This document shows positions 1 through 64,000 of a stretch of 64,000 nt of DNA, in pieces. Each line of letters starts with the position of its first letter. Positions within the stretch are counted from its first letter, which is position 1. The stretch covers positions 1-64,000 of the forward strand of contig JALHQW010000026.1 of NCBI GenBank assembly GCA_022841745.1. Reading direction: 5' to 3'. Source of the DNA: Saprospiraceae bacterium. Lineage in GTDB: Bacteria; Bacteroidota; Bacteroidia; Chitinophagales; Saprospiraceae. Under the pieces are notes generated by a model. That model saw nothing but the letters and a program-made list of their open reading frames with translations. It searched no databases and was not told where the DNA came from. Both the position numbers and the translations under genes were made by a program.

Positions 1-181
1 TGCTTTTTCCGTTGTTTTGAGTTGCCATCGGGTATTGCTCGTTTTTTGTTTCGCAACTCAAACATCGCAAGATTCGATGGCTTTCTTTTTTCCGTCACTA
101 CAATCCGTTATAGTCAGCATTTTTCAAAGCTATCTGGCTTGCAATAGGTCAGTTATCAATTTTAAGTGCGACTATTTTAAA

Positions 182-201
182 TTTTTAGATTAGTCTAAAA
201 A
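182..201. promoter_or_regulatory. DtxR/IdeR-type metalloregulator operator
   Basis: A 20-bp interrupted palindrome with 8-bp perfect arms (TTTTTAGA and TCTAAAAA) around a TTAG centre. The core TTAGATTAGTCTAA matches 12 of 14 positions of the DtxR/IdeR core TTAGGTTAGGCTAA. It lies just upstream of the likely promoter of the TonB-dependent receptor gene, where a metal-bound repressor could block RNA polymerase. The match is seen; regulation by iron or manganese is inferred. Confidence 0.6.
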
Positions 202-225
202 TATTTTACTGTGACAATAATTTTA

Positions 226-233
226 TATTTTTG
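226..233 (+). promoter_or_regulatory. Bacteroidota -7 promoter box
   Basis: TATTTTTG fits the Bacteroidota -7 consensus TANNTTTG exactly and ends 19 bases before the chosen ATG of the TonB receptor gene at 253. It rules out the longer reading that would begin at 211, because that start would lie upstream of transcription initiation. No clear -33 TTTG was found at the usual spacing. Confidence 0.5.
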
Positions 234-252
234 CGCCAGTAAAACCTGTTTC

Positions 253-2535
253 ATGAAAGACCTATTGACCGCATTCCTGTTTTGTACCCTTACCTGTTTT
301 GTTTCACAAGCCCAAGAAGCGCTGCTTGTTGGCCAAGTGGTCAGCAGCGGCCAAGTCGTACCGCTTGCCTATTGCTCCATCATAGGCCAAGGTAAAACGG
401 ACGTGTCCGATGAGCAGGGGCATTTCAGTTTTACCCTTCCAGCGGCGGGGATGTATGAATTGGAGGTAACGAGCCTCGGTTTTTTGCCCTACCGAAAGGA
501 GCTACAACTCATTGAAGGAGCGAACAAATTGGTGGTGGAACTGGAGGAAATGCCATTCGACCTCAACATCATCGTCGTTTCGGGCACCCGTACCGACCGC
601 CGCAGGTTGGACAGCCCCGTTGCTGTGAACGTGCTGACGGAAAACACCTTTCAAGTCACCCAGTCCAATACGCTATCCGAGGGGCTTTGCTTCCAGCCGG
701 GCCTGCGCATGGAAACCGACTGCCAGACCTGCAACTATACTCAATTGAGAATGAACGGATTGGGCGGCAGTTACAGCCAGATTCTAATTGACAACCGTCC
801 CGTGTTCACCCCGCTTATGAGCCTGTACAGTTTGGAGCAAATACCCGCTTCGCAAATTGAGCGGGTGGAAGTGGTGAAGGGTGGTGGTTCCGTGCTGTAC
901 GGGGCCAATGCCATTGCTGGCACGGTGAACGTTTTGACCAAAATGCCCTCGCAAAACGAGTGGTCGCTCAGTGGCAACTCGGCACTGGTAGGCGGCGAAG
1001 CGACCGACCATTTCCTAAACGCCAATACCTCCATCATCAATGAAGGCAAGACAGCGGGCATCAGCCTCTTTTCCTCGCACCGCAACCGGGAGCCGTTCGA
1101 TGCCAATGGCGACGGTTTTTCGGAGATGCCGCAGCTTCGCAACAGCTCGCTCGGTTTCAAGACCCAGCTTCGCCCCAACGAGCAGCACCGGCTGTTGCTG
1201 AATGGCTGGAGCATCAATGAGTTCAGGCGGGGCGGCAATGCCTTTGACCTGCCTTCCGACCGTGCCGACCAATCGGAAGAGCGCCTCCAGCAGGTTTGGG
1301 TGGGCGGGGCAGACTACCGTTTTTCCCCAAAAAACAAGCCCTGGAACCTGAGCGCCTACCTCTCTGCCCAAAAGACCGACCGCCGCCACTACACGGGCAT
1401 TGACCAAGCTGACGGTTGGGGCACCACTGACAGCAAGACCTGGATTGGGGGCCTTCAATACAACCACAACTTGAAATATTGGCAGGGTGCCAACTCGCTC
1501 ACGCTCGGCATCGAGCACCAGCACGACGATACTTTCGATGAAATAGCGACCTACAACTACCGCATTGACCAAGTGACCGACCTCACGGGGTTGTTCCTGC
1601 AAAGCGACTGGGACATCTTACCGAAGTTCACCTTACTGTCGGGTGTTCGGATGAACAAGCATAATTTTCTCGATAAAATCGTGGCGACGCCCCGACTCAG
1701 CGCCTTGTTAAAACCCTTGGATAACCTGCAATTGCGGGCCGCTTGGGCGCAGGGCTTCAAGCCGCCTCAGGCTTTTGAGGCCGATATGCACATTGCCTTT
1801 GCGGGCGGCGGGGTATCCGTCATTCAGGTCTCGCCCGACCTACGGCAAGAGACTTCCAACAGCTATACCTTCTCACTGGATTTCAACCGACCCTCTGCAA
1901 AGTACATTTATGGGTTTACCTTGGATGCCTTCCATAACCGATTGCTGGACGCTTTTGTGCTGGAGGAAAATGGCACGGATGCCGCTGGCAATATCCTTTT
2001 GCTGCGCAAAAATGGCGGCAATTCCACGGTGAAGGGCCTGACCTTGGAGGGTCGTTTCAACTACGACCAAAAACTGCAATTGGAGACTGGCTTCACCGTG
2101 CAAGCTGCCCGCTTCGACGACCCCATAGCGTGGTCGGCGGAGGTGCCTGGTACACGAAGCTACCTTCGCACCCCGAATAAGTACGGCTTTTTCACCTTGC
2201 TTTTTTTGCCCGAAAATAAATTGAACGGCTCATTGTCAGGGGTTTACACGGGCAGCATGAAGGTGCCTCATTTTGGCGGAGCACCCGGCGTACCGCAGGA
2301 TGTGCTGTTCACCTCCCCTGATTTTATGGAGCTAAACTGCAAGCTGAACTACCGCCTCCACCTGCACGGGACGGAAACGGACTTGGAGTTCTCGGCAGGG
2401 GTTCAGAATATTTTCAACGCCTACCAATCGGATTTTGACTTAGGGAAGAACCGGGACAGCAATTATATTTATGGGCCGGGGAGGCCGAGGACGGTGTTCT
2501 TAGGGGTGAGGTATGGTGGTGCGAAAAAGGAGTGA
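253..2535 (+). CDS. TonB-dependent outer membrane receptor
   Basis: A 760-residue outer membrane receptor for TonB/ExbBD-energised uptake of a scarce substrate. Residues 1-21 form a signal peptide ending near SQA-QE. Residues 23-110 look like the carboxypeptidase-D regulatory-like fold common in Bacteroidota receptors. The plug follows, with CQTCNYTQLRMNGL starting at residue 157 and then the IERVEVVKGGGSVLYG segment, and the rest is the beta barrel. The paired-Cys plug motif belongs to a receptor subgroup seen in many Bacteroidota; its substrate cannot be read here. The ATG at 253 is chosen because a -7 box lies at 226 and the hydrophobic leader begins there. A DtxR-like operator upstream points to a metal or metal chelate as cargo, which is inference. 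Confidence 0.9.
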   Translation: MKDLLTAFLFCTLTCFVSQAQEALLVGQVVSSGQVVPLAYCSIIGQGKTDVSDEQGHFSFTLPAAGMYELEVTSLGFLPYRKELQLIEGANKLVVELEEMPFDLNIIVVSGTRTDRRRLDSPVAVNVLTENTFQVTQSNTLSEGLCFQPGLRMETDCQTCNYTQLRMNGLGGSYSQILIDNRPVFTPLMSLYSLEQIPASQIERVEVVKGGGSVLYGANAIAGTVNVLTKMPSQNEWSLSGNSALVGGEATDHFLNANTSIINEGKTAGISLFSSHRNREPFDANGDGFSEMPQLRNSSLGFKTQLRPNEQHRLLLNGWSINEFRRGGNAFDLPSDRADQSEERLQQVWVGGADYRFSPKNKPWNLSAYLSAQKTDRRHYTGIDQADGWGTTDSKTWIGGLQYNHNLKYWQGANSLTLGIEHQHDDTFDEIATYNYRIDQVTDLTGLFLQSDWDILPKFTLLSGVRMNKHNFLDKIVATPRLSALLKPLDNLQLRAAWAQGFKPPQAFEADMHIAFAGGGVSVIQVSPDLRQETSNSYTFSLDFNRPSAKYIYGFTLDAFHNRLLDAFVLEENGTDAAGNILLLRKNGGNSTVKGLTLEGRFNYDQKLQLETGFTVQAARFDDPIAWSAEVPGTRSYLRTPNKYGFFTLLFLPENKLNGSLSGVYTGSMKVPHFGGAPGVPQDVLFTSPDFMELNCKLNYRLHLHGTETDLEFSAGVQNIFNAYQSDFDLGKNRDSNYIYGPGRPRTVFLGVRYGGAKKE

Positions 2536-2558
2536 AATTCACAATTGACAACCTCCTT

Positions 2559-2936
2559 TTATTTCAATTGCATCTTTGCCACTTTGGGGTCAACGTTTAC
2601 GGTATCATGTTCAAAATCCAATTTGATGCGCCATTTTTGCATGGTTGCTGCACCAATAACTGCTTCTTCGCTAAGGCTCGGAACCACCAAAAATTCATCT
2701 GAAAGCAAAACGTCGTTGAGGTAGAAGTCAAGCGTGATACGTTCCTTTATTTCGATGTAATGGCCTTCAGCGGCAGTAGCAACAGACCGGGGTCGGCCTA
2801 ATTTTGAGGGTTTACCAAGTTTCCCTACAAAATCAGGATTTATGCATGAGAGATTAGCCCCACTATCAAAAAGAGATAATAGATGTGCCTCTCCTTTGGA
2901 GCCTACATATAGCAATGGCAATTTAATGACTGACAT
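2559..2936 (-). CDS. Retropepsin-like aspartic protease, single domain
   Basis: A 125-residue protein whose FDSGANLSCI stretch (Asp24-Ser-Gly-Ala27) matches the D[ST]GA active-site signature of clan AA aspartic proteases. A later hydrophobic-hydrophobic-Gly element, AVIGAATMQKW, corresponds to the second conserved strand of the fold. Enzymes of this size work as homodimers, each chain giving one catalytic Asp. There is no signal peptide, so it is probably cytoplasmic. It stands alone, convergent with the TonB receptor gene, so the context gives no substrate. Small retropepsin-like proteins are common in Bacteroidota and mostly uncharacterised. Confidence 0.75.
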   Translation of the reverse strand: MSVIKLPLLYVGSKGEAHLLSLFDSGANLSCINPDFVGKLGKPSKLGRPRSVATAAEGHYIEIKERITLDFYLNDVLLSDEFLVVPSLSEEAVIGAATMQKWRIKLDFEHDTVNVDPKVAKMQLK

Positions 2937-2971
2937 TTTCTCGATTTTTCACCAAAAATAATAGTTTCCTG

Positions 2972-4309
2972 TCAAATTCCATACTCTTCAATCTTCCGAT
3001 ACAACGTCGCCAATCCAATTCCCAACAGCTCCGCCGACTTCGTCTTGTTGCCGTTTGTATGGGCCAGCACCTTTCGGATGTGCAGCTTCTCTATTTCCGC
3101 CAGTTTCATCAAATCCAATTGGTTACCAGACTCGGTGTATTGGAAGTCGTAGGGCAGGCAATCGAGGGTGAGGTCGGGGCCGGAGGCGAGGATGACGGCC
3201 CGCTCGATGACGTTTTTCAACTCCCGGATATTCCCCTTCCAGGGATGGTTGGTCAGTGCCTTTAAAAAGCCCTCCTCCATGCCGAGCGGCTTGCTGCCCA
3301 TTTTGGCGGTGAACATTTTGATGAAATACTCAGCCAGTAGCTTTATGTCACCCTGCCGCTCCGCCAATGAAGGCAGCCGGATATTGAACACGGAAAGACG
3401 GTAATAAAGGTCGAGCCGGAAATTGCCCTTGTCGCTTTCTGTTTGCAAGTCACGGTTGGTGGCGGCAATGATGCGTACGTCCACATGGGTTTCCTTCGTT
3501 TCGCCGACCCGCATGAAGCTGCCAGTTTCGAGCACCCGTAATAGTTTGGCTTGTAGGATGAGGTCCATTTCCCCGATTTCATCCAAGAAGATGGTGCCAC
3601 CGTTGGCTTCCTCGAAAAGGCCGATTTTATCCTTGATGGCCCCTGTGAACGAGCCAGCCTTGTGGCCGAACATCTCGCTCTCTAAAAGATCCTTTCCGAG
3701 TGCGCTGCAATTGATGGCCACAAACGGCTTGGCACTGCGCACACTGGCCCCATGTATGGCTTGCGCAAAAACCTCCTTGCCTGTGCCCGTCTCGCCCGTG
3801 AGCAGGACGGTGGTGCTGGTGGCTGCCACCTTCTTCGCCATTTCAATGGCATGGTGCATGGGCTTTGATTGGCCAACTACCTTGCTGAAGCTGTGCCGTT
3901 TGCTGTTCGCACTGATGTCGGCAGCTTTTGCCTCGAATTGTTTAAGGGCTTTTTCAACCGCCTTGCTTAGCAGGGGAATTATTTTGTGGTTGTCGTCGCC
4001 CTTGGTGATATAATCGAAGGCCCCGGCTTTGATGGCCGTCACACTGTCGGGTATGGCACCAAAGGCAGTGAGCAGGATGACCTCGCTCTGCGGGCTGATG
4101 GCCTTGATTTTGGGCACCATTTCCACCCCATTGGCATCGGGCAACTTCACGTCGCAGATGACGGCATGGATTTTTTCCTGTTGCAGTAGTTTAAGCCCCT
4201 TCGTGCCGTTCTCTGCTTGGAACACCTCGTAGCCTTCCAGCCTGATGATTCTGCTCAACAAGCTGCGTATGTCGTTTTCATCGTCTATAATGAGGATATT
4301 TGCTTTCAT
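2972..4309 (-). CDS. Sigma-54-dependent response regulator (NtrC/AtoC family)
   Basis: A 445-residue regulator with the standard three parts. The N-terminal receiver has acidic residues IIDDEND and phosphoacceptor Asp53 (VICDVKLPD). The AAA+ sigma-54 activation domain has Walker A GETGTGKE, the sigma-54 contact loop as AGSFTGA (Ser in place of the first Ala of GAFTGA) and Walker B GTIFLDEIGEM. A C-terminal Fis-type helix-turn-helix ends NKTKSAELLGIGLATLYRKIEEYGI, from which only the NKTKSAELLG helix need be checked. The start MKANILIID at 4309 is chosen because the longer reading would run through the hairpin at 4330-4366. It should activate RpoN promoters after phosphorylation. No partner kinase is adjacent and the target genes are not evident. 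Confidence 0.9.
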   Translation of the reverse strand: MKANILIIDDENDIRSLLSRIIRLEGYEVFQAENGTKGLKLLQQEKIHAVICDVKLPDANGVEMVPKIKAISPQSEVILLTAFGAIPDSVTAIKAGAFDYITKGDDNHKIIPLLSKAVEKALKQFEAKAADISANSKRHSFSKVVGQSKPMHHAIEMAKKVAATSTTVLLTGETGTGKEVFAQAIHGASVRSAKPFVAINCSALGKDLLESEMFGHKAGSFTGAIKDKIGLFEEANGGTIFLDEIGEMDLILQAKLLRVLETGSFMRVGETKETHVDVRIIAATNRDLQTESDKGNFRLDLYYRLSVFNIRLPSLAERQGDIKLLAEYFIKMFTAKMGSKPLGMEEGFLKALTNHPWKGNIRELKNVIERAVILASGPDLTLDCLPYDFQYTESGNQLDLMKLAEIEKLHIRKVLAHTNGNKTKSAELLGIGLATLYRKIEEYGI

Positions 4310-4329
4310 CGGTAGCAAATGTAGAAAAC

Positions 4330-4366
4330 AAAAAGAGGCTATGGTGAAATGCCATAGCCTCTTTTT
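4330..4366 (-). terminator. Rho-independent terminator
   Basis: A 15-bp perfect stem (4330-4344 with 4352-4366, 7-base loop) containing AGAGGCTATGG and its complement, with T-rich sequence following on the minus strand. It sits right after the stop codon of the gliding-motility C-terminal protein gene, so it ends that minus-strand transcript before the response regulator gene. Confidence 0.85.
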
Positions 4367-4381
4367 TGTAGACATTGATTA

Positions 4382-7186
4382 TCAGCGTATTATATCAATA
4401 TAGCCCCTCAACAAATTTGGTGAAGGCTCAATCCCCGTCACCCGTTGCTCAAAGACCCTACAAGTATAATAATAGGTGCCATCCGCCAATTCCTTCCCCT
4501 TTAGGTTCTTGCCATCCCAATTGATGTTGGGGTCCGTCGAAGTAAAGACGAGTTCGCCCCAGCGATTGAACACTTTTAGGTCTATGCGCTCAACAAAACA
4601 GTAAGGATAAGGGATGAACATTTCATTCTTGCCGTCGTCGTTGGGGGTGAAGGCATTGGGCAGGGTATAGAATGGGCAGTTGTCGGCACAGATGACGTTG
4701 CTCAAGGGGCTTTCGTTCAGGAAGGTATCCAAAGCCGTGATTGCGTAGCAACCGACCAAGCCTTCCAGCTTTGTGCGAGCATGGAAATAGGTGGTGTCGC
4801 CGGATTGGTCTATTTCATAGAGCAATTCAAACGTTTCTGACTCGTTGGGCTTGAAGTAAACCCGGTAACTCACCACGTCATCAGTTTCGGAGCAAATGCT
4901 CATCGGGTTGTTCCATTTCAGGTCGTTGCCAAGGTTATCCGCCTCTTGGCACGATTCGCCAGTGTTGCAAATATTGCTCAATTCTACGATGGGCGGGCAG
5001 GGCGCCACATTGTCAATAGGGGTTGAGCACTCCTCCTGTGAAAGATTGAACAACGGCGACGGAATGCCTATTATGTTGTAGGTCCCTTCCGACTGCACAT
5101 AGTAGCAGTATTCCCGGCCATTTAAAAGTCCTGTGTCCACATAGACACTGTCGGTGGTGGTGTCTATTTGGTCCCATGCCGTACCATTTTGTCGGAACAC
5201 CGTGAAACTGGTGTTCGTCCAAGGCACATTGTACAAGAACGAGAGTGTGTTGCGGTTGTCAGTAGGCGCTATTTGCAACCAGACCGAGGAGGCGCTCGGC
5301 GAGTTCCCAACAGGTTGGCTTTCGTTGTTCACGAAGAAATCAATCTTGTAGGTGTAGGGACTGCCCTTGGTGTCCAGTTCTGGGGCTTGGTCGAGGTACT
5401 GCAATTGGTTCAATTGCCAGAAAGTAGGGCTGTTGAAAGTGGCGATGGTGGTAAAATTCGTGCCATTGATGCCAGGTGCCCGCTTCAGTTCATAGCGATA
5501 AGGGCCTGGGTTCAACAGGGTGTCCAAATCGTTGGCAACTGGCTTGAACCATTTCACCTCGATGGCACCGTTGCTACTTGCCGTTTCCAAAACACTGACG
5601 TTGGTTAGCAGTGGCACGTCCAATTTGAGTTGCATGCAAACCTCCTCAGATGCAAGGCTTTCGACTGCATTGTAGGGGTTGCCGGAATCCGTGCGCCGTG
5701 TGAACACGCCGAGCACCCGGTAGCAATAGGTCCTGCCCCGCTCCACTTCGTTGTCATGGAACACATAGCGGCCGTTCTGTTCGCTGAGCGAATTGCCGAC
5801 TTTGGTGTAGCCTTGCCCCTCAAGCCCTGGCTTGCATTCCACGGGAAAGGGGTTGCTGCCTATCCTTCGCCAAACGGTGAAGGCGAAAAAGAAATCGTCT
5901 GCTGCATCTTCGCAAACGTATGGCTTTTGCCAGGACACGGTGATTCTATCAGCAGTCGGCACGGCTTGCACATCACGGGGTGGGGGCCCTACCACTTTTA
6001 TCTGGACCGCCTTTAGTGTTGCCAGGCCAGTGGTAAGATCATTGGTGTTTATGAAAAAATCGTCTTCGGCCTTGAACACAACGGTATAGGGCAGGTCGGA
6101 AATATGCTCGCATGCCGTCTTCCAACGGAAAGTCTTGGTGACGGGCTGGGGTTCATGTACCGCCGATGGGGCAGGATTTGGGCGCCAGTCTTCGATATTG
6201 TCGGCAGGGCTGATTTCAACACCGAATGGTTGGCCAAGCGCAGAAAGCTTGATTTTATCGCCGGGGTTGGGGTCAATGGCTGTTACCATGAATTCCACCA
6301 CTTCGCCAGCCACGACGCAGAGCGGGACATTCTCAGTGGCAATGACAGGTGCTTTGTTGTCCAAGCAGTCCACTACCAAAATCTGCATGTCCCGCACAAG
6401 GGTGTCAATCGGAACGCCATCACGCCACGAAATGATGATCATAGCGATATTGTATTCACCTGCAATCTGCGGGGTGTTCCAAGTGATGGTGCCATCTTGG
6501 CTATTAATATCGAGGCAGCAGCCGAAGTTGCCTACATTCTGCGGCCAGATATAGTTAGGAACGGGGGAGTTGGGCCCCTGCATCGGCACGATGAGTTCGT
6601 AAGTCAGCAGGTCGCCATCGGGATCCCAGGCACCGGGGTTATGGACAAAGGTTTCGCCCTTGCAGGCATAGTCAATGGGATCTACCGTCAGAATGGGCGA
6701 CCTATTACAACCTTCAAACTGTCCGTTGAACAGGGTGAAGGTTGTTTGCAAATGGAACTTGACGGCATCGGAAGCGGGCGGGTTCACGTTCAGGATAAAC
6801 TCGTTGCGGTTGGGGTCGGTCATTGAGATAGTGTAGCGGCCAGGTCCGTCATAAGTGAATTCAGCTACGTAAATATTGTATTTCACGTCATTTTCCATCG
6901 GTACGCCAATTGGCGGGAAGTTGGGGTCGGGCTGTGCACCATTCTTGCGGGGCACCTGCACACAAGTATTGGCTGCATCACCCCAGCACAGTGTCAGGGT
7001 ATCACGGTCAGCGTTTTCACTGCTTGTCTTGGTAAACGTCCTGATGGTAGCCCTTACGGTATTGCTATTGCAGCCGTTGATTTGTTCCACGATGATTTCC
7101 CCGCCACGGTTGTGCGTGGCAAGCAATTTTACGGAAAAAAGGGGCCAAAAAATCCCCAACAAGATAAGGCGTATGGTCGTTTTCAT
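4382..7186 (-). CDS. Secreted protein with gliding-motility C-terminal (T9SS type B) domain
   Basis: A 934-residue secreted protein. A signal peptide follows MKTTIRLILLGIFWPLF, and the long middle has repeated beta-sandwich segments including fibronectin type III-like stretches (for example PPRDVQAVPTADRITVSWQ). The last about 85 residues are the gliding-motility-associated domain: NAFTPNDDGKNEMF, then FNRWGELVF and a WDGK element, with LADGTYYYT before the end. This is the type B sorting signal of the type IX secretion system, so the protein crosses the outer membrane and is anchored or released outside. The start at 7186 is preferred to the longer reading from 7285 because the signal peptide begins there. 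Adhesion or matrix binding is likely, but no ligand is evident. Confidence 0.85.
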   Translation of the reverse strand: MKTTIRLILLGIFWPLFSVKLLATHNRGGEIIVEQINGCNSNTVRATIRTFTKTSSENADRDTLTLCWGDAANTCVQVPRKNGAQPDPNFPPIGVPMENDVKYNIYVAEFTYDGPGRYTISMTDPNRNEFILNVNPPASDAVKFHLQTTFTLFNGQFEGCNRSPILTVDPIDYACKGETFVHNPGAWDPDGDLLTYELIVPMQGPNSPVPNYIWPQNVGNFGCCLDINSQDGTITWNTPQIAGEYNIAMIIISWRDGVPIDTLVRDMQILVVDCLDNKAPVIATENVPLCVVAGEVVEFMVTAIDPNPGDKIKLSALGQPFGVEISPADNIEDWRPNPAPSAVHEPQPVTKTFRWKTACEHISDLPYTVVFKAEDDFFINTNDLTTGLATLKAVQIKVVGPPPRDVQAVPTADRITVSWQKPYVCEDAADDFFFAFTVWRRIGSNPFPVECKPGLEGQGYTKVGNSLSEQNGRYVFHDNEVERGRTYCYRVLGVFTRRTDSGNPYNAVESLASEEVCMQLKLDVPLLTNVSVLETASSNGAIEVKWFKPVANDLDTLLNPGPYRYELKRAPGINGTNFTTIATFNSPTFWQLNQLQYLDQAPELDTKGSPYTYKIDFFVNNESQPVGNSPSASSVWLQIAPTDNRNTLSFLYNVPWTNTSFTVFRQNGTAWDQIDTTTDSVYVDTGLLNGREYCYYVQSEGTYNIIGIPSPLFNLSQEECSTPIDNVAPCPPIVELSNICNTGESCQEADNLGNDLKWNNPMSICSETDDVVSYRVYFKPNESETFELLYEIDQSGDTTYFHARTKLEGLVGCYAITALDTFLNESPLSNVICADNCPFYTLPNAFTPNDDGKNEMFIPYPYCFVERIDLKVFNRWGELVFTSTDPNINWDGKNLKGKELADGTYYYTCRVFEQRVTGIEPSPNLLRGYIDIIR

Positions 7187-7490
7187 AACAATTTGCTTTG
7201 CGACGGCTTTGCAAGCCAAGATTTTTACGATAAAAATAGGGCAATTTTTGGGAACTGCCACCGATTTTAGCCAATTGGTCAGCAAGCGGCTATTCCAATT
7301 TGCCCGGCATAAGTAACGAAGGCAGCGGTGTCAAGTTTTTCCCCCAAGCATAATTCTATTAAAATTGTTAAGTCATTTGGCAGCCGCTTTATATTGCCCC
7401 AATAAATATTTGTTTTTTCGTAGCGCCCCCACTTTATTTTTTGCCTGATAGGGATTACCTTGCATCATCTTTTAACAAACAAAAAATACT
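7187..7490. other. Divergent intergenic region with putative small-peptide promoter
   Basis: This 304-base stretch separates the minus-strand secreted protein from the plus-strand small-peptide genes and holds no credible gene. A possible Bacteroidota promoter for the peptides is TATTTG at 7407-7412 (-33-like) and TATTTTTTG at 7435-7443. The second resembles TANNTTTG but has one extra spacer base. A start about 7450 would give a leader of some 40 bases. Confidence 0.35.
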
Positions 7491-7664
7491 ATGCTGACAA
7501 ACTTATTGATTCTTGTCCTTTCCTTCTTCGGCCTGAACCAACAATCAGGCTCTTCCGGCAAACCTGCCCCTACTAATAAGCCCGGTACAGAGATTCCTAA
7601 GCCTTCCATTTATGACAACAAAGGCACAGAAAAGCGTTCTGGCGGAGGCTGGGACCTAAATTGA
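7491..7664 (+). CDS. Putative peptide precursor ending in Asn (MccA-like candidate)
   Basis: A 57-residue peptide. It begins MLTNLLILVLSFFGL, a hydrophobic helix or leader, continues with a Ser/Pro/Lys-rich middle (KPAPTNKPGTEIPKPS) and ends RSGGGWDLN. The C-terminal residue is Asn, the residue that MccB-family enzymes adenylate in microcin C-type precursors. It lies 316 bases upstream of a gene for an MccB-like enzyme. A second, related peptide gene follows, sharing MLTN, a KPG[TI][ED][IV]xxPSxxDxKG block and even the leader sequence ACTATGCTGACAAAC, so the pair arose by tandem duplication. The ORF and resemblance are seen; a role as peptide-nucleotide precursor is inference. It could instead be a small membrane peptide of another kind. 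Confidence 0.65.
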   Translation: MLTNLLILVLSFFGLNQQSGSSGKPAPTNKPGTEIPKPSIYDNKGTEKRSGGGWDLN

Positions 7665-7718
7665 GTTAAGAAGAACTTCAAAATCCAGCTTCATTTTTCA
7701 TGAACAAAACAATCTACT

Positions 7719-7856
7719 ATGCTGACAAACATTATCATTGTCGTTTTGGCAGTCATTGTCATTAGTGATGGCACGTTAAACTTCAAGCCGACTAAGAACC
7801 CTAAGCCTGGTATTGATGTTGCGGAGCCATCAAGCTGTGACATGAAAGGTGGCTAA
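7719..7856 (+). CDS. Second small peptide, paralogue truncated before the GGWD motif
   Basis: A 45-residue paralogue of the upstream peptide: MLTNIIIVVLAVIVIS leader, then KPGIDVAEPSSCDMKGG and a TAA stop. Directly after the stop the same frame continues as IRGGWDRR followed by TGA, aligning with RSGGGWDLN of the first peptide. So either a premature stop removed the conserved tail, or the tail was traded for a C-terminal Gly-Gly. Even read through, it would end in Arg rather than Asn. It may be a decayed copy, or a peptide with a different C-terminal chemistry, since E1-like enzymes elsewhere activate Gly-Gly ends. Its stop overlaps an alternative upstream GTG of the enzyme gene. Confidence 0.55.
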   Translation: MLTNIIIVVLAVIVISDGTLNFKPTKNPKPGIDVAEPSSCDMKGG

Positions 7857-7926
7857 ATACGAGGAGGCTGGGATCGCAGATGAATCCAACTTTCCTTTCG
7901 TTGAATTTAGACAGGAACAAAACAAC

Positions 7927-7963
7927 AAGCCGTTTGGGGCATTGCCTCCAAACGGCTTTTTTT
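7927..7963 (+). terminator. Intrinsic terminator between peptide genes and MccB-like gene
   Basis: An 11-bp perfect stem (7927-7937 AAGCCGTTTGG with 7948-7958) followed by a T7 run. It lies after the two peptide genes and only 17 bases before the ATG of the MccB-like gene, so peptide transcripts should mostly stop here, with limited read-through into the enzyme gene. It also argues that the enzyme starts at 7981 and not at the upstream GTG at 7849. Confidence 0.85.
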
Positions 7964-7980
7964 GTGCCAAATTTCAAACC

Positions 7981-9018
7981 ATGCAAAACCAGCGCATACG
8001 GGTAAAGCGGTTTTACCAGTTGCTCCGCAACGAAGTCAACTACGATTTTATCAAAACCCTCGACGAGGGTGTGAAACTGCCTGCCCAAGCCTTTTCAGAA
8101 ACTTTCCTTAGGCATTTGTTAGTTACCGACGATGAAGTTGCTCTGGTAAAAAACATGGCCGCCGAGCTTGGGTTGCAATCCTCCGATGTGCAAGGTTTTG
8201 TGAACAGCATGCTCGAAATGGGCGTGCTGGAACGGTTCGACGAGGCTGAAAACAAAAAACATGAGCGTTATGACCGACAAATGCTTTTTTGGGACACCAT
8301 GCAGCCCGCTTCCGACTATCATGAAAACTGCCTTCGGCAAGAGCGTCTCCTGAAGGCGCACGTGGCTGTGCTCGGCATCGGCGGCATCGGCAACTATTTT
8401 GCCCTTTCGTTGGCGGCATCCGGCATTGGCAAGCTTAGCCTCGTTGACGGCGACACGGTGGAAACCAGCAACCTCAGCCGCCAAATACTGTTCTCAGCCG
8501 CCGACCTAGGCAACCCTAAGGCCGAGGTTGCCAAGCAGCGCCTCTTGCTCACCAATCCTGATTGTCAAATTGAAACCTACCGTGAGATGGTCTCGACCAA
8601 ACATGCTTTCCGTTCGCTTGTGGAACGACTTGCCCCCGTGGACTACCTTATCCTTTCCGCCGACCAGGCCGTAGAACTGCCGCTATGGGCTTCTGACCTC
8701 CGCAAGGCATTCAATTTCAAGGCAGTGAAATGCGGCTACATGGGCTACCAAGGCTTGATTGGCCCCGTCTTCGGCCCCGATACGCCCGGCTACGACGAGC
8801 TTTTCCAACCGTGGGCGGGCCTTATTGCCTCGCAAGACGAGACCGTGAAAGGCTATCATGCCCGCCAAGCAGCACCAGCCAGTAGTGCCTCGAATGCTAT
8901 CTTTGCCAATATCGCCTGCCTTGAAGTGCTTAAGGATTTGAGCGGCACTGGCAACGTCAACCTGATGGGCAAGCGGCTATTGTTCAACCTGAAAACCCTT
9001 GAAATGCGGTGGGGCTAA
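7981..9018 (+). CDS. MccB/ThiF-like adenylating enzyme with N-terminal peptide-binding domain
   Basis: A 345-residue E1-like enzyme, close in length to E. coli MccB (350). Residues 1-95 form a winged-helix-type region in the place of MccB's peptide clamp/RiPP recognition element. Residues 96-345 are the ThiF adenylation fold. Visible ATP-site features are the GIGGIGN loop (132-138), VDGD (155-158), SNLSRQ with Arg167, and Lys180 in GNPKAEV. RYDRQMLF, ASGIGKLSLVDGD, LILSADQ and the following G-YxGxxGPVFGP pattern parallel the order of motifs in MccB. MccB joins AMP to the C-terminal Asn of its peptide. The Cys pairs that bind zinc in MccB are absent (GYDELF in place of GCYEC). The start at 7981 gives an MccB-sized protein. 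Exact substrate unproven. Confidence 0.8.
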   Translation: MQNQRIRVKRFYQLLRNEVNYDFIKTLDEGVKLPAQAFSETFLRHLLVTDDEVALVKNMAAELGLQSSDVQGFVNSMLEMGVLERFDEAENKKHERYDRQMLFWDTMQPASDYHENCLRQERLLKAHVAVLGIGGIGNYFALSLAASGIGKLSLVDGDTVETSNLSRQILFSAADLGNPKAEVAKQRLLLTNPDCQIETYREMVSTKHAFRSLVERLAPVDYLILSADQAVELPLWASDLRKAFNFKAVKCGYMGYQGLIGPVFGPDTPGYDELFQPWAGLIASQDETVKGYHARQAAPASSASNAIFANIACLEVLKDLSGTGNVNLMGKRLLFNLKTLEMRWG

Positions 9019-9123
9019 ACTCAGAACATGTTTTGTGCCATCATAATCAGCCCTGAAAATCAGCGTCCATCAGCGTCAAAATTCAATTATTGCGCGGCAA
9101 AAAAGACAATAAAGCCCTAGTAA

Positions 9124-9155
9124 CCAGCATCCATCAGCATCCAGCATCCAGTATC
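9124..9155. repeat. Heptamer repeat CAGCATC
   Basis: Degenerate tandem copies of CAGCATC/CAGTATC in the gap before the P-loop NTPase gene. The same motif in the opposite orientation (GATACTGGATACTGG) makes up the left arm of the hairpin at 15525-15585, so this is one member of a dispersed repeat family. Confidence 0.6.
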
Positions 9156-9164
9156 ACAAAAAAC

Positions 9165-9710
9165 TTGAATCACCACAAAGTCCATATCATGGGAGCCCCC
9201 GGCGCAGGCACCACCTCCCTCGGCAAGGCGCTTGCGCAGCACCTCGGCTGTCCCCACTTCGACACCGACGATGCCTATTGGTTCACCGACGACGAACTGC
9301 CTTACCGCCGCAAGCGCAACCCCGACCATCGCCGCCAATTGCTCTCCGGACGTTTGGCAACTTCGGAAGGCTGGGTGCTTTCCGGTTCGCTCTGCGGTTG
9401 GGGCGATGTCTTTGCTCCGCAATTCGACCTCGTGGTTTGGCTCTGGCTGCCCGCCGCCGTGCGAATTCTCCGCATCGTGCAGCGGGAGCGGCTGCGCTAT
9501 GGCGATGCCCGCCTTGACCCCGGCGGGGATTTGCACGTGGTTTTTGAAAAATTCAAGGCTTGGGCGGCTGCCTGTGATGGAGTGGGTGGGGGATTGCGAA
9601 GCAAGGAAAACGAATTGGCATGGCTGGGGAATTTGACTTGCCCCGTGCTGAAATTCGAAGAGAAAATGGAAATAGCCCAACTTATGGATAGGGTGGTTGC
9701 CTGTCTATGA
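9165..9710 (+). CDS. P-loop NTPase/kinase-like protein, atypical Walker A
   Basis: A 181-residue protein of the small nucleotide-kinase-like P-loop fold. The phosphate loop reads GAPGAGTTS, with Thr16 where the Walker Lys is expected. Later landmarks are FDTDDAYWF, a conserved-looking WVLSGSLCGWGD, the hydrophobic strand LVVWLWLP and an Arg-rich lid (RILRIVQRERLRYG). This matches a widespread bacterial family annotated as AAA or adenylate-kinase-like, of unknown substrate. The TTG at 9165 is preferred because the first beta strand (HKVHIM) needs those residues, while the longer reading from 9090 would translate an intergenic heptamer repeat. ATG 9189 is another option. It follows the MccB-like gene by 146 bases, so a shared role is possible but unproven. 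Confidence 0.7.
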   Translation: MNHHKVHIMGAPGAGTTSLGKALAQHLGCPHFDTDDAYWFTDDELPYRRKRNPDHRRQLLSGRLATSEGWVLSGSLCGWGDVFAPQFDLVVWLWLPAAVRILRIVQRERLRYGDARLDPGGDLHVVFEKFKAWAAACDGVGGGLRSKENELAWLGNLTCPVLKFEEKMEIAQLMDRVVACL

Positions 9711-9773
9711 GCATCAAACAACAAATCCTTTTCAAGATGGTAAAAAAATCGGCTGGTTTTTGAAGATTGAGTT

Positions 9774-9947
9774 TTAGGGCAATTTGAAAACGTCTTCTGC
9801 CTTGATTTTAAAGCCTATGACTACGGGTTCAGCGGAGCAGATTTGGTCGCCGCTGCACTCTTCGATGTTTTGGGTGTTGGGGCGGTAGATTTCAACGCTT
9901 TGGGCATCTGGATAGAGCAGCCAAATGACTTGGACGCCTTTCTGCCA
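9774..9947 (-). pseudogene. Uma2-family nuclease remnant (C-terminal end only)
   Basis: 57 codons remain of the C-terminus of a Uma2 (DUF820) endonuclease-like protein: VQVIWLLYPDAQSVEIYRP, then DQICSAEPVVIGFKIKAEDVF. This fits the family ending of a strand leading to YP, an ExYRP strand and a final PGF-type segment before the catalytic fold closes. The PD-(D/E)XK catalytic part is missing. It begins in the same frame directly after the TGA of the MBL-fold hydrolase gene, with no start codon of its own. It looks like debris from a rearrangement. Confidence 0.6.
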
Positions 9948-10706
9948 TCAAATTGCCAACCCATCCCAAGCAAGCCCAACCCCCTTGGGCAGCAACTTCG
10001 ACCGCTCGGCGTGCAGCCCCATTCTGTGGCTGATATGGATGAGCCAAGCCTGTTCAGGTTTTATTTCCTCGATAAATGCGAGTGCCTCCTCCAAGTTCAT
10101 GTGCGAGTGGTGCTGTGACAAGTGCAGGGCATTGACCACCAGCGTTTTGATGCCATCCAACTTGCTTTTTTCCGCTGGCGCAATGGTTTTCATGTCCGTT
10201 AAATAAGCGAAGTTGCCGATGCGGAAACCGAGCACGGGCAGGCTGCCGTGCATCACCTCGATGGGTTGGAAAGGGATACCAGCTACCTCGAATGGTTGGT
10301 TCTTTGAAATGGTCTTTACCTCAAATTGCGGAGCACCGGGATAAGGATTTTCTTCAAAGGCGTAGGAAAACCGTTGCTTCACTTCCTTGATGACCGCCTC
10401 GGTGGCATAGAGCGGCATTTCTTGACGTTGCATGAAAATAAAGGGCCGCACGTCGTCCAAGCCGATGATATGGTCGTTGTGCTCGTGGGTGAGCACCACG
10501 GCGTCGAGCCGCCGCACACTTGCCCTCAGCATCTGCTGCCTAAAATCTGGCCCAGCGTCAATGACCACGTTTCGCCCTTCGTGCGAGACGAGCAGGGAAC
10601 ACCGCAGCCGCTGGTCACGAGGGTCGGAGGAAGTGCAGACTTCGCAGGTGCAGCCAATGATGGGTACGCCTTGGGAGGTGCCGGTGCCGAGGAATTGAAA
10701 AATCAA
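9948..10706 (-). CDS. MBL-fold metallo-hydrolase (PhnP-like)
   Basis: A 252-residue metallo-beta-lactamase-fold hydrolase. It starts MIFQFLGTGTSQGVP and carries a Cys motif GCTCEVC as in PhnP-type phosphodiesterases. The metal site is THEHNDHI (HxHxDH), with further His in EVMHGSL and the aspartate in YLTDMK, and the C-terminal HISHRMGLH supplies the last ligand. PhnP hydrolyses cyclic ribose phosphodiesters, and many Bacteroidota copies are called MBL-fold hydrolases of unknown substrate. No phosphonate genes are nearby, so the precise reaction is open. Full length and intact. Confidence 0.85.
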   Translation of the reverse strand: MIFQFLGTGTSQGVPIIGCTCEVCTSSDPRDQRLRCSLLVSHEGRNVVIDAGPDFRQQMLRASVRRLDAVVLTHEHNDHIIGLDDVRPFIFMQRQEMPLYATEAVIKEVKQRFSYAFEENPYPGAPQFEVKTISKNQPFEVAGIPFQPIEVMHGSLPVLGFRIGNFAYLTDMKTIAPAEKSKLDGIKTLVVNALHLSQHHSHMNLEEALAFIEEIKPEQAWLIHISHRMGLHAERSKLLPKGVGLAWDGLAI

Positions 10707-10810
10707 GGATTGAAGGATTAGGTTCCCTACGGGAATGACAAAAAGGATTGAAGGTCAGGGCAAAGGTACTGTATGAACGAAAAGAGGAATAATGGCAGGT
10801 AGGAAAAAAA

Positions 10811-10868
10811 TGAAGGCGACCCCTGAATTTCGTTTACATTTTAGTGAGAGTAAACGGGGTCGCCTTCA
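10811..10868. repeat. Long intergenic palindrome
   Basis: TGAAGGCGACCCC at 10811-10823 pairs perfectly with 10856-10868, and an inner GTTTAC (10832-10837) pairs with GTAAAC (10850-10855), giving a two-part hairpin about 58 bases long. A T-rich run follows on the minus strand, but no minus-strand gene lies upstream to be terminated. The rest of the gap 10707-11111 shows no credible gene. Confidence 0.7.
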
Positions 10869-11111
10869 TGTAAATAACGCCTATTTCTTTAAACCAGTAC
10901 CAATACGAATGGCGGGTTTTGTTCGCTGCCTGTGCGGGCATTTTTTTTCATAAATATTTTTTTAGCAATCGTTCGGGCAATGTTTTCAGCGTGCAGTCCG
11001 GCCAAGGCACTACCTTTGGCAGGTGGTTTGGCGACAGTTCGCTGAGCCTGAAAACTGACCTATATCGAGCCTTCCCGACCATCCTCCATCATCTCCCCGG
11101 CTGTCGTCCAC

Positions 11112-11966
11112 ATGTTCTGGGCGGTGGTGTTCTTTTCCATCATGAACGCCACCATCAAGGGCGTGGAGAACTTGCCGACGATGGAAATCGTGTTCTTCCG
11201 TTGCGTTTTTTCCATCGTTTTCAGTGTGTTCTGGCTCAGGCGAATCAAGGTCTCATGGCAGGGAACGCACACGCTTTTGCTTATTGGGCGGGGGCTGGCG
11301 GGCACCACAGCGCTGTATTTTTTCTTCCTGAGCATCCAAAACATGCCACTGGCCTCGGCAGTGACGATTGGCTATACCTCGCCCATCTTTACGGCGCTGC
11401 TGGCTGTGTTGTTTTTGAAGGAAAAAATGCGGCCCGTTCAATGGCTGTTCTTTGCCGTGTCGTTCCTCGGTGTGGCGGCGCTGAAGGGCTTCGACGAGCG
11501 GGTCTCGTGGCTCTACCTGGGGTTTGGGCTTTTTGCTGCCGCAATGTCGGGGGTGGCCTACGTGCTGGTGCGCAGCCTGAAAGGGAAGGAGCACCCAATG
11601 TTGGTGGTCTTCTATTTCCAGTTGGTCGGCACGGTGGTCGGTGGGGCGTTCACGCTGTTCAATTTCGTGATGCCACAGGGATGGGACTGGCTGCTGCTGA
11701 TAGCAACGGGGGCAGCCGCACATTTTGGGCAGGTGTATCTGACCCTGGCCTTGCAGGGCGAAAAAGTGGGCGTGGTGTCGAGCCTGAACTTCTTGGGGGC
11801 CATCTTCGCCACTATTTTCGGCATCGTTTTTTTCAAGGAACACCTCACCTTCGGCAACGTGCTGGCCATCCTGCTCGTGGTGGCCGGGGTGCTGCTCAAT
11901 ATCTGGACGAACGCCCGTGGCGGTACTGGCATCCGGCGGTGGGTGGCGAATTTGTTGTCAAAATAA
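11112..11966 (+). CDS. EamA/DMT-family transporter
   Basis: A 284-residue integral membrane protein with about ten hydrophobic helices arranged as two EamA repeats, each with the usual pattern: a first helix like FSIMNATIKG, a conserved ASAVTIGYTSPIFTALLA stretch, and the corresponding GVVSSLNFLGAIFATIFG in the second half. Drug/metabolite transporters export small metabolites such as amino acids or nucleotide derivatives. The N-terminus is uncertain: homology-like residues (SPAVVH) precede the ATG but no upstream in-frame ATG exists before a stop at 11049. It is 1.4 kb from the NTPase gene with a convergent gene between, so membership of the peptide locus is not supported. Confidence 0.85.
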   Translation: MFWAVVFFSIMNATIKGVENLPTMEIVFFRCVFSIVFSVFWLRRIKVSWQGTHTLLLIGRGLAGTTALYFFFLSIQNMPLASAVTIGYTSPIFTALLAVLFLKEKMRPVQWLFFAVSFLGVAALKGFDERVSWLYLGFGLFAAAMSGVAYVLVRSLKGKEHPMLVVFYFQLVGTVVGGAFTLFNFVMPQGWDWLLLIATGAAAHFGQVYLTLALQGEKVGVVSSLNFLGAIFATIFGIVFFKEHLTFGNVLAILLVVAGVLLNIWTNARGGTGIRRWVANLLSK

Positions 11967-12017
11967 TATCCCCAACTATTGGGACTCTTATCGGTGTCTT
12001 AAAGAGGAAATCCGTTT

Positions 12018-12320
12018 ATGAAAAAACTAACCTTCATTACCTTCTTTACAATTCTCTTGTTTGGCTGTCAAAAGGATTGTGAATCCTTATTGCCAAATTG
12101 CCTAAAAGAAAAAATCAAAGCCAAAGAAATTCATGGCGCAATAACTAGGTACAACTCATCTATAGGCCATGTTTATGAAGTGTTCCCAGGGGATTTCTCT
12201 GATGTATATGATGAAAATTGTGACATCGTTTGTTCATTGGGTGGTTTTGTTGGAGTGGTAGATTGTGTTATTGATGGAGATACTTTGGTGCTCACAAACC
12301 CTGTTGTTATTCGGGAGTAG
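12018..12320 (+). CDS. Small lipoprotein (DUF6970-like)
   Basis: A 100-residue lipoprotein. MKKLTFITFFTILLFGC gives a lipobox with Cys17, so the mature protein is probably anchored in the inner or outer membrane. The mature part has several Cys (CESLLPNC, ENCDIVC) and the phrase VYDENCDIVCSLGGF, which resembles the DUF6970 family of Bacteroidota lipoproteins with a YD-x-xC-x-x-x-C core. Function unknown. The gene is AT-richer than its neighbours and separated from them by ordinary gaps. Confidence 0.6.
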   Translation: MKKLTFITFFTILLFGCQKDCESLLPNCLKEKIKAKEIHGAITRYNSSIGHVYEVFPGDFSDVYDENCDIVCSLGGFVGVVDCVIDGDTLVLTNPVVIRE

Positions 12321-12368
12321 TAAGTTGGTGCAAATTGATGCCTATTTTTGCACGAAATCTTCCATCCA

Positions 12369-12719
12369 ATGAGCAAGAACAAAAAGCCCGACCAGTTCGG
12401 CTTCGTCTTTTCCACCAACCCCGATTTCAGCTTCCAACTGGAGGAGCAAGGACAGGTTTCGGATTTGCCGAACAACCAACAGCCGCTCAAAATCTGGCTT
12501 GACCGCAAGCAGCGCAAGGGCAAGGACGTGACCCTCATCACGGGCTTCACGGGCAGCGAGGATTCCTTGGAAACATTGGCGAAAGCCCTCAAGACCAAAT
12601 GCGGCGTGGGCGGCTCCGCCAAGGACGGCGAAATCCTCTTACAAGGCGACCACCGTGACAAAGTGCTTGCATTTTTATTGGAAAAAGGCTACACAAAGGC
12701 GAAGAAGGCAGGTGGGTGA
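12369..12719 (+). CDS. Translation initiation factor SUI1/YciH-like
   Basis: A 116-residue protein with the SUI1/eIF1 fold at its C-terminal 80 residues: LDRKQRKGKDVTLITGF, a middle LAKALKTKCGVGGSAKDGEI and a final LQGDHRDKVLAFLLEKGY. In bacteria YciH-type proteins bind the small ribosomal subunit and affect start-site fidelity or translation under stress. The start at 12369 gives the family's usual length; the ATG is preferred to the earlier reading at 12348. A long hairpin repeat follows its stop directly. Confidence 0.88.
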   Translation: MSKNKKPDQFGFVFSTNPDFSFQLEEQGQVSDLPNNQQPLKIWLDRKQRKGKDVTLITGFTGSEDSLETLAKALKTKCGVGGSAKDGEILLQGDHRDKVLAFLLEKGYTKAKKAGG

Positions 12720-12721
12720 AG

Positions 12722-12840
12722 TTGGCAGTTCGCCAGTTGGCAGTTTGCAGTCAGTTCGACAGTTGTTCAGTCAGTGCCAAGGTGAACGCAAGAGACTTAA
12801 GGACTATAAGACTGCCCACTGCCAACTGGCGAACTGCCAA
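12722..12840. repeat. 23-bp inverted repeat built of heptamers
   Basis: TTGGCAGTTCGCCAGTTGGC (with three more bases) at 12722-12744 is perfectly repeated inverted at 12818-12840, with a 73-base loop. The left arm itself consists of degenerate TTGGCAG units that continue past it. It fills the gap between the convergent SUI1 and prmC genes, where it could act as a two-way transcription stop or be a mobile repeat. Confidence 0.8.
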
Positions 12841-12841
12841 A

Positions 12842-13696
12842 CTAATAAGGCCTTCTTCCGCAAATCATCCTGTCCCGCCCATTCAAGTCTTTCCGGGTTT
12901 CCACCTGCACATAGCCGTGTTTTTCAAGAATCAAAGCTGAAAGGGGCACATAGAACTCGTTTGTTTCAAGGAAGAGCCAGCCGCCGGGGTTGAGGTGGGT
13001 CTTACCAAATTCGGCAATCTTTTTCACAAAGCGCTGTGCGTCGCTGCCGCCGGCAAAAAGGGCCAAGTGCGGCTCGAAGTCCACCACGTTTTTAGGCAAA
13101 ATCTTGCGCTCCGATTTTGTCACATAAGGTGGGTTGCTCACGATGAGGTCAAACTTGGGCAACTGCTTCCACGCTTTTTTATCCAGGATATTTACTTCGT
13201 AAAATTGGACTGCTGCCTTGAGCCGTTGTGCGTTCTCACGGGCCACGTCAAGGGCTGCGGTGCTGATGTCGAGGGCATGAACGTCGAGGTCGGGGCGGCG
13301 CTTCTTGATGCTGACGGGGATGCAGCCGCTGCCCGTGCCGATGTCGAGGACGGAACGGATTTCGGGGTGCTGCTTGCAGGTTTCGAGTGCCCAGTGCACC
13401 GATTCCTCCGTTTCTTGGCGGGGGATCAGCACGGCGGGCGACACCTTGAACCGATAGCCATAAAACGCTGCTTCCCCCATCACGTACTGCACAGGCTCGT
13501 ATGCCATCAGCCTTTGGATTATGGAATCGAGGCGAATGAGCTGCTCTTTGTCGAGCTTGGTCTGGCTTGAAACCTGGCTGGGCTTAACGCCAAATGCGTC
13601 TTCCAGTACGATGGAAGCAACGCTGATGGCCTCCCCGGGGTCGTAAATGTCGAACAGGGACTGGACAAGATGCTTGAGGGCTTGGGTTGTAGTCAT
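12842..13696 (-). CDS. prmC: Peptide chain release factor glutamine methyltransferase
   Basis: A 284-residue SAM-dependent methyltransferase that methylates the GGQ glutamine of release factors RF1 and RF2. An N-terminal helical domain is followed by PVQYVMGEAAFYGYRF, LIPRQETEE, the SAM loop VLDIGTGSGCIPVS and the substrate motif SNPPYV. Its length is normal for PrmC. The start at 13696 (MTTTQALKHL) is chosen over 13840 because the upstream reading runs through the heptamer repeat in the prmC-rdgB gap. It is divergent from rdgB. Confidence 0.93.
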   Translation of the reverse strand: MTTTQALKHLVQSLFDIYDPGEAISVASIVLEDAFGVKPSQVSSQTKLDKEQLIRLDSIIQRLMAYEPVQYVMGEAAFYGYRFKVSPAVLIPRQETEESVHWALETCKQHPEIRSVLDIGTGSGCIPVSIKKRRPDLDVHALDISTAALDVARENAQRLKAAVQFYEVNILDKKAWKQLPKFDLIVSNPPYVTKSERKILPKNVVDFEPHLALFAGGSDAQRFVKKIAEFGKTHLNPGGWLFLETNEFYVPLSALILEKHGYVQVETRKDLNGRDRMICGRRPY

Positions 13697-13755
13697 ACGA
13701 ATGTCAGGGCAGTTGTCTATTTTGGCGCAAAAATCACAAAAAACAGGACTATCGT

Positions 13756-13783
13756 AATGATGAATGATAAATGATGAATGATG
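13756..13783. repeat. Four tandem AATGATG heptamers overlapping the rdgB start
   Basis: Copies at 13756, 13763 (AATGATA), 13770 and 13777. The initiation codon of rdgB lies in the last copy, and each copy contributes ATG triplets, so a change in copy number would alter the rdgB leader. Confidence 0.7.
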
Positions 13784-14371
13784 AACGGGAACAGACTCAT
13801 CTTTGCTACGGGTAATCCGAATAAAATCAGGGAAGTACACGAACTGCTGGAAGGCATCTTCGAAGTAGGTGGTTTGCCGGACATCGGCTGCCCGCTCGAC
13901 CTACCGGAAACCAGCCCCACCATCCCCGGCAATGCACTGCAAAAGGCCCGCTACGTCTTTGAAAACTATGGGGTTGACTGCTTTTCGGAGGATACCGGGC
14001 TGGAAATCGAGACGTTGAACGGAGAGCCGGGTGTGTTCTCAGCCCGCTATGCCGGCGAGGGCAAGAACGCCCAGGATAACATGGATTTGGTGCTTCGCAA
14101 AATGTTTGGGGAAACAAACCGAAAGGCCCGATTTTACACCGTCATTGCTTTGATATTGAATGGTGAGGAGCATCTTTTCGAGGGCATTGCCGAAGGCACC
14201 ATACGACACGAACCGTGCGGAACGGGCGGCTTTGGCTACGACCCCATCTTTGAACCCAATGGTTTTCAGGTTACATTTGCTGAACTGACCAAGCAGCAAA
14301 AAAACGAAATCAGCCACCGTGGGCAGGCAGTTCGCAAATTGGTAAAGTTTTTGACAAGTCTAAACCATTGA
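13778..14371 (+). CDS. rdgB: XTP/dITP diphosphatase (HAM1/RdgB)
   Basis: A 197-residue house-cleaning nucleotide pyrophosphatase that removes ITP, dITP and XTP before incorporation. Family landmarks are FATGNPNKIREV at the N-terminus, EDTGLEIETLNGEPGVFSARYAG, and GTGGFGYDPIF followed by ISHRGQAVRKL. All are intact and the length is typical. ATG codons at 13778 and 13781 are both possible, inside a heptamer repeat. Divergent from prmC. Confidence 0.93.
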   Translation: MMNGNRLIFATGNPNKIREVHELLEGIFEVGGLPDIGCPLDLPETSPTIPGNALQKARYVFENYGVDCFSEDTGLEIETLNGEPGVFSARYAGEGKNAQDNMDLVLRKMFGETNRKARFYTVIALILNGEEHLFEGIAEGTIRHEPCGTGGFGYDPIFEPNGFQVTFAELTKQQKNEISHRGQAVRKLVKFLTSLNH

Positions 14372-14497
14372 AAATCAGCAGAAAAAATTATTTTTGCAAA
14401 GTTTTTCGATTTTGAAGCAATTTTTAAAAACAGCAGTGTTGGAAAAAGGCGCTCTGGAATGCCACTGGCCGTCCACCGACCACCGACCGAAAAAACG

Positions 14498-15526
14498 ATG
14501 AACTCCGAGAATTTTCACGAATACGTTAAGAACCCCTCGATGCTCCACCAGGTGAGCTACCAGGAACTGAAGAGCCTTGTGCTCCAGTACCCGTATTCGC
14601 CCAACCTGCGCTATTTGCTGCTGCTCAAGAGCCTTTTTGAGGATAGCAAGGACTTCGACCGCAACCAGGTATTGGCTTCCCTGACCAGCCCCGACCGCAA
14701 AAAGCTTCGCCAATTGGTGAAGCAGTACACCCGCATTAAGGACATGCAGGAGAACTACGCCATGAGCGAGGAGTTCTTGGAATTGAAAGACCTCTCGGCA
14801 CTGGAAGACTTGGTGGAGGAACCCAATCCTGCCACGGCGTCTGCACCTATTGGCAAGGCAGAGGCCATTGTGCCACCGGTAGTGCCCCCCGACCTTGACG
14901 AGGAAATAGACGAGGAAAGCGATCTCAGCTTTTTGCAGAACCTGCATTTCGATAGGGATGAAATTGCAGTGCTTGGCGAAAAGGATGAGCCAGCGGCAGT
15001 ACCCGATGTTGCGGAGCAGCAAGAAGCCGTTTCACAAACAGCGGCAGCCACAGCGGCACCTGAGCAGGTGGAAGCGGTTGTGGAACCAGTTGCAAGCGAA
15101 ACAACGCCAGACGAAGTACCAGCGGCCGTTGTCGAAGTGCCTACCATCTCCTTGGAAATTACCAATGAACAAGATGTGCAGCCGATGCCCCGCCCTCGTT
15201 CTTCCTTCAATTCTTGGCTGAGGCAGTTCAACCCACCACAGGCTGGGCTTTTGAATACGGAATTGAAGGATATTTCGCTGAACAACCGCCCGCACCATGC
15301 GCCACCGCCGCCGCCAATTGTGGAGGAAGACCCGGAACAATTTGCCGAGCATAGCGTAGAAGAGGACGCCGAAATTGCCAGCGAAACCTTGGCCATTTTA
15401 TTGGAAAAACAAAAGCTCTTTCCGAAAGCAATTTCAATGTATCAGCGTTTACAGTTGAAATATCCAGAAAAAAGCAGTTTATTTGCGGCCAAAATTGAAG
15501 AACTGAGCCGGAAGCTTAATTCTTGA
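14498..15526 (+). CDS. TPR-like protein upstream of secG
   Basis: A 342-residue cytoplasmic protein of the kind often found just before secG in Bacteroidota. The N-terminal 110 residues are helical (FHEYVKNPSMLHQVSYQEL, LVLQYPYSPNLRYLLLL). A long acidic, Ala/Val/Glu-rich linker follows, then a Pro-rich stretch. The C-terminal EIASETLAILLEKQ and SMYQRLQLKYPEKS look like one TPR pair. The start at 14498 is the first ATG with good helical coding after a gap. Its exact role is unknown; the steady neighbourhood with secG suggests a link to envelope or secretion. Its stop codon overlaps the left arm of a repeat hairpin. Confidence 0.75.
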   Translation: MNSENFHEYVKNPSMLHQVSYQELKSLVLQYPYSPNLRYLLLLKSLFEDSKDFDRNQVLASLTSPDRKKLRQLVKQYTRIKDMQENYAMSEEFLELKDLSALEDLVEEPNPATASAPIGKAEAIVPPVVPPDLDEEIDEESDLSFLQNLHFDRDEIAVLGEKDEPAAVPDVAEQQEAVSQTAAATAAPEQVEAVVEPVASETTPDEVPAAVVEVPTISLEITNEQDVQPMPRPRSSFNSWLRQFNPPQAGLLNTELKDISLNNRPHHAPPPPPIVEEDPEQFAEHSVEEDAEIASETLAILLEKQKLFPKAISMYQRLQLKYPEKSSLFAAKIEELSRKLNS

Positions 15527-15585
15527 TACTGGATACTGGATGTTAGATACTAGCTACCAGCGTCAAGCATCCAGCATCCAGCATC
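15525..15585. repeat. GATRCTGG heptamer hairpin
   Basis: GATACTGGATACTGGATG (15525-15542) pairs at 16 of 18 positions with CATCCAGCATCCAGCATC (15568-15585). It overlaps the stop of the TPR gene and ends 17 bases before secG. It is the same sequence family as the repeat at 9124-9155. Confidence 0.7.
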
Positions 15586-15601
15586 AAAAAAAATAGACAT
15601 C

Positions 15602-15865
15602 ATGTTAGTTACCTTGTCAATTCTGATAGCAATCGTGGCTTTTTTCCTGATTGCTGCCGTTCTGATTCAGAACCCAAAAGGTGGGGGCGTTGACGCCACC
15701 TTCGGTGCCCAGGCCAACCAAATGTTCGGTGTGGCCAAATCCGCCGACCTGATTGAAAAAATCACTTGGGGGCTTGCAGCCGCATTGATTATCCTCTGCG
15801 TACTTGCCACCTTCGTTTTGGGCGGTGGTTCAGTAGGCCCAGAGATTCAGTCCACTGGTGGTTAA
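15602..15865 (+). CDS. secG: Preprotein translocase subunit SecG
   Basis: An 87-residue inner membrane subunit of the SecYEG translocon. It has two hydrophobic helices, LSILIAIVAFFLIAAVLIQ and the one around WGLAAALIILCVLATFVLG, separated by the conserved cytoplasmic loop NPKGGGVDATFGAQANQMFG. The length and loop are diagnostic for Bacteroidota SecG. It is followed by a strong terminator, so it ends its transcript. Confidence 0.93.
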   Translation: MLVTLSILIAIVAFFLIAAVLIQNPKGGGVDATFGAQANQMFGVAKSADLIEKITWGLAAALIILCVLATFVLGGGSVGPEIQSTGG

Positions 15866-15934
15866 GAAGGGAAATTAGGAAATTCGTTTCTGCATCAATT
15901 TCTATTCCTTGCCTGTAAGTAATTGATTTTCAAG

Positions 15935-15972
15935 AAAATAGCTCTGAGCCGTGCTGCGGCCAGAGCTATTTT
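15935..15972 (+). terminator. Terminator after secG
   Basis: A 12-bp stem, AAAATAGCTCTG (15935-15946) with 15961-15972, plus an inner GCC/GGC pair, ending in a T run. It lies 70 bases after the secG stop and before the cytidylyltransferase gene. Confidence 0.8.
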
Positions 15973-16046
15973 TCGTCAACCAAATTGGACATTATAAAGC
16001 CTTTAGGCTAATAGCCGCAACTAAATTTCCCAATTTCTTAATTTCT

Positions 16047-16718
16047 ATGAAAATAGCCGCCATCGTCCCCATGCGCCACTCCAGCGAGCGGGTGGTCGGG
16101 AAAAACTACCGGGATTTTGCCGGAAAACCCCTCTACCACCACGTTGTAGAAAGCCTATTGGCTTGCTCGGCCATCAATCAGGTCGTCATTGACACGGACA
16201 GCCCCATCATTCTTGAAGATGCGGCCAAGCATTTTCCAACCGTCACCCTATTGGAGCGGCCAGCACACCTGCGGGCAGGCGACATCCCGATGAACGATGT
16301 GCTGCTGAACACCCTCAACCAGCTTGACGCCGATTTTTTCCTGCAAACGCACAGTACCAATCCGCTGCTTACTGCCGAGTCGGTGGCAAAGGGCGTGGAC
16401 ATTTTCTTGAAAAACTTCCCGATTTACGATTCGCTGTTCAGCGTGACCCGCCTCCAGACCCGCCTTTGGGACGAACTGGCCCGTGCCGTGAACCACAACC
16501 CGAACATCCTGCTGCGCACCCAAGACCTGCCGCCGATTTATGAGGAGAACTCTTGCCTCTATATTTTTTCCAAAGAGATTTTGATGCGCAAGCACAACCG
16601 CATCGGTGACCGCCCTTACATGCTCGAAATCACGAAGGAAGAGGCTCAGGACATTGATGTGGAGATTGAGTTTCGGATTGCGGAGTTTTTGTACAAGGCG
16701 AGGGAAGGGAAGATTTGA
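16047..16718 (+). CDS. Cytidylyltransferase family protein (CMP-sugar synthetase-like)
   Basis: A 223-residue nucleotidyltransferase of the acylneuraminate/KDO cytidylyltransferase type, with AIVPMRHSSERVVGKNYRDFAGKPL at the N-terminus (only the PMRHSSERVVGKN part is diagnostic), then VVIDTDSP, the LQTHSTNPLL active-site loop and a final DIDVEIEFRIAEF. Such enzymes load CTP onto an acidic sugar for cell-surface glycans. The ATG at 16047 begins the Rossmann-type strand directly; the longer reading from 15951 would run through the secG terminator. No other glycan gene is adjacent, so the sugar is unknown. Confidence 0.85.
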   Translation: MKIAAIVPMRHSSERVVGKNYRDFAGKPLYHHVVESLLACSAINQVVIDTDSPIILEDAAKHFPTVTLLERPAHLRAGDIPMNDVLLNTLNQLDADFFLQTHSTNPLLTAESVAKGVDIFLKNFPIYDSLFSVTRLQTRLWDELARAVNHNPNILLRTQDLPPIYEENSCLYIFSKEILMRKHNRIGDRPYMLEITKEEAQDIDVEIEFRIAEFLYKAREGKI

Positions 16719-16922
16719 CAGATTTGTAGCTTTCCCGGCAGGGCTGCATCGAGCGGATGTTTTTTGAAGGGGAGGGGATGATTAGGCCGGTGGTGCTGAG
16801 TGAGGAGGGGGTGGGGAAGGTGCGGTGAGGATGCACCAATTATGCTAAATCCTCGATTTAGAATAGACATACATGGTGTTCATTCACAGCCATTAACCGA
16901 AAGACGAGCGGCCTCGCCATTA

Positions 16923-17882
16923 TCATGACTTATAATTTTTGTCAATCCAATCATGAATGGTATTATTCGCCAATTTAACCGTTGATTTTCCATGAGACCC
17001 GTTTTCAATGAGCGAATATTGTTTCGTTGGCGAATCCCAGTTTTCAAATATTAAATCGCATCCTTTCTTGTCCACGATGCTATCGTTCAGGCCAAAAATC
17101 AGGAGCAATGGATAATCCGCTTTTTTGCAGTATTGCAGCATGGAATCCATTATTTTCTTTGACTCATTCATCAGGTACAGGCTGAAATACCGCACCAAGA
17201 GTGGGTCATTTATTCTTTCTTCGGATTCTTTTCGGTCTTCTTCATTTTCGATGCTGGAAGGGTCGCCCGCCATATTGACAATCGGTTTATGCTTCCTGAA
17301 AACAAAGTACCAGGCGTATTTCAGATAATCGCCCATGCTTGGCGACATGCCTTTCGCTTCCTTCCTAATATAGGCCGGGTTGACCAAAATCGCACCACCA
17401 ACCTGCTCCAATTTGTCGGCAACTGCCAATAATATGGCGCTGGACATACTGTGCCCAAAAAGCAATAACTTGCTTGGGTTTGCAATATAATCCTTGTCGT
17501 GTTTTATGATTTCAACATAATCGTTGACGAAATCAGAGAAATCAACGATGTCCCCTCTTTTTCCATCGGAATAGCCCGTGCCACGGGGGTGAATGACGAC
17601 GACTCGTTTTGTACCATTGCTTAGTTGTTCGATGATGTCCTTTTCGCTGTTGTGATTGATGCCTGTAATCCCGGAAATTACGTAGATAGTGGCAAACACC
17701 TCGCCTTTCGGAAGGTAGGTATGAACAAATATTTTTGTGCCATCGCTGACGGTGTGGAAAATCCCTTCGGATTCATTGACTGGGAGTGGACGGTCTAAGT
17801 TTTTCATGGTGGTACAGGAGTTAAATAGAAAGGCGAAAATCGCCACGAACATTTTTACTGAGTCAGTTTTTAAATTCGTCAT
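16923..17882 (-). CDS. Alpha/beta hydrolase lipoprotein (lysophospholipase-like)
   Basis: A 319-residue serine hydrolase. The N-terminal FVAIFAFLFNSC gives a lipobox with Cys23, so it is probably membrane-anchored in the periplasm. The fold shows VISGITGINHNS near the oxyanion region, HPRGTGYSDGKRG, the nucleophile elbow FGHSMSS, a late acid in IFGLNDSIVD and the catalytic His in ENGSHGKS. This is the monoacylglycerol lipase/PldB-like arrangement. It is the last gene of a minus-strand run with short gaps reaching back to 22918. Substrate unknown. Confidence 0.8.
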   Translation of the reverse strand: MTNLKTDSVKMFVAIFAFLFNSCTTMKNLDRPLPVNESEGIFHTVSDGTKIFVHTYLPKGEVFATIYVISGITGINHNSEKDIIEQLSNGTKRVVVIHPRGTGYSDGKRGDIVDFSDFVNDYVEIIKHDKDYIANPSKLLLFGHSMSSAILLAVADKLEQVGGAILVNPAYIRKEAKGMSPSMGDYLKYAWYFVFRKHKPIVNMAGDPSSIENEEDRKESEERINDPLLVRYFSLYLMNESKKIMDSMLQYCKKADYPLLLIFGLNDSIVDKKGCDLIFENWDSPTKQYSLIENGSHGKSTVKLANNTIHDWIDKNYKS

Positions 17883-17925
17883 AGTGACAGTGGTTGTTAT
17901 TGGAAGGCTATTTTAACCCAGCCTG

Positions 17926-18606
17926 TCATTTTGTATCAACTACGATTGGTTTGAACCCTTTTATTATCAGGAAAACAGCCAAAACCAACTCAAACAGCGC
18001 AGTTGGGGCATTCATGATAAAATAGATTGGCGTTATTATCTTTACCAAATCGAACAGCAGCAACAAGGTCGCTACCAGTGTCAGAACTGAACCCATAAGC
18101 CCCCATACGGAAAGCCAAAAAGGAACAATTTTCATTTTGATAAAACTAAAATAAAGCAATAGCCCGCCCATGCTCCAGGGCAATATCATGGCAACATGGT
18201 TCATCCAGTCCCTTCCTTGTCTGAGCAGTTGCCCTGTTGTTTGAAAATGAGATGAATCAGGCTGTCCAGCCGCTAGAAAACTTTCGCTCAGCGATAACAA
18301 CAGCAGCAGTGAGACTATTCCAATAAAAAGAAACATAGCACCAATAATTCGAAATCCGAAATAACCCAGCGCCATCACTTCGCTGTATTGCTTAATAATT
18401 GGAAATAATAGCACCGCAATACACGCATAAACAGTCGCCATCGCAAATTGACAAAATACAGCTATCAGAACTTGCGTCCTGATTGATGCTAATTTGATAA
18501 GGTAGTCCGGGTACTCTAATGCAGGAACTGATGAGAATATGCCGAATACCAACCCTGCGATTAAGAGCAGGCCGAATGCCCTTGCTATTTTTCTATTAGG
18601 ATTCAT
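17926..18606 (-). CDS. DUF4386 family membrane protein
   Basis: A 226-residue protein with about six membrane helices. It starts MNPNRKIARAFGLLLIAGLVFG, the N-terminal pattern of DUF4386, and contains the family's large hydrophobic helices with the intervening QGRDWMNHVAMILPW loop. Function unknown. The start at 18606 overlaps by four bases (ATGA type) with the stop of the upstream gene, which shows translational coupling and argues against the longer reading from 18756. Confidence 0.75.
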   Translation of the reverse strand: MNPNRKIARAFGLLLIAGLVFGIFSSVPALEYPDYLIKLASIRTQVLIAVFCQFAMATVYACIAVLLFPIIKQYSEVMALGYFGFRIIGAMFLFIGIVSLLLLLSLSESFLAAGQPDSSHFQTTGQLLRQGRDWMNHVAMILPWSMGGLLLYFSFIKMKIVPFWLSVWGLMGSVLTLVATLLLLFDLVKIITPIYFIMNAPTALFELVLAVFLIIKGFKPIVVDTK

Positions 18607-19040
18607 GGCTGAACTTGTTTTTCCTTGCCCATTACCCAAGCTAAAAATGCTGCAGCAATGGTCATCGCCGCCACGCTGCAAGGTAAATCCGCAAGAATCC
18701 AGGTTAACGAAAAATGGTTGTTGGAAGCATACAGCCCAAAGTTGATGGAACTCCAAAAAAGAAAAGCCACGATGAAGCCCTTTTTCAAGCCCGCCCCAAA
18801 TGTTCTAGCACTCGACCATTTAATGACGGTTGCAATGAAAAAGCCCATTGTTATGGCAGAAACGGCCAATGCCCACCCTATCAGTTGGCCAGAAGGGCGC
18901 TCCAATTGTTGCTGAAATTCTTCGGAAGCAGGCTGCTGTGTTTCAAAGACGTTTTTCAAAAATAAGAAATGCGCACCCGCATTCACCAACAGGTTGACGA
19001 CGGTTGCAATTAGTCCGGAAAGGATGAAATTCTTTTTCAT
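18603..19040 (-). CDS. Four-helix membrane protein, unknown function
   Basis: A 145-residue protein with four predicted membrane helices (MKKNFILSGLIATVVNLLVNAG; LIGWALAVSAITMGFFIATVI; GFIVAFLFWSSINFGLYA; LADLPCSVAAMTIAAAFLAWVMG). The first three helices are only partly listed here to mark positions. No known domain is recognised. Its stop overlaps the start of the DUF4386 gene, so the two are probably made together. Confidence 0.65.
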   Translation of the reverse strand: MKKNFILSGLIATVVNLLVNAGAHFLFLKNVFETQQPASEEFQQQLERPSGQLIGWALAVSAITMGFFIATVIKWSSARTFGAGLKKGFIVAFLFWSSINFGLYASNNHFSLTWILADLPCSVAAMTIAAAFLAWVMGKEKQVQP

Positions 19041-19082
19041 GATGGTCAGATTTATTTTGGCTATTTACATATACCCAACAAC

Positions 19083-19721
19083 TCATGCTGCTTGAAGCAG
19101 TTTCACACCCCAAGGGATATACCCGATACACATCAATAAAGCACCAACTGCGCTAATTAACTCTATATCAGGGTTGTTCAATAGCAATAGTCCTGCAATA
19201 GTGGATACCCCTTGCCATTTATGGATGATTTGCTCTTTCATAAGTCCAAATGCCTGTATCGCCGCACCAATGGGCAACAATGGCAATAACCACACTACCC
19301 AAAGCAAGCCCGCTTTGTTTACCATAACACTAAGGAAAGGCACAAACACCTGGAATTCTGCTTCTGGCAAGGTGTCGAACGCCGAGAGCACCAAACACAA
19401 GGCTCCTTTATCAACGGCCAAGATGAATGCGCCAAACAAACCAATGATACCGCCCCAAAAACCTGCTCGTTTGCCTTTGCCTTGCAATACATTCATGTTA
19501 CCAGTAAGCATTATCATGATTACAGGAACGGCAAACATCACAATTAAATGCCCAAAATGATACAAGGGTTGATTGTGAAACCTGCCAACTAATTGTTCAA
19601 CAGTATGAAGTGCCTCTAATCTTAGGAGATTAGGGTGCATTAAAAACCCTACGAGCAGCATTATTGGAAATGTAATAAGTGATATTGCAAAGCCTTTGTT
19701 TTTGATTGTCTCGATTTTCAT
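19083..19721 (-). CDS. Six-helix membrane protein, unknown function
   Basis: A 212-residue hydrophobic protein with about six helices. The N-terminal ISLITFPIMLLVGFLMHPN and a His-containing loop RFHNQPLYHFGH are followed by GFWGGIIGLFGAFILAVDKG and a C-terminal LLLNNPDIELISAVGALLM. Nothing here matches a named family that I recognise. The start at 19721 (MKIETIKNKG) is chosen because it gives a short charged lead before the first helix. It sits mid-operon, 42 bases from each neighbour. Confidence 0.6.
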   Translation of the reverse strand: MKIETIKNKGFAISLITFPIMLLVGFLMHPNLLRLEALHTVEQLVGRFHNQPLYHFGHLIVMFAVPVIMIMLTGNMNVLQGKGKRAGFWGGIIGLFGAFILAVDKGALCLVLSAFDTLPEAEFQVFVPFLSVMVNKAGLLWVVWLLPLLPIGAAIQAFGLMKEQIIHKWQGVSTIAGLLLLNNPDIELISAVGALLMCIGYIPWGVKLLQAA

Positions 19722-19762
19722 GATGTTAATTTTAAAAACCAATAAGTTCGTCTATAACAAGC

Positions 19763-20743
19763 CTAATCTTCATCAACCACTTTTATCGTCACATTCCCTT
19801 TTTTATGCCCTTTGTCCACGTATTCATGCGCCGCCACGATTTCATCAAAACTGTATTGCCTGTCAATGAAAGGTTTGAAATAACCTTCGTCGGCGAGTTT
19901 TTTAATGAAATTAGTTTGCTCAACCGTGCCGCTGTAAGTACCTCCTATGAGTTTTATTTTGGTTCCCAATAGATTAAACCATAGTTTGATTGTCGTGAAT
20001 GGGGTTGTTACGGCATGAAGGTAACGTCCGTTTGGCTTGATGACTTTGATGGTTTTTGGAATATTTGTTTTCCCGACCGCATCAAAAACGGTGTCGAATT
20101 TCTCGCCCAAATCGGTAAAATCGGTCATGGTGTAGTCAATTACTTTGTCCGCACCCAATTTTTTCACCATTTCCACATTGCTGGTGCTGCAAACGGCGGT
20201 CACTTCCGCACCCAGGTATTTTGCGATTTGCACGGCAGCCGAGCCTACACTACCAGATGCCCCGTAAATGAGCAATTTTTCGCCTTTGGCAATTTTCCCT
20301 TTTTGCAAAAAGAACCAAGCGGCAAATCCACCAAAAGTCAATGTGGCGGCTTGCTCAAAACTTAAATTATCCGGTTTTAAGGCGATGCATTCGTTTTCGT
20401 CCATGCAGATGTATTCAGCATATCCGCCAAATTTATGTCCCCGAAAAGCAAAAACCTTGTCTCCAACCTTGAACTTTGTAACGTTTTTGCCCAGTTTTTC
20501 AATAACGCCGGACAGTTCGCCCCCAAGAATGGACAGTTTGGGTTTCGTAAAACCCAGTGCCAATTTTGCGGGCAGCCAATAGGACAGGGGAACGTTGAAG
20601 CCTCGCACCCGGCAATCGCCGACCGTGACCGTGGTGAAAAACACCTTAATCAAAACCTGGTTGTCGGTGGGAACGGGGGTTTCGACCTCCACCATCTTCA
20701 AGACATTGGGTGGGCCGTATTTAGTACAGGTAATAGCTTTCAT
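19763..20743 (-). CDS. Zinc-free MDR quinone oxidoreductase-like protein
   Basis: A 326-residue medium-chain reductase of the NADPH:quinone oxidoreductase branch: GroES-like N-half with MKAITCTKYGPPNVLKM and GGELSGVIEKLGKNV, then a Rossmann domain with LIYGASGSVGSAAVQIAKYLGAEV (key part GASGSVGSAAVQ). The structural and catalytic zinc Cys/His sets of true alcohol dehydrogenases are missing. Such enzymes reduce quinones or enones in the cytosol. It is a close paralogue of the gene 25 bases upstream, so the pair arose by tandem duplication. Confidence 0.85.
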   Translation of the reverse strand: MKAITCTKYGPPNVLKMVEVETPVPTDNQVLIKVFFTTVTVGDCRVRGFNVPLSYWLPAKLALGFTKPKLSILGGELSGVIEKLGKNVTKFKVGDKVFAFRGHKFGGYAEYICMDENECIALKPDNLSFEQAATLTFGGFAAWFFLQKGKIAKGEKLLIYGASGSVGSAAVQIAKYLGAEVTAVCSTSNVEMVKKLGADKVIDYTMTDFTDLGEKFDTVFDAVGKTNIPKTIKVIKPNGRYLHAVTTPFTTIKLWFNLLGTKIKLIGGTYSGTVEQTNFIKKLADEGYFKPFIDRQYSFDEIVAAHEYVDKGHKKGNVTIKVVDED

Positions 20744-20768
20744 ATCGTTGTTTTTAATGACGGTCTTT

Positions 20769-21764
20769 TTACAGGGTTATCACAATGCTACCCTTCTTGT
20801 TGCCGCTCTCAAAATACCGGTGCGCTGCCGCTGCCTCTTCCATTGGGAAGGTTTTATCAATGATTGCTGTCATTTTCCCATTTTCAATCAGGTCTTTTAT
20901 AAAAATCAAATCTTCGGATTTGGGTACAGCCAATGCACATATCACCCTTTTTCCGCCCGTTATGGAAGTCCATAGCATTTGCAGCAGCTTCTTCATTTTA
21001 AAACTTACCGATAGATAAATCCCGTTTTGCTTGAGGGAAGCCTTGACTTTTGAAAATGACGCCCTACCCAGAACATCAAAAATGAGGTCGTAAGCCTCCC
21101 CATTTTTTGTAAAATCTTGTTTTTTATAATCAATCACCTTGTCTGCCCCCAATCTTTTGACATATTTCATTCCCTCCGTGCTGCATACGCCAATGACTTC
21201 CGCACCATAATAATGCTTGGCAAGTTGGACAGCGGCTGAACCAATCCCGCCAGAAGCGCCAAGAATAAGCACTTGATGCCCTTTCTTAAGGTTGGCTTTT
21301 TTCAATAAATTTAAAGCCATAGTTGCACCGTAAGGAATGGTGGAAGCTTCTTCAAAGGTCATAGTGGTTGGTTTCTGGGAAACTACCGCATTTTCAGGCA
21401 TACATAGGTATTCGGCATAAGCCCCCATTTTTTCTTCTGTACAGGCAAATACGGGTTCACCTGTTTTGAAATTTGTTACCTTATCTCCAATTTGCTCAAC
21501 TACGCCAGCAAATGAATTGCCCAGAATTACCTTTTTCGGCCTACTTAAACCAAACACAAGTTTGGCCATCAGCCAAAAAAGTAATGGCATATTGAATGTG
21601 CTTGGAGAGATATATTTGAACTTTCGGGCGAGTATGTCCCCGTAATTCACCGATACCGCATGAATTTGGATTAGGACTTCGTTCGGTTTCGGAGATGGTT
21701 TTTCGACCGTCGCCAACTTAAGCACATCCGGTCCGCCGTAAGTCGTGTAATTGATGGCTTTCAT
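20769..21764 (-). CDS. Zinc-free MDR quinone oxidoreductase-like protein, paralogue
   Basis: A 331-residue homologue of the next gene downstream, with MKAINYTTYGGPDVLKL, GNSFAGVVEQIGDKV and the nucleotide loop LGASGGIGSAAVQLAKHY. It lacks the zinc-ligand sets in the same way. The start at 21764 aligns with the paralogue's start, although ATG 21776 is also possible. Cytosolic NADPH-dependent reduction of a quinone or enone is the family role; substrate unknown. Confidence 0.85.
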   Translation of the reverse strand: MKAINYTTYGGPDVLKLATVEKPSPKPNEVLIQIHAVSVNYGDILARKFKYISPSTFNMPLLFWLMAKLVFGLSRPKKVILGNSFAGVVEQIGDKVTNFKTGEPVFACTEEKMGAYAEYLCMPENAVVSQKPTTMTFEEASTIPYGATMALNLLKKANLKKGHQVLILGASGGIGSAAVQLAKHYYGAEVIGVCSTEGMKYVKRLGADKVIDYKKQDFTKNGEAYDLIFDVLGRASFSKVKASLKQNGIYLSVSFKMKKLLQMLWTSITGGKRVICALAVPKSEDLIFIKDLIENGKMTAIIDKTFPMEEAAAAHRYFESGNKKGSIVITL

Positions 21765-21847
21765 TGCTGGTTTCATTTTTAACAGGTTTAGTATGCCCTT
21801 GTTCCAGGCTAATGATTTAATCAATAGACGAAGCAATCGCAGTTCAC

Positions 21848-22918
21848 CTATTCATCTTTATTGTTTTTCCAGTATTCATCCCATCTTGCTTTTTCACGTT
21901 CCACATCAATATTTGATATCAATATTGGGTAATATTCCTTTAGTGTTTTGCCACTTGCTTCATATTCTGGCAAATTCTCTAACAGATAAAATGTGAGGAT
22001 ATGCCCCAGCCTGTACTCATCATCAATGATTTGGCGCAATTCGTCCGTTTTGAGATGGTTATGCCTGCCGTACAGCACCCGGTCTATTGCTCTGACAAAT
22101 GATTCACAAACCAAGTGAGTGGCATTATTATAATCGCCTTTAAGCTGCTGTTGCGCCAATTCCACCAGTACTACCAGCCTTTCAGTGAGGTTCGCATTGC
22201 TTTCAACAATTGGATTGATGATTTTATGCAGCGGTTCGTGGTAAAACGCACTTGGGTCGGGTTCTCCAGCTGATGGCCCGCTTATTACCCAATAGTCTGA
22301 CCCAGCCTCGTTGAAAAAAGCTGTGAAATGCGACATTAATGGTATTTGTTGATAGTAGAATTTCCCATTGGCGTGATTCCTGAAATAACCTGTATCCGTC
22401 CGACAATAAGACGTTATTTGATTTAAGGCAATTTCAGCAAATGGCTTGTATGGTAGATTGATTGCGTAGAGTTGCTCATAATACTTGTTCCACAATCGCT
22501 CAATCTGGGCTATTTTATAAAATTCAGCCAAGATGGAATCGTAGTTTTCAAATCTCTCAAGCCCCTCAACCTAACAGGTATCGCAGATTAGGCCAAATTC
22601 AGGAGGAAATTTTGAATTAATGGCATAAACGCCATATCCATAAAAATCTCCGCCACCTAACTTGTCAAAGTATTGACGAATCTTGGTTTTATAACTATCC
22701 GTCAGCATTGAATCAAGGTAGTTCCTAATTTCAACCCTAATGGGATGCATCGTTTTATTCCAGTCATGGCTGTACCCTGCCGCATTCATAAAAGCATAGC
22801 TTGTAAACAGCCTACTATCCGGTTCGAATACAAAAAAGCCGCCCTTATTATCGTTCTGTGTATTAACTGATGAGCAGAATAGTACACTCATAATGGCTAC
22901 AATTATTGCCTTTTTCAT
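21848..22918 (-). pseudogene. DUF4932-like secreted metalloprotein, interrupted by in-frame TAG
   Basis: One gene read as two pieces in the same frame. The N-terminal 115 codons (MKKAIIVAIMSVLFCSS signal peptide, then FVFEPDSRLFTSYAFMNAAGY and further) end CDTC before TAG at 22571-22573. The frame then continues without another stop as VEGLERFENYDSILAEF and on to 21848. The joined product would be about 356 residues, with the order expected for DUF4932: an N-terminal segment, a long helical core and a zinc motif HEPLH (HExxH, at 22226-22240) followed by KIINPIV. Only the single TAG separates the halves. It is either a young pseudogene, a base error, or read through. Confidence 0.7.
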
Positions 22919-23005
22919 GTCCGTTCGCTTTTTTTTGGTTCGGGTTAGGCGGTAACTCCATGATTACCGCCTAACTATTATACTTCTTACCGCCCATATT
23001 TTTTA

Positions 23006-23377
23006 CTACTTCGTGAATTCAACCACATGGGCGCTCACCGTTACGGTTCTTCTGATAAAAAAAGGCGCAAAACCACTGACCTGTTCCTCTGTCATCACAT
23101 TGACGATGGCTTTGGAACCGTTCATCAGGTTGGCTTTTTTCATCATATCGGAATAGGCGTTTTCGAACAATTGCCTTTTGTCCACGCCTCCTATTCCGAA
23201 GATATAGGACACCTCCGAGCTTCCGCTCACTTGGTCAATTACCTTGAAGTTGTCGTTATTTAGCTGCACCTCCGTGGCATTTTGATTATGGTTTGATATA
23301 ATGGCGGCGTTGTAGCCACAGGAACTGAAGAATACCGTGATTATTAACAACACGGGAAAAATGGTGGTTTTTTTCAT
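23006..23377 (-). CDS. DUF6567 family lipoprotein
   Basis: A 123-residue lipoprotein with MKKTTIFPVLLIITVFFSSC (Cys20 lipobox). The mature domain has SYIFGIGGVDKRQLFENA, MMKKANLMNGSKAIVNV and the ending RRTVTVSAHVVEF, matching DUF6567 proteins of Bacteroidota. Function unknown. It is encoded 35 bases after a predicted envelope barrel gene, probably in one transcript. Confidence 0.75.
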   Translation of the reverse strand: MKKTTIFPVLLIITVFFSSCGYNAAIISNHNQNATEVQLNNDNFKVIDQVSGSSEVSYIFGIGGVDKRQLFENAYSDMMKKANLMNGSKAIVNVMTEEQVSGFAPFFIRRTVTVSAHVVEFTK

Positions 23378-23412
23378 GGCAATAATGAATTTAGAAAAAG
23401 TTAAAGATTGTT

Positions 23413-24039
23413 TTAAAACTTAAATCCCAAATGCAGTCCCGGCTCACCGAGGAAGTAATTGTTCCATTTATCGTCTTTTGCCTTAAACTCCGCTGGAACA
23501 TTGGTGCTGACGGGCCAATACGTGGCAGCAATGGATGGTTCGATAAAAAACCTGTTTTTGAACAAGGGAACATGGTAGCCCAACCGCAGCGTCGAAAAAA
23601 GTTGAAAGCCTTTTTGGATGGTTTCATCGGCCTCGTCCAAGTAAATCCTGCGGAAAGGCACGACTTGCAAGGAGGTATAAAGCCCCTTCCATAAAAAACG
23701 TTGATAGACCACGCCCACACCATATTCCCGGATGCTGCCCGGATATTCTTCGCTTTCCTCGCCGAAGGACGAACCAAAAGGTATGCCCAAAGGTGCCGGG
23801 TATTTCCAAGTTATTGCTTCCAAGGATACCACGTCTTTTTCGGTAACCCAATATCCAATATTTAATTGAACAAGGGATGGCGGGTCGGGGAACAAATTGC
23901 CCAACATAAAGGCCGTGGTGCCGACGTAACGCTTGTAATAGGAGGGCCAGAAATCCCATTTTCCCTGGTCTTGCTGTCCCAAAATGGAACTTACGCTAAG
24001 GAGTCCGGCAAGGATGATTGGAATTGCTTTGCGTAACAT
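23413..24039 (-). CDS. Putative outer membrane barrel protein, copy 1
   Basis: A 208-residue protein with a signal peptide (MLRKAIPIILAGLLSVSSILG) and alternating strands, ending in Phe (GLHLGFKF) as outer membrane barrels do. Shared strand phrases with the next gene upstream are VVYQRFLWKGLYTSLQVVP, LRLGYHVPLFKNRFFIEP and WNNYFLGEP, so the two are tandem paralogues. No named family is recognised. About eight strands are likely. Confidence 0.6.
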   Translation of the reverse strand: MLRKAIPIILAGLLSVSSILGQQDQGKWDFWPSYYKRYVGTTAFMLGNLFPDPPSLVQLNIGYWVTEKDVVSLEAITWKYPAPLGIPFGSSFGEESEEYPGSIREYGVGVVYQRFLWKGLYTSLQVVPFRRIYLDEADETIQKGFQLFSTLRLGYHVPLFKNRFFIEPSIAATYWPVSTNVPAEFKAKDDKWNNYFLGEPGLHLGFKF

Positions 24040-24160
24040 GACGATTGGTTTTTAATTGTTAAAGGAAGGAAGTCGCCGTTAGCGTACCCAGGGATACCAA
24101 GGAACGGCGGTATCTGTGCAGGGTTAAATCTTCAATAAGTTAGCAAGGAAGGTGATTGGC

Positions 24161-24847
24161 TTAAAATTTTACGCCAATATATAAATTGGGTTCAAACAGG
24201 AAATAGTTGCTCCATTGATCTTCTTTTTCCTTGAATTCTCCCGGTGTATTGGTGTCAATTGGCCAATAATTGCAATGCACCTGTGGTTCTATGAAAATCC
24301 GGTTTTTAAACAATGGAATATGATAGCCCAAGTGGTACGTGGTATATAATTTGAACCCGTTGCCAATCTCTTTGTCATCAGTATCCAAATAGGTCTTGTA
24401 TAAGGGCAGGACTTCTACCGTTGCGAACAAACCTCTCCATATCATGCGCTGATAAGTAACACCAACCCCAGTTTCCCGCAACCTACCCGGGTAGTAGCTG
24501 CTCTTTTCCCGAAAACTTGATTCCCAATACTGAATGCCCATCGGGGCAAATAATTTCCAAGTGGCTGCCTTCAGTTCCACCCTATCTTTAGGGGTGATTT
24601 TATAGCCAACATGAATTTCATAATGGTGAAGATTGGTTTCTTCTGATTCAAAATTGACAAACGACAGAAAGGTAGTGCTTATGGAGAATTTGCGGTAAGG
24701 AACAGTTTGCTCAAAACTGCCTGTAATGGTTGGACTTTGATGCTGCTTTGATGTGATTGTAGATTGGGCATCATGGTTTTGTTGCCCCAGTAAGGTCCCA
24801 AGGCTCAGGAACCAAACAAATACGATTGGGAATGATTTGTTTGACAT
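24161..24847 (-). CDS. Putative outer membrane barrel protein, copy 2
   Basis: A 228-residue paralogue of the following gene. Signal peptide MSNKSFPIVFVWFLSLGTLLG, and equivalents of all its strand phrases (GVTYQRMIWRGLFATVEVLP, YHLGYHIPLFKNRIFIEP, WSNYFLFEPNLYIGVKF, ending in Phe). It has a longer, variable N-terminal insert after the signal peptide. Function unknown; the duplicated pair suggests surface variation or dosage. Confidence 0.6.
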   Translation of the reverse strand: MSNKSFPIVFVWFLSLGTLLGQQNHDAQSTITSKQHQSPTITGSFEQTVPYRKFSISTTFLSFVNFESEETNLHHYEIHVGYKITPKDRVELKAATWKLFAPMGIQYWESSFREKSSYYPGRLRETGVGVTYQRMIWRGLFATVEVLPLYKTYLDTDDKEIGNGFKLYTTYHLGYHIPLFKNRIFIEPQVHCNYWPIDTNTPGEFKEKEDQWSNYFLFEPNLYIGVKF

Positions 24848-24924
24848 GGCATTCGGTTTTAATTATAAGAGTTTGGGCGGTCGCATGGATGGCCAACTGA
24901 TTTACTGGTTCTTATCCGTTTTTG

Positions 24925-25578
24925 TCATTGCGAGTAATTCCCCAAGCCGATGATATAGCCCATGCCAAAGCTGACGTATTGGTTGTGCCAGTGAAATTCG
25001 TCGGAAGCATCGGAAGTATCGAGATTGTTGATACTGCGGCTGAGGCGGCTATCAAGGAAAACATTGCCGGGGCCCAGCTTGAAATCCACACCAATGCCGA
25101 ACAGGGCACCAATTTCAAACTGGTTAATTTCGTCTTTGTCAAAATCAATATCAACTTCGGTATTGCCGGATTTGACCTTGCCATTAATGGCATAGCCAAA
25201 CGTGGGACCTAAAACCATCGTGAATTTCACGACGCCGGAGCCGAATTTCCCTTTTAAAAGGACGGGAACCTCGATGTAATTAAATTTAACCCTGTATTCT
25301 GTATCGTCGAGAAGAGTAGTTCTGTAGCCTTTACGATTAAAAGCGATTTCTGGTTGGATGGCAATTTTTTTGGTGATGCCAATTTCAGCGAGCAATGTAG
25401 CATTGAGGCCGGGAATGACATCTCTATAGGATGTTTCCCACGTGCCATTGTTTTTTTCTTCCAACTCTGCCGAAGCAAAGTTTACTCCTCCTCGTATGCC
25501 CAACCCAATTTGGGCGTACAGGATGTTGAAAGTACCTGTGAACAGGAGCGCAACGAGAATTTTGAGACCTGCTTTCAT
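24925..25578 (-). CDS. Outer membrane beta-barrel protein (PorT-like)
   Basis: A 217-residue protein. Signal peptide MKAGLKILVALLFTGTFNILYA; mature start QIGLGIRGGVNFAS is the typical first strand of the PorT/OMP_b-brl_2 family. Later strands such as FNYIEVPVLLKGKFG, TMVLGPTFGYAINGK and the final QYVSFGMGYIIGLG follow. The start at 25578 is chosen to begin the signal peptide; the upstream reading adds ten extra residues. Role unknown; such barrels are abundant in Bacteroidota envelopes. Confidence 0.75.
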   Translation of the reverse strand: MKAGLKILVALLFTGTFNILYAQIGLGIRGGVNFASAELEEKNNGTWETSYRDVIPGLNATLLAEIGITKKIAIQPEIAFNRKGYRTTLLDDTEYRVKFNYIEVPVLLKGKFGSGVVKFTMVLGPTFGYAINGKVKSGNTEVDIDFDKDEINQFEIGALFGIGVDFKLGPGNVFLDSRLSRSINNLDTSDASDEFHWHNQYVSFGMGYIIGLGNYSQ

Positions 25579-25756
25579 GGCTATGGATTTATGGACTGCT
25601 TTCAATCCAAGTGCAAATCTTGTATTCTATTTTCCTAATATTATATGATTGTAAGCAGTTTTCAGTATGACTAAAATCAATGGGCGTAGGGCTTGTTAAT
25701 GTGCATCCTTAGCTCGTATGCGGAGGGGCTGATGGGGAATGGGCTGGAGTGAGCAG

Positions 25757-25890
25757 TTATCCCCGATACGGTTCAATCACCATTTCCCACCGCTTAATTG
25801 AATTCCACACCGGGTCGCTCCCAAAAATTAGGGCATCCCATGCCCCCGCCCACATCTTTGGTTCATCAAACTGAAAACAGGGCGAAAACA
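25757..25890 (-). pseudogene. Possible C-terminal protein remnant
   Basis: On the minus strand, about 45 codons are open before a TAA at 25757, reading FQFDEPKMWAGAWDALIFG and on to RWEMVIEPYRG. The composition is protein-like but there is no suitable start and the frame is closed upstream. I recognise no family. It may be a remnant, or chance. The rest of the 25579-25943 gap shows nothing. Confidence 0.3.
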
Positions 25891-25943
25891 GCCCAAAAAC
25901 TCGAACAACTCTTTAAAGCGCCATTTTTAAAACAAACCATGCC

Positions 25944-26567
25944 ATGCAAAATCCAAAGTTTCACCCGTATAGGAATGATGGCCTAAACCACCTTTACGAG
26001 TTGCTTTTTTGCGATAACGAAGCGGCCTACAGCAATAGCGGCCCCTACCCGTGGCCGGTCATTTTCGCTGACCCGCCAGATGCCGACGCACTGCTACAGC
26101 TCGCCAGTGACACCAACCAGGAAAGCCGCCTTCGGGCATTGGCCGCCAATAAGCTTCGCTCCATCGGCGGGGCTGCGCCAAAGGCAGAACTGCTCGGCGT
26201 CATCGCAGAAGTAGGCATGGAAGATGGCCTCGATGTGCTCGCCGCCTTCAGTGACGGCACGGCCCGTTACCTCAACCACACCGAAAAAGCCATCATTGCC
26301 GATGCGCCAACGGAAGCCACCAACACCCTTATCAGCGCCCTTTGGCACCACAGCATCAGCGTGGTCAACAAAATAGGGCCGTGGGACAAGCCCCGCCTCG
26401 AACCACCACGGAAGGGCATGGTCAGGTTGAGCTTTCTCGTATCCGGCCAGCTTTATTTCGGGCAAGCTCCAATGGATGTGTTTTTCAAAGACCCCATGGC
26501 CGGGCCTGTGTTGGATTCGGCGACGCAATTGATGGTGTATTTGACGGAACATACGACCAAAAATTGA
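25944..26567 (+). CDS. Conserved-looking cytoplasmic protein, unknown function
   Basis: A 207-residue soluble protein without signal peptide. The N-terminal half reads HLYELLFCDNEAAYSN and PWPVIFADPPDADALLQLA, and the second half has a helix-strand pattern ending VLDSATQLMVYLTEHT. The LLQLASDTNQESRLRALAAN region could be a HEAT-like helix pair. Not recognised. It stands alone between two envelope gene blocks. Confidence 0.6.
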   Translation: MQNPKFHPYRNDGLNHLYELLFCDNEAAYSNSGPYPWPVIFADPPDADALLQLASDTNQESRLRALAANKLRSIGGAAPKAELLGVIAEVGMEDGLDVLAAFSDGTARYLNHTEKAIIADAPTEATNTLISALWHHSISVVNKIGPWDKPRLEPPRKGMVRLSFLVSGQLYFGQAPMDVFFKDPMAGPVLDSATQLMVYLTEHTTKN

Positions 26568-26719
26568 TAGGCCTCACTGGTAAAACGACAAATTTAATAA
26601 GCAAATGGCCCATGAAGGTTTAGCTTACAAACAAAGGGGACTTGGCCTCATCGCCCCCCTGCTTATTGCGATAAAGCGAATTAGGCCAATTTTTTTAATC
26701 AGCTAAATTTTTAGGAAAC

Positions 26720-27205
26720 ATGAGAACCATCTTCACAGCAATAGCAATGGTTGCTGTGCTTCTACCCTCATGGGGTCAGGTCAGCATAGAGCGCCAAGTC
26801 AGCGCATCGAGCGGAAAAAGCACCTTTAATGGCATGCTTGTCGTTGATTGGACCTTGGACGAAACCTGCGTTGAGACCTACGCCGACAATGGCGGGCTGA
26901 TGGTGTCGGAGGGGTTCCACCAAGTGGGCCTTACCGCAACGGCAACCAGCGAAGGACCGCTACCCTACCAAGTCCAGGTGTTCCCCAACCCCGTCTCCAT
27001 GACGCTCTATGTCAGTGCCGATGCAAGCGGCTCACTAACCGCCAGCCTTTTCAGTCTGGATGGCAAGGAACTCAGCTCGGCCAGCCTTGGCCTTCCCGTA
27101 GAGCGGGCGGCCATCAGCATGGCGAAGCTGCCAGCAGCCACCTACGTCCTTGTCCTCAAAGACCAGAACGGCTCCTCACAGGCATTCAAAATCCAAAAAA
27201 TATAA
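26720..27205 (+). CDS. T9SS type A sorting domain protein
   Basis: A 161-residue secreted protein. Signal peptide MRTIFTAIAMVAVLLPSWG. A short passenger (GLMVSEGFHQVGL) leads into the C-terminal T9SS type A signal: VQVFPNPVSMTLYV, then an ATYVLVLKDQNG turn and final strand SQAFKIQKI. The type IX system exports it across the outer membrane. The passenger is only about 60 residues. The next gene encodes a collagen-like/tail-fibre protein; such pairs are common in Saprospiria genomes. Confidence 0.85.
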   Translation: MRTIFTAIAMVAVLLPSWGQVSIERQVSASSGKSTFNGMLVVDWTLDETCVETYADNGGLMVSEGFHQVGLTATATSEGPLPYQVQVFPNPVSMTLYVSADASGSLTASLFSLDGKELSSASLGLPVERAAISMAKLPAATYVLVLKDQNGSSQAFKIQKI

Positions 27206-27305
27206 GGCCACCAAAATTCCTCCAAGCTGAGTACTTCAATGCAACGCATTGGTATTCAATGCCTTTTGCCATCATAAATCAAAGTCCTTAAATACACTTA
27301 ATCCA

Positions 27306-28910
27306 ATGAAAAAGACATTACTGTTGCTTTGCCTCCTGTCCGCTATGGTGCTTTCGGCCTTCGGCCAAACCGTGCCACAGGGCTTCAAATACCAGGGCGT
27401 CGCCCGAAACGGCGGCAGCGTGGTCGTCGGCAATGTGGGCCTACAGCTCTCCATCCGCCAAGGTACGGCCATCAGCACGGCCGTTTACCAGGAACAGCAC
27501 ACCACGTTCACCGGCCCGACGGGGGTCTTCTCCCTGAACGTCGGCAGCGGCACTGCCAGCAGCGGCGTTTTCGCCGACATTGACTGGGGCGGGGGCCCCT
27601 ACTTCCTCCAGGTCGAACTCGACCCGGCAGGTGGCACCGACTACACCGACCTCGGCGCTTCGCAAATTCTGAGCGTGCCCTATGCCATCTACGCCGAAAA
27701 AGCTGGCTCCGTGGAGGGCGACAACGACGGCGATCCATTGAACGAGCTGCAAACCCTCGGCTTCGACCCGGCGAGCGGCGAGCTTAGCATCGTCGTCGGC
27801 AACACGGTCACATTGTCCGCAGGCCCGGCTGGGCCACAGGGGCCGGTTGGCGCTACGGGTGCAGTAGGCCCAACGGGCCCAACGGGTCTAACAGGCCCGA
27901 TGGGCCCAGTTGGTGCAACTGGAGCAACGGGCGTCGCAGGCCCAATTGGCCCGATGGGAGCAACTGGTGCCAATGGAGCAACAGGTGCAACTGGTGCCAA
28001 TGGCGCAACTGGCCCGATGGGTCCAATTGGCGCAACAGGCCCAGCTGGCCCACAAGGCCCAGCCGGCAGCTACACCGCTGGCGCTGGCATCAGCATTAGT
28101 GGCGGCATCATCACCAATACAGGCGACAACGACAACTCACCCACCAACGAGATACAACTGCTTTCCCTTTCTGGCAGCACCCTGAGCCTCTCCAACGGGG
28201 GCGGCAACGTCAACCTGCCCACTGGCGGGATACCAGACAAGATTCAGGACGCCGACGCCGACACGAAAATCCAAACAGAGGAAAGCCCCGATGAGGACAT
28301 CATCCGCATGGACTTGGCAGCCTCTGAGCGGCTGGTACTAAGGCAAAATGCCGGGGGAAGAACCATGCTTGAATTGCCGAACAATGGCAATAATACTTTC
28401 GTTGGGGCAGGGGCTGGCGAAAACAATACATCTGCCATCCAGAACACCTTTGTCGGTAGCACTGCAGGGAACGTCAATACCACCGGCTCGAACAACACCG
28501 CCTTTGGCAACGGGGCTAATTTCACCAATGCAGGCCTGAACAATACCACCTGCATCGGCAATGGCTCTGGCGGCATCAGCAACGTTGACAACCGCATCGA
28601 AATTGGCAACACCAGCGTCTCCTGGATTGGCGGGCAAGTCAACTGGGGCACCTACTCCGATGGCCGCATCAAGACCAAAATACAGGAGAACGTGCCCGGC
28701 CTCGACTTCATCACCAAGCTGCGCCCCGTCACCTACCACCTTGACATCCACAAGCAAAACGACCTTTGTTTCAAAGGAAAAAAGGAAATCGGCGATTGGG
28801 ATGGCATGTACGATATTGAGCAGCAACAGATGTGCACGTGGAGCGGTGGGCTTACCAAGCGCATAAGGCCAATGAAACGGACTACTTGCTCTCGGATTAT
28901 TCTTGGGTAA
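27306..28910 (+). pseudogene. Collagen-like secreted protein with truncated S74 domain
   Basis: A 534-codon frame. After a signal peptide ([20 protein letters not shown]) comes [11 protein letters not shown], the N-domain usual in Bacteroidota tail-fibre-like proteins, then about 27 collagen-type G-x-y triplets (roughly residues 174-255), repeated GxxxxGxxNTT loops and the start of an S74 chaperone domain ([20 protein letters not shown]). S74 normally runs another 100 residues and self-cleaves. Here sense is lost after [11 protein letters not shown], and a different frame from about 28820 carries an unrelated open tail ([17 protein letters not shown] to 29038). So the C-terminal chaperone is cut and fused to foreign sequence. 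Confidence 0.65.
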
Positions 28911-29038
28911 ACCATGAGGACACTTACATCAAAAACAGCCTCGTGATTGGTGATAAATTAAAGGCCAAAGTATCAGTGAAAGTCCGAAGTAAAGCAGCAC
29001 CAATTACCAAGGAATATGAGTTGCCGTTTACCTTATAA
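28820..29038 (+). pseudogene. Foreign C-terminal fragment after S74 break
   Basis: In the +2 frame, sense-like residues run from about 28820 ([19 protein letters not shown], then IKNSLVIGDKLKAKVSVKV) to TAA at 29038, ending ITKEYELPFTL. It has no signal peptide or good start and its beginning coincides with the loss of the S74 frame. I recognise no family. It is probably the 3' end of another gene joined here by deletion; the MITE-like element lies directly after it. Confidence 0.45.
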
Positions 29039-29346
29039 TAACCTTGTTGATTACCCACAGAATAACATCTATCATTCCCGAAAAATCGGGACAGGCTTTG
29101 TAACCCCTCGTTTTAACGAGGGGATGGGCGAAATGCACGAAATTCATCTATCTTCTTTTCAAAACATCACATAAAGCTATGATGTGGATGTTCTGTAAAG
29201 AAGATAGATGTAGGGTATCGTTGACTCAAAGCCCCCGGTTGAAACCCGGGGGTTACAAAGTCTGTCCCGATTTTTTGGGAATGATAGATGTAATTCGTTC
29301 ATTATCAACGTACTATTCTGTGGGTAATGGAAAGATAATAACCTTG
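29035..29346. mobile_element. MITE-like element with 12-bp target duplication
   Basis: A 288-bp element between two perfect copies of ATAATAACCTTG (29035-29046 and 29335-29346). Terminal inverted repeats of 15 bp (ATTACCCACAGAATA, 29050-29064 with 29314-29328) are followed by 43-bp inner repeats (29065-29107 with 29249-29291, two mismatches), small GC hairpins, and a central 14-bp stem (29145-29158 with 29197-29210). Nearly the whole unit can fold on itself. There is no transposase gene, so it would need one from elsewhere. Confidence 0.75.
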
Positions 29347-29406
29347 GAAAACCTAAATTTGGAGAGAAGGGTATTATGGATAAATGGCTTAAAAAACATT
29401 GAACCA

Positions 29407-29664
29407 ATGACATTATTATTCTGGATTTGCTGGATAATTAACCTGCTGCTTTGCGCCATTGCCATCATTGGAAAAGGCTTCGCCGATAGTTTCCATAATA
29501 AAAGTTCCGTACCTTGGCTTGCCATCTTGTTGGTAGGTTGCACGGTGGCGGGGCTGGTGCTGCAAGTGTTTTTTAAAAAACCAATATGGGCATTAAGTGC
29601 AGTAGCTTTGCCACTGGTGGCCATGCTGGTTTTGTATGTTTATGAGAAAATCATGGGCGTGTAA
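29407..29664 (+). CDS. Small three-helix membrane protein
   Basis: An 85-residue protein with three hydrophobic helices (LLFWICWIINLLLCAIAIIG; WLAILLVGCTVAGLVLQVFF; ALSAVALPLVAMLVLYVY). The start at 29407 is chosen because the longer reading from 29179 would run through the MITE-like element. First of four small membrane or signal-like genes in a row; the function is unknown. Confidence 0.6.
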   Translation: MTLLFWICWIINLLLCAIAIIGKGFADSFHNKSSVPWLAILLVGCTVAGLVLQVFFKKPIWALSAVALPLVAMLVLYVYEKIMGV

Positions 29665-29701
29665 TTTGATGGGGCAATGCCCCCATAAACACCAAAATCA
29701 A

Positions 29702-30019
29702 ATGAAGGCAATCCATTTTTTCTACACCGGGCTGGCCATTGACGGCCTTGTTTTGGCCTTTTATGTTTCCAATTTTTTTATGGAAAAATGCCTTGTCCGG
29801 GATATTACCAATAGCACCGTGGATGGCTTCAGCGACAAGGGGAAGCTGCTTTTGTGGCTATTCCTCCTGCTGTTGGTGGCGGTGATAGGTGCAGCTTTTT
29901 GCCTGAAAAACGCAGGCAAACTGCGCTTAGCAAATATCCTGCTTTGGCTACCTGCCCTGCCGATGGCCCACCGGGATATTAATCTGTGGTGGGTTTGCGG
30001 TTTTGTTCATTATTGGTAG
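29702..30019 (+). CDS. Small membrane protein, unknown function
   Basis: A 105-residue protein starting MKAIHFFYTGLAIDGLVLAF, with a second helix LLLWLFLLLLVAVIGAAFC and a third in LANILLWLPALPM. Not a recognised family. It begins 37 bases after the previous gene and is followed 33 bases later by the DUF3592 gene, so the set is probably an operon. Confidence 0.55.
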   Translation: MKAIHFFYTGLAIDGLVLAFYVSNFFMEKCLVRDITNSTVDGFSDKGKLLLWLFLLLLVAVIGAAFCLKNAGKLRLANILLWLPALPMAHRDINLWWVCGFVHYW

Positions 30020-30052
30020 CAAATAAAAGCCTATTATTCATCCAAATAAATC

Positions 30053-30505
30053 ATGGAAATCAAGCAAATCATCAACCTCGCCGTTTGTTCGATGTTCGTC
30101 ATCGCCGGGACGCTTTTCGCTGTCATTGCCTGGCGGGAATGGCGCAACGTGGGCCGCATCATCAAAATGGGCGAACAGACGCAGGGCATGGTCGTCGAAA
30201 TGTACCGGCGGCCCAGGAAGGTTGGCGAAACTGGAACGCCCAATTCCTTCGCCCCGGTCGTGCTTTTTACCACCAACAAAGGCGTTCAGCAAAAATATTA
30301 CAGCACGTTTTACACCGCTATGGACATGTATCAAGTCGGCCAAACGGTGGACATCTGGTACCTACCCGACGAGCCGGAAAAGGCCTCCCTGGAAGGCGCA
30401 GACGCTTGGATTTTGCCAGTTGTGTTCGGTGTTTTTGGAGGGGCGATGTGCCTGATTGGCTATCCTTGGCTGCTCGGCATTTTGCGGCAAAAACTCCATT
30501 TCTAA
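30053..30505 (+). CDS. DUF3592 domain membrane protein
   Basis: A 150-residue protein with an N-terminal helix (VCSMFVIAGTLFAVIAW), a soluble DUF3592 core (TQGMVVEMYRRPRKVG, APVVLFTTNKGV, VGQTVDIWYLPDEPEKA) and a C-terminal helix. DUF3592 proteins are small membrane proteins with an exposed beta domain and unknown role. Middle gene of the small-membrane-protein run. Confidence 0.8.
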   Translation: MEIKQIINLAVCSMFVIAGTLFAVIAWREWRNVGRIIKMGEQTQGMVVEMYRRPRKVGETGTPNSFAPVVLFTTNKGVQQKYYSTFYTAMDMYQVGQTVDIWYLPDEPEKASLEGADAWILPVVFGVFGGAMCLIGYPWLLGILRQKLHF

Positions 30506-30546
30506 ACCCCGGAAGCAGGGTGATTTTTATCAAAAAATAAAAGCAA

Positions 30547-30909
30547 ATGCGAAACCTCCTCGGCCCTGAACTCCTTTGGTTGCTCATTTATGGTGTTGCC
30601 CACCTCGTGGCCAAAGCCAATGTGCCGCCCACGAAAGCGATAGACGATTTCATTGGAAACTGCTGGCTTTATATGCCCATGCTGGCGGTGCTGTGCTTCT
30701 CCCTATGGTGGGTGCCGGCGGTAGAGAAAAACTGGCTGTTGCTGCGGGTTTGGGTGGTCAGCATATTGGCCGGACATTTTGTTTTGGAGAAAGTCTTGAG
30801 TGCATACAGCACGCAAGGGCCGGGCAATGGGATGAGCTGGTTGGCTGGGATGCTTTGGCTTTTTGTGGTGTTGGTTGTCGGGAGTATTATTGTGAAAATC
30901 AGGTTTTAA
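30547..30909 (+). CDS. Small four-helix membrane protein
   Basis: A 120-residue protein with helices in LLWLLIYGVAHLVA, LYMPMLAVLCFSLWWV, LLRVWVVSILAGHFVLEKV and WLAGMLWLFVVLVVGSIIV. Family not recognised. Last gene of the run; the 176-base gap that follows shows no gene. Confidence 0.55.
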   Translation: MRNLLGPELLWLLIYGVAHLVAKANVPPTKAIDDFIGNCWLYMPMLAVLCFSLWWVPAVEKNWLLLRVWVVSILAGHFVLEKVLSAYSTQGPGNGMSWLAGMLWLFVVLVVGSIIVKIRF

Positions 30910-31085
30910 TGATGAAAAAATTGGGCTTGTTCACTTATCGGTCGGCTGTTCTTGACTGGCCCCGTTACCTTACCAGAGCAAGGAAGATAGCTTTGCGATG
31001 TAAAATGAGAAAAACTTATGTCGAAGGGCCCTGTCAGATTGCACAAAAAAAAGCTTTCCGGTTTTCCGTTTCGTAAATTTGCCAG

Positions 31086-34000
31086 ATGAGCGTCAACCCA
31101 AAGCGAGCCTTGAATATTTTGCTTCCAATACTGCTTTGGGTGCTGCCGTGGCAATGCCTTGCCCAATCCAGCCAATTCCTTGAAATGGAGTCCTTTGCCG
31201 ATGCCCCCGGGTTGAGTGGTATCGAAGTCATGGACATCCAGCAGGACCGGTTGGGCTATCTTTGGGTGGCCACAGCAGATGGGCTGTTCCGTTACGACGG
31301 CTACACTTTCAAACCCTTCCGACACGTGCCGGGCGACTCGACGAGCATTGCACACAACAACGTCCAATATATTTTGGAGGACAAAAACGGCGACCTCTGG
31401 CTATCATTGGCAAGGGGGGGGCATCAGCCATTACGACCGGGCAACGGGCCGATTCCGAAACTACCCTTTCACCCAAAAACTGAAACCTTCGACCGCCCCA
31501 GTGACGGGGCTGTTTTTCGACCGGAAAGGCAGCCTCTGGGCGGGCGTCGCCTTCAACGGCATCGTGCGGTTGGACGTAAAAACGGGCGGGTTCAAACTGT
31601 TCGACCTCGTGACCGCCGAAAACTCGCCCCACCTGACCGCCGAAGATTTGCCTAACCACAATATCGGGTTCCGTTTTTTTCAAGATGAGCGTGGCAAACT
31701 CTGGGTCAGCACTGTGGGTGACCTCTACGTTTTCGACCCTGAAACGGGTGCTGCCAGGCCCTGGCGACCCATGAAAAAACTATCACCCGACCCCGTTTTT
31801 ACCGACCAAGCCTACTCGCTACTGCCGGAGGGCGAACTGCTTTGGACGGGCGGCTGGAGAAGTGGCCTTCGCCGGATTGACCGCCAGACGGGTGAGTGGC
31901 GCCAATTCATGTTCAAACCCGATAAAACACTGTCGTTTAACGACAACATCGTGAGCGATTTTATTAGAAAAGGCCCCGACGAGTTCTGGATTGGCAGCAA
32001 GGGACGGGGGCTGGGCATTTTCAACAAAAAGACCGAACAGTATTACTGGTTTGCTCAACACCCAGAGCGGATGGTCGGCGGCTCGCCACCGATTTTGGTT
32101 GGGGAATTGGCATCGGACAACCACGGGAACCTGTGGGCTGTGACGGAAGGCAAGTTGGTGCGCTTTCAGATGAAGGACAACCCTTTTCAATTCACAAAGG
32201 TCAACGCTAGCACCAAAGGAAACTTCGGCATCTCCCAGTTGCTGGAAGACCGGGAAGGGCGTTTTTTGTTCATCGGCACCCACTACGCCGACGGACTGCA
32301 CGTCATCGAAAAAAAAACAGGGAAATCGCAAGTGCTCAAATTTTGGGCAGCACCAACGGAAGGTGGGTCACTGCTCGTCATGGACCTCCTACAGGCAAGG
32401 GACGGAACGATTTGGGTGCTGACCCATCATACCATACTGCGCTACGACCCCGATACCCGTCAATTGGTGACGCCCGTGCAGCCGCCCCATTACGCTGAAG
32501 GAGGCGTGTCGAATTTTTACACTGAGTTTGCGGAAGACCCCCTTGGCAACTTATGGCTCGGCACCACGTCTTTGGGCGTCATCCGGTACGACCCCAACAC
32601 GGGGCAGGGCCAGCAGTTCCTGCCCGATGAAAACGACCCCAACAGCATAGCCACCAACGTCATAGGCTCGGTGGAGGTGGACGGACGAGGCCGGACCTGG
32701 TTCGGCAGCCGTAACAATACGGCTTATGGCTACTACTTGCCCGGTGAGCGCAGGTTCGAGTATTTGGACGGCGAGGGCAAGGTGACGGCAGCGCGGGCCA
32801 CCCTGCGCATGAACAGTTTTTTTGCTGCGCAAAACGGCGACATCTGGGCCTGCACCGAGGGCGGCATCCTGCACTTCGACTGTTCCGGCGAACGCCCCCG
32901 TCTTCGGAAAAAATACACGGTGGCCGACGGGTTGCCCGGCAATTATTTCATCCACGGGGTGGAGGACAAAGAGGGGGTTTTTTGGGCCATTGCCCAAAAA
33001 TTGGTCAAGATTGACAAGGCCACTGGGGAAATCACCTCCTTCGGCAAAAAAGACGGTTTCAACTTCGCTGCCAACAGGCTCAATATCGGACCGGACGGCA
33101 ACGTCCATATCCGGGCGGACAACGGCTATTTTACCTTCGACCCCAAGGCGCTCGGCGTGGAAGAAACCATCGTGCCGATTGCACTCACATCGTTCAAGAT
33201 TGACGGTATCGAGTGCTATCATGGCAGCCACCTCGCACCGGCTGGACAGTTGGCCATACCGCCCGACAGCCGCTATTTTTCCTTTGAGTTTGCCGCACTC
33301 GACCTGGCCCAGGCCGAGGAACGGGAGTACGAATACCGGCTGCGAGGATTTGACAACCAATGGGTTAAATGCCAGGAAAATCGTTCTGTGAACTATAGCA
33401 ACATACCGCCTGGGCATTATACTTTTCAGGTGAAACAAGCTGGGGCATCCGATGCCGATGCCCTGAACGTGCCATTGCAGGTGCAGGTCTCCTTTTACCG
33501 AACGAACTGGTTCTGGGCAATTATTGCTGCGCTCGCCCTATTGGCTGGAGGCCGTTTTTACCAAAAACGCCGGGCGGAAGAACGGCAGCTGGGCGACCTG
33601 ATGAACAAGGCCCAACTGCTCGAAAAAGAAAAGGCCGTGGTGCAGTACGAAAGCCTAAAGCAGCAACTGAACCCGCACTTCCTGTTCAACTCGCTGACCT
33701 TGCTCGGCAGCCTCATCACCATTGACCCGAAGGCCGCCGTAGGCTTCCTCGACAGCCTGAGCAAGACCTACCGCTACATCCTGAAAAGCAGCGAGCGGGA
33801 GACCGTGCCATTGTCCGAGGAACTGAAGTTCGGGGAGTCGTTCGTGAAGCTGCAAAAGACCCGGTTCGGCGAGGGCCTTCAGGTCAATTTCAAGGTGGAG
33901 GAGGAGGATTTGCACCGTAAAATAGTGCCCGTCACGCTTCAAAACTTGCTCGAAAACGCCATCGAGCACAATATTATAGACGAGGATGATCCGCTCGTGG

Positions 34001-34186
34001 TTAGCCGTGTTTGTTGAGGACAGCTACCTCGTGGTGCGCAACAATTTGCAGCGCAAAAAATTCGTGGAAACGAGCAACAAGCGGGGCCTGACTAACCTCA
34101 AATCTTTTTACAGTTACCTGTCGGAAAAGGAGCTGGAGGTGTCGGAGAATGGGCAGTTTTTTACGATAAGAATACCCCTGATTTGA
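31086..34186 (+). pseudogene. LytS-type sensor histidine kinase with propeller domain, two frameshifts
   Basis: The intact product would be about 1032 residues. Signal peptide (LLPILLWVLPWQCLA), then beta-propeller sensor repeats (DRLGYLWVATADGLFRYDG, DKNGDLWLS and later GNLWLGTTSLGVIRYD), a Y_Y_Y domain (YRLRGFDNQWV, NIPPGHYTFQV), one membrane helix, the HisKA_7TM-type LytS motif LNPHFLFNS with His about residue 864, and NLLENAIEHN of the ATPase. Two +1 shifts break it: at a G8 run (31414-31421), where seven G would restore GGISHYDR, and near 33995-34008, where dropping one base restores SRFVEDSYLVV. The LytTR regulator next door is intact. It may be a pseudogene, a phase-variable gene, or an assembly error. 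Confidence 0.8.
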
Positions 34187-34264
34187 TTTCAACATAACCG
34201 CACGAAGGCACAGCGCCTCTCTATTCCATTATGCCTCCGTGCCGCTGTGTTTAAAAAATACGTC

Positions 34265-35038
34265 ATGATAAAAGCAGTAATCATCGAAGACGAGACGCTC
34301 ATTGCTCGTGAGTTGCAGGCGAAAATCGCTGCGGTGGCCGATGACGTGAAAATCGTGGAGGTGCTGCCCAGCTTGAAGACCGCCAAGAACTGGTTCTTGC
34401 AACATGCCGAACCCGACTTGTTGTTCATGGACATCCAACTCAGCGATGGGGTGAGCTTTGAGTTGTTCGAGCGTTTCGAGTTGGGCTGCCCGGTGATTTT
34501 CACCACGGCCTACGACGAGTACGCCCTGCGTGCCTTCAAGGTCAATGGCATTGATTATCTGCTGAAACCCATTGACAATGAGGAACTTGCGAATGCCGTC
34601 GAGAAATTTCGCCGACAGGCAGAAAGCACGGCCAAGCCGCCCAACAACTTTCAGGATCTACTGAAAACCATGCAGCAGCCCGTGGTTGGCAGGCAGGTTT
34701 TCAAGGAAAAATTCATCGTCAGCGTGCGCAACACTTGGGTGCCCGTGAACACGAAGGACGTGGCCTGCTTTCTTCGGAATAGCCTGAACTACCTCCACAC
34801 CTTCAGCGGCGAGAAGTACATCCTCGATTTCAGCACCCTCGAAGAAGTGGAGGAACTGCTCGACCCCAAGGTTTTTTACCGTGCCAACCGCCAGTGCATT
34901 GTCCATATTGACGCCATTCAGAGCGTGAAACCACACGAGAACCAAAAGCTGACGTTGACCCTGAAAGCTCCCACCAAAATGGAGGTGGACGTGAGCCGGG
35001 AGAAGGCCCCGGCATTCAAGAAATGGTTTGATAGGTGA
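34265..35038 (+). CDS. LytTR-family response regulator
   Basis: A 257-residue regulator: receiver domain (VIIEDETLIARE, phosphoacceptor Asp56 in LLFMDIQLSDG, FTTAYDEYALRAF, KPIDNEEL), a linker, and a C-terminal LytTR DNA-binding domain (ACFLRNSLNYLHTFSGEKY, FYRANRQCIVHIDAIQSV). The start at 34265 begins the receiver. It is encoded 78 bases after the kinase gene and is its natural partner, giving control of adjacent or distant targets by LytTR boxes. The kinase appears broken while this gene is not, so it may be driven by another kinase. Confidence 0.9.
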   Translation: MIKAVIIEDETLIARELQAKIAAVADDVKIVEVLPSLKTAKNWFLQHAEPDLLFMDIQLSDGVSFELFERFELGCPVIFTTAYDEYALRAFKVNGIDYLLKPIDNEELANAVEKFRRQAESTAKPPNNFQDLLKTMQQPVVGRQVFKEKFIVSVRNTWVPVNTKDVACFLRNSLNYLHTFSGEKYILDFSTLEEVEELLDPKVFYRANRQCIVHIDAIQSVKPHENQKLTLTLKAPTKMEVDVSREKAPAFKKWFDR

Positions 35039-35308
35039 GAGATTGTTGGATTATTATATTGTTTGATTGTTGCTGACGTTACAGCAAACTGCGGTTTTTC
35101 AAAAAGAAACCAAGGACAGTATTCTCCTCAAAAATGCAAAAGACCTTGTGGAGAATTGTTTCTGGACGACGAAAGGCTCGATATCTTTTCCATCGCTGCA
35201 TGGTTTTATTTCTTGGCAAATATACGGAAAGCTTCGCCTCCCATCTCGCCGCAAAGCCGTAATCTTGCACCTCCAACTTTTGCTTTTTACTTTGTACTTT
35301 TTACTTCC

Positions 35309-37696
35309 ATGACTTCACCCGTACCACAACAACGCAACTACCTCGATGAACTCAACACCATCCAGCGCCAAGCGGCCACACAGATAGACGGCCCCGTGCT
35401 AGTCGTCGCTGGCCCCGGCTCCGGCAAGACGAGGGTGCTCACCTACCGTATCGCCCACATGATTCAGTCGGGCATTGCCCCTTGGGAAATCATGGCGCTG
35501 ACCTTCACCAACAAGTCGGCGAAGGAGATGAAGGAGCGCATCTCGAAGGTGGTAGGGCCTCGTGGCGAGCGGGTCTGGGCGGGCACGTTCCACTCCCTGT
35601 TTGCGAAGATACTCCGGGTAGAGGCGGAGCATATCGGCTACCCCAGCAATTTCACGATATACGACTCCGACGACACCAAGAGCGTGGTCACGGCCATCAT
35701 CAACGAGATGAACCTGAACAAGGAGCAGTACAACGCCAATACCATCAAGTCCCGTATTTCGTCCTGCAAAAGCAACCTCATCACCCCCAAAGCCTACCTC
35801 AATCGGGCGGACATGATGGAGGAGGACAAGGCGGCCAAGCGTCCGTTTTTCCAACAGATTTATGAAAAATATGTCACCCGATGCAAGCGCAGCGGTGCCA
35901 TGGACTTCGACGACCTGCTGTTCCGGCTCTACGAGCTGTTCCAGAACCACCCAGAGGTCACTAACAAATACCGCAAAAAATTCCGCTACCTGATGGTGGA
36001 CGAGTTCCAGGACACGAACCACCTCCAGTATTCCATCGTCAAGAAGTTTATCAGCTACGAAGGCAGCCCCCGCAATATCTGCGTGGTGGGCGACGATGCG
36101 CAGTCCATCTACGCCTTCCGAGGTGCCACCATCCAGAACATCCTCGACTACGAGAATGACTTCAAGCCGCATGGCATTCGCATTTTCAAGCTGGAGCAGA
36201 ACTACCGCAGCACCGAGCATATCGTTCAGGCGGCCAATGAGGTGATTTCTTTCAACCGCAACCAAATCCAAAAGACGATTTTCAGCGACAAGGGCGAGGG
36301 CCAACGCATCCGGGTCATACGGGCCATCACCGACAGCGAAGAAGGAAAACGGGTGGCCGACTCCATCATGGAGCAGAAAAACCGCTGGCATTTGGCGAAC
36401 AAGGAAATCGCCATCCTGTACCGCACCAACGCCCAAAGCCGGGTCTTCGAGGAATGGATGCGGCATTACAACGTGCAGTACCGGGTCTATGGCGGCATGT
36501 CGTTTTACCAGCGCAAGGAGGTGAAAGACCTCATCGCCTACCTCCGCCTCGCCATCAACCAGCAGGACGACGAGGCGCTGCGCCGGGTCATTAACTACCC
36601 CAAACGGGCCATCGGCGGCACCACGATTGACAAAATCGCCGCCACTGCCGACTCGCACAGCATGACCATGTGGCAGGTGCTGCCGCAGGTGGACCTGCCG
36701 CCCCGCACCCGCAACTCCATTGACCATTTCGTGGCCATGATTCAGGATTTTGGGGAAAAGGCCAAGTCGCACGACGCCCACGTTGTCGCCGAGTACATCG
36801 CCCGCCGCTCCGGCCTCATGGACGAACTCAAGCAGGACACGACCGTGGAAGGCATCCAGCGTTTGGACAATATCACGAGCTTGTTGGATGGTATAAAAAC
36901 CTTCGTCGAAGATGATACGATTGGCGCAGAACGGTTCACCGTGGACGGCGAGACGGAAGCCCTGGCCGAAGGCCCAACGGATAGTTTCGACAAGTCGCTA
37001 TCGGCTTATCTGCAAAACATCGCCCTGATGACCGACCAGGACGACCAGACCAAGGAGGGCGATTACGTGACTTTGATGAGCGTCCACTCCGCCAAGGGCC
37101 TGGAGTTCAAGAGTGTGTTCATCACGGGCTTGGAGGAGCAACTCTTTCCTTCGTTCATGAGCTTCGACACGCCAGAGGGCTTGGATGAGGAGCGCCGTTT
37201 GTTTTACGTGGCCATTACCCGTGCGGAGCAATTCCTAACGCTCAGCTATGCCGCCAGCCGCTACCGATTCGGGCAGGAGCGCAGCAATCCGCCGAGCCGT
37301 TTTTTGGATGAAATAAACATGGCGCATTTGGATGCCTCATCGCCCATCGGCACGAGGTCAGCGGCACCGGCAGGCAGGTTCGAGCGAGCACATGCCCACG
37401 CTGCCCCTACGGCTGGTTCCGCACCATCAAGGAGCGGTGTGACGGGCAGCTTCAAGCCCCGTGGCCCACAACAGGAAGTGGCGCTGCGCATTGACCCGGC
37501 CACGTTCAAGCCCAGCCCAAGCGAGCATATACAAGCGGGACACAAGGTTTTGCACCTGAAATTTGGGGAGGGTAAGGTGGTGGCCGTGGACGGCAGCGGC
37601 GACAAGCGCATGGCGACGATTTTCTTCCCTGACCTGGACGTGGACAAGGAGAAAAGGATAATGCTGAAATTTGCGAAGCTGCAGATTGTAGGGTGA
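35309..37696 (+). CDS. pcrA: UvrD/PcrA-type DNA helicase
   Basis: A 795-residue SF1A helicase for DNA repair and replication-fork clearance. Motifs in order: I GPGSGKTR, Ia ALTFTNKSAKEM, II MVDEFQDTN, III VVGDDAQSIYAFRG, IV LEQNYRST, V VHSAKGLEF and VI FYVAITRA. A linker leads to the C-terminal Tudor-like end (GHKVLHLKFGEGKVV) that in PcrA contacts RNA polymerase. The ATG at 35309 gives QRNYLDELNTIQRQA right before motif I; the longer reading from 35063 is non-helicase. Its last 114 bases recur at 56601-56714. Confidence 0.93.
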   Translation: MTSPVPQQRNYLDELNTIQRQAATQIDGPVLVVAGPGSGKTRVLTYRIAHMIQSGIAPWEIMALTFTNKSAKEMKERISKVVGPRGERVWAGTFHSLFAKILRVEAEHIGYPSNFTIYDSDDTKSVVTAIINEMNLNKEQYNANTIKSRISSCKSNLITPKAYLNRADMMEEDKAAKRPFFQQIYEKYVTRCKRSGAMDFDDLLFRLYELFQNHPEVTNKYRKKFRYLMVDEFQDTNHLQYSIVKKFISYEGSPRNICVVGDDAQSIYAFRGATIQNILDYENDFKPHGIRIFKLEQNYRSTEHIVQAANEVISFNRNQIQKTIFSDKGEGQRIRVIRAITDSEEGKRVADSIMEQKNRWHLANKEIAILYRTNAQSRVFEEWMRHYNVQYRVYGGMSFYQRKEVKDLIAYLRLAINQQDDEALRRVINYPKRAIGGTTIDKIAATADSHSMTMWQVLPQVDLPPRTRNSIDHFVAMIQDFGEKAKSHDAHVVAEYIARRSGLMDELKQDTTVEGIQRLDNITSLLDGIKTFVEDDTIGAERFTVDGETEALAEGPTDSFDKSLSAYLQNIALMTDQDDQTKEGDYVTLMSVHSAKGLEFKSVFITGLEEQLFPSFMSFDTPEGLDEERRLFYVAITRAEQFLTLSYAASRYRFGQERSNPPSRFLDEINMAHLDASSPIGTRSAAPAGRFERAHAHAAPTAGSAPSRSGVTGSFKPRGPQQEVALRIDPATFKPSPSEHIQAGHKVLHLKFGEGKVVAVDGSGDKRMATIFFPDLDVDKEKRIMLKFAKLQIVG

Positions 37697-38033
37697 GCTT
37701 CGCATCTTCAAAAAAATGACTTTGTTGATTTTTTTCATAAAAAAGGCTTGGTTTATTAATTCCTAAAAATTACTTTTGAGCTTTCGATTATTTTTTGGAA
37801 TTCATTTCTTGGCAATCCTTTTTTTTGCCAAACAGCTTTGACGCTTATTACCCTATTGGCAAACAGGAAAAAGCCGGAATCGAAACCATTTGAAACAATC
37901 TTTCCTTCCTTTTTTCCTGTCAATTCAGTATTATTAGAAAATGTGTGAATGCTTAGGTCGTGCATGATTTTCTCTTTGCGCTATTTTGTTCAGAGAGAAT
38001 AGTTCACTGCCAAAAGCAAAAAACTGCGCAGTC
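37697..38033. other. Gap at the left edge of the putative island
   Basis: 337 bases between the helicase and the giant-protein cluster. A 69-codon minus-strand ORF (37756-37965, HDLSIHTFSNNTELTGKKEG) has protein-like composition but no recognisable motif; it could be a small gene. TATTTTG near 37983 is a weak Bacteroidota -7 candidate for the cluster. No integrase, tRNA or att-like hairpin was seen. Confidence 0.3.
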
Positions 38034-39023
38034 ATGGGCGTTCGAAAAACCGAAAGCCGAATACCAGCCAACCACACCGCAGCAGATTTGGGGCAATCCG
38101 CCGCTTCTGCTGATGGCAACTGCACCCTTGTGTCCTTCATAGCCAACCCAATCGTAGTTGGCAGGGATAACACCTATGTCCTTTTTGTCACCAATGCCGG
38201 GGTCGCAGGTTCAGTACAGGGCTTTCAATGGAGTTTCGTGGAAAATGGCGGAGCACCCGTTGTTCAAACCACCCAATTCGGCGAGGCGGTTTATCGGCCC
38301 AATGCAACCGGTACGCTGACGGTGACAGCCAAGGCGATGGGGGCGGGGAATGCAGAATTGTCGTCGGCAATGCTGTCCCAAGATGTGGTAGCCACCAATG
38401 CCGAGTTGGAAGGCATGATAACAGGGGCCACAGACCAGCCTGGCCCCGGAATCGGAAACCCAGAAGTTGCGAGAGAGCTTGTGAACGACCACAATATCTA
38501 TTACCAATCCGTGGTGCTTCAAGCCCCGGAGTCGGGCGATGGGTTCAAAAGGATGGTTTTCAGCATGGTGAACGAAGGGGCCAATCACCGGAGCATGGCA
38601 GACCGCCGTGACCACTTGCAGCAGTTGGCCGCATCGCTCAATGGGACAGGCGCTGACTTTGGGGCACTGGCCGGGCAAGGGGCTGGGGTGAGCGGCATCC
38701 GGCTGGCAGTGCTGGCCATGTCGTTGGGCGGCAGCCCGCCTTTGCCATGGACGGAACTGCCAGAATCGCCATCTGCCCGTGCCCATGCGGACGAGGCCCT
38801 TCGGCAAAGCCTTGCCGCTTTGGACGAAAACCAGCGCATTGACCTCTTCAACTTGGCCAGGTTCCCAAAATCAAATATTACTTGGTGCGGGAAAATTTTG
38901 GAGGGGCTGCGAAACCGCTATTTCCCCGGTGCCAATTTTAACGACGTGCTGACGGGGATGTCGGGGACGAGGGCGCACTGGATTTCAAGACATTTTAAGG
39001 AAGGGCCGATAGCGCATAGTTGA
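38034..39023 (+). CDS. Giant-protein cluster gene 1: Ig-like plus helical domain
   Basis: A 329-residue protein without signal peptide. Residues about 30-120 look like an Ig- or PKD-like beta sandwich (NTYVLFVTNAGVAGSVQGFQW, GTLTVTAKAMG). The rest is helical, with MADRRDHLQQLAASLNG and a conserved-looking tail (YFPGANFNDVLTGMSGTRAHW). No known domain recognised. It opens a seven-gene co-directional set with short gaps. The start MGVRKTESRIPANHT is preferred to the reading from 37986. Confidence 0.65.
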   Translation: MGVRKTESRIPANHTAADLGQSAASADGNCTLVSFIANPIVVGRDNTYVLFVTNAGVAGSVQGFQWSFVENGGAPVVQTTQFGEAVYRPNATGTLTVTAKAMGAGNAELSSAMLSQDVVATNAELEGMITGATDQPGPGIGNPEVARELVNDHNIYYQSVVLQAPESGDGFKRMVFSMVNEGANHRSMADRRDHLQQLAASLNGTGADFGALAGQGAGVSGIRLAVLAMSLGGSPPLPWTELPESPSARAHADEALRQSLAALDENQRIDLFNLARFPKSNITWCGKILEGLRNRYFPGANFNDVLTGMSGTRAHWISRHFKEGPIAHS

Positions 39024-39059
39024 TACCGCAATACCAAAAGTTGTAACACCAATGAAATT

Positions 39060-39881
39060 ATGTGCAGAAAAACAACAAGGTTTTTTGCAAACCTTTTTTC
39101 AAGTAAGGTGATGAACATCCCGCCGCCGCAATGCAAGAAATGGGATGGTATTAAAACGGTTTTTATCAAAATATTTGACAGGGAGGACTTGGTCGCCAAG
39201 AACTTCAACATGAACATGGAAGCAACCAGGACTGCTTTGGAAAGCTATTTGAACGAGCTGGAAAATACGGTTGGAATTAGTGCTACCTCAAAACAAAATT
39301 TAAGTTCATTCTCATTTCAAGTTGTTTTCCAAAACAGGGCCTCTACAGAGGCTGAAATAAATGATTTTGGCGTTTTGGACTTCCCCATCTACTTTGAGGA
39401 AGGGCTGAGCATCACCTCCACCCGAATGACCAAATCTGAAGCGGAAAGCATGTTGCTCAAGCACCGGATTTCTGACAACGTTGCCACCTTTCTGAGAAAA
39501 GAGGTGGGTGGCAACTTCGTGATGGAGCGTTTTATTGGAAACATATACGACGAGTTGTTACCGTATTTCACCAATGATAGGGCACTTGGTTTCGGCGTGC
39601 CAGGCGGCGATTATTCATCCGTTTCAAATAGTTTTCGATGCAGGAAAATAGCCATCATATTCATTGATAAGATAGGGGTCGAAGTGGAACCAGTCATTCT
39701 GAACAGGATATTTTTAAATGTCTTGAAACACGAAATAGGCCACATGTTCGGCTTGCATCACGAGGACAAAACCATGATGGTGGAAAACTATGACAGCCCC
39801 GATTTTTTGGCCAACGAAGCATACACGCCCAATCATTTGTCCATAATTAGCGATAATTTAATAAGGCTTACAATGGCTTAA
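39060..39881 (+). CDS. Giant-protein cluster gene 2: metzincin-like zinc metalloprotease
   Basis: A 273-residue protein with the complete metzincin zinc site HEIGHMFGLHH (HExxHxxGxxH, 39729-39761) followed by TMM, the expected Met-turn. It has no signal peptide; its first residues MCRKTT resemble the MCKKTT of the next gene. Metzincins cut peptide bonds, and in this setting it could process the cluster proteins or be a cargo enzyme. The DNA is AT-richer than the neighbouring genes, suggesting it joined the set separately. Confidence 0.75.
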   Translation: MCRKTTRFFANLFSSKVMNIPPPQCKKWDGIKTVFIKIFDREDLVAKNFNMNMEATRTALESYLNELENTVGISATSKQNLSSFSFQVVFQNRASTEAEINDFGVLDFPIYFEEGLSITSTRMTKSEAESMLLKHRISDNVATFLRKEVGGNFVMERFIGNIYDELLPYFTNDRALGFGVPGGDYSSVSNSFRCRKIAIIFIDKIGVEVEPVILNRIFLNVLKHEIGHMFGLHHEDKTMMVENYDSPDFLANEAYTPNHLSIISDNLIRLTMA

Positions 39882-39951
39882 AATGGATAGTTAGGGGCAA
39901 TATACAGGATAGCTAGGCAATCCTTTTTAGGACTATAAAAGTGAATTGACC

Positions 39952-42024
39952 ATGTGCAAAAAAACAACACCAGGCAGCAATTCCGGCAACCCTGTTGGCG
40001 GAATCAACCCGAACGTAGCGGGAGGTGGTGGCGGTGCGCCTGGTGCTGGCAGCCCCTTTCCTACGGGGCCTGCGCCACTGGTTGGGTCGCCTGATTTTTT
40101 GCCTCAGGTCACTTTCATCGCCACGCCCACCTCCAACGACAACGGGTTCATTGGCAATGCTGAAACTTTCCACCGGAACTCCGGCCTGAACCCCATTTCC
40201 ATCAACTCCATTCAGCATGCCGTCGAATTGCTGAACAATTCGGCCCAGACAGGTACGGGCGTGCTCGACCATTTCAGAATCGTTTCTCACTTCTTCGTGG
40301 ACGACGAACTGCCAGGCGTTGCCCCTTCGAACATCAAAATAGCCATGCTCAACGAAAGTGGCCGGGGCGTGCTGAAGCACCACTTGAACGGTTGGGCGCA
40401 GAGCAATTATGAAGGGCTGAAGTCCATGATTTCGTTGCTGGTCTTGAGCGGAGGAAATTTGACACTAAACCCCGGCGTTTATGGTGGGCCACTGACCATC
40501 ATCATGGGTAGGCTCCGCCCGACGCACAATGCACTACTCGACCTCGTACCGACCGACCCCATAGATGGTGAGCCAACAGGGTTGCTCAACGATTTTTTCC
40601 GATTCGCAGCCAGCAAATGGTTGCTGACCACGTTCCCGACATTTCTTCCCACCATTCGGACTGAATTGATGGGAGCCTACACCTTGCTGCTAAACGATGT
40701 GAAGCCTCGCATTTCGCAGTTGACCCAAGCCAACCTCACCACTTTGGAAACGGCGATTATTGGGTTGGGCGATTTTGGGGCAGTCACGAACGTCGGCCCC
40801 AGCAACCTCCCCTATTTTACCGCTAATATGAGAGCAGGAGTTGCAGCATTCAACGCCAATTTCTTCGCCGCCATCACCACCATGCGACAGCGTTTCAATC
40901 AGTTCAGCACGGTGGATATTAGGGGTTGCCAAGCGGGCAACGACCCCGATTATATTCGGGCCATCCGGCGTTTCTTCGGCACATCGGACACGGTACGGCC
41001 AAGTGTCACCGCCCCTACCCGGTTTCAAAGGTTCAACAGTATTGGCAATGTGACCGGATTGGACACAAGGGCAGACATAGACTCACTTTGGAACAGTGGC
41101 ATTACGCCGTTCAACGCAAGCACCTTGCACACCCAATTTGAAACTTGGGCCAATGGTTTTGGTATCAACCAAGCGCACAAGGATTTTTGGGTCGCAACAT
41201 TTGGGCTTCCCGTCCTACAGTTTTGCAAGGTGGCTTGGAAGGCCAATATCCCAGCAAGGGCAGCCGGGTTGACCATTTCCCGTTTGGATGGTTTTGCCAA
41301 CGCAAACTTTGAGCAAGCCCTCGCTTTGCTCGACGACATTTTCTTCTTTGCTACCGCTGAAAAACCCAACACGGCCCAGAGAAATGCCATAGTGGCCGTG
41401 CTTCCGAATTTGGATACTTGGATTAGTCAGCTCGGCGCTACCATCCCAGATGCGGCCACCGAGCCGCAAATGACCACCACCTTCAACAACCTGAAAGGGA
41501 TTTACGAGAACGTTGACCCACGCACCGCCAATGCATCCTTCACAAGTGGCAGAGTGATACCACGAACGGCCCCATCACCACTCACTGTGGCGCAGTTGCG
41601 CACGTGGCAGACTGCCTTGCGCAATTTTATTGACACGGATACCCATTCAATTTTTGCCAAAATCCTTACCATGAAAAGCGTTGGAACCGCTCAGGCAAAC
41701 GACGCTAAATTCAGGATCAGGTACTTTCTCAGATTGGGGCTTGTCTTCCAACTTTATCATGCTACGAGCACCAATTTCAACCAACAACTTATCATCGCCA
41801 TCACAGATAGTTCCGGCACCAACAGGCGCCAAAACGAGGCAGTTCGTCATTGGATACGAAGCCAATGGAGGGGCGTAAACCCGCCCAATATTCCAGCAAC
41901 CATTAATTGGGACAATGGCCGCAACACGGCCTGGATAGTGGAAGGACGCCAGCAAGGCCCAGCTTACGTCTGCCCCCATGAATCCTACGACCAGCACCTC
42001 TTTAAACTTAGGGCCACCGACTAA
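39952..42024 (+). CDS. Giant-protein cluster gene 3: Gly-rich protein with RGCQAG motif
   Basis: A 690-residue protein with no signal peptide. A Gly/Pro-rich lead (NPNVAGGGGGAPGAG) precedes a mixed fold. RIVSHF (His113) and VDIRGCQAG (Cys326) recall the His and Cys dyad elements of the caspase-like clan CD fold, but they are over 200 residues apart, more than in typical members, so this is only a lead. A large helical middle and the C-terminal WDNGRNTAWIVEGRQQGP follow. Function unknown. Confidence 0.55.
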   Translation: MCKKTTPGSNSGNPVGGINPNVAGGGGGAPGAGSPFPTGPAPLVGSPDFLPQVTFIATPTSNDNGFIGNAETFHRNSGLNPISINSIQHAVELLNNSAQTGTGVLDHFRIVSHFFVDDELPGVAPSNIKIAMLNESGRGVLKHHLNGWAQSNYEGLKSMISLLVLSGGNLTLNPGVYGGPLTIIMGRLRPTHNALLDLVPTDPIDGEPTGLLNDFFRFAASKWLLTTFPTFLPTIRTELMGAYTLLLNDVKPRISQLTQANLTTLETAIIGLGDFGAVTNVGPSNLPYFTANMRAGVAAFNANFFAAITTMRQRFNQFSTVDIRGCQAGNDPDYIRAIRRFFGTSDTVRPSVTAPTRFQRFNSIGNVTGLDTRADIDSLWNSGITPFNASTLHTQFETWANGFGINQAHKDFWVATFGLPVLQFCKVAWKANIPARAAGLTISRLDGFANANFEQALALLDDIFFFATAEKPNTAQRNAIVAVLPNLDTWISQLGATIPDAATEPQMTTTFNNLKGIYENVDPRTANASFTSGRVIPRTAPSPLTVAQLRTWQTALRNFIDTDTHSIFAKILTMKSVGTAQANDAKFRIRYFLRLGLVFQLYHATSTNFNQQLIIAITDSSGTNRRQNEAVRHWIRSQWRGVNPPNIPATINWDNGRNTAWIVEGRQQGPAYVCPHESYDQHLFKLRATD

Positions 42025-42050
42025 ACCAGGAGCCATAAAAACAACCTGCT

Positions 42051-45000
42051 ATGCCCACCAACTCCGCCCTTCAATCCGTTTTGACCGAAGCCGGGCTTGC
42101 CATTGCCCCACTTCGGGCGGTCAACTCCCCGGACCGTGCCGTGGCATTTTTTCGAAACCTCGGTTATGAGGTTCCGGCTGGTGCATTTGGTGGCTCGCTG
42201 TCACAATTGTCCACGCAGGCAAGCGAACTGGTGGCTGCCGTCCAACGCCTGTTGCAAGCCACGGATGACCAAGCTGTCATCTCAGCGGTTGTGGACATGA
42301 TGGGGCGAATGGGCATGGCCATCAAGGCCGTGGAGGATGTAAGGACAGCGGTGCAGGGCGGCGGCGGGGGAGCCATTCCAGGTATTGCCGACCTGCCAAG
42401 GCGGCTGATTGATTTTTTGCTGCTCGATTATTTTGACCGACAAAAAACCGAAGTACATGGCATTCTGCACGTCCTTGGAATCATAGAGCACGAGCCTGAG
42501 GCTGCCGTGGGCACGCCCAAGCGTAAGTTTAACTGGGAAAAACTCGGTGACTTCCTGACAAAGCCCGGCGACCATTTCAATGCCTTGTATAAATGGGACA
42601 CCGATTTTGAGACCACCAAGTTCCTCATGCGGCTGGAGCGGTTGATGCGGGCTGCCAACCTGCCCGGCGGAATGTACCCCCAAGCCGAAACCACAAGGGC
42701 CATCCTTGGCAATGCGCCGGGTCAGCACGAGCTAAGGTTTCCCATTTTTCAAGGGGGGCTGACGCCAGAAACTTACGCCCAATTCGGCGTCACCTTCTCA
42801 CCCGCCGATGCACAAGGCAGCAAGAAAAAAGGCTTCGCAATGCTGCCCTACCTCACGGGCACCGCAGCTTTCAATTTTACAGTCTGCGACAAAGGGGAAC
42901 TTGGCTTCGAATCAACGGGCGACATCAAAGGCGTAGGGCTGGTGCTCCGCCCGCCGTTTGAAATCGAAGGAATTCTGAACCTTGTGGCTTCCTTTAGGTC
43001 AGAACTGAGCCTCCGTCAAAAACCCGATGCATCGCCAGAAATCATCCTCATAGGCACGGCGGGGGGTACCCGTTTGGCCGTTCAAGGGCTGGGAATGAGC
43101 GTCATTTTGAGCAACCCGCAAGGCAAGTTCGACCTTGCTTGGGAGGGCAATATTGAGGCCATCCGATTGGTGGTCTCAGGCGGCGACGGCGATGGTTTTT
43201 TGGCAAAAATCTTATCGGGCTTGAAGGTGGAGGCCGAGGCACAACTGGGCCTGGGCTTCAGTCTGCTCAATGGTTTCTACATAACAGGCGGTGCAAAATT
43301 TGCCATAGAGCTGCCCACACATATTGCGCTGGGCCCGCTGGAATTGCAGGGCACCAGGCTCGAATTGGCACCGACCGCCGATTCCTTCCGCCTCGATGCC
43401 GGGGTGGTGCTAAAACTTGACCTCGGCCCGCTCAAGGCCGTCGTAGAAAACATGGGCCTTCGAACTGAATTGAAGTTCAAGCAAGGCAATCTCGGCCCCG
43501 CTGACCTTGGCGTTTCCTTCAAGCCGCCCAACGGCGTCGGCCTCAGCGTGGATGCGGGCATCGTAAAAGGTGGTGGCTACCTCTACTTCAATTTTGAGGA
43601 CGAGGAGTATGCAGGGGCATTGGAATTGGTGTTCAGTGGCTTCCTCACCTTGAAGGCCATCGGCCTCATTACCACCAAGATGCCCGATGGTTCCAAGGGC
43701 TTCTCCATGCTCATCATCATCACAGCGGAGTTCGGCACGGGCCTGCAATTGGGCTTTGGTTTTACACTGCTCGGTGTGGGTGGCCTTGTTGGCTTGAACC
43801 GCACCATGAAGCTCGACGTGCTGGCCCAGGGCGTCAAAACGGGCAGCCTGGAAAATATCCTCTTCCCGAAGGATGTAATCGCCAATGCGCCACGCATTAT
43901 CAGCGACCTCCGGGCCATCTTCCCGCCCCAGGAAGGGCGTTTCCTCATTGGGCCGATGGCCAAATTGGGATGGGGAACACCAACTTTGGTGAGTTTGTCG
44001 TTGGGCATTATCATAGAAATCCCTGGCAATATCGCTATACTGGGCGTACTGAAGGTCGCATTGCCGACCGAGGAGGCAGCCCTGCTAATCATACAGGTCA
44101 GTTTCATCGGAGCCATAGAATTTGACAAGGAGCGGGTCTGGTTTTTTGCATCGCTGTTTGGTTCGAGAATACTGTTCTTCACCATCGAAGGCGATATGGG
44201 CCTTCTCATGGCATTTGGCAAAGACGCCAATTTTGTGCTGTCTGTGGGAGGGTTCCACCCACGGTTCACGCCGCCGCCGCTTCCATTTCCTTCACCGAGC
44301 CGCATCGCTTTTGACATCGCAAATACGCCGGTGTACAAAATCAGGGTATCGGGGTATTTTGCTGTCACCTCCAACACCGTTCAGTTTGGGGCAAGGGCCG
44401 AGCTGCAATTTGGCCTCGACGATTTCGGCATCTCCGGCCATGTGGCCTTCGATGCCCTTTTCCAGTTTTCGCCATTCTTTTTCATCATCGGGATTTCGGC
44501 TTCCGTGTCGCTGAAAGTATTCGGCATAGGGCTTTTCACCATCCGACTTGAATTTGAACTCTCAGGCCCCGAGCCTTGGCGGGCAAAAGGGTCAGGCTAC
44601 TTGTCCATTCTTTTCTTTGAAATCAGTGCCGACTTTGACGTGACTTGGGGTGAAGACCGCCGCAAGACGCTCGACCCCGTGGCTGCTTACAACGACTTCC
44701 TGAAACCAGAACTGGAGAAAAAGGAGAACTGGACTGCCGCTTTGCCGAAGGCAAACACCCTACACGTAAGCCTCCGCAAGCTAAACGAAGCGGATGGCTT
44801 GGTCCTGCACCCCATTGGTGTGCTGAAATTCTCGCAAAGGGCCGTGCCGCTGGGCATCAAACTCGACAAGGTGGGAGCGCCCAATGTGAATGATTACACG
44901 CAACTGAGGATTGAGCACGAGGAATCAAGCCCGTGGCGAAAGGTCGGTGACCCAAGGGAGAATTTTGCCATTGCCCAGTATCAAAAATTGTCCGATTCCG

Positions 45001-45443
45001 AGAAACTGTCGAGGCCATCTTTCCAAATGGAAAAGGGCGGTGCTGAGTTTTCGGTTGCTGGGGAACAGACCCTTACCAGCTTTATGACCAAGCGCACGGT
45101 GAGGTACGAGACCATTATCATTGATACCAATTACAAACGCTTTGTTTTCAGGTTGTTCAGCATCATTGGTGGCCTCTTCTCCCAATTGTTACGGGGCAAT
45201 GCAGTGGCACTTTCGCCATTGTCGAAACAAAGCAAAAAGCTGGCAGACCCATGGGACGAACCTGTGGTGGCACTTCAAGAGCAGTTCGCTGTGGTCAACA
45301 ATGCGAACAACAAATCGGTAACTGCCCAAATGTTTGCCACGGAAGCCGCCGCAAGGGATTTTATGCTGACAAGCGTTGCCGAAAGCCCGCACCTGGCTGC
45401 TGATTGGGATGTGGTTCCTGAGTTTGAGGTGAACATGAATTGA
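42051..45443 (+). CDS. Giant-protein cluster gene 4: DUF6603 family protein
   Basis: An 1130-residue protein. After a helical N-terminus (about 130 residues) it becomes a long array of beta strands with Gly/hydrophobic alternation typical of DUF6603 (LVFSGFLTLKAIGLITTKMP, GFGFTLLGVGGLVGLNR, GRFLIGPMAKLGWGTP, VGGFHPRFTPPPLPFP). DUF6603 proteins look like long hydrophobic beta solenoids or lipid-transfer-like grooves; no function is known. No signal peptide. The C-terminal 250 residues are hydrophilic. 26 bases after the previous stop. Confidence 0.75.
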   Translation: MPTNSALQSVLTEAGLAIAPLRAVNSPDRAVAFFRNLGYEVPAGAFGGSLSQLSTQASELVAAVQRLLQATDDQAVISAVVDMMGRMGMAIKAVEDVRTAVQGGGGGAIPGIADLPRRLIDFLLLDYFDRQKTEVHGILHVLGIIEHEPEAAVGTPKRKFNWEKLGDFLTKPGDHFNALYKWDTDFETTKFLMRLERLMRAANLPGGMYPQAETTRAILGNAPGQHELRFPIFQGGLTPETYAQFGVTFSPADAQGSKKKGFAMLPYLTGTAAFNFTVCDKGELGFESTGDIKGVGLVLRPPFEIEGILNLVASFRSELSLRQKPDASPEIILIGTAGGTRLAVQGLGMSVILSNPQGKFDLAWEGNIEAIRLVVSGGDGDGFLAKILSGLKVEAEAQLGLGFSLLNGFYITGGAKFAIELPTHIALGPLELQGTRLELAPTADSFRLDAGVVLKLDLGPLKAVVENMGLRTELKFKQGNLGPADLGVSFKPPNGVGLSVDAGIVKGGGYLYFNFEDEEYAGALELVFSGFLTLKAIGLITTKMPDGSKGFSMLIIITAEFGTGLQLGFGFTLLGVGGLVGLNRTMKLDVLAQGVKTGSLENILFPKDVIANAPRIISDLRAIFPPQEGRFLIGPMAKLGWGTPTLVSLSLGIIIEIPGNIAILGVLKVALPTEEAALLIIQVSFIGAIEFDKERVWFFASLFGSRILFFTIEGDMGLLMAFGKDANFVLSVGGFHPRFTPPPLPFPSPSRIAFDIANTPVYKIRVSGYFAVTSNTVQFGARAELQFGLDDFGISGHVAFDALFQFSPFFFIIGISASVSLKVFGIGLFTIRLEFELSGPEPWRAKGSGYLSILFFEISADFDVTWGEDRRKTLDPVAAYNDFLKPELEKKENWTAALPKANTLHVSLRKLNEADGLVLHPIGVLKFSQRAVPLGIKLDKVGAPNVNDYTQLRIEHEESSPWRKVGDPRENFAIAQYQKLSDSEKLSRPSFQMEKGGAEFSVAGEQTLTSFMTKRTVRYETIIIDTNYKRFVFRLFSIIGGLFSQLLRGNAVALSPLSKQSKKLADPWDEPVVALQEQFAVVNNANNKSVTAQMFATEAAARDFMLTSVAESPHLAADWDVVPEFEVNMN

Positions 45444-45592
45444 GTGTTTTAAGTAGTTTCGAGTTATGAGATTCGAGTTGCAAGAGGTCTAACGAAAATG
45501 ACCTTCGAGGGCTGGATTCGGGCTTACTTGCAACTGGCAACTCATCGCTTGGATTAGTCATTACCAAAAATTTGCCCGAAGGGCTAATAACT
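45444..45592. repeat. Imperfect heptad-type hairpin inside the cluster
   Basis: CGAGTTATGAGATTCGAGTTGCAAG near 45460-45484 is a 7-base-periodic stretch, abbreviated here as CGAGTTA, TGAGATT, CGAGTTG; its AGTTGCAAG pairs with CTTGCAACT at 45527-45535. It resembles the other heptamer hairpins and is the only sizeable gap in the giant-protein operon. No gene. Confidence 0.4.
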
Positions 45593-48500
45593 ATGGGCCT
45601 ACCAACCTATTCCTTTCTCCCTTGGCTTCGGCACGGCGTAGCCAATACCATCCAATCTGATGATGTGGAAAATGGCGGGGCCGTGCTTCGTGCCTCCGTC
45701 GAGGTCAAGATGAAAGTGACGGGCGATGTTATCGGCAGCTCCCCGGCATCGCACCCCCTCAACAAGCAAGTACAACTGTACGGCCCTGGCGACGTGGTAG
45801 GCATTGATACCAAAGCCATTGTGAAGGTGGAGCCACGCCATTGGATTACCAATTTTGAACCTAATTACCTGCCTTATATCGAGTTTTACGACGAGGACTT
45901 CCCGTGGCGCTACACGCCAGCTAAGCCGGGTGCGCACCACCGCTTGCGGCCTTGGGTAATGTTGGCCGTGCTAAAACAGGAAGAGTTCGAGGAAGGGAAA
46001 AACATCCTCGGCAAGCCGCTGCCATTCATCAATGTGCTTAAAGAGAGCACCCTGCCATTACCCGACGACCTATGGGCATGGGCGCACGTACACGTAAACC
46101 GCTCCTTGAACGGCAACTCCGCAGCGACCAAAAGTACAGATGCCGCCGCCATCGTCAACCAGCTAAAATCCGTGCTTGCAGAAGACCCGGACCTGGCATC
46201 CTCCCGCATCATTTGCCCTCGGCAATTGGAGGAGAACACCACCTACCATGCCTTCCTCGTCCCAGTATTTGAAAGCGGCAGGTTGGCTGGGTTGGGCAGG
46301 GAGTTTCCGGCAGGGCTGACCGCCACTAAATCGGCTTGGGGCACCTCTGCTGCAGCCGTCGAACTGCCGGTTTACCACCGCTGGCAGTTCAGTACCGGTT
46401 CTGTTGGGGACTTTGAGTACCTCGTGCGGCTGCTAAAGCCTGTAACCGCAAAGCCGGAACTTGGCCGCCGTGACATGGACGCCTCGCAGCCTGGTGCCAA
46501 TTTGCCCGATTGGCAGGAAGCACCTGGAATACCCGCAGGCGAGGAAACGGAAGGCATTTTTAAACTAGGCGGAGCATTGCGAGCGCCGCTTTCGCTGGCC
46601 GATTTCAACAAAATCAAGAAATACGAGCTATGGGCCGAAAATGCCGAGCCTGGCATCCATCCATTTCAGCAAACGATGGCGGCCCTGCTGAACTTGGATG
46701 ACGATTACAAGCAGTTGGCCTCCCAATTGGCCAATCAGCAGAGCGGCCTTTTTGAAGCGCCCACAGACCCCAACGAGCCTGAAGACCTCGACCCAGTCAT
46801 CACTCCTCCCATTTATGGTAAGTGGCACGCCAAGGTGCAACGGCTACTGAAAGAGATGGATGGCACCGATTTGCCCAACCATGAAAATTGGATTCACGAA
46901 CTCAATCTTGACCCACGGTTCAGGACGGCGGCGGGCTTTGGAACAAGTGTGGTACAAAAGAACCAAGAGGACTATATGTTCGATGCTTGGAAACAAATCG
47001 GCGATGTGTTGAAGGGCAACCAAGTCATACGGCAGGGGCAGTTTTCTTTGGCTGCTTCGCTCCAACTTTATGGAAAGCATATCGAGCCAATGAAAGCGGC
47101 GCAGCCCCAGCAGTTCTTTTTCCTCACTGCGCCCGTACATCGTCGTGTCATCACGACGGGCATTTCTTTGCCGCCTGCGGCAAATGTTGGTGTGGCTGTT
47201 GAACAGGTTGACACCTCCGGCGGCATGACCATCAGCCATGCGCTCCGTCATTCGAGGGTATCCCCGGCGGTAGTATCCCCTGCCATGCGGCGCATCCTAA
47301 GGCCCGGCGGCAGGCTGGCAAAGCGACTTGGGTTCACTATTGAAAAGCCAATTTCGGGCATTATTGCTGGCTTGAACGAGGGGCAGCTACACGCCGCCCC
47401 GCCCAAAGCACCCGGCGCTGGAACGCCTACGCTCTCGAAGGACACCAAACAGCCAGCATCCCCACCCACCCAACCTGATTGGCTTACAAACCTCGCCAAC
47501 CAGTATCCAAACCTGCGTTGGATGGTATTGGTGCTGGCCATTTTGCTGGCCTTGCTAATTTACGCGGTGTTGTTCCCGTTGGTCTTAGGCGGCATGCTGG
47601 CCTTGATTGTCCTTTTGGCGGGCTATTATTTGTATTGGCATTTGGGAAAATGGGCAGAAGCAGTATTTGAGCAAAAAACGGTCAACGTAGAATCACTTGA
47701 ACCTGAAACGGTCGAGCAGTTGCCAATGAGGCCGGATTTCGTGTTGCAAATACCTGTGCTAACCCAGCCCGGTCAACCAGTGCTGCCCCCTCCCAGCATC
47801 CCAAGTGGTGGCGGCAGGCCCGACAGCTTTGAGGCTGGCAGCTTCAGGGAAGGACTTTTGGATTTTACATTCTTGATAAAAGAATCAAAGGAGGATGCCG
47901 CCCGGCCACCTAAAATCCGGCTCGACCTCCCAATGCTCGAAGGGGTGATTTTGGACAAAATTCATCCGGTGAAGACCATACCGCCTAAAATAATGGGCAC
48001 TATCAAGCTACCTTCTTGGCTTGTGGCCATATTTAAGGAGGAATTCGAACCGGTGATGGCCTACCCCAAACTCGATTACCCGATGTACAAGCCTTTGGAA
48101 AAGCTCTCCTCGGAGCTTTTCCTGCCCAATATCCGGCTCATTGAAAACAATACCATCTCGTTGCTCAAGACCAATCAAAAGTTTATCGAAAGCTATATGG
48201 TGGGCCTCAACCACGAGTTTGCGAGAGAATTGCTTTGGCGAGAATACCCTACCGACCAGCGGGGGAGCAGCTTCCGGCAGTTTTGGGATGTGAGCACCGT
48301 GCCAAAGCCCGCCAAATTTGAGCCTGCCAACCAAGCCAAGCAGCTGGAAGCCACCTGGCGGGACAAACTTTACGATATTCCTGAAATCCACACTTGGAGC
48401 AAAACCTCGGCCCTGGGCAAACACGACCACCGGGAACTGCCCGGCAAGCCACAAGAAGAGGAAGTGGTGCTGGTCATCAGGGGTGAACTGCTGAAAAAAT

Positions 48501-49138
48501 ACCCTACCGCCGTCATCTACGCCCAAAAGGCAGCGTGGGTGCTCAAACCAGATGGCACAATTGATAAATCGGTTGCCCGTGAGCTGATAACGCTAACTAC
48601 AGCGGACGATGCAGACCTCGAAGATGGGCAAGTAGCAGGTAGCAACCAAAAGCTTAAAACCCCGCTCTACTCCGCAAAAGTGGACCCCGACATCTATTTC
48701 TTCGGCTTCGACCTGACGGTGGAGGAGGTGCAAGGGGCAAAGGGCGACGAACCAGACGCTGCCGACCGTCCAGGTTGGTTTTTCGTCATCAAGGAGCGGC
48801 CCGGTGAGCCTCGCTTTGGCTTGGACATTGACAAAGAGGACAACGAACTGAACGGGTGGAACGAACTCTCGTGGAAGCATGTGACCATCGTGAACGGAAC
48901 GCTGGACGTGGGTGGGAGTGCCCCCAACGTCACGCTCGTAACCCCAACCAAGGATATTGGTGAATCGGACAAATCTTTTTCAGAGCGCACCAAGCAGTTC
49001 ACCGAGGACAGCGCAATGACTTGGAGCGAGCACACCAATGCTTCGGAACTGGCCTATATCCTGTACCAAGTGCCAGTACTAGTGGCCGTACATGGTGCGG
49101 AAATGCTGCCATCCGATTTGGCACCGGGCGATTTTTAG
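45593..49138 (+). CDS. Giant-protein cluster gene 5: 1181-residue protein with central membrane pair
   Basis: MGLPTYSFLPWLRHGVA begins a large domain with YLPYIEFYDEDFPWRYTPA and HRLRPWVMLAVLKQ, landmarks that I recall from large proteins beside DUF6603 in other phyla. Near residues 640-690 are two membrane helices (WMVLVLAILLALLIYAVLFP; MLALIVLLAGYYLYWHLGKW), unique in the cluster. A Pro-rich linker (PVLPPPSIPSGGG) leads to a second hydrophilic domain. No signal peptide. The ATG at 45593 is preferred to the TTG at 45572. It may anchor the complex to the inner membrane. Confidence 0.65.
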   Translation: MGLPTYSFLPWLRHGVANTIQSDDVENGGAVLRASVEVKMKVTGDVIGSSPASHPLNKQVQLYGPGDVVGIDTKAIVKVEPRHWITNFEPNYLPYIEFYDEDFPWRYTPAKPGAHHRLRPWVMLAVLKQEEFEEGKNILGKPLPFINVLKESTLPLPDDLWAWAHVHVNRSLNGNSAATKSTDAAAIVNQLKSVLAEDPDLASSRIICPRQLEENTTYHAFLVPVFESGRLAGLGREFPAGLTATKSAWGTSAAAVELPVYHRWQFSTGSVGDFEYLVRLLKPVTAKPELGRRDMDASQPGANLPDWQEAPGIPAGEETEGIFKLGGALRAPLSLADFNKIKKYELWAENAEPGIHPFQQTMAALLNLDDDYKQLASQLANQQSGLFEAPTDPNEPEDLDPVITPPIYGKWHAKVQRLLKEMDGTDLPNHENWIHELNLDPRFRTAAGFGTSVVQKNQEDYMFDAWKQIGDVLKGNQVIRQGQFSLAASLQLYGKHIEPMKAAQPQQFFFLTAPVHRRVITTGISLPPAANVGVAVEQVDTSGGMTISHALRHSRVSPAVVSPAMRRILRPGGRLAKRLGFTIEKPISGIIAGLNEGQLHAAPPKAPGAGTPTLSKDTKQPASPPTQPDWLTNLANQYPNLRWMVLVLAILLALLIYAVLFPLVLGGMLALIVLLAGYYLYWHLGKWAEAVFEQKTVNVESLEPETVEQLPMRPDFVLQIPVLTQPGQPVLPPPSIPSGGGRPDSFEAGSFREGLLDFTFLIKESKEDAARPPKIRLDLPMLEGVILDKIHPVKTIPPKIMGTIKLPSWLVAIFKEEFEPVMAYPKLDYPMYKPLEKLSSELFLPNIRLIENNTISLLKTNQKFIESYMVGLNHEFARELLWREYPTDQRGSSFRQFWDVSTVPKPAKFEPANQAKQLEATWRDKLYDIPEIHTWSKTSALGKHDHRELPGKPQEEEVVLVIRGELLKKYPTAVIYAQKAAWVLKPDGTIDKSVARELITLTTADDADLEDGQVAGSNQKLKTPLYSAKVDPDIYFFGFDLTVEEVQGAKGDEPDAADRPGWFFVIKERPGEPRFGLDIDKEDNELNGWNELSWKHVTIVNGTLDVGGSAPNVTLVTPTKDIGESDKSFSERTKQFTEDSAMTWSEHTNASELAYILYQVPVLVAVHGAEMLPSDLAPGDF

Positions 49139-49192
49139 TGCTGGATTTTATGTGATGATATTGAACAAAAATTAAGAAAAAACAACGCCACC

Positions 49193-52100
49193 ATGGCAGA
49201 TTTTGAACAACTAAAGCAACAGCAAGACGAGGTGCGAAATGCAAGCCTTCAGTCGGCAAGGGCCAAGGAAAGGGAACGGACCTTGCTGGCCCAGGCTGCC
49301 GAACTTCGGCGCAGCACAGGCTCTGACGACCCACATGCCCAAGCGGAAATCAACCGCCTTGAAGCCTTGGCCAAAAGGGCTGGGTCGGAACGGCGCCGTG
49401 CCTTGGAAGAACTCAATGCTGGGAAGGGCCGACTCGATGGGCTTTGGGCTGATTTGCTGCCATTGACCGACCCCACTGAACGGATTTCGGGTTGGAGCGA
49501 CCGCACGCCAATTTTACTTTTTCCGGTGCGGCTCGAAACACGTTTCAAGAAGGTGGCCGTGCCTGGGGCCAATAACTTGACCGACCAGCTGTGGCTACGC
49601 ATTTACCCAGACGATTGCTTGGTGGACACATTTGAAGAAGACCTGATGGAGCAGGAACGCAAGAATGCCCGCCGTTACTGGGCCATGCATTGGGCAGCAG
49701 CAGGCGATGAAGCAAAACAAAGGGCAGCTTGGAGGGAATTAGTTGCCTCGCATGGGTCTGGCAGGTCGGGCTATGTGATTGCAAACTACCAGCCATTGAA
49801 CCCAGCGGAAGCCCCTTCCGAACCCGCAGTCCCTGGTGAGTTTCACCTCGTCATACCCGCACAAGTGAACGAACCGTTGGGTGCCGACGCTGATGCAGTT
49901 GCCAATTTTTGGAAGGCGGTTTTTGCGAAGCAGGAGAGCAAAAACAACGCCTCTGAATTGGCCAAAAAATACCAACCCGCCAATTTGGACGCCACCGTTG
50001 CTGAAGGCACCACGGTCAAAGTCACCTATGTTCGCTTCCCCGAATTTGGAACAGAAGACTCAAAACCATTCTCTTGGTCGGAAGCGCCAAAGGCAAAGCT
50101 GCTACCGGAGCGGTTCGTCTTCCTGGGGTTTCAAGGCAATAACCCAAACCCAACTGTTACGAAAATTGGCAACCTCGTGAAAGGGCCGCTGCCCGTTGGC
50201 CCCAACCCCAGTGCTACGCAAGAAGAGCAATTTGCTCCTGACGCCGACGGCGACCTCATCGTGCCGGAAGAGCTTCGCTGGATGACCGATTTTGAAGAGG
50301 CTGAGGTGAAGGGTATGGCCATTCGCATCCCCCTCGACACCGTGACCGCTTTGAGGGGCTTCGACAGGGTGCTGGTACTGGGCGTAAGGCTCGGCAGCAA
50401 CCAGCAGCAAGGCCGTGATGAATTGAACGAACTGCTGAACCACCACTTGTTTGGACGTTCTGGCTTCGCCATTGTGCCGCAAGGCACACCCACCAATAAC
50501 ACGGAAGATACCAATTCGGGCTACTCCCGTGCCGACGACCCCGACGAGAGTTTCCCTATCTTCGTAAAACAGCGTACCCAGTTCGACTATACTGCTGATG
50601 ACCGCCAAAAAACAGATGGGCAGCGGCTTGCCGAAGCGCTCGGCCTGCCCTTCAAGCTGCTCCAGCACACCCCAAACGCCGACCAAAGGGATAGGGCCGA
50701 AGCGATGGCCATGAACGACGCACTTTTTCCCGCCACAATGGGATATTGGATGCAAAAACTGATGAACCCGGTTTTCAAAAACGAAAGGCTGATGGTGGAG
50801 CGCACCCGGCAATTTTTTACCGACCATGTTAGTGGCCGTGGTGCACTGCCCGCTATTAGGGTAGGCCGGCAACCTTATGGCATCCAATTGGCGACGGCTT
50901 ATTCAAAGGCGGCTTGGCTGCCTTCGTCAAATACAGCGGTTGCCAACAACTTCCAGCGGGATGGCTACCTACGAGAGCTTTACGAATTGTTGATGAAGCT
51001 CGATGCAAAATGGAAGGAAATGGCTCAAAACGTACCGCATGTTGGCCGCCCTTCCGACAATCCCCAACAGCAACTGCTCGACATTGTTGACCTTCATCCT
51101 GCTTCCGTGGAATACCATGCCCGGCACAGCATGAGCGTATTCTTTTTGTACAATTATTTTTATTTCACGGGGATTTCGTTCGGCCTTTGGGCCGACCTCA
51201 TCAGGATGTTTTTCCTCATGGCCGCCGAACAATTGCTGAGGCAACTTGGCTACCAAGGGAGGGAACTGCCGAAGTTGTTTGAGCATTACCACACCGATGG
51301 CCAAAACCGCCTCAACGGCCCCATCGTGGACGACAGGCCCGCTTCTGAAAAAGACCTCATCCGTTCCTACACAGCAGACAACAAAAATTATATCCAATGG
51401 CTGGCCGAGGCGGTAAGCGATTACGATGACAAGTTGCTGCCGCAAGCTGGGCTTGCCGAGCGGCCCCGTGCACTGCTTTACCTATTGTTGCGCCATGCCA
51501 TCATCGAGGCTTATGACAATGCCGGGCACCAGGCAAGACTTGACGCCAAAGTGGTGGAGCCAGCTACCTATTTTAACAATATTGCCGTTGAGCCAAACTT
51601 CTTGCACATCAAGGCCGAGGCACAGTCCGAAAGTCGGTTTGCGCACCTTTTGGCCACCGAGCCAGCAGTGACCGGCAACGGGGTGCCGCTGGGTCGTTTT
51701 TTGGGTCAAGAAGTGGCCAAACAGGTGTCCGTAGTGCCAGCCGTACATGCACTAAAGCGCATGAAGGCAGATTTGGAAACCCTCCAAAACCTGCCCACAG
51801 CAAGGCTGGAGCGCCTGCTCGCCGAGCATGTGGATTGTTGCACCTACCGACACGATGCCTGGGTACAAGGCTTTATGGATCTGCAACTCTCCTTGCTGCG
51901 ATCCAACCTCGGCGATGATGCGCCCATTGAAGGGGAGGAGGAGGAATTCGAAGGAAGCGGTGTATTTCTTGGTGCATTCGGTTGGATTGAAAACCTTCGG
52001 CCAGAGGGCAAACAACCGCAGCCTGTCCAGCTTGACAGAGAACTGACAAAGGTATTCCAACGGCCCGGCGACCTCCCACTTACCAGTGATGATACCAACC

Positions 52101-54712
52101 ATGGGTACATACATGCCCCATCGCTAAACCATGCAGTGACGGCGGCGGTACTTCGCAACGGTTACCTTAGCAATGCCACGCCCACCCAGCCCGACTTATT
52201 GGCCATAAACCTATCCAGCGAGCGGGTGCGCAAGGCGATGGAAACCTTGGAAGGCATTCGAAATGGCCAATCGCTCGGCGCACTGCTCGGCTACCGCTTT
52301 GAGCGTAGCTTGCACGATGCCGACCCGGCCATGTTCGTTTTTTCTTACCAGCTTCGCAAAGCATTCCCATTGGTGGCCAATAGGCTTGCCAATACAAGAG
52401 ACACTGACCCTGCTGCCCAAGAGGCCATCGCTGCCCGCAACGTGGTGGATGGTTATGCTGTGGTCAAAAAGGCGTTGGCCAATGGCAATACTCCCAATTT
52501 CAGTTTCCTCACAACGGCACTAACCGACCCCGTACCATCCGGTGCGCAGCGCGCCATCATCGAAAATGTCATCAAAGACCTTATTGATATACACGATGCA
52601 CTGTCGGACCTGAGCATTGCGGAAAGCGTCCACCAAGTTACCCAAGGCAATTACGACCGGGCCGCTGCCAATCTCGATGCCTACAGCAATGCCACTTTCC
52701 CGCAAACCCCCGATGTGGTCATCACGCCCCGTTCCGGTACGACGCTCACGCACCGGGTAGGCATCCAGCTTGATAGCCAAGCAGTTGCCCAGCCCGCAGA
52801 CAACCCCCGCACCCGGGCCGAGCCTTCCTTGGCAAAATGGATGGAAAATATTTTGCCCAATATGTCGGGAATAGCCGTGTTGGTTGAGGTGCAAAACCCA
52901 GGCGACCCAGCACCGCCCATGCTGCCTTTTGTCCTAACGCTCCAGCAGCTTGGGCTTCAACCGCTCGACCTCCTATATATGCTCGACTTCGACAGCGATG
53001 CAGCACTTGGGGCCTTGGATGAATTGCTACTGAAATTTGTGCTTGCGCAACCGGGGGTTCACGCAAACGCCAAGGTGACTATCCAATACACCTTGCCAGT
53101 CGTGCAGGCCGGCATTGTGGCCACGATATTTGAAGTAGCGCCGTTGCTGCGCAGCCTTCGGCAAATTGTCTTGGGATCGAGGCCACTGCTGGCTTCCGAT
53201 CTTGCGCAGCCAACCGAGGCTTCGACCATTCATACTTCTTTCATTGATAAGGCGAGGATTCAAAACGTGCTGCCCAATACGGCGCCGCTTGATGCCTTGG
53301 ATGCCGATTTGGCAAATCCAGCCTTGGGCATTGACCAAAAAATTGATGGCCTTGCGGATACATTCCGTCAAATTGGGCTGTATGGCGTTGCAGAATCTGG
53401 ATTTGGATTTGCCTACCAATGGAAGAACGGACAGTATGCCGCATTGCTGAAAAAACTGGAGGAACGAATTGACAATTGGAACAAGAAGTTGGCGGAATTC
53501 GACGATATCATGGCCAATGAGGTGCCGATTGCAGCAAGCGATGAGGATAAGATTAGTTCCCTTCGCAAGGCAGAGGCGCTGGTTTCATCCGAGTTCATTG
53601 CCCCGCTGCCAGCCCTTATCCAATACGAAACCGATGTGGTTCAAAAAGGGGTAGTATTCGGCCAAAAAAGGGATGCATTGGAAAATCTTTGGAAAAACCC
53701 GCCAGCCACGCTTCAGCAATTTTATGACGACGTCCAAGCCGAGTTGCCCCTGTCGCAGCTCGACCCAGTGGCCTTCCACTTAGACGACGAACAGGCCGAG
53801 GTGCAGCGATTTGTCCAAAAAATGGCAGAGCAAGCATCGGCCCTGAAAGCCAACCTCCTTGCCCGAAATGCCCAGGCAAATGACCGCATCGTGGAATACG
53901 ATGACCCATCCACCAAACCCGAACGGCGTAGCGAAGCCATGAAGGAAGCTGGCAAAGTCCTGTTCGGCGAGGATTTTCTTTTGATTGCTCATTTTGATGT
54001 GGCGACGGCCCAAGCTCAAGAATGGCAGAATTCGTTGGCCGCCAAGAACCAAGTATTGGCATTCCAGACCGCAAAAGGCGATGACTTCCCGGTGGACACT
54101 TGGTTCTACGGCTCGGCAAGGGTGCGTGAGAAATTGGCCCACCTTGAAAACGCCATGATGCTGGCGGAGGGCTTCAAGCCGGGCATGGCCAGTTTGGAGA
54201 TTTTGCCCACACAGTTTCCGTTCCGCAATTGGACACCAGATCCCATTGCCAACCCTGGTATAGAGGAGCCAGAACCTTGGCTTGCATTGGAATGGCCAGC
54301 CGCTTATAAGGTGACCGAGGAAAAACTGCTGTATTCCGCCCACTATGCCACCGCTTTCAACCCGGCTACCCGCCAATGTGGCCTACTGCTTGACGAGTGG
54401 ACCGAGGTTGTGCCCGCACGAGAGGAAACTACCGGACTCGCCTTCCACTATGACCGACCGAACAATGAGCCACCACAGGCATGGCTCCTTGCGATGGCGC
54501 CTACCATCGGGAGAAACTGGACTTGGGAGGCCTTGGTACAGGCAATACAAGAAACCCTCGACCTCGCAAAGCAGCGGGCGGTCGAGCCAGCCCAAGTTGA
54601 AGCCACTCCCTTGGGAGTGTTCAGCCCTGCCACCGTTTTCCCAGTCACGCCTTGGGCCATCACGCCTTCGCTGAACTTGAATTTTGTAAACAAGCAGGTA
54701 TTGACTTTTTGA
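49193..54712 (+). CDS. Giant-protein cluster gene 6: 1839-residue protein
   Basis: The largest protein here. Residues 1-80 are a coiled coil (QQQDEVRNASLQSARAKERE). Landmarks: ILLFPVRLETRFKK, LWLRIYPDDCLVDTFEEDL, ALPAIRVGRQPYGIQLA, PNMSGIAVLVEVQNP and, near the end, CGLLLDEWTEVVPAREETTG with AFHYDRPNNEPPQAW. I recall the same landmarks in large unnamed proteins of actinomycetes and cyanobacteria, so the family is probably widespread. No signal peptide, membrane helix or enzyme motif recognised. Function unknown. Confidence 0.7.
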   Translation: MADFEQLKQQQDEVRNASLQSARAKERERTLLAQAAELRRSTGSDDPHAQAEINRLEALAKRAGSERRRALEELNAGKGRLDGLWADLLPLTDPTERISGWSDRTPILLFPVRLETRFKKVAVPGANNLTDQLWLRIYPDDCLVDTFEEDLMEQERKNARRYWAMHWAAAGDEAKQRAAWRELVASHGSGRSGYVIANYQPLNPAEAPSEPAVPGEFHLVIPAQVNEPLGADADAVANFWKAVFAKQESKNNASELAKKYQPANLDATVAEGTTVKVTYVRFPEFGTEDSKPFSWSEAPKAKLLPERFVFLGFQGNNPNPTVTKIGNLVKGPLPVGPNPSATQEEQFAPDADGDLIVPEELRWMTDFEEAEVKGMAIRIPLDTVTALRGFDRVLVLGVRLGSNQQQGRDELNELLNHHLFGRSGFAIVPQGTPTNNTEDTNSGYSRADDPDESFPIFVKQRTQFDYTADDRQKTDGQRLAEALGLPFKLLQHTPNADQRDRAEAMAMNDALFPATMGYWMQKLMNPVFKNERLMVERTRQFFTDHVSGRGALPAIRVGRQPYGIQLATAYSKAAWLPSSNTAVANNFQRDGYLRELYELLMKLDAKWKEMAQNVPHVGRPSDNPQQQLLDIVDLHPASVEYHARHSMSVFFLYNYFYFTGISFGLWADLIRMFFLMAAEQLLRQLGYQGRELPKLFEHYHTDGQNRLNGPIVDDRPASEKDLIRSYTADNKNYIQWLAEAVSDYDDKLLPQAGLAERPRALLYLLLRHAIIEAYDNAGHQARLDAKVVEPATYFNNIAVEPNFLHIKAEAQSESRFAHLLATEPAVTGNGVPLGRFLGQEVAKQVSVVPAVHALKRMKADLETLQNLPTARLERLLAEHVDCCTYRHDAWVQGFMDLQLSLLRSNLGDDAPIEGEEEEFEGSGVFLGAFGWIENLRPEGKQPQPVQLDRELTKVFQRPGDLPLTSDDTNHGYIHAPSLNHAVTAAVLRNGYLSNATPTQPDLLAINLSSERVRKAMETLEGIRNGQSLGALLGYRFERSLHDADPAMFVFSYQLRKAFPLVANRLANTRDTDPAAQEAIAARNVVDGYAVVKKALANGNTPNFSFLTTALTDPVPSGAQRAIIENVIKDLIDIHDALSDLSIAESVHQVTQGNYDRAAANLDAYSNATFPQTPDVVITPRSGTTLTHRVGIQLDSQAVAQPADNPRTRAEPSLAKWMENILPNMSGIAVLVEVQNPGDPAPPMLPFVLTLQQLGLQPLDLLYMLDFDSDAALGALDELLLKFVLAQPGVHANAKVTIQYTLPVVQAGIVATIFEVAPLLRSLRQIVLGSRPLLASDLAQPTEASTIHTSFIDKARIQNVLPNTAPLDALDADLANPALGIDQKIDGLADTFRQIGLYGVAESGFGFAYQWKNGQYAALLKKLEERIDNWNKKLAEFDDIMANEVPIAASDEDKISSLRKAEALVSSEFIAPLPALIQYETDVVQKGVVFGQKRDALENLWKNPPATLQQFYDDVQAELPLSQLDPVAFHLDDEQAEVQRFVQKMAEQASALKANLLARNAQANDRIVEYDDPSTKPERRSEAMKEAGKVLFGEDFLLIAHFDVATAQAQEWQNSLAAKNQVLAFQTAKGDDFPVDTWFYGSARVREKLAHLENAMMLAEGFKPGMASLEILPTQFPFRNWTPDPIANPGIEEPEPWLALEWPAAYKVTEEKLLYSAHYATAFNPATRQCGLLLDEWTEVVPAREETTGLAFHYDRPNNEPPQAWLLAMAPTIGRNWTWEALVQAIQETLDLAKQRAVEPAQVEATPLGVFSPATVFPVTPWAITPSLNLNFVNKQVLTF

Positions 54713-54739
54713 AAAAGTGAATACTAAAAAAACGCATTT

Positions 54740-56563
54740 ATGTCCCGTTTTACTGACATCGCCGACATATCCTCGGTGCTCAAGGCTCGGAAACACCCAA
54801 CTGCTGTTTTTTGGAACAGGTTGGAGGGTAGGCCCCGCACCGATAATTTTACCCAAAGCCTTCGTGCAGAAGTGCGGGACGGCCTTTGGATGCTCTCTAG
54901 GCAGTGGCAAATGGGAGAGTTTGAAGGCGACGACGCTGGTTCACCTGTGTTTGCAAAACTGCACATGGAGAAAACCAAGCTGCGCAAATACCAACCGCTC
55001 GACCACAGCGCCCAAGATTTCGATGACGAAAAACCCTTGGAAACGCAAGTTGAGTGCATGCCGATTCCTATGCAGATTGCAACGCAGCCAATCAGTTTGG
55101 ACATCCGGTTGCTGATGGGGCGGCATTGGGGAAAAATGCTGAACAACCCCGCCATGTTGGCTGCATTTACTGTAAAATACCCAATTGAAATGCCCGCCCA
55201 GAATACGCCCGCTGGTGCTCCAGTTTTTGCCCACAAAGACGTCTGGCAACAATGGGCCGCTGTGGCTGGCCGCCGCATGGATGGCTACAAGTTTTACCAG
55301 CATTTGAAATCAGGTGGGCTTGCCTCGGATGGCATTCCAGGGGCAGATGATTCGCTTGGCCAGCGCTTTATGGATTGGTTCGAAGCGCTTTTCTTCCAAC
55401 CCTCCAACGAAAACGGGAATAAGGCTTGGGCACCTGAGCGGCTTGAGTACCAGTTCAGTGCATCCGCACCAAGGGATGGCGCAGAAATGGTACTTCGTGC
55501 AGAGGAATACTATCATGGCCACCTCGATTGGTATAGTTTGGACCACGATAAACAAGCTGTTCAACTGGGGGACACAGCCACCGACCCTACCGGCACGGTG
55601 ACGACACAAACCCAGACGTTTGTGCCAACACAGGTTTCTTTCAATGGCATGCCCAACACCCGATGGTGGGCTTTTGAAGATGGCAAAACCAATTTCGGGG
55701 AGCTGCGGCCGGGCCGCAACGACCTCGCCCGGCTGCTGATGATGGAATTCGTGCTGGTTTATGCAAACGATTGGTTCCTACTGCCCGTTGCTTTGGAAGC
55801 TGGCTCAATGGCTTTGACGAAGGGCCTTGCTGTCACGAACGTCTTTGGCGAACGAACCTGGGTAGAAGCCGGCAACCGTGGCCTCGACGACGATTTCAAA
55901 CGGTGGAGCATGTTCACCCTTAACACACTAGGTAAGCGGCGTGAGCCTGCCGACCTGACTTTGGCAGTGCTGCCCACGGTCGCCAAAATGCAGGAAGGCA
56001 AGCCGTTCGAGGAATTTGCCTTGGTGCGGGATGAAATGGCCAACATGGTTTGGGGGGTTGAAACCCGTATTCCTTCACCGAATGGCGGCAGTTTGAGTGG
56101 CAAGGAAGCGGCCTACGAAACCCGTCGCTTTTTTGAGGAACTGGCGGGGGTGAAGCCAGAAGACCTACCAGTTTTTAAGGCTAATATCCGATATGAAGTC
56201 ATGAATGATGTCCCAGAAAACTGGATTCCATTCGTGCCCGTACATGAAGAAGGCAGCTCACAAGCTATCCACCTTCAACGGTCGAGCATGCTCCGCTTCA
56301 TCAAAGGCGACCCTTTGAAGCCCCGCAAGGTAAAGCCCCGCACCGACCTATTGCGGGAGGGGCTTGACAAGATGCCAGTTGATGTCTATTTCATTCGGGA
56401 AGAAGAAGTGCCAAGGAGTGGCGTGCATGTGTCTCAAAGCTTTCAGCGAACCCGTTGGTACGATGGACGAGTATTTACTTGGCTGGGAGTGCGCAAACGC
56501 ACGGGCAGGGGCGAAGGGTCTTCCGGTTTGGCTTTTGACCGCATTATTGACAAGCCAGCCTGA
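54740..56563 (+). CDS. Giant-protein cluster gene 7: 607-residue protein
   Basis: The N-terminus reads RAEVRDGLWMLSRQWQMGEF with GDDAGSPV following, and the middle NGMPNTRWWAFEDGKTNFGE with LARLLMMEFVLVYANDWF. These parallel a family I recall beside the 1839-type protein in other bacteria. No signal peptide or known domain. Last gene of the cluster; its stop is 37 bases before the copied helicase tail. Confidence 0.7.
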   Translation: MSRFTDIADISSVLKARKHPTAVFWNRLEGRPRTDNFTQSLRAEVRDGLWMLSRQWQMGEFEGDDAGSPVFAKLHMEKTKLRKYQPLDHSAQDFDDEKPLETQVECMPIPMQIATQPISLDIRLLMGRHWGKMLNNPAMLAAFTVKYPIEMPAQNTPAGAPVFAHKDVWQQWAAVAGRRMDGYKFYQHLKSGGLASDGIPGADDSLGQRFMDWFEALFFQPSNENGNKAWAPERLEYQFSASAPRDGAEMVLRAEEYYHGHLDWYSLDHDKQAVQLGDTATDPTGTVTTQTQTFVPTQVSFNGMPNTRWWAFEDGKTNFGELRPGRNDLARLLMMEFVLVYANDWFLLPVALEAGSMALTKGLAVTNVFGERTWVEAGNRGLDDDFKRWSMFTLNTLGKRREPADLTLAVLPTVAKMQEGKPFEEFALVRDEMANMVWGVETRIPSPNGGSLSGKEAAYETRRFFEELAGVKPEDLPVFKANIRYEVMNDVPENWIPFVPVHEEGSSQAIHLQRSSMLRFIKGDPLKPRKVKPRTDLLREGLDKMPVDVYFIREEEVPRSGVHVSQSFQRTRWYDGRVFTWLGVRKRTGRGEGSSGLAFDRIIDKPA

Positions 56564-56600
56564 CGAGTTTTTTTGGTATTGAAATAGCGAAGAAAAAGCG

Positions 56601-56714
56601 GCTGTGGACGACAGCGGAGACAAGCGCATGGCGACGATTTTCTTCCCTGACTTGGACGTGGACAAGGAAAAAAGCATTAGGCTGAAATTTGCGAAGCTAC
56701 AGATTTTGGGGTGA
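56601..56714 (+). pseudogene. Duplicate 3' end of the helicase gene
   Basis: Matches 37583-37696 of pcrA over 114 bases with about 11 mismatches (about 90 percent), ending on the same TGA. It reads VDDSGDKRMATIFFPDLDVD and on to KFAKLQILG, with most changes at silent third positions. No helicase sequence precedes it; homology also stops just after the TGA. It marks the right edge of the putative island. Confidence 0.85.
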
Positions 56715-56719
56715 GTTGT

Positions 56720-58666
56720 TTAATGGGCAAAAGCCTTGTCTCTTTCTATTAAGTAATCTGCAACCCGGCTATGTGCTGCAGCAAGTTGGCGCATGGCCTC
56801 GCATTCATGGACGTTGGATTCGGAAATATTCTTCAACTGTAGCTTGTCCGATGCCTCGTAAAAATAGGGCGGTTCATTCAATGGATAAAACGCTGTTAAG
56901 GTAGGCGTTTCGACCGCCATGTTACCTGATTTAAAATTGAAGGACTTTGCCTTTTCCGGGTTCGTCTTGAAGAGCGAGTGACCCCAAAATGCATTGTCTT
57001 CGTGTAGCCGGAGCAAGTCGAGAAGGGTAGGGGCGATGTCGCTATGGCTTGCCACAAGGGTTTGTTCCCCTATCGGCTGGAGGGGGTGCTTGGAGTACAT
57101 GACCAAGGGAACCCATATCGTTTCGTGCCGGCAATTAAGGTGTCCGGTGGATTCGCCCCTGTCGCCCAAGTCGTATCCGTGGTCCCCAGTGACGAGGAAT
57201 ATGGTCTTGTCAAACCAAGGCTCCTGCCTTAGGCTGTCGAAAAACTCTCGCAACACGTCATCCGTATAGCTTAGCGTATTGCCAATCTTGGCCTGTAGGT
57301 CTTCGCCAACGTAATTGTTGAACCTTGCTTCGGGTGTCTCAAACGGAACATGGTTGGCGATGGTAAATATGGTGGTCTCGAAACGCTGGCCGCTCCTGCC
57401 TTTTTCCTTCAGATGGGAGGCTGCTTCCCTGAAAACGAAACGGTCGTTTTTCTTGAAAGCAGGCTCGTAAAACACGTGGTCGTACCAGCGGCGAAGCCAA
57501 TAACGCTGGTTGTCCCAGTCGGGGTCGGTGCTCGTGAAAAAGCTGCAATAGTAGCCTTGTTTGCGCAGCAATAAAGGGAATCCAGTTATATTGGAAGTAG
57601 TGTAATCGTTGACGATGGACTTGGTGGAATGGGGAGGCATCGAGGCGTGCAGCGCCATGAACGAGAATACGGTCGGTTGGCCATTGCAAATAAAATTAGT
57701 CCAATAAGCCCCGTTTTCCGAGGTGGCGAGCTTTTCCAGAAAAGGCATGTGGACCTTTTTCTCCGCAGGGTTGAACAGTTGGAGGTTCTTGGCCCGCAAG
57801 GTTTCGACCACGATAATCACAATGTTCCAACTGTTGTCGGGTGCGGTTTTCTTCCCGACGAAGGTCTTCAACATTGGGAGGGAATCCGAAGTAAATGCCC
57901 AGTTGGAATCATATTGGGCCTCCAGCCATGCCTGACGCACGGTGGCGATGTCTTTTTCGATGGCTGTGTAATCAGGATTTCCCAAGATGACCGTTTTCAA
58001 TTGTTCCTTGGCGAGGATGGCGGGCGGCATCACCTTGTATTGGCGTGGCTTGGAGCCGAACAGCTTGGAGCGGTAAAGGGTGGGCAATACCATGGTCAGT
58101 ACTATCATTGCCACCAATAACATTGGGTTCCAAAGCCTGCCACTAAGCCCGTGCTTCCCAAGCCAAGGGCGGTTTGCGAGCAATAGAAAAAGGATGGGCA
58201 AGGCCAATAGTAGCAAGGAAGAATAGGTGCCACCGGCATCCATTTTCAAGGCTTCGAGGATGGATTCGGGCATGACCCGCATATCGTTGCCATAGAGTTC
58301 AAGTAGGTTGTAGGAAAGGTGCATCCCCATGAACCTTAGGCACTCATGGTCTAATTGCGAAATGACCAACGATGCAAAGACGCCAAAAATATGGGACAAG
58401 AAGAATAGCAGCCTTCCGGGTCGGCCCGATGGTGGCTCCACAAAAAGCAAGTAGGCGAAGAACGGCAGCGAGACGAGCGAAACGCCGTACCATGCGTAAA
58501 AAATGGCTGGCATGAGGTAAAAGGCGAGGTCAAGGACGTAGGGCGTTCCGAAAGGCGTGGGGCGAAGAAACAGGAACAATTGCCCGACCGTGGCAAGTAT
58601 GCCACCTATGAAGAAAATCCAGAATGTGCGCTGAGAACGCTGCAAATAGGAGTTGATGCGTTTCAT
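56720..58666 (-). CDS. LtaS-like sulfatase-fold membrane enzyme
   Basis: A 648-residue protein with about five N-terminal membrane helices and a large periplasmic alkaline-phosphatase-superfamily domain: IVIIVVETLRAKNL (metal-binding Glu), the likely nucleophile Thr in NGQPTVFSFMAL, VTGDHGYDLGD and a later SHSDIAPTLLD. This is the layout of lipoteichoic-acid synthase and related phosphoglycerol or phosphoethanolamine transferases. In Gram-negatives such enzymes modify membrane glycolipids or periplasmic glucans. Donor and acceptor unknown. It converges on the island's right end. Confidence 0.85.
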   Translation of the reverse strand: MKRINSYLQRSQRTFWIFFIGGILATVGQLFLFLRPTPFGTPYVLDLAFYLMPAIFYAWYGVSLVSLPFFAYLLFVEPPSGRPGRLLFFLSHIFGVFASLVISQLDHECLRFMGMHLSYNLLELYGNDMRVMPESILEALKMDAGGTYSSLLLLALPILFLLLANRPWLGKHGLSGRLWNPMLLVAMIVLTMVLPTLYRSKLFGSKPRQYKVMPPAILAKEQLKTVILGNPDYTAIEKDIATVRQAWLEAQYDSNWAFTSDSLPMLKTFVGKKTAPDNSWNIVIIVVETLRAKNLQLFNPAEKKVHMPFLEKLATSENGAYWTNFICNGQPTVFSFMALHASMPPHSTKSIVNDYTTSNITGFPLLLRKQGYYCSFFTSTDPDWDNQRYWLRRWYDHVFYEPAFKKNDRFVFREAASHLKEKGRSGQRFETTIFTIANHVPFETPEARFNNYVGEDLQAKIGNTLSYTDDVLREFFDSLRQEPWFDKTIFLVTGDHGYDLGDRGESTGHLNCRHETIWVPLVMYSKHPLQPIGEQTLVASHSDIAPTLLDLLRLHEDNAFWGHSLFKTNPEKAKSFNFKSGNMAVETPTLTAFYPLNEPPYFYEASDKLQLKNISESNVHECEAMRQLAAAHSRVADYLIERDKAFAH

Positions 58667-58747
58667 CTGACCCTGTTTTCGCTTGCTGGTTGTGCCAGCA
58701 AGTGGTCATTTAATGGGTTTTTGGTCAAAATGGCTGCATCAGCTGGG

Positions 58748-60505
58748 TTATTCCAGGCCCAAACCTTCCAAATTAAAAACCCTCCCAACCGGATAAAGGT
58801 TGACCGTCGGCTCGAAGAACTGCGTCTTTTTATAGACCCAAAACAGTTGTGCCCATTGGCTCTTGGCAAACTCCGGCTCGGCCTTTCGTTTCGCTTCCAA
58901 TTCGGCCTTTACAGCAGGGTTTTCCTTTAAAAATTGCGCAGCAATATCCTCGAAAACATAGGGCGAGAAATACTCTTTTTGGCCAAGGATACCATCGAAA
59001 TAATTCCACGCAAAATAACTGTCAACCCCTTGCGGCTCAATGGTTTCCATCAGGAAGCGCACGGCGGGCTGGTCAGTCACGGCCACATAGTCGCCCTTGC
59101 GGTAGGGCCAGCGCATTTTCTCCTTTTCCACTTGGATGTCGTAATGCAAGTAGTGGCCCTCATAGGCATCACGGGTGTCGTATTGCAGGATGCGGTACAG
59201 TTCCACCTCCGGCTCGGCATCGGCGGTTAGGCGGCGGAACTGCACGCCGTTCATTTGCAGTAGTTCGATAACCTCGTGATAGGCTTGCGGGATGATATAG
59301 GCGGCTGGCTTCAGCACCTGTATGCTCGGCTCCATGCGGCTCCAAAAGGGGATGGGCTTCTCGTAGGGTGCCGAGCGGTCGTACCAGAGGCGGTCGAGGC
59401 CGGTGACCTCGCTGGGCTTGTACCTGCCTTCGTAGCCCTTGAACAGGATGGTGTCGGCCCGCTGCTCATCGGCTCGCCAGTCGAGGTTGGCGTATTCCAG
59501 GTGCAAGGCCGCTTGCACGGCATCCTTCCGCACCTGCTTGATGCGCTGGCGCTCAACGGAAAGCTCCTGCACGAGCGCACTCATGAAGTCGTAGGTGGCC
59601 TTTACCCGCTGCGGGAATGGTTTGAGCATGTGCGTCTCCGGTACGAGGCCGATGCAATGGTGCAGGGCCGCATAGCCGCTGCTGAACCGAGGCGGGTCGT
59701 AGAACGCATAGATGCCGTCGGCGGGCGTGTCCTTGAACTCGTTCACATAGGGGCACATTGGCTGGCCCATCGCTTCCATGCGTTGGTAAAGGCGGGGCAG
59801 CATCACCCGCCGCATGTAGCTGCCGAGCAGACTGCCAAGCTTGTCAGTCTGGGTGGCCAGCAGGGTCATGGTGTATTGGTAGTCTGCGCCGTTGGAGGTG
59901 TGGTTGTCCACGAGCACATCGGGCTGCCACTCGTTGAAGAGCTGGTTGAATGAGCGGGCATTGCGGGTATCGCATTTGATGAAATCCCGGTTCAGGTCAA
60001 GGTTGCGGGCATTGCCCCGAAAACCATATTCCTCCGGGCCATTCTGGTTGGCCCGGCTGCAGCAGCCACGGTTCAGCGCCCCGTCAATATTGTACATCGG
60101 AATGAAGGCAACCACCACGTTTTCGAGGATGGGGCGGTAGTCCTGCTTCTGCACGAGGTCACGGCAGAGTACCATCGAAGCGTCCACACCTTCCGGTTCG
60201 CCGGGGTGGATGGCATTGTTGACGAGGAGGATAAGCTTGCCCTGCGCCCGCAATTTCACCGGGTCGAACTCGCCGGACATGGAAACCACGGCCAAGTGCA
60301 GCGGGTGGCCGCTATCTGTCGGGCCGTACTCGATGAGCCGCATACGGTCATAGCCAAGGTCTAGTTTTTTGTAAAAATTCATGCACTCAGCATAGGTGGC
60401 GGTCACTTGGTTGTTCTGCTCAAAGGGGGTGTTGTAGGTGCCGGATTGGGCCAGCATTGCGAAGCAGAAAAGGAGGAGAATTGACAAGGTTGAAATAAAT
60501 CGCAT
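58748..60505 (-). CDS. M14 zinc carboxypeptidase family protein
   Basis: A 585-residue secreted peptidase. Signal peptide MRFISTLSILLLFCFAMLAQ; zinc motif HPGEPEG (His, Glu) and later VDNHTSNG for the third ligand His; the acidic YGFRGNARNLDLNRD substrate-binding region; catalytic Glu plausibly in VPETHML. A C-terminal 200-residue extension is typical of Bacteroidota members. It acts in the periplasm or outside on peptides, possibly peptidoglycan. The start at 60505 begins the signal peptide. Confidence 0.85.
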   Translation of the reverse strand: MRFISTLSILLLFCFAMLAQSGTYNTPFEQNNQVTATYAECMNFYKKLDLGYDRMRLIEYGPTDSGHPLHLAVVSMSGEFDPVKLRAQGKLILLVNNAIHPGEPEGVDASMVLCRDLVQKQDYRPILENVVVAFIPMYNIDGALNRGCCSRANQNGPEEYGFRGNARNLDLNRDFIKCDTRNARSFNQLFNEWQPDVLVDNHTSNGADYQYTMTLLATQTDKLGSLLGSYMRRVMLPRLYQRMEAMGQPMCPYVNEFKDTPADGIYAFYDPPRFSSGYAALHHCIGLVPETHMLKPFPQRVKATYDFMSALVQELSVERQRIKQVRKDAVQAALHLEYANLDWRADEQRADTILFKGYEGRYKPSEVTGLDRLWYDRSAPYEKPIPFWSRMEPSIQVLKPAAYIIPQAYHEVIELLQMNGVQFRRLTADAEPEVELYRILQYDTRDAYEGHYLHYDIQVEKEKMRWPYRKGDYVAVTDQPAVRFLMETIEPQGVDSYFAWNYFDGILGQKEYFSPYVFEDIAAQFLKENPAVKAELEAKRKAEPEFAKSQWAQLFWVYKKTQFFEPTVNLYPVGRVFNLEGLGLE

Positions 60506-61257
60506 GGAGGTGATTGGCTTTGTAGTTGGGGGATTCATTCCCCAACATAGTGCTTTGCTTTAGTGGGAAATGAGTTACCCAACTACTTTCAGCGCGCTGC
60601 GAAGGTAGGATAATTGCCCATAGCGCTACGAACATTGGATGGCTTTAGGGCATGGCAGGTAAGTGGATTGAAAAAAAATGGGGAGTGATATGCTTGGTAA
60701 GCAGAATTATTTTTACCTTACACCCAGTTCGGTTTACAAATAGATATATCGTTACAGCAATATTTGTAAATCTCCGATTCTCACCCACTTTAAACATTTT
60801 CGCTAGTTTTGAATAATTTCGAGCGCGAGCTATTGGAAAAAGGCATCTAACATTTTCCATAACCATAAGCTGCGTCTCAGGAAAAATGGGCTGAACCAGC
60901 TTTGTAAAAACCGATTCCCATGAAAAAAATCGTCTCCCCCCTTGGTGGCTATTCATTGGAATATTCGCCGCCAGTTCGATACTTGACTGGAACTCACCAG
61001 CATTTACTGTACTCACACACAAGATTAGTTCATTCGACTGCTGATTTGCTTTGCAACAGTGCTGCCTGAATGCACGGAGTAGCGCTGTTGAAATTTATTT
61101 TAACTAAAAAGTAACTATTTAGCAGGGGGTATTTTTTTTGGTAGAAATTGAAAATTTTAACCCAAAAAACTCCTCAAAATGTGGGACGATAGAAAAATGA
61201 ATTTTATTCTCTCTTTTGCCACAGCCTAAGTAGTTACCTAAAAAACACTTGACCAAA
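60506..61257. other. 752-base gap without a confident gene
   Basis: Separates the M14 peptidase from the T9SS protein. A 125-codon minus ORF (60645-61022) is open but its residues show no domain and no signal. AT-rich at its right side with a TATTTTTTTTGG run near 61128 that could be a promoter part for the next gene. Nothing else stood out. Confidence 0.3.
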
Positions 61258-62595
61258 ATGAAAAATGCTTACGACTTGAAATTTCCTCGGCTAAAAAAAG
61301 CGTTATTGATGGCGAACCTGTTTGTTTGCTTTTGCATAACCTCGGTGTTCGGTATAACTTATGTAACAAAAAGTGATGGAAACTGGAATGCCAATTCGAC
61401 TTGGAAATCGCCAGGTGTCCCACCCAACCCACTACCTAGTGGCGATAACATCATTATAAATCACAATGTGGCCGTAATTTCAAACAATATCACACTCAAC
61501 AGTGGGAGTTCATTGACTTTGGATCCTGGCATACGGCTAGAAATTCATCAGTCTCACACGTTGACTATCAATTCTGGAGCATCTGTTTCCTTAAGCAATA
61601 ACAGTAACCTTGAAGTTCAAGGCACCTTGAATGTTAATGGCAATCTTAATCTAAATGATGGTTCTGGCAATGGTATTCTCTCAGGTGATGGAACAGTAAA
61701 TGGCACATTTACAAACAGTGGAATTGTTGCACCTGGCATAGATGGTAGCCAAATTAAATGCCTTAGTTTTAATGACCCTTTTATAGACAATGGAAAAATC
61801 TTGCAAATCCAATTAAACGGTACCACTGCATGTTCGGGGCACGATAGAGTGATAGTGAACGATCCAGTCACCCTTAGCGGAACGCTCGACGTATTGCTTG
61901 TTCCCGGGTACACTCCCATCGCTGGTAACTCATTTACCATTATGACATCTACAGGGGTGATATCTGGAACATTTTCTAGCATTAATTTACCAGTTGTACC
62001 TGGCATTACCTTCATTGTCATATACGATCCAAATGCAGTCATAATAACCACAGCCTCTGCTCTCCCCATCGAGCTAAAGTCCTTCACCGCCACCTCCCTG
62101 CGCAACACAGTGCAACTCAACTGGAGCACTATCAGCGAAAAAGACAACGCTGGCTTCGACATCGAACGCAGCTCGGACGGGCTTGACTGGGAGACGCTCG
62201 GCTTCCTAAAAGGGGCCGGTACCACCTCCTCGGAACAGCATTATCATTTTACAGATGAGAAGCCGATAAATGGAGCCAGTTATTACCGTTTGCGGCAATT
62301 TGACTTGGAGGGCGGTAGAGAAGAGTTTTCCCCTATGGTAGTGGTAGCGTTCAAGGGGGATGCCCCTTCAATATCGGTGTACCCAAACCCCGTAGCAGAT
62401 ATACTGCACGTGGCTTTGGACCAACCTAGCACCATAGAGGTCGTGGACGGCAATGGGCGGATTTTGGAGCGGCTTTATGTGCCAGAAAGCCAGCCGCTCA
62501 CCGAACTGAATGTCAGCCATTATCCTTCTGGTATTTTAAGGTTAAGGGTAATAGTGGGAGATTCCACGAAAGTTTTTAGCTTTCTCAAGCATTGA
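61258..62595 (+). CDS. T9SS type A protein with beta-helix-like passenger
   Basis: A 445-residue secreted protein. Signal peptide ends near CITSVFG. A repeat-rich, Asn/Ser-rich passenger (NITLNSGSSLTLDPG, SLSNNSNLEVQGTLNVNGNL) suggests a beta helix or polysaccharide-binding fold. From residue about 265 a fibronectin-like LPIELKSFTATSLRNTVQLNW and the sorting domain (ISVYPNPVADILHV to VFSFLKH) follow. The first 265 codons are AT-rich and the rest GC-rich, as if a foreign passenger were joined to a native tail. Confidence 0.8.
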   Translation: MKNAYDLKFPRLKKALLMANLFVCFCITSVFGITYVTKSDGNWNANSTWKSPGVPPNPLPSGDNIIINHNVAVISNNITLNSGSSLTLDPGIRLEIHQSHTLTINSGASVSLSNNSNLEVQGTLNVNGNLNLNDGSGNGILSGDGTVNGTFTNSGIVAPGIDGSQIKCLSFNDPFIDNGKILQIQLNGTTACSGHDRVIVNDPVTLSGTLDVLLVPGYTPIAGNSFTIMTSTGVISGTFSSINLPVVPGITFIVIYDPNAVIITTASALPIELKSFTATSLRNTVQLNWSTISEKDNAGFDIERSSDGLDWETLGFLKGAGTTSSEQHYHFTDEKPINGASYYRLRQFDLEGGREEFSPMVVVAFKGDAPSISVYPNPVADILHVALDQPSTIEVVDGNGRILERLYVPESQPLTELNVSHYPSGILRLRVIVGDSTKVFSFLKH

Positions 62596-62632
62596 GCAAA
62601 AAGGTACCGTTGTCCTCAAGAAAGGGGAAACG

Positions 62633-62669
62633 AAAATCTCTTCGGCTAAGCAGCCGAAGAGATTTTTTT
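62633..62669 (+). terminator. Terminator after the T9SS protein
   Basis: A 15-bp perfect stem (62633-62647 with 62652-62666), four-base loop AAGC, followed by T7, 38 bases past the stop codon at 62595. The rest of the gap to 62899 shows no gene. Confidence 0.85.
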
Positions 62670-62899
62670 GGTGCGGCAAATGACGATGCTGTTATAAACG
62701 CTAATTAAATTCGACGGCGCAGCCGACGAAAAAGAGACGCTATCCGCAACTTGAGTTAGATGCCATTTTAGTAGATAAAAATTTGGGAACTTGCCAATCT
62801 TAGTCAATTCTAAGGAACGCAACAGGTTGAAAGAATAACCTATGTACTACATTTGTCCTATTAAGCATGCCTAAAGGAAGCTTGAAACAATTATGGACA

Positions 62900-64000
62900 A
62901 TGAAATTTGCCCTCCTCCCATACTACTTACCTGTTTATGTCAAATATTGCTTCATCGCTTGGGCGCTGCTGATTGGGCATACAGCTGAACTTCATGCCTG
63001 CGCAACAACCCCGCAGTTTGTGGGCATCACGAATATTTGCCCCAGCCAAACAGGAAATATTGCGGTCAGCAATGCACCTGATTATGTCAATTTCGCTTGG
63101 AGCACAGGGGCTGCTACACCTTTTATAACGATTTCCGGCCCCGGCACCTATACTGTCACCGTGACGGATGCGGCCAGTTGCACCGCCACGGGCAGCGTCA
63201 CGGTCGCTTCCAATACAACGATTACGGATATTTCGGCGATTGCCACGCCGCAGACAAGTTGCGTCACAATAAACGGGCAACTGAACATCACTGTCTCCCC
63301 GCCAGGTAGCTACACTTTCGCTTGGTCGAACGGGCAGTCCACAGAAGACCTTCAAAATGTGATTGCGGAGCACTACACCGTGACTGTGACGGATGCGACG
63401 GGCTGTACGGCTTCAGTCACCTTTACGGTTCCCGACAACACCGCCCCGCCCATTTTTGACATCAACAGCTCGCCGACCACCTGCATGCAAAACGATGGAA
63501 ATATCATCCTGACGATGAACCCGCCAAACGGCAACTATAATTTCCAATGGAGTTCCGGCCAAATGACCCAAAACATCCTTCAGGTGTTCCCCGGGCCTTA
63601 TTCCGTGACCATCACCAATGCCGACGACGGCTGCACGAGCGTGGCCACTGCCAACCTTGCCAACACCAACTTCGTGCCCCAAGTGACGGCAACGGTTACC
63701 CCGAACAATGGCTGTTCTGGAGGGAACGGCAGTATTAGCCTGGAAGTGGAACCCGATGTTGTGACCTACACCTACAATTGGTCGAATGGTGGCACGGGCC
63801 CAGTTTTAAGCGATTTGACTGGGGGCGGCTACACGGTCACGGTCACGCATGGTGTGGTCTGCACGGCAATTGTTACCTACAACATCATCAATATTCCAAC
63901 GCAAATCAACATTGATGGGGCTTCGACGCTGGAACTATGTGGTACCTCAAACGGGGAAGTGGACATTACCCCTACACCTTTTGGCATATACAATTACCAG
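62900..64000 (+). CDS. SprB-like repeat adhesin, 5' part
   Basis: Open from ATG 62900 through the window edge (367 codons, no stop). After an N-terminal hydrophobic segment it repeats a unit of about 70 residues built around YTVTVTDA-x-GCTA and W-S-x-G (FAWSTGAATP, FAWSNGQSTE, FQWSSGQMTQ, YNWSNGGTGP), each with a Cys before and after. These are the PKD-like SprB repeats of Bacteroidota gliding and surface adhesins, usually many hundred residues long with a C-terminal T9SS signal, which lies outside the window. Confidence 0.8.
   Translation, partial: MKFALLPYYLPVYVKYCFIAWALLIGHTAELHACATTPQFVGITNICPSQTGNIAVSNAPDYVNFAWSTGAATPFITISGPGTYTVTVTDAASCTATGSVTVASNTTITDISAIATPQTSCVTINGQLNITVSPPGSYTFAWSNGQSTEDLQNVIAEHYTVTVTDATGCTASVTFTVPDNTAPPIFDINSSPTTCMQNDGNIILTMNPPNGNYNFQWSSGQMTQNILQVFPGPYSVTITNADDGCTSVATANLANTNFVPQVTATVTPNNGCSGGNGSISLEVEPDVVTYTYNWSNGGTGPVLSDLTGGGYTVTVTHGVVCTAIVTYNIINIPTQINIDGASTLELCGTSNGEVDITPTPFGIYNYQ

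Follow-up and report, generated by a model that had tools for sequence, protein, structure and literature searches.

A locus of about 1.5 kb in a Saprospiraceae bacterium, comprising one ThiF-fold enzyme gene and one intact precursor peptide gene, probably encodes a minimal RiPP pathway in which the enzyme adenylates the C-terminal Asn carboxylate of its precursor. That the product is a microcin C-like peptide-nucleotide is a tentative reading that we consider less likely than not. The window (the whole 64-kb stretch of DNA that was analysed) carries on its + strand, in 5' to 3' order, precursor gene A1, precursor copy A2, a hairpin with a T run and the enzyme gene. An earlier note on this DNA had described a 57-residue Asn-ending peptide followed by a 345-residue enzyme, and both were confirmed, at 7491-7664 and 7981-9018 respectively; the A2 copy, the hairpin and a Trp at position -4 of the peptides are features that it did not contain.

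The A1 open reading frame (7491-7664, + strand) encodes a 57-residue peptide that begins MLTNLLILVLSFFGL and ends in Asn, with a Trp four residues from the C-terminus (GGGWDLN). It matched the peptide profile at E 2.2e-35, a profile that includes A1 itself, and is 67% identical to its counterpart in a related locus (L004, described below), with a dN of 0.27 and a dS of 1.69. On this comparison, A1 looks like a gene under purifying selection. The second copy, A2 (7719-7883, + strand), looks decayed: it matched the profile at E 3.4e-8 with one TAA inside the match, in frame before the tail, which reads GGWDRR. Its L004 counterpart is intact (dN 0.45, dS saturated). All four precursor copies of the two loci begin with MLTN and a hydrophobic run, and carry GGWD at a distance of four to six residues from their C-terminus. 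The final residue is Asn in all three intact precursors (A1 and the two in L004) and Arg in the decayed A2, while Trp-Asp is present, with the Trp at -4, in 4/4 copies. The peptides are 53-57 residues in length and rich in Pro and Gly, with the strongest conservation at both ends. Alignment of the three intact precursors shows the Glu of an EIPKP segment and the Asp of the WD tail to be invariant; no Glu-Glu (EE) pair occurs in the window and L004 precursors. This layout would fit a RiPP precursor made up of leader, linker and core. The idea that the peptide is exported by means of a signal peptide was set aside because its start appears to lack a positive charge, a judgement made without a prediction tool.

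Between the precursors and the enzyme gene lies a terminator-like hairpin with a T run (7927-7963, + strand), the 13-pair stem of which occupies 7927-7958. A stem search of 7200-9300 found 6 terminator-like sites where 3.5 were expected, with the 7927-7958 stem being the longest. Folding of 7915-7975 gave -24.7 kcal/mol (z -4.5), and the corresponding hairpin of L004 gave -21.5 kcal/mol (z -4.5); in each case 0/200 shuffles folded as well. Upstream, a comparison of the window with L004 identified a common AT-rich box, AATAAATATTTGT (7400-7413, + strand), some 80 nt 5' of the first peptide gene and at about equal spacing in L004; it is put forward tentatively, from its presence in both loci, as a candidate promoter element. 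The spacing of the box relative to an upstream TTTG does not fit the promoter rule of Bacteroidota. The list of open reading frames also holds a 389-residue frame that starts with GTG at 7849 and overlaps the enzyme gene in phase. This GTG is probably not the start of the enzyme, given that the L004 homologue starts at an ATG matching 7981 and that the hairpin lies at 7927-7958. A search of 7200-9200 against Rfam families gave 0 matches, and no tRNA or tmRNA was found in the window. Just 3' of the enzyme gene, at 9049-9154, there is a 42-nt direct repeat whose copies are 71% identical at a spacing of 64.

The enzyme (7981-9018, + strand; 345 residues) is a ThiF/E1-like adenylyltransferase. Residues 97-342 matched the ThiF family (PF00899, E 3.4e-42), the only Pfam family above its cut-off, whereas matches to NCBI models (the best 25 of 32 among those listed) all fell below the models' own cut-offs. 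In a sequence search of the PDB, PaaA (5ff5, E 3.6e-25) and MccB (1.8e-24) were followed by ThiF (7.7e-19), and both also ranked above MoeB and ubiquitin-type E1s. Over residues 94-345 the enzyme shares 28% identity with E. coli MccB, and the alignment pairs its R167, K180 and D228 with identical residues in MccB. By a review's description (PMC12250964), and not by alignment with EnfB, these correspond to the ATP/Mg residues Arg167, Lys180 and Asp225 of EnfB. No CxxC motif is present in the sequence. The genome contains one other ThiF-family gene, which is MoeB-like, lies on a different contig and is 46% identical to the enzyme over residues 119-210.

The N-terminal part was described in the earlier note as a domain positioned where MccB binds its peptide. 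A profile-profile comparison with eight plasmid ThiF-family proteins, E. coli MccB included, matched residues 12-344 with a probability of 100%, but residues 1-95 alone reached only 3.4% against the same profile, which is not significant. AlphaFold2, run on a two-sequence alignment, gave a mean pLDDT of 46.4. A profile of the N-terminal part found 2/296 genomes including its own, the second match (G700, E 1.9e-4) being a MarR-type winged-helix protein; this fits a winged-helix fold and is no proof of a RiPP recognition element (RRE). Residues 1-93 are a probable N-terminal RRE, short of proof. Two traits of the RRE-fused ThiF-like RiPP enzymes (TLATs) can be recognised here: a ThiF/E1 domain with ATP and Mg residues is present in the enzyme, and a conserved precursor gene adjoins the enzyme gene in 2/2 loci.

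A scan of a genome collection with the enzyme confirmed two loci, L004 and L005. The latter aligns over 76 residues at 33% within a 212-residue ThiF-like frame and was left out. L004 is a contig of a Saprospiraceae metagenome-assembled genome, apparently G011 of the same genus, with an enzyme 83% identical to that of the window (dN 0.112, dS 1.61). It contains two intact tandem precursors (tails GGGWDLN and RGGWDHN), a similar hairpin and then the enzyme, so that an Asn-ending peptide is kept beside the enzyme in the one related genome found, a check that the earlier note had proposed. The flanking genes differ between the window and L004, which indicates that the conserved unit consists of precursors, hairpin and enzyme. 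The enzyme and A1 look to be under constraint between the two species, with conservation here resting on two known loci and one species pair.

The enzyme is sparsely distributed. Including its own genome in each count, it was found in 2/60 relatives (E 1e-40), 2/373 genomes of the family (E 1e-26), 1/396 of the order (E 1e-24) and 1/395 of the phylum (E 1e-22); these draws overlap, and at such thresholds a relative as distant as the MoeB-type proteins, or more so, would be missed. Within the genus, 2/14 genomes have the enzyme and 12/14 are without it at E 1e-26. Plasmid and phage collections yielded only distant ThiF-family proteins, all below 60% identity, and the viral contigs scanned contained no relatives that could deepen the alignment; a pattern scan of them gave 0 matches. 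The peptide profile found 3/100 genomes including its own, with the third match (E 0.007) inside a 1076-residue frame, and a wider draw gave 22/345 including its own, the 21 others at E 0.002-0.05. In the frame lists of two of these 21 matches (L041 and L043), no precursor-like peptide was seen. A DNA pattern for the tail of IndA matched four viral contigs; in two of these (L049 and L051) it hit within a long phage-like frame, which was put down to chance.

Neighbouring genes were surveyed by Pfam in 10 window frames between 211 and 14368, in the frame 9090-9707 and in five L004 frames, with the window from 14.4 to 20 kb inspected by eye. The 10 window frames include a TonB-dependent receptor, a sigma-54 regulator, a type IX-secreted protein, a beta-lactamase-fold protein, an EamA-like transporter and members of the SUI1, PrmC and Ham1 families; two had no match above the cut-off. 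The five L004 frames comprise a type IX-sorted protein, a TonB_C domain, the end of a UvrD helicase and two frames without matches. Neither an MFS exporter, a GNAT protein, an S66 peptidase nor a HIT protein is found among the scanned neighbours of either locus, in agreement with the earlier note, which had seen no adjacent MccC exporter, immunity or decoration gene. The scanned neighbours likewise contain no gene for export, proteolysis or immunity that could be tied to the module, no M16 protease or oxygenase and, together with the enzyme itself, no match to a sulfur-carrier, JAB, rhodanese or E2 family. The only transporter seen nearby is the EamA-like gene at 11112-11966, 2.1 kb from the module; as a common gene of the genus, present in 9/14 genomes, it was rejected as an operon partner. 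The downstream P-loop kinase-like gene (9192-9707) was also rejected, being present in 5/14 genomes of the genus and located on a different contig from the module in G011. Homologues of this kinase-like gene in two genomes of the genus (G004 and G008; L054 and L055) adjoin a large gene, so its neighbourhood differs here; the large gene matched M14 peptidases (E 1.3e-4) in L054 and no Pfam family in L055.

Trees were calculated from 23 rows, and from 17 after six long or divergent rows had been dropped ahead of the AU tests. The two Saprospiraceae enzymes grouped with plasmid proteins from Priestia, Pantoea ananatis and Sinorhizobium with support of 90/88 (23 rows) and 87/86 (17 rows), a grouping that was not starred and carried a long-branch warning. 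Apart from the Sinorhizobium row, these companions are unstudied members of the ThiF family. The Sinorhizobium row itself is clearly homologous to PaaA (5ff5, E 6.9e-145), making PaaA, subject to the same warning, the nearest studied enzyme in the tree. A further row labelled PaaA_Pagg (L020) had been named from its adjoining dioxygenase and is only a distant PaaA relative (E 8.3e-26). E. coli MccB and H. pylori MccB, with the short genes MRTGNAN and MKLSYRN at their loci, grouped apart from the enzyme, with a Lactobacillus gasseri protein in the 23-row tree and alone in the 17-row tree. Forcing the window pair together with these two MccBs lowered the log-likelihood by 10.8 and was weakly rejected (AU p 0.025), in a test run after the first tree had been seen, on a single 17-row set with two MccBs and none from the long-precursor clade. 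Forcing the pair with the MoeBs cost 8.5 log-likelihood units and was not rejected (AU p 0.165), while the three MoeB rows formed a 100/100 group without the enzyme in the free tree. The enzyme is therefore not clearly an MccB by its position in the tree, which on its own leaves room for kinship with MoeB; evidence against such kinship comes from the additional N-terminal segment, from the tailed peptides and their conservation, and from the lack of any carrier protein among the scanned neighbours.

No weight is placed on alignment columns shared with MccB. Asn138, in the GGIGN motif, is common only to the two MccBs among 21 other proteins, but stood among 33 hand-picked columns, and when all columns are counted the two MccBs rank only 9th and 7th among 210 pairs. 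Of the MccB-like character proposed in the earlier note, what holds is that PaaA and MccB outscore ThiF and MoeB in the PDB; a specific MccB identity is not supported.

Three further loci with ThiF-family genes were noticed. Upstream of a Priestia ThiF-like gene, a 32-residue frame with a strong Shine-Dalgarno sequence (L012, 5590-5688) is a candidate precursor whose last residue is Pro in place of Asn. On a Lactiplantibacillus plantarum plasmid, tandem near-identical 22-residue peptides ending NGSC (L017, 2876-2944 and 2993-3061) lie upstream of genes for a ThiF-like enzyme and an MFS protein, and may be a further case of RiPP precursors in tandem, here with Cys at the tail. On an Acinetobacter johnsonii plasmid (L031, 1012-5348), near a BREX gene, two ThiF-family genes overlap, an unusual pairing, and a gene for an ABC protein comes next.

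ThiF-like RiPP enzymes have at least five reported chemistries, those of MccB, PaaA, GrcB and EnfB (PMC12250964) and of IndF (PMC12150305). A study of MccB enzymes (PMC6495379) reports that all MccA precursors found end in Asn, most having 7 residues and those of a smaller MccB clade 17-56, that a terminator separates mccA from mccB, and that PaaA homologues served as the outgroup. The present locus resembles microcin C in its Asn-ending precursor, in the order precursor, terminator, enzyme and in a ThiF fold with ATP/Mg residues, and A1, at 57 residues, falls next to the range of the long-precursor clade. Unlike microcin C loci, it has two tandem precursors with a conserved Trp-Asp near the tail and an enzyme outside the group of the E. 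coli and H. pylori MccBs, and among the scanned neighbours in the window and in L004 there was no linked gene for an MccC-type exporter, for MccD/E decoration or for MccE/F immunity.

We infer a scheme in which the N-terminal MLTN and hydrophobic stretch would act as a leader held by the putative RRE, followed by a Pro/Lys-rich linker and a C-terminal GGWDxN core. The enzyme would use ATP-Mg to adenylate the C-terminal Asn carboxylate, and the Asn side-chain amide would be the natural first nucleophile, giving a succinimide as in MccB; MccB is described as first adenylating the carboxylate, which the Asn side chain then captures (PMC13255007). Attack on a second nucleotide may then yield a microcin C-like peptide-nucleotide. 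The terminator between the precursor and enzyme genes would keep peptide levels above those of the enzyme. Asn-based C-terminal chemistry is favoured because the side-chain amide adjoins the activated carbonyl and because the gene order matches that of mcc. The odds on a nucleotide product are set below even because no linked exporter or immunity gene was found among the scanned neighbours, the enzyme stands apart from MccB, and the studied protein closest to it in the tree is a genuine homologue of PaaA. The microcin C-like label is a plausible lead and is not established.

The strongest competitor to Asn-based chemistry, and one absent from the earlier note, is macrocyclisation at the C-terminus, which we consider unlikely, if a real rival. 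The ring would be an indolylamide or another macrocycle anchored on Trp; for an indolylamide, the enzyme would adenylate the C-terminal carboxylate and the indole nitrogen of Trp -4 would attack it, closing a W-D-x-N ring. IndF links Trp6 of IndA, through its indole N, to the carboxylate at the C-terminal Ile9 (tail W-Y-F-I), and its small cluster includes an M16 protease and a transporter (PMC12150305). The spacing is the one retained in every precursor copy here, and the small cluster with a ThiF-like enzyme is a further likeness by description. EnfA, of 21 residues, requires Trp17 and Trp18, the latter also at -4 (PMC12250964), and the tree does not favour MccB. At the tail, however, stands Asn where IndA has Ile, and the Asn side chain would be a competitor of the indole; the protease and transporter of the ind cluster have no tied counterpart among the scanned neighbours. 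Chemistry of the PaaA type, in which internal Glu or Asp side-chain carboxylates would be activated instead of the C-terminus, appears improbable. PaaA is the best PDB match, a PaaA homologue is the nearest studied protein in the trees, the precursors resemble that of pantocin A in being longer than MccA and having a leader, and the EIPKP Glu and WD-tail Asp are invariant; yet the peptides have no Glu-Glu core and are most conserved at their two ends, no oxygenase is linked to the enzyme among the scanned neighbours, and the grouping with PaaA is weak, with tree support of 88/85 under a long-branch warning.

A ThiF/MoeB-like enzyme that activates a sulfur carrier or a ubiquitin-like protein, with the peptides either unrelated or serving as a carrier whose GG is bared by trimming, is very improbable. 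The similarity to the genome's own MoeB-like protein, the GG in the tails and the MoeB grouping that the AU test left standing are in keeping with it, as are PADLOC E1-E2 models that match the E1 core (best E 5.4e-17), but these span only approximately residues 99-238 (best 25 of 33 matches). The 100/100 MoeB group without the enzyme, its approximately 93 extra N-terminal residues, the missing CxxC and the lack of carrier, JAB, rhodanese or E2 matches in the enzyme and the scanned neighbours all count against it, and peptides of 53-57 residues appear too short for a beta-grasp fold. Firm placement in ThiF/MoeB clades, named in the earlier note as evidence against its reading, was not seen in the free tree, even though a MoeB grouping was not rejected. 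It is quite unlikely that the RiPP locus of this genome is in decay or without function: A2 has a stop and lacks the Asn, and most genomes of the genus are without the enzyme, but the reading frames of A1 and the enzyme are open, and comparison of the two species indicates purifying selection on both, which still allows for a recent loss in one.

The clues diverge, with the terminal Asn pointing to MccB chemistry, the Trp at -4 to the geometry of IndF and EnfB, and the tree to a place beside PaaA. It is possible, though rather unlikely, that the locus represents a stand-alone Saprospiraceae RiPP family, with one enzyme acting on a Trp-Asp-x-Asn tail to give an undescribed product, either a peptide-nucleotide without its own export and immunity or a ring using both Trp and Asn, for example by succinimide formation and subsequent indole attack. 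We met no ThiF-like RiPP enzyme from Saprospiraceae or other Bacteroidota among the titles and texts consulted; 'bacteroid' occurs 0 times in the main text of PMC12250964 and 'bacteroidetes' 0 times in PMC6495379, counts that do not prove absence in print. The locus raises the question of how a self-toxic product would be made without linked export or immunity, and the unit is so small that known and new chemistry should be separable by a single in vitro assay.
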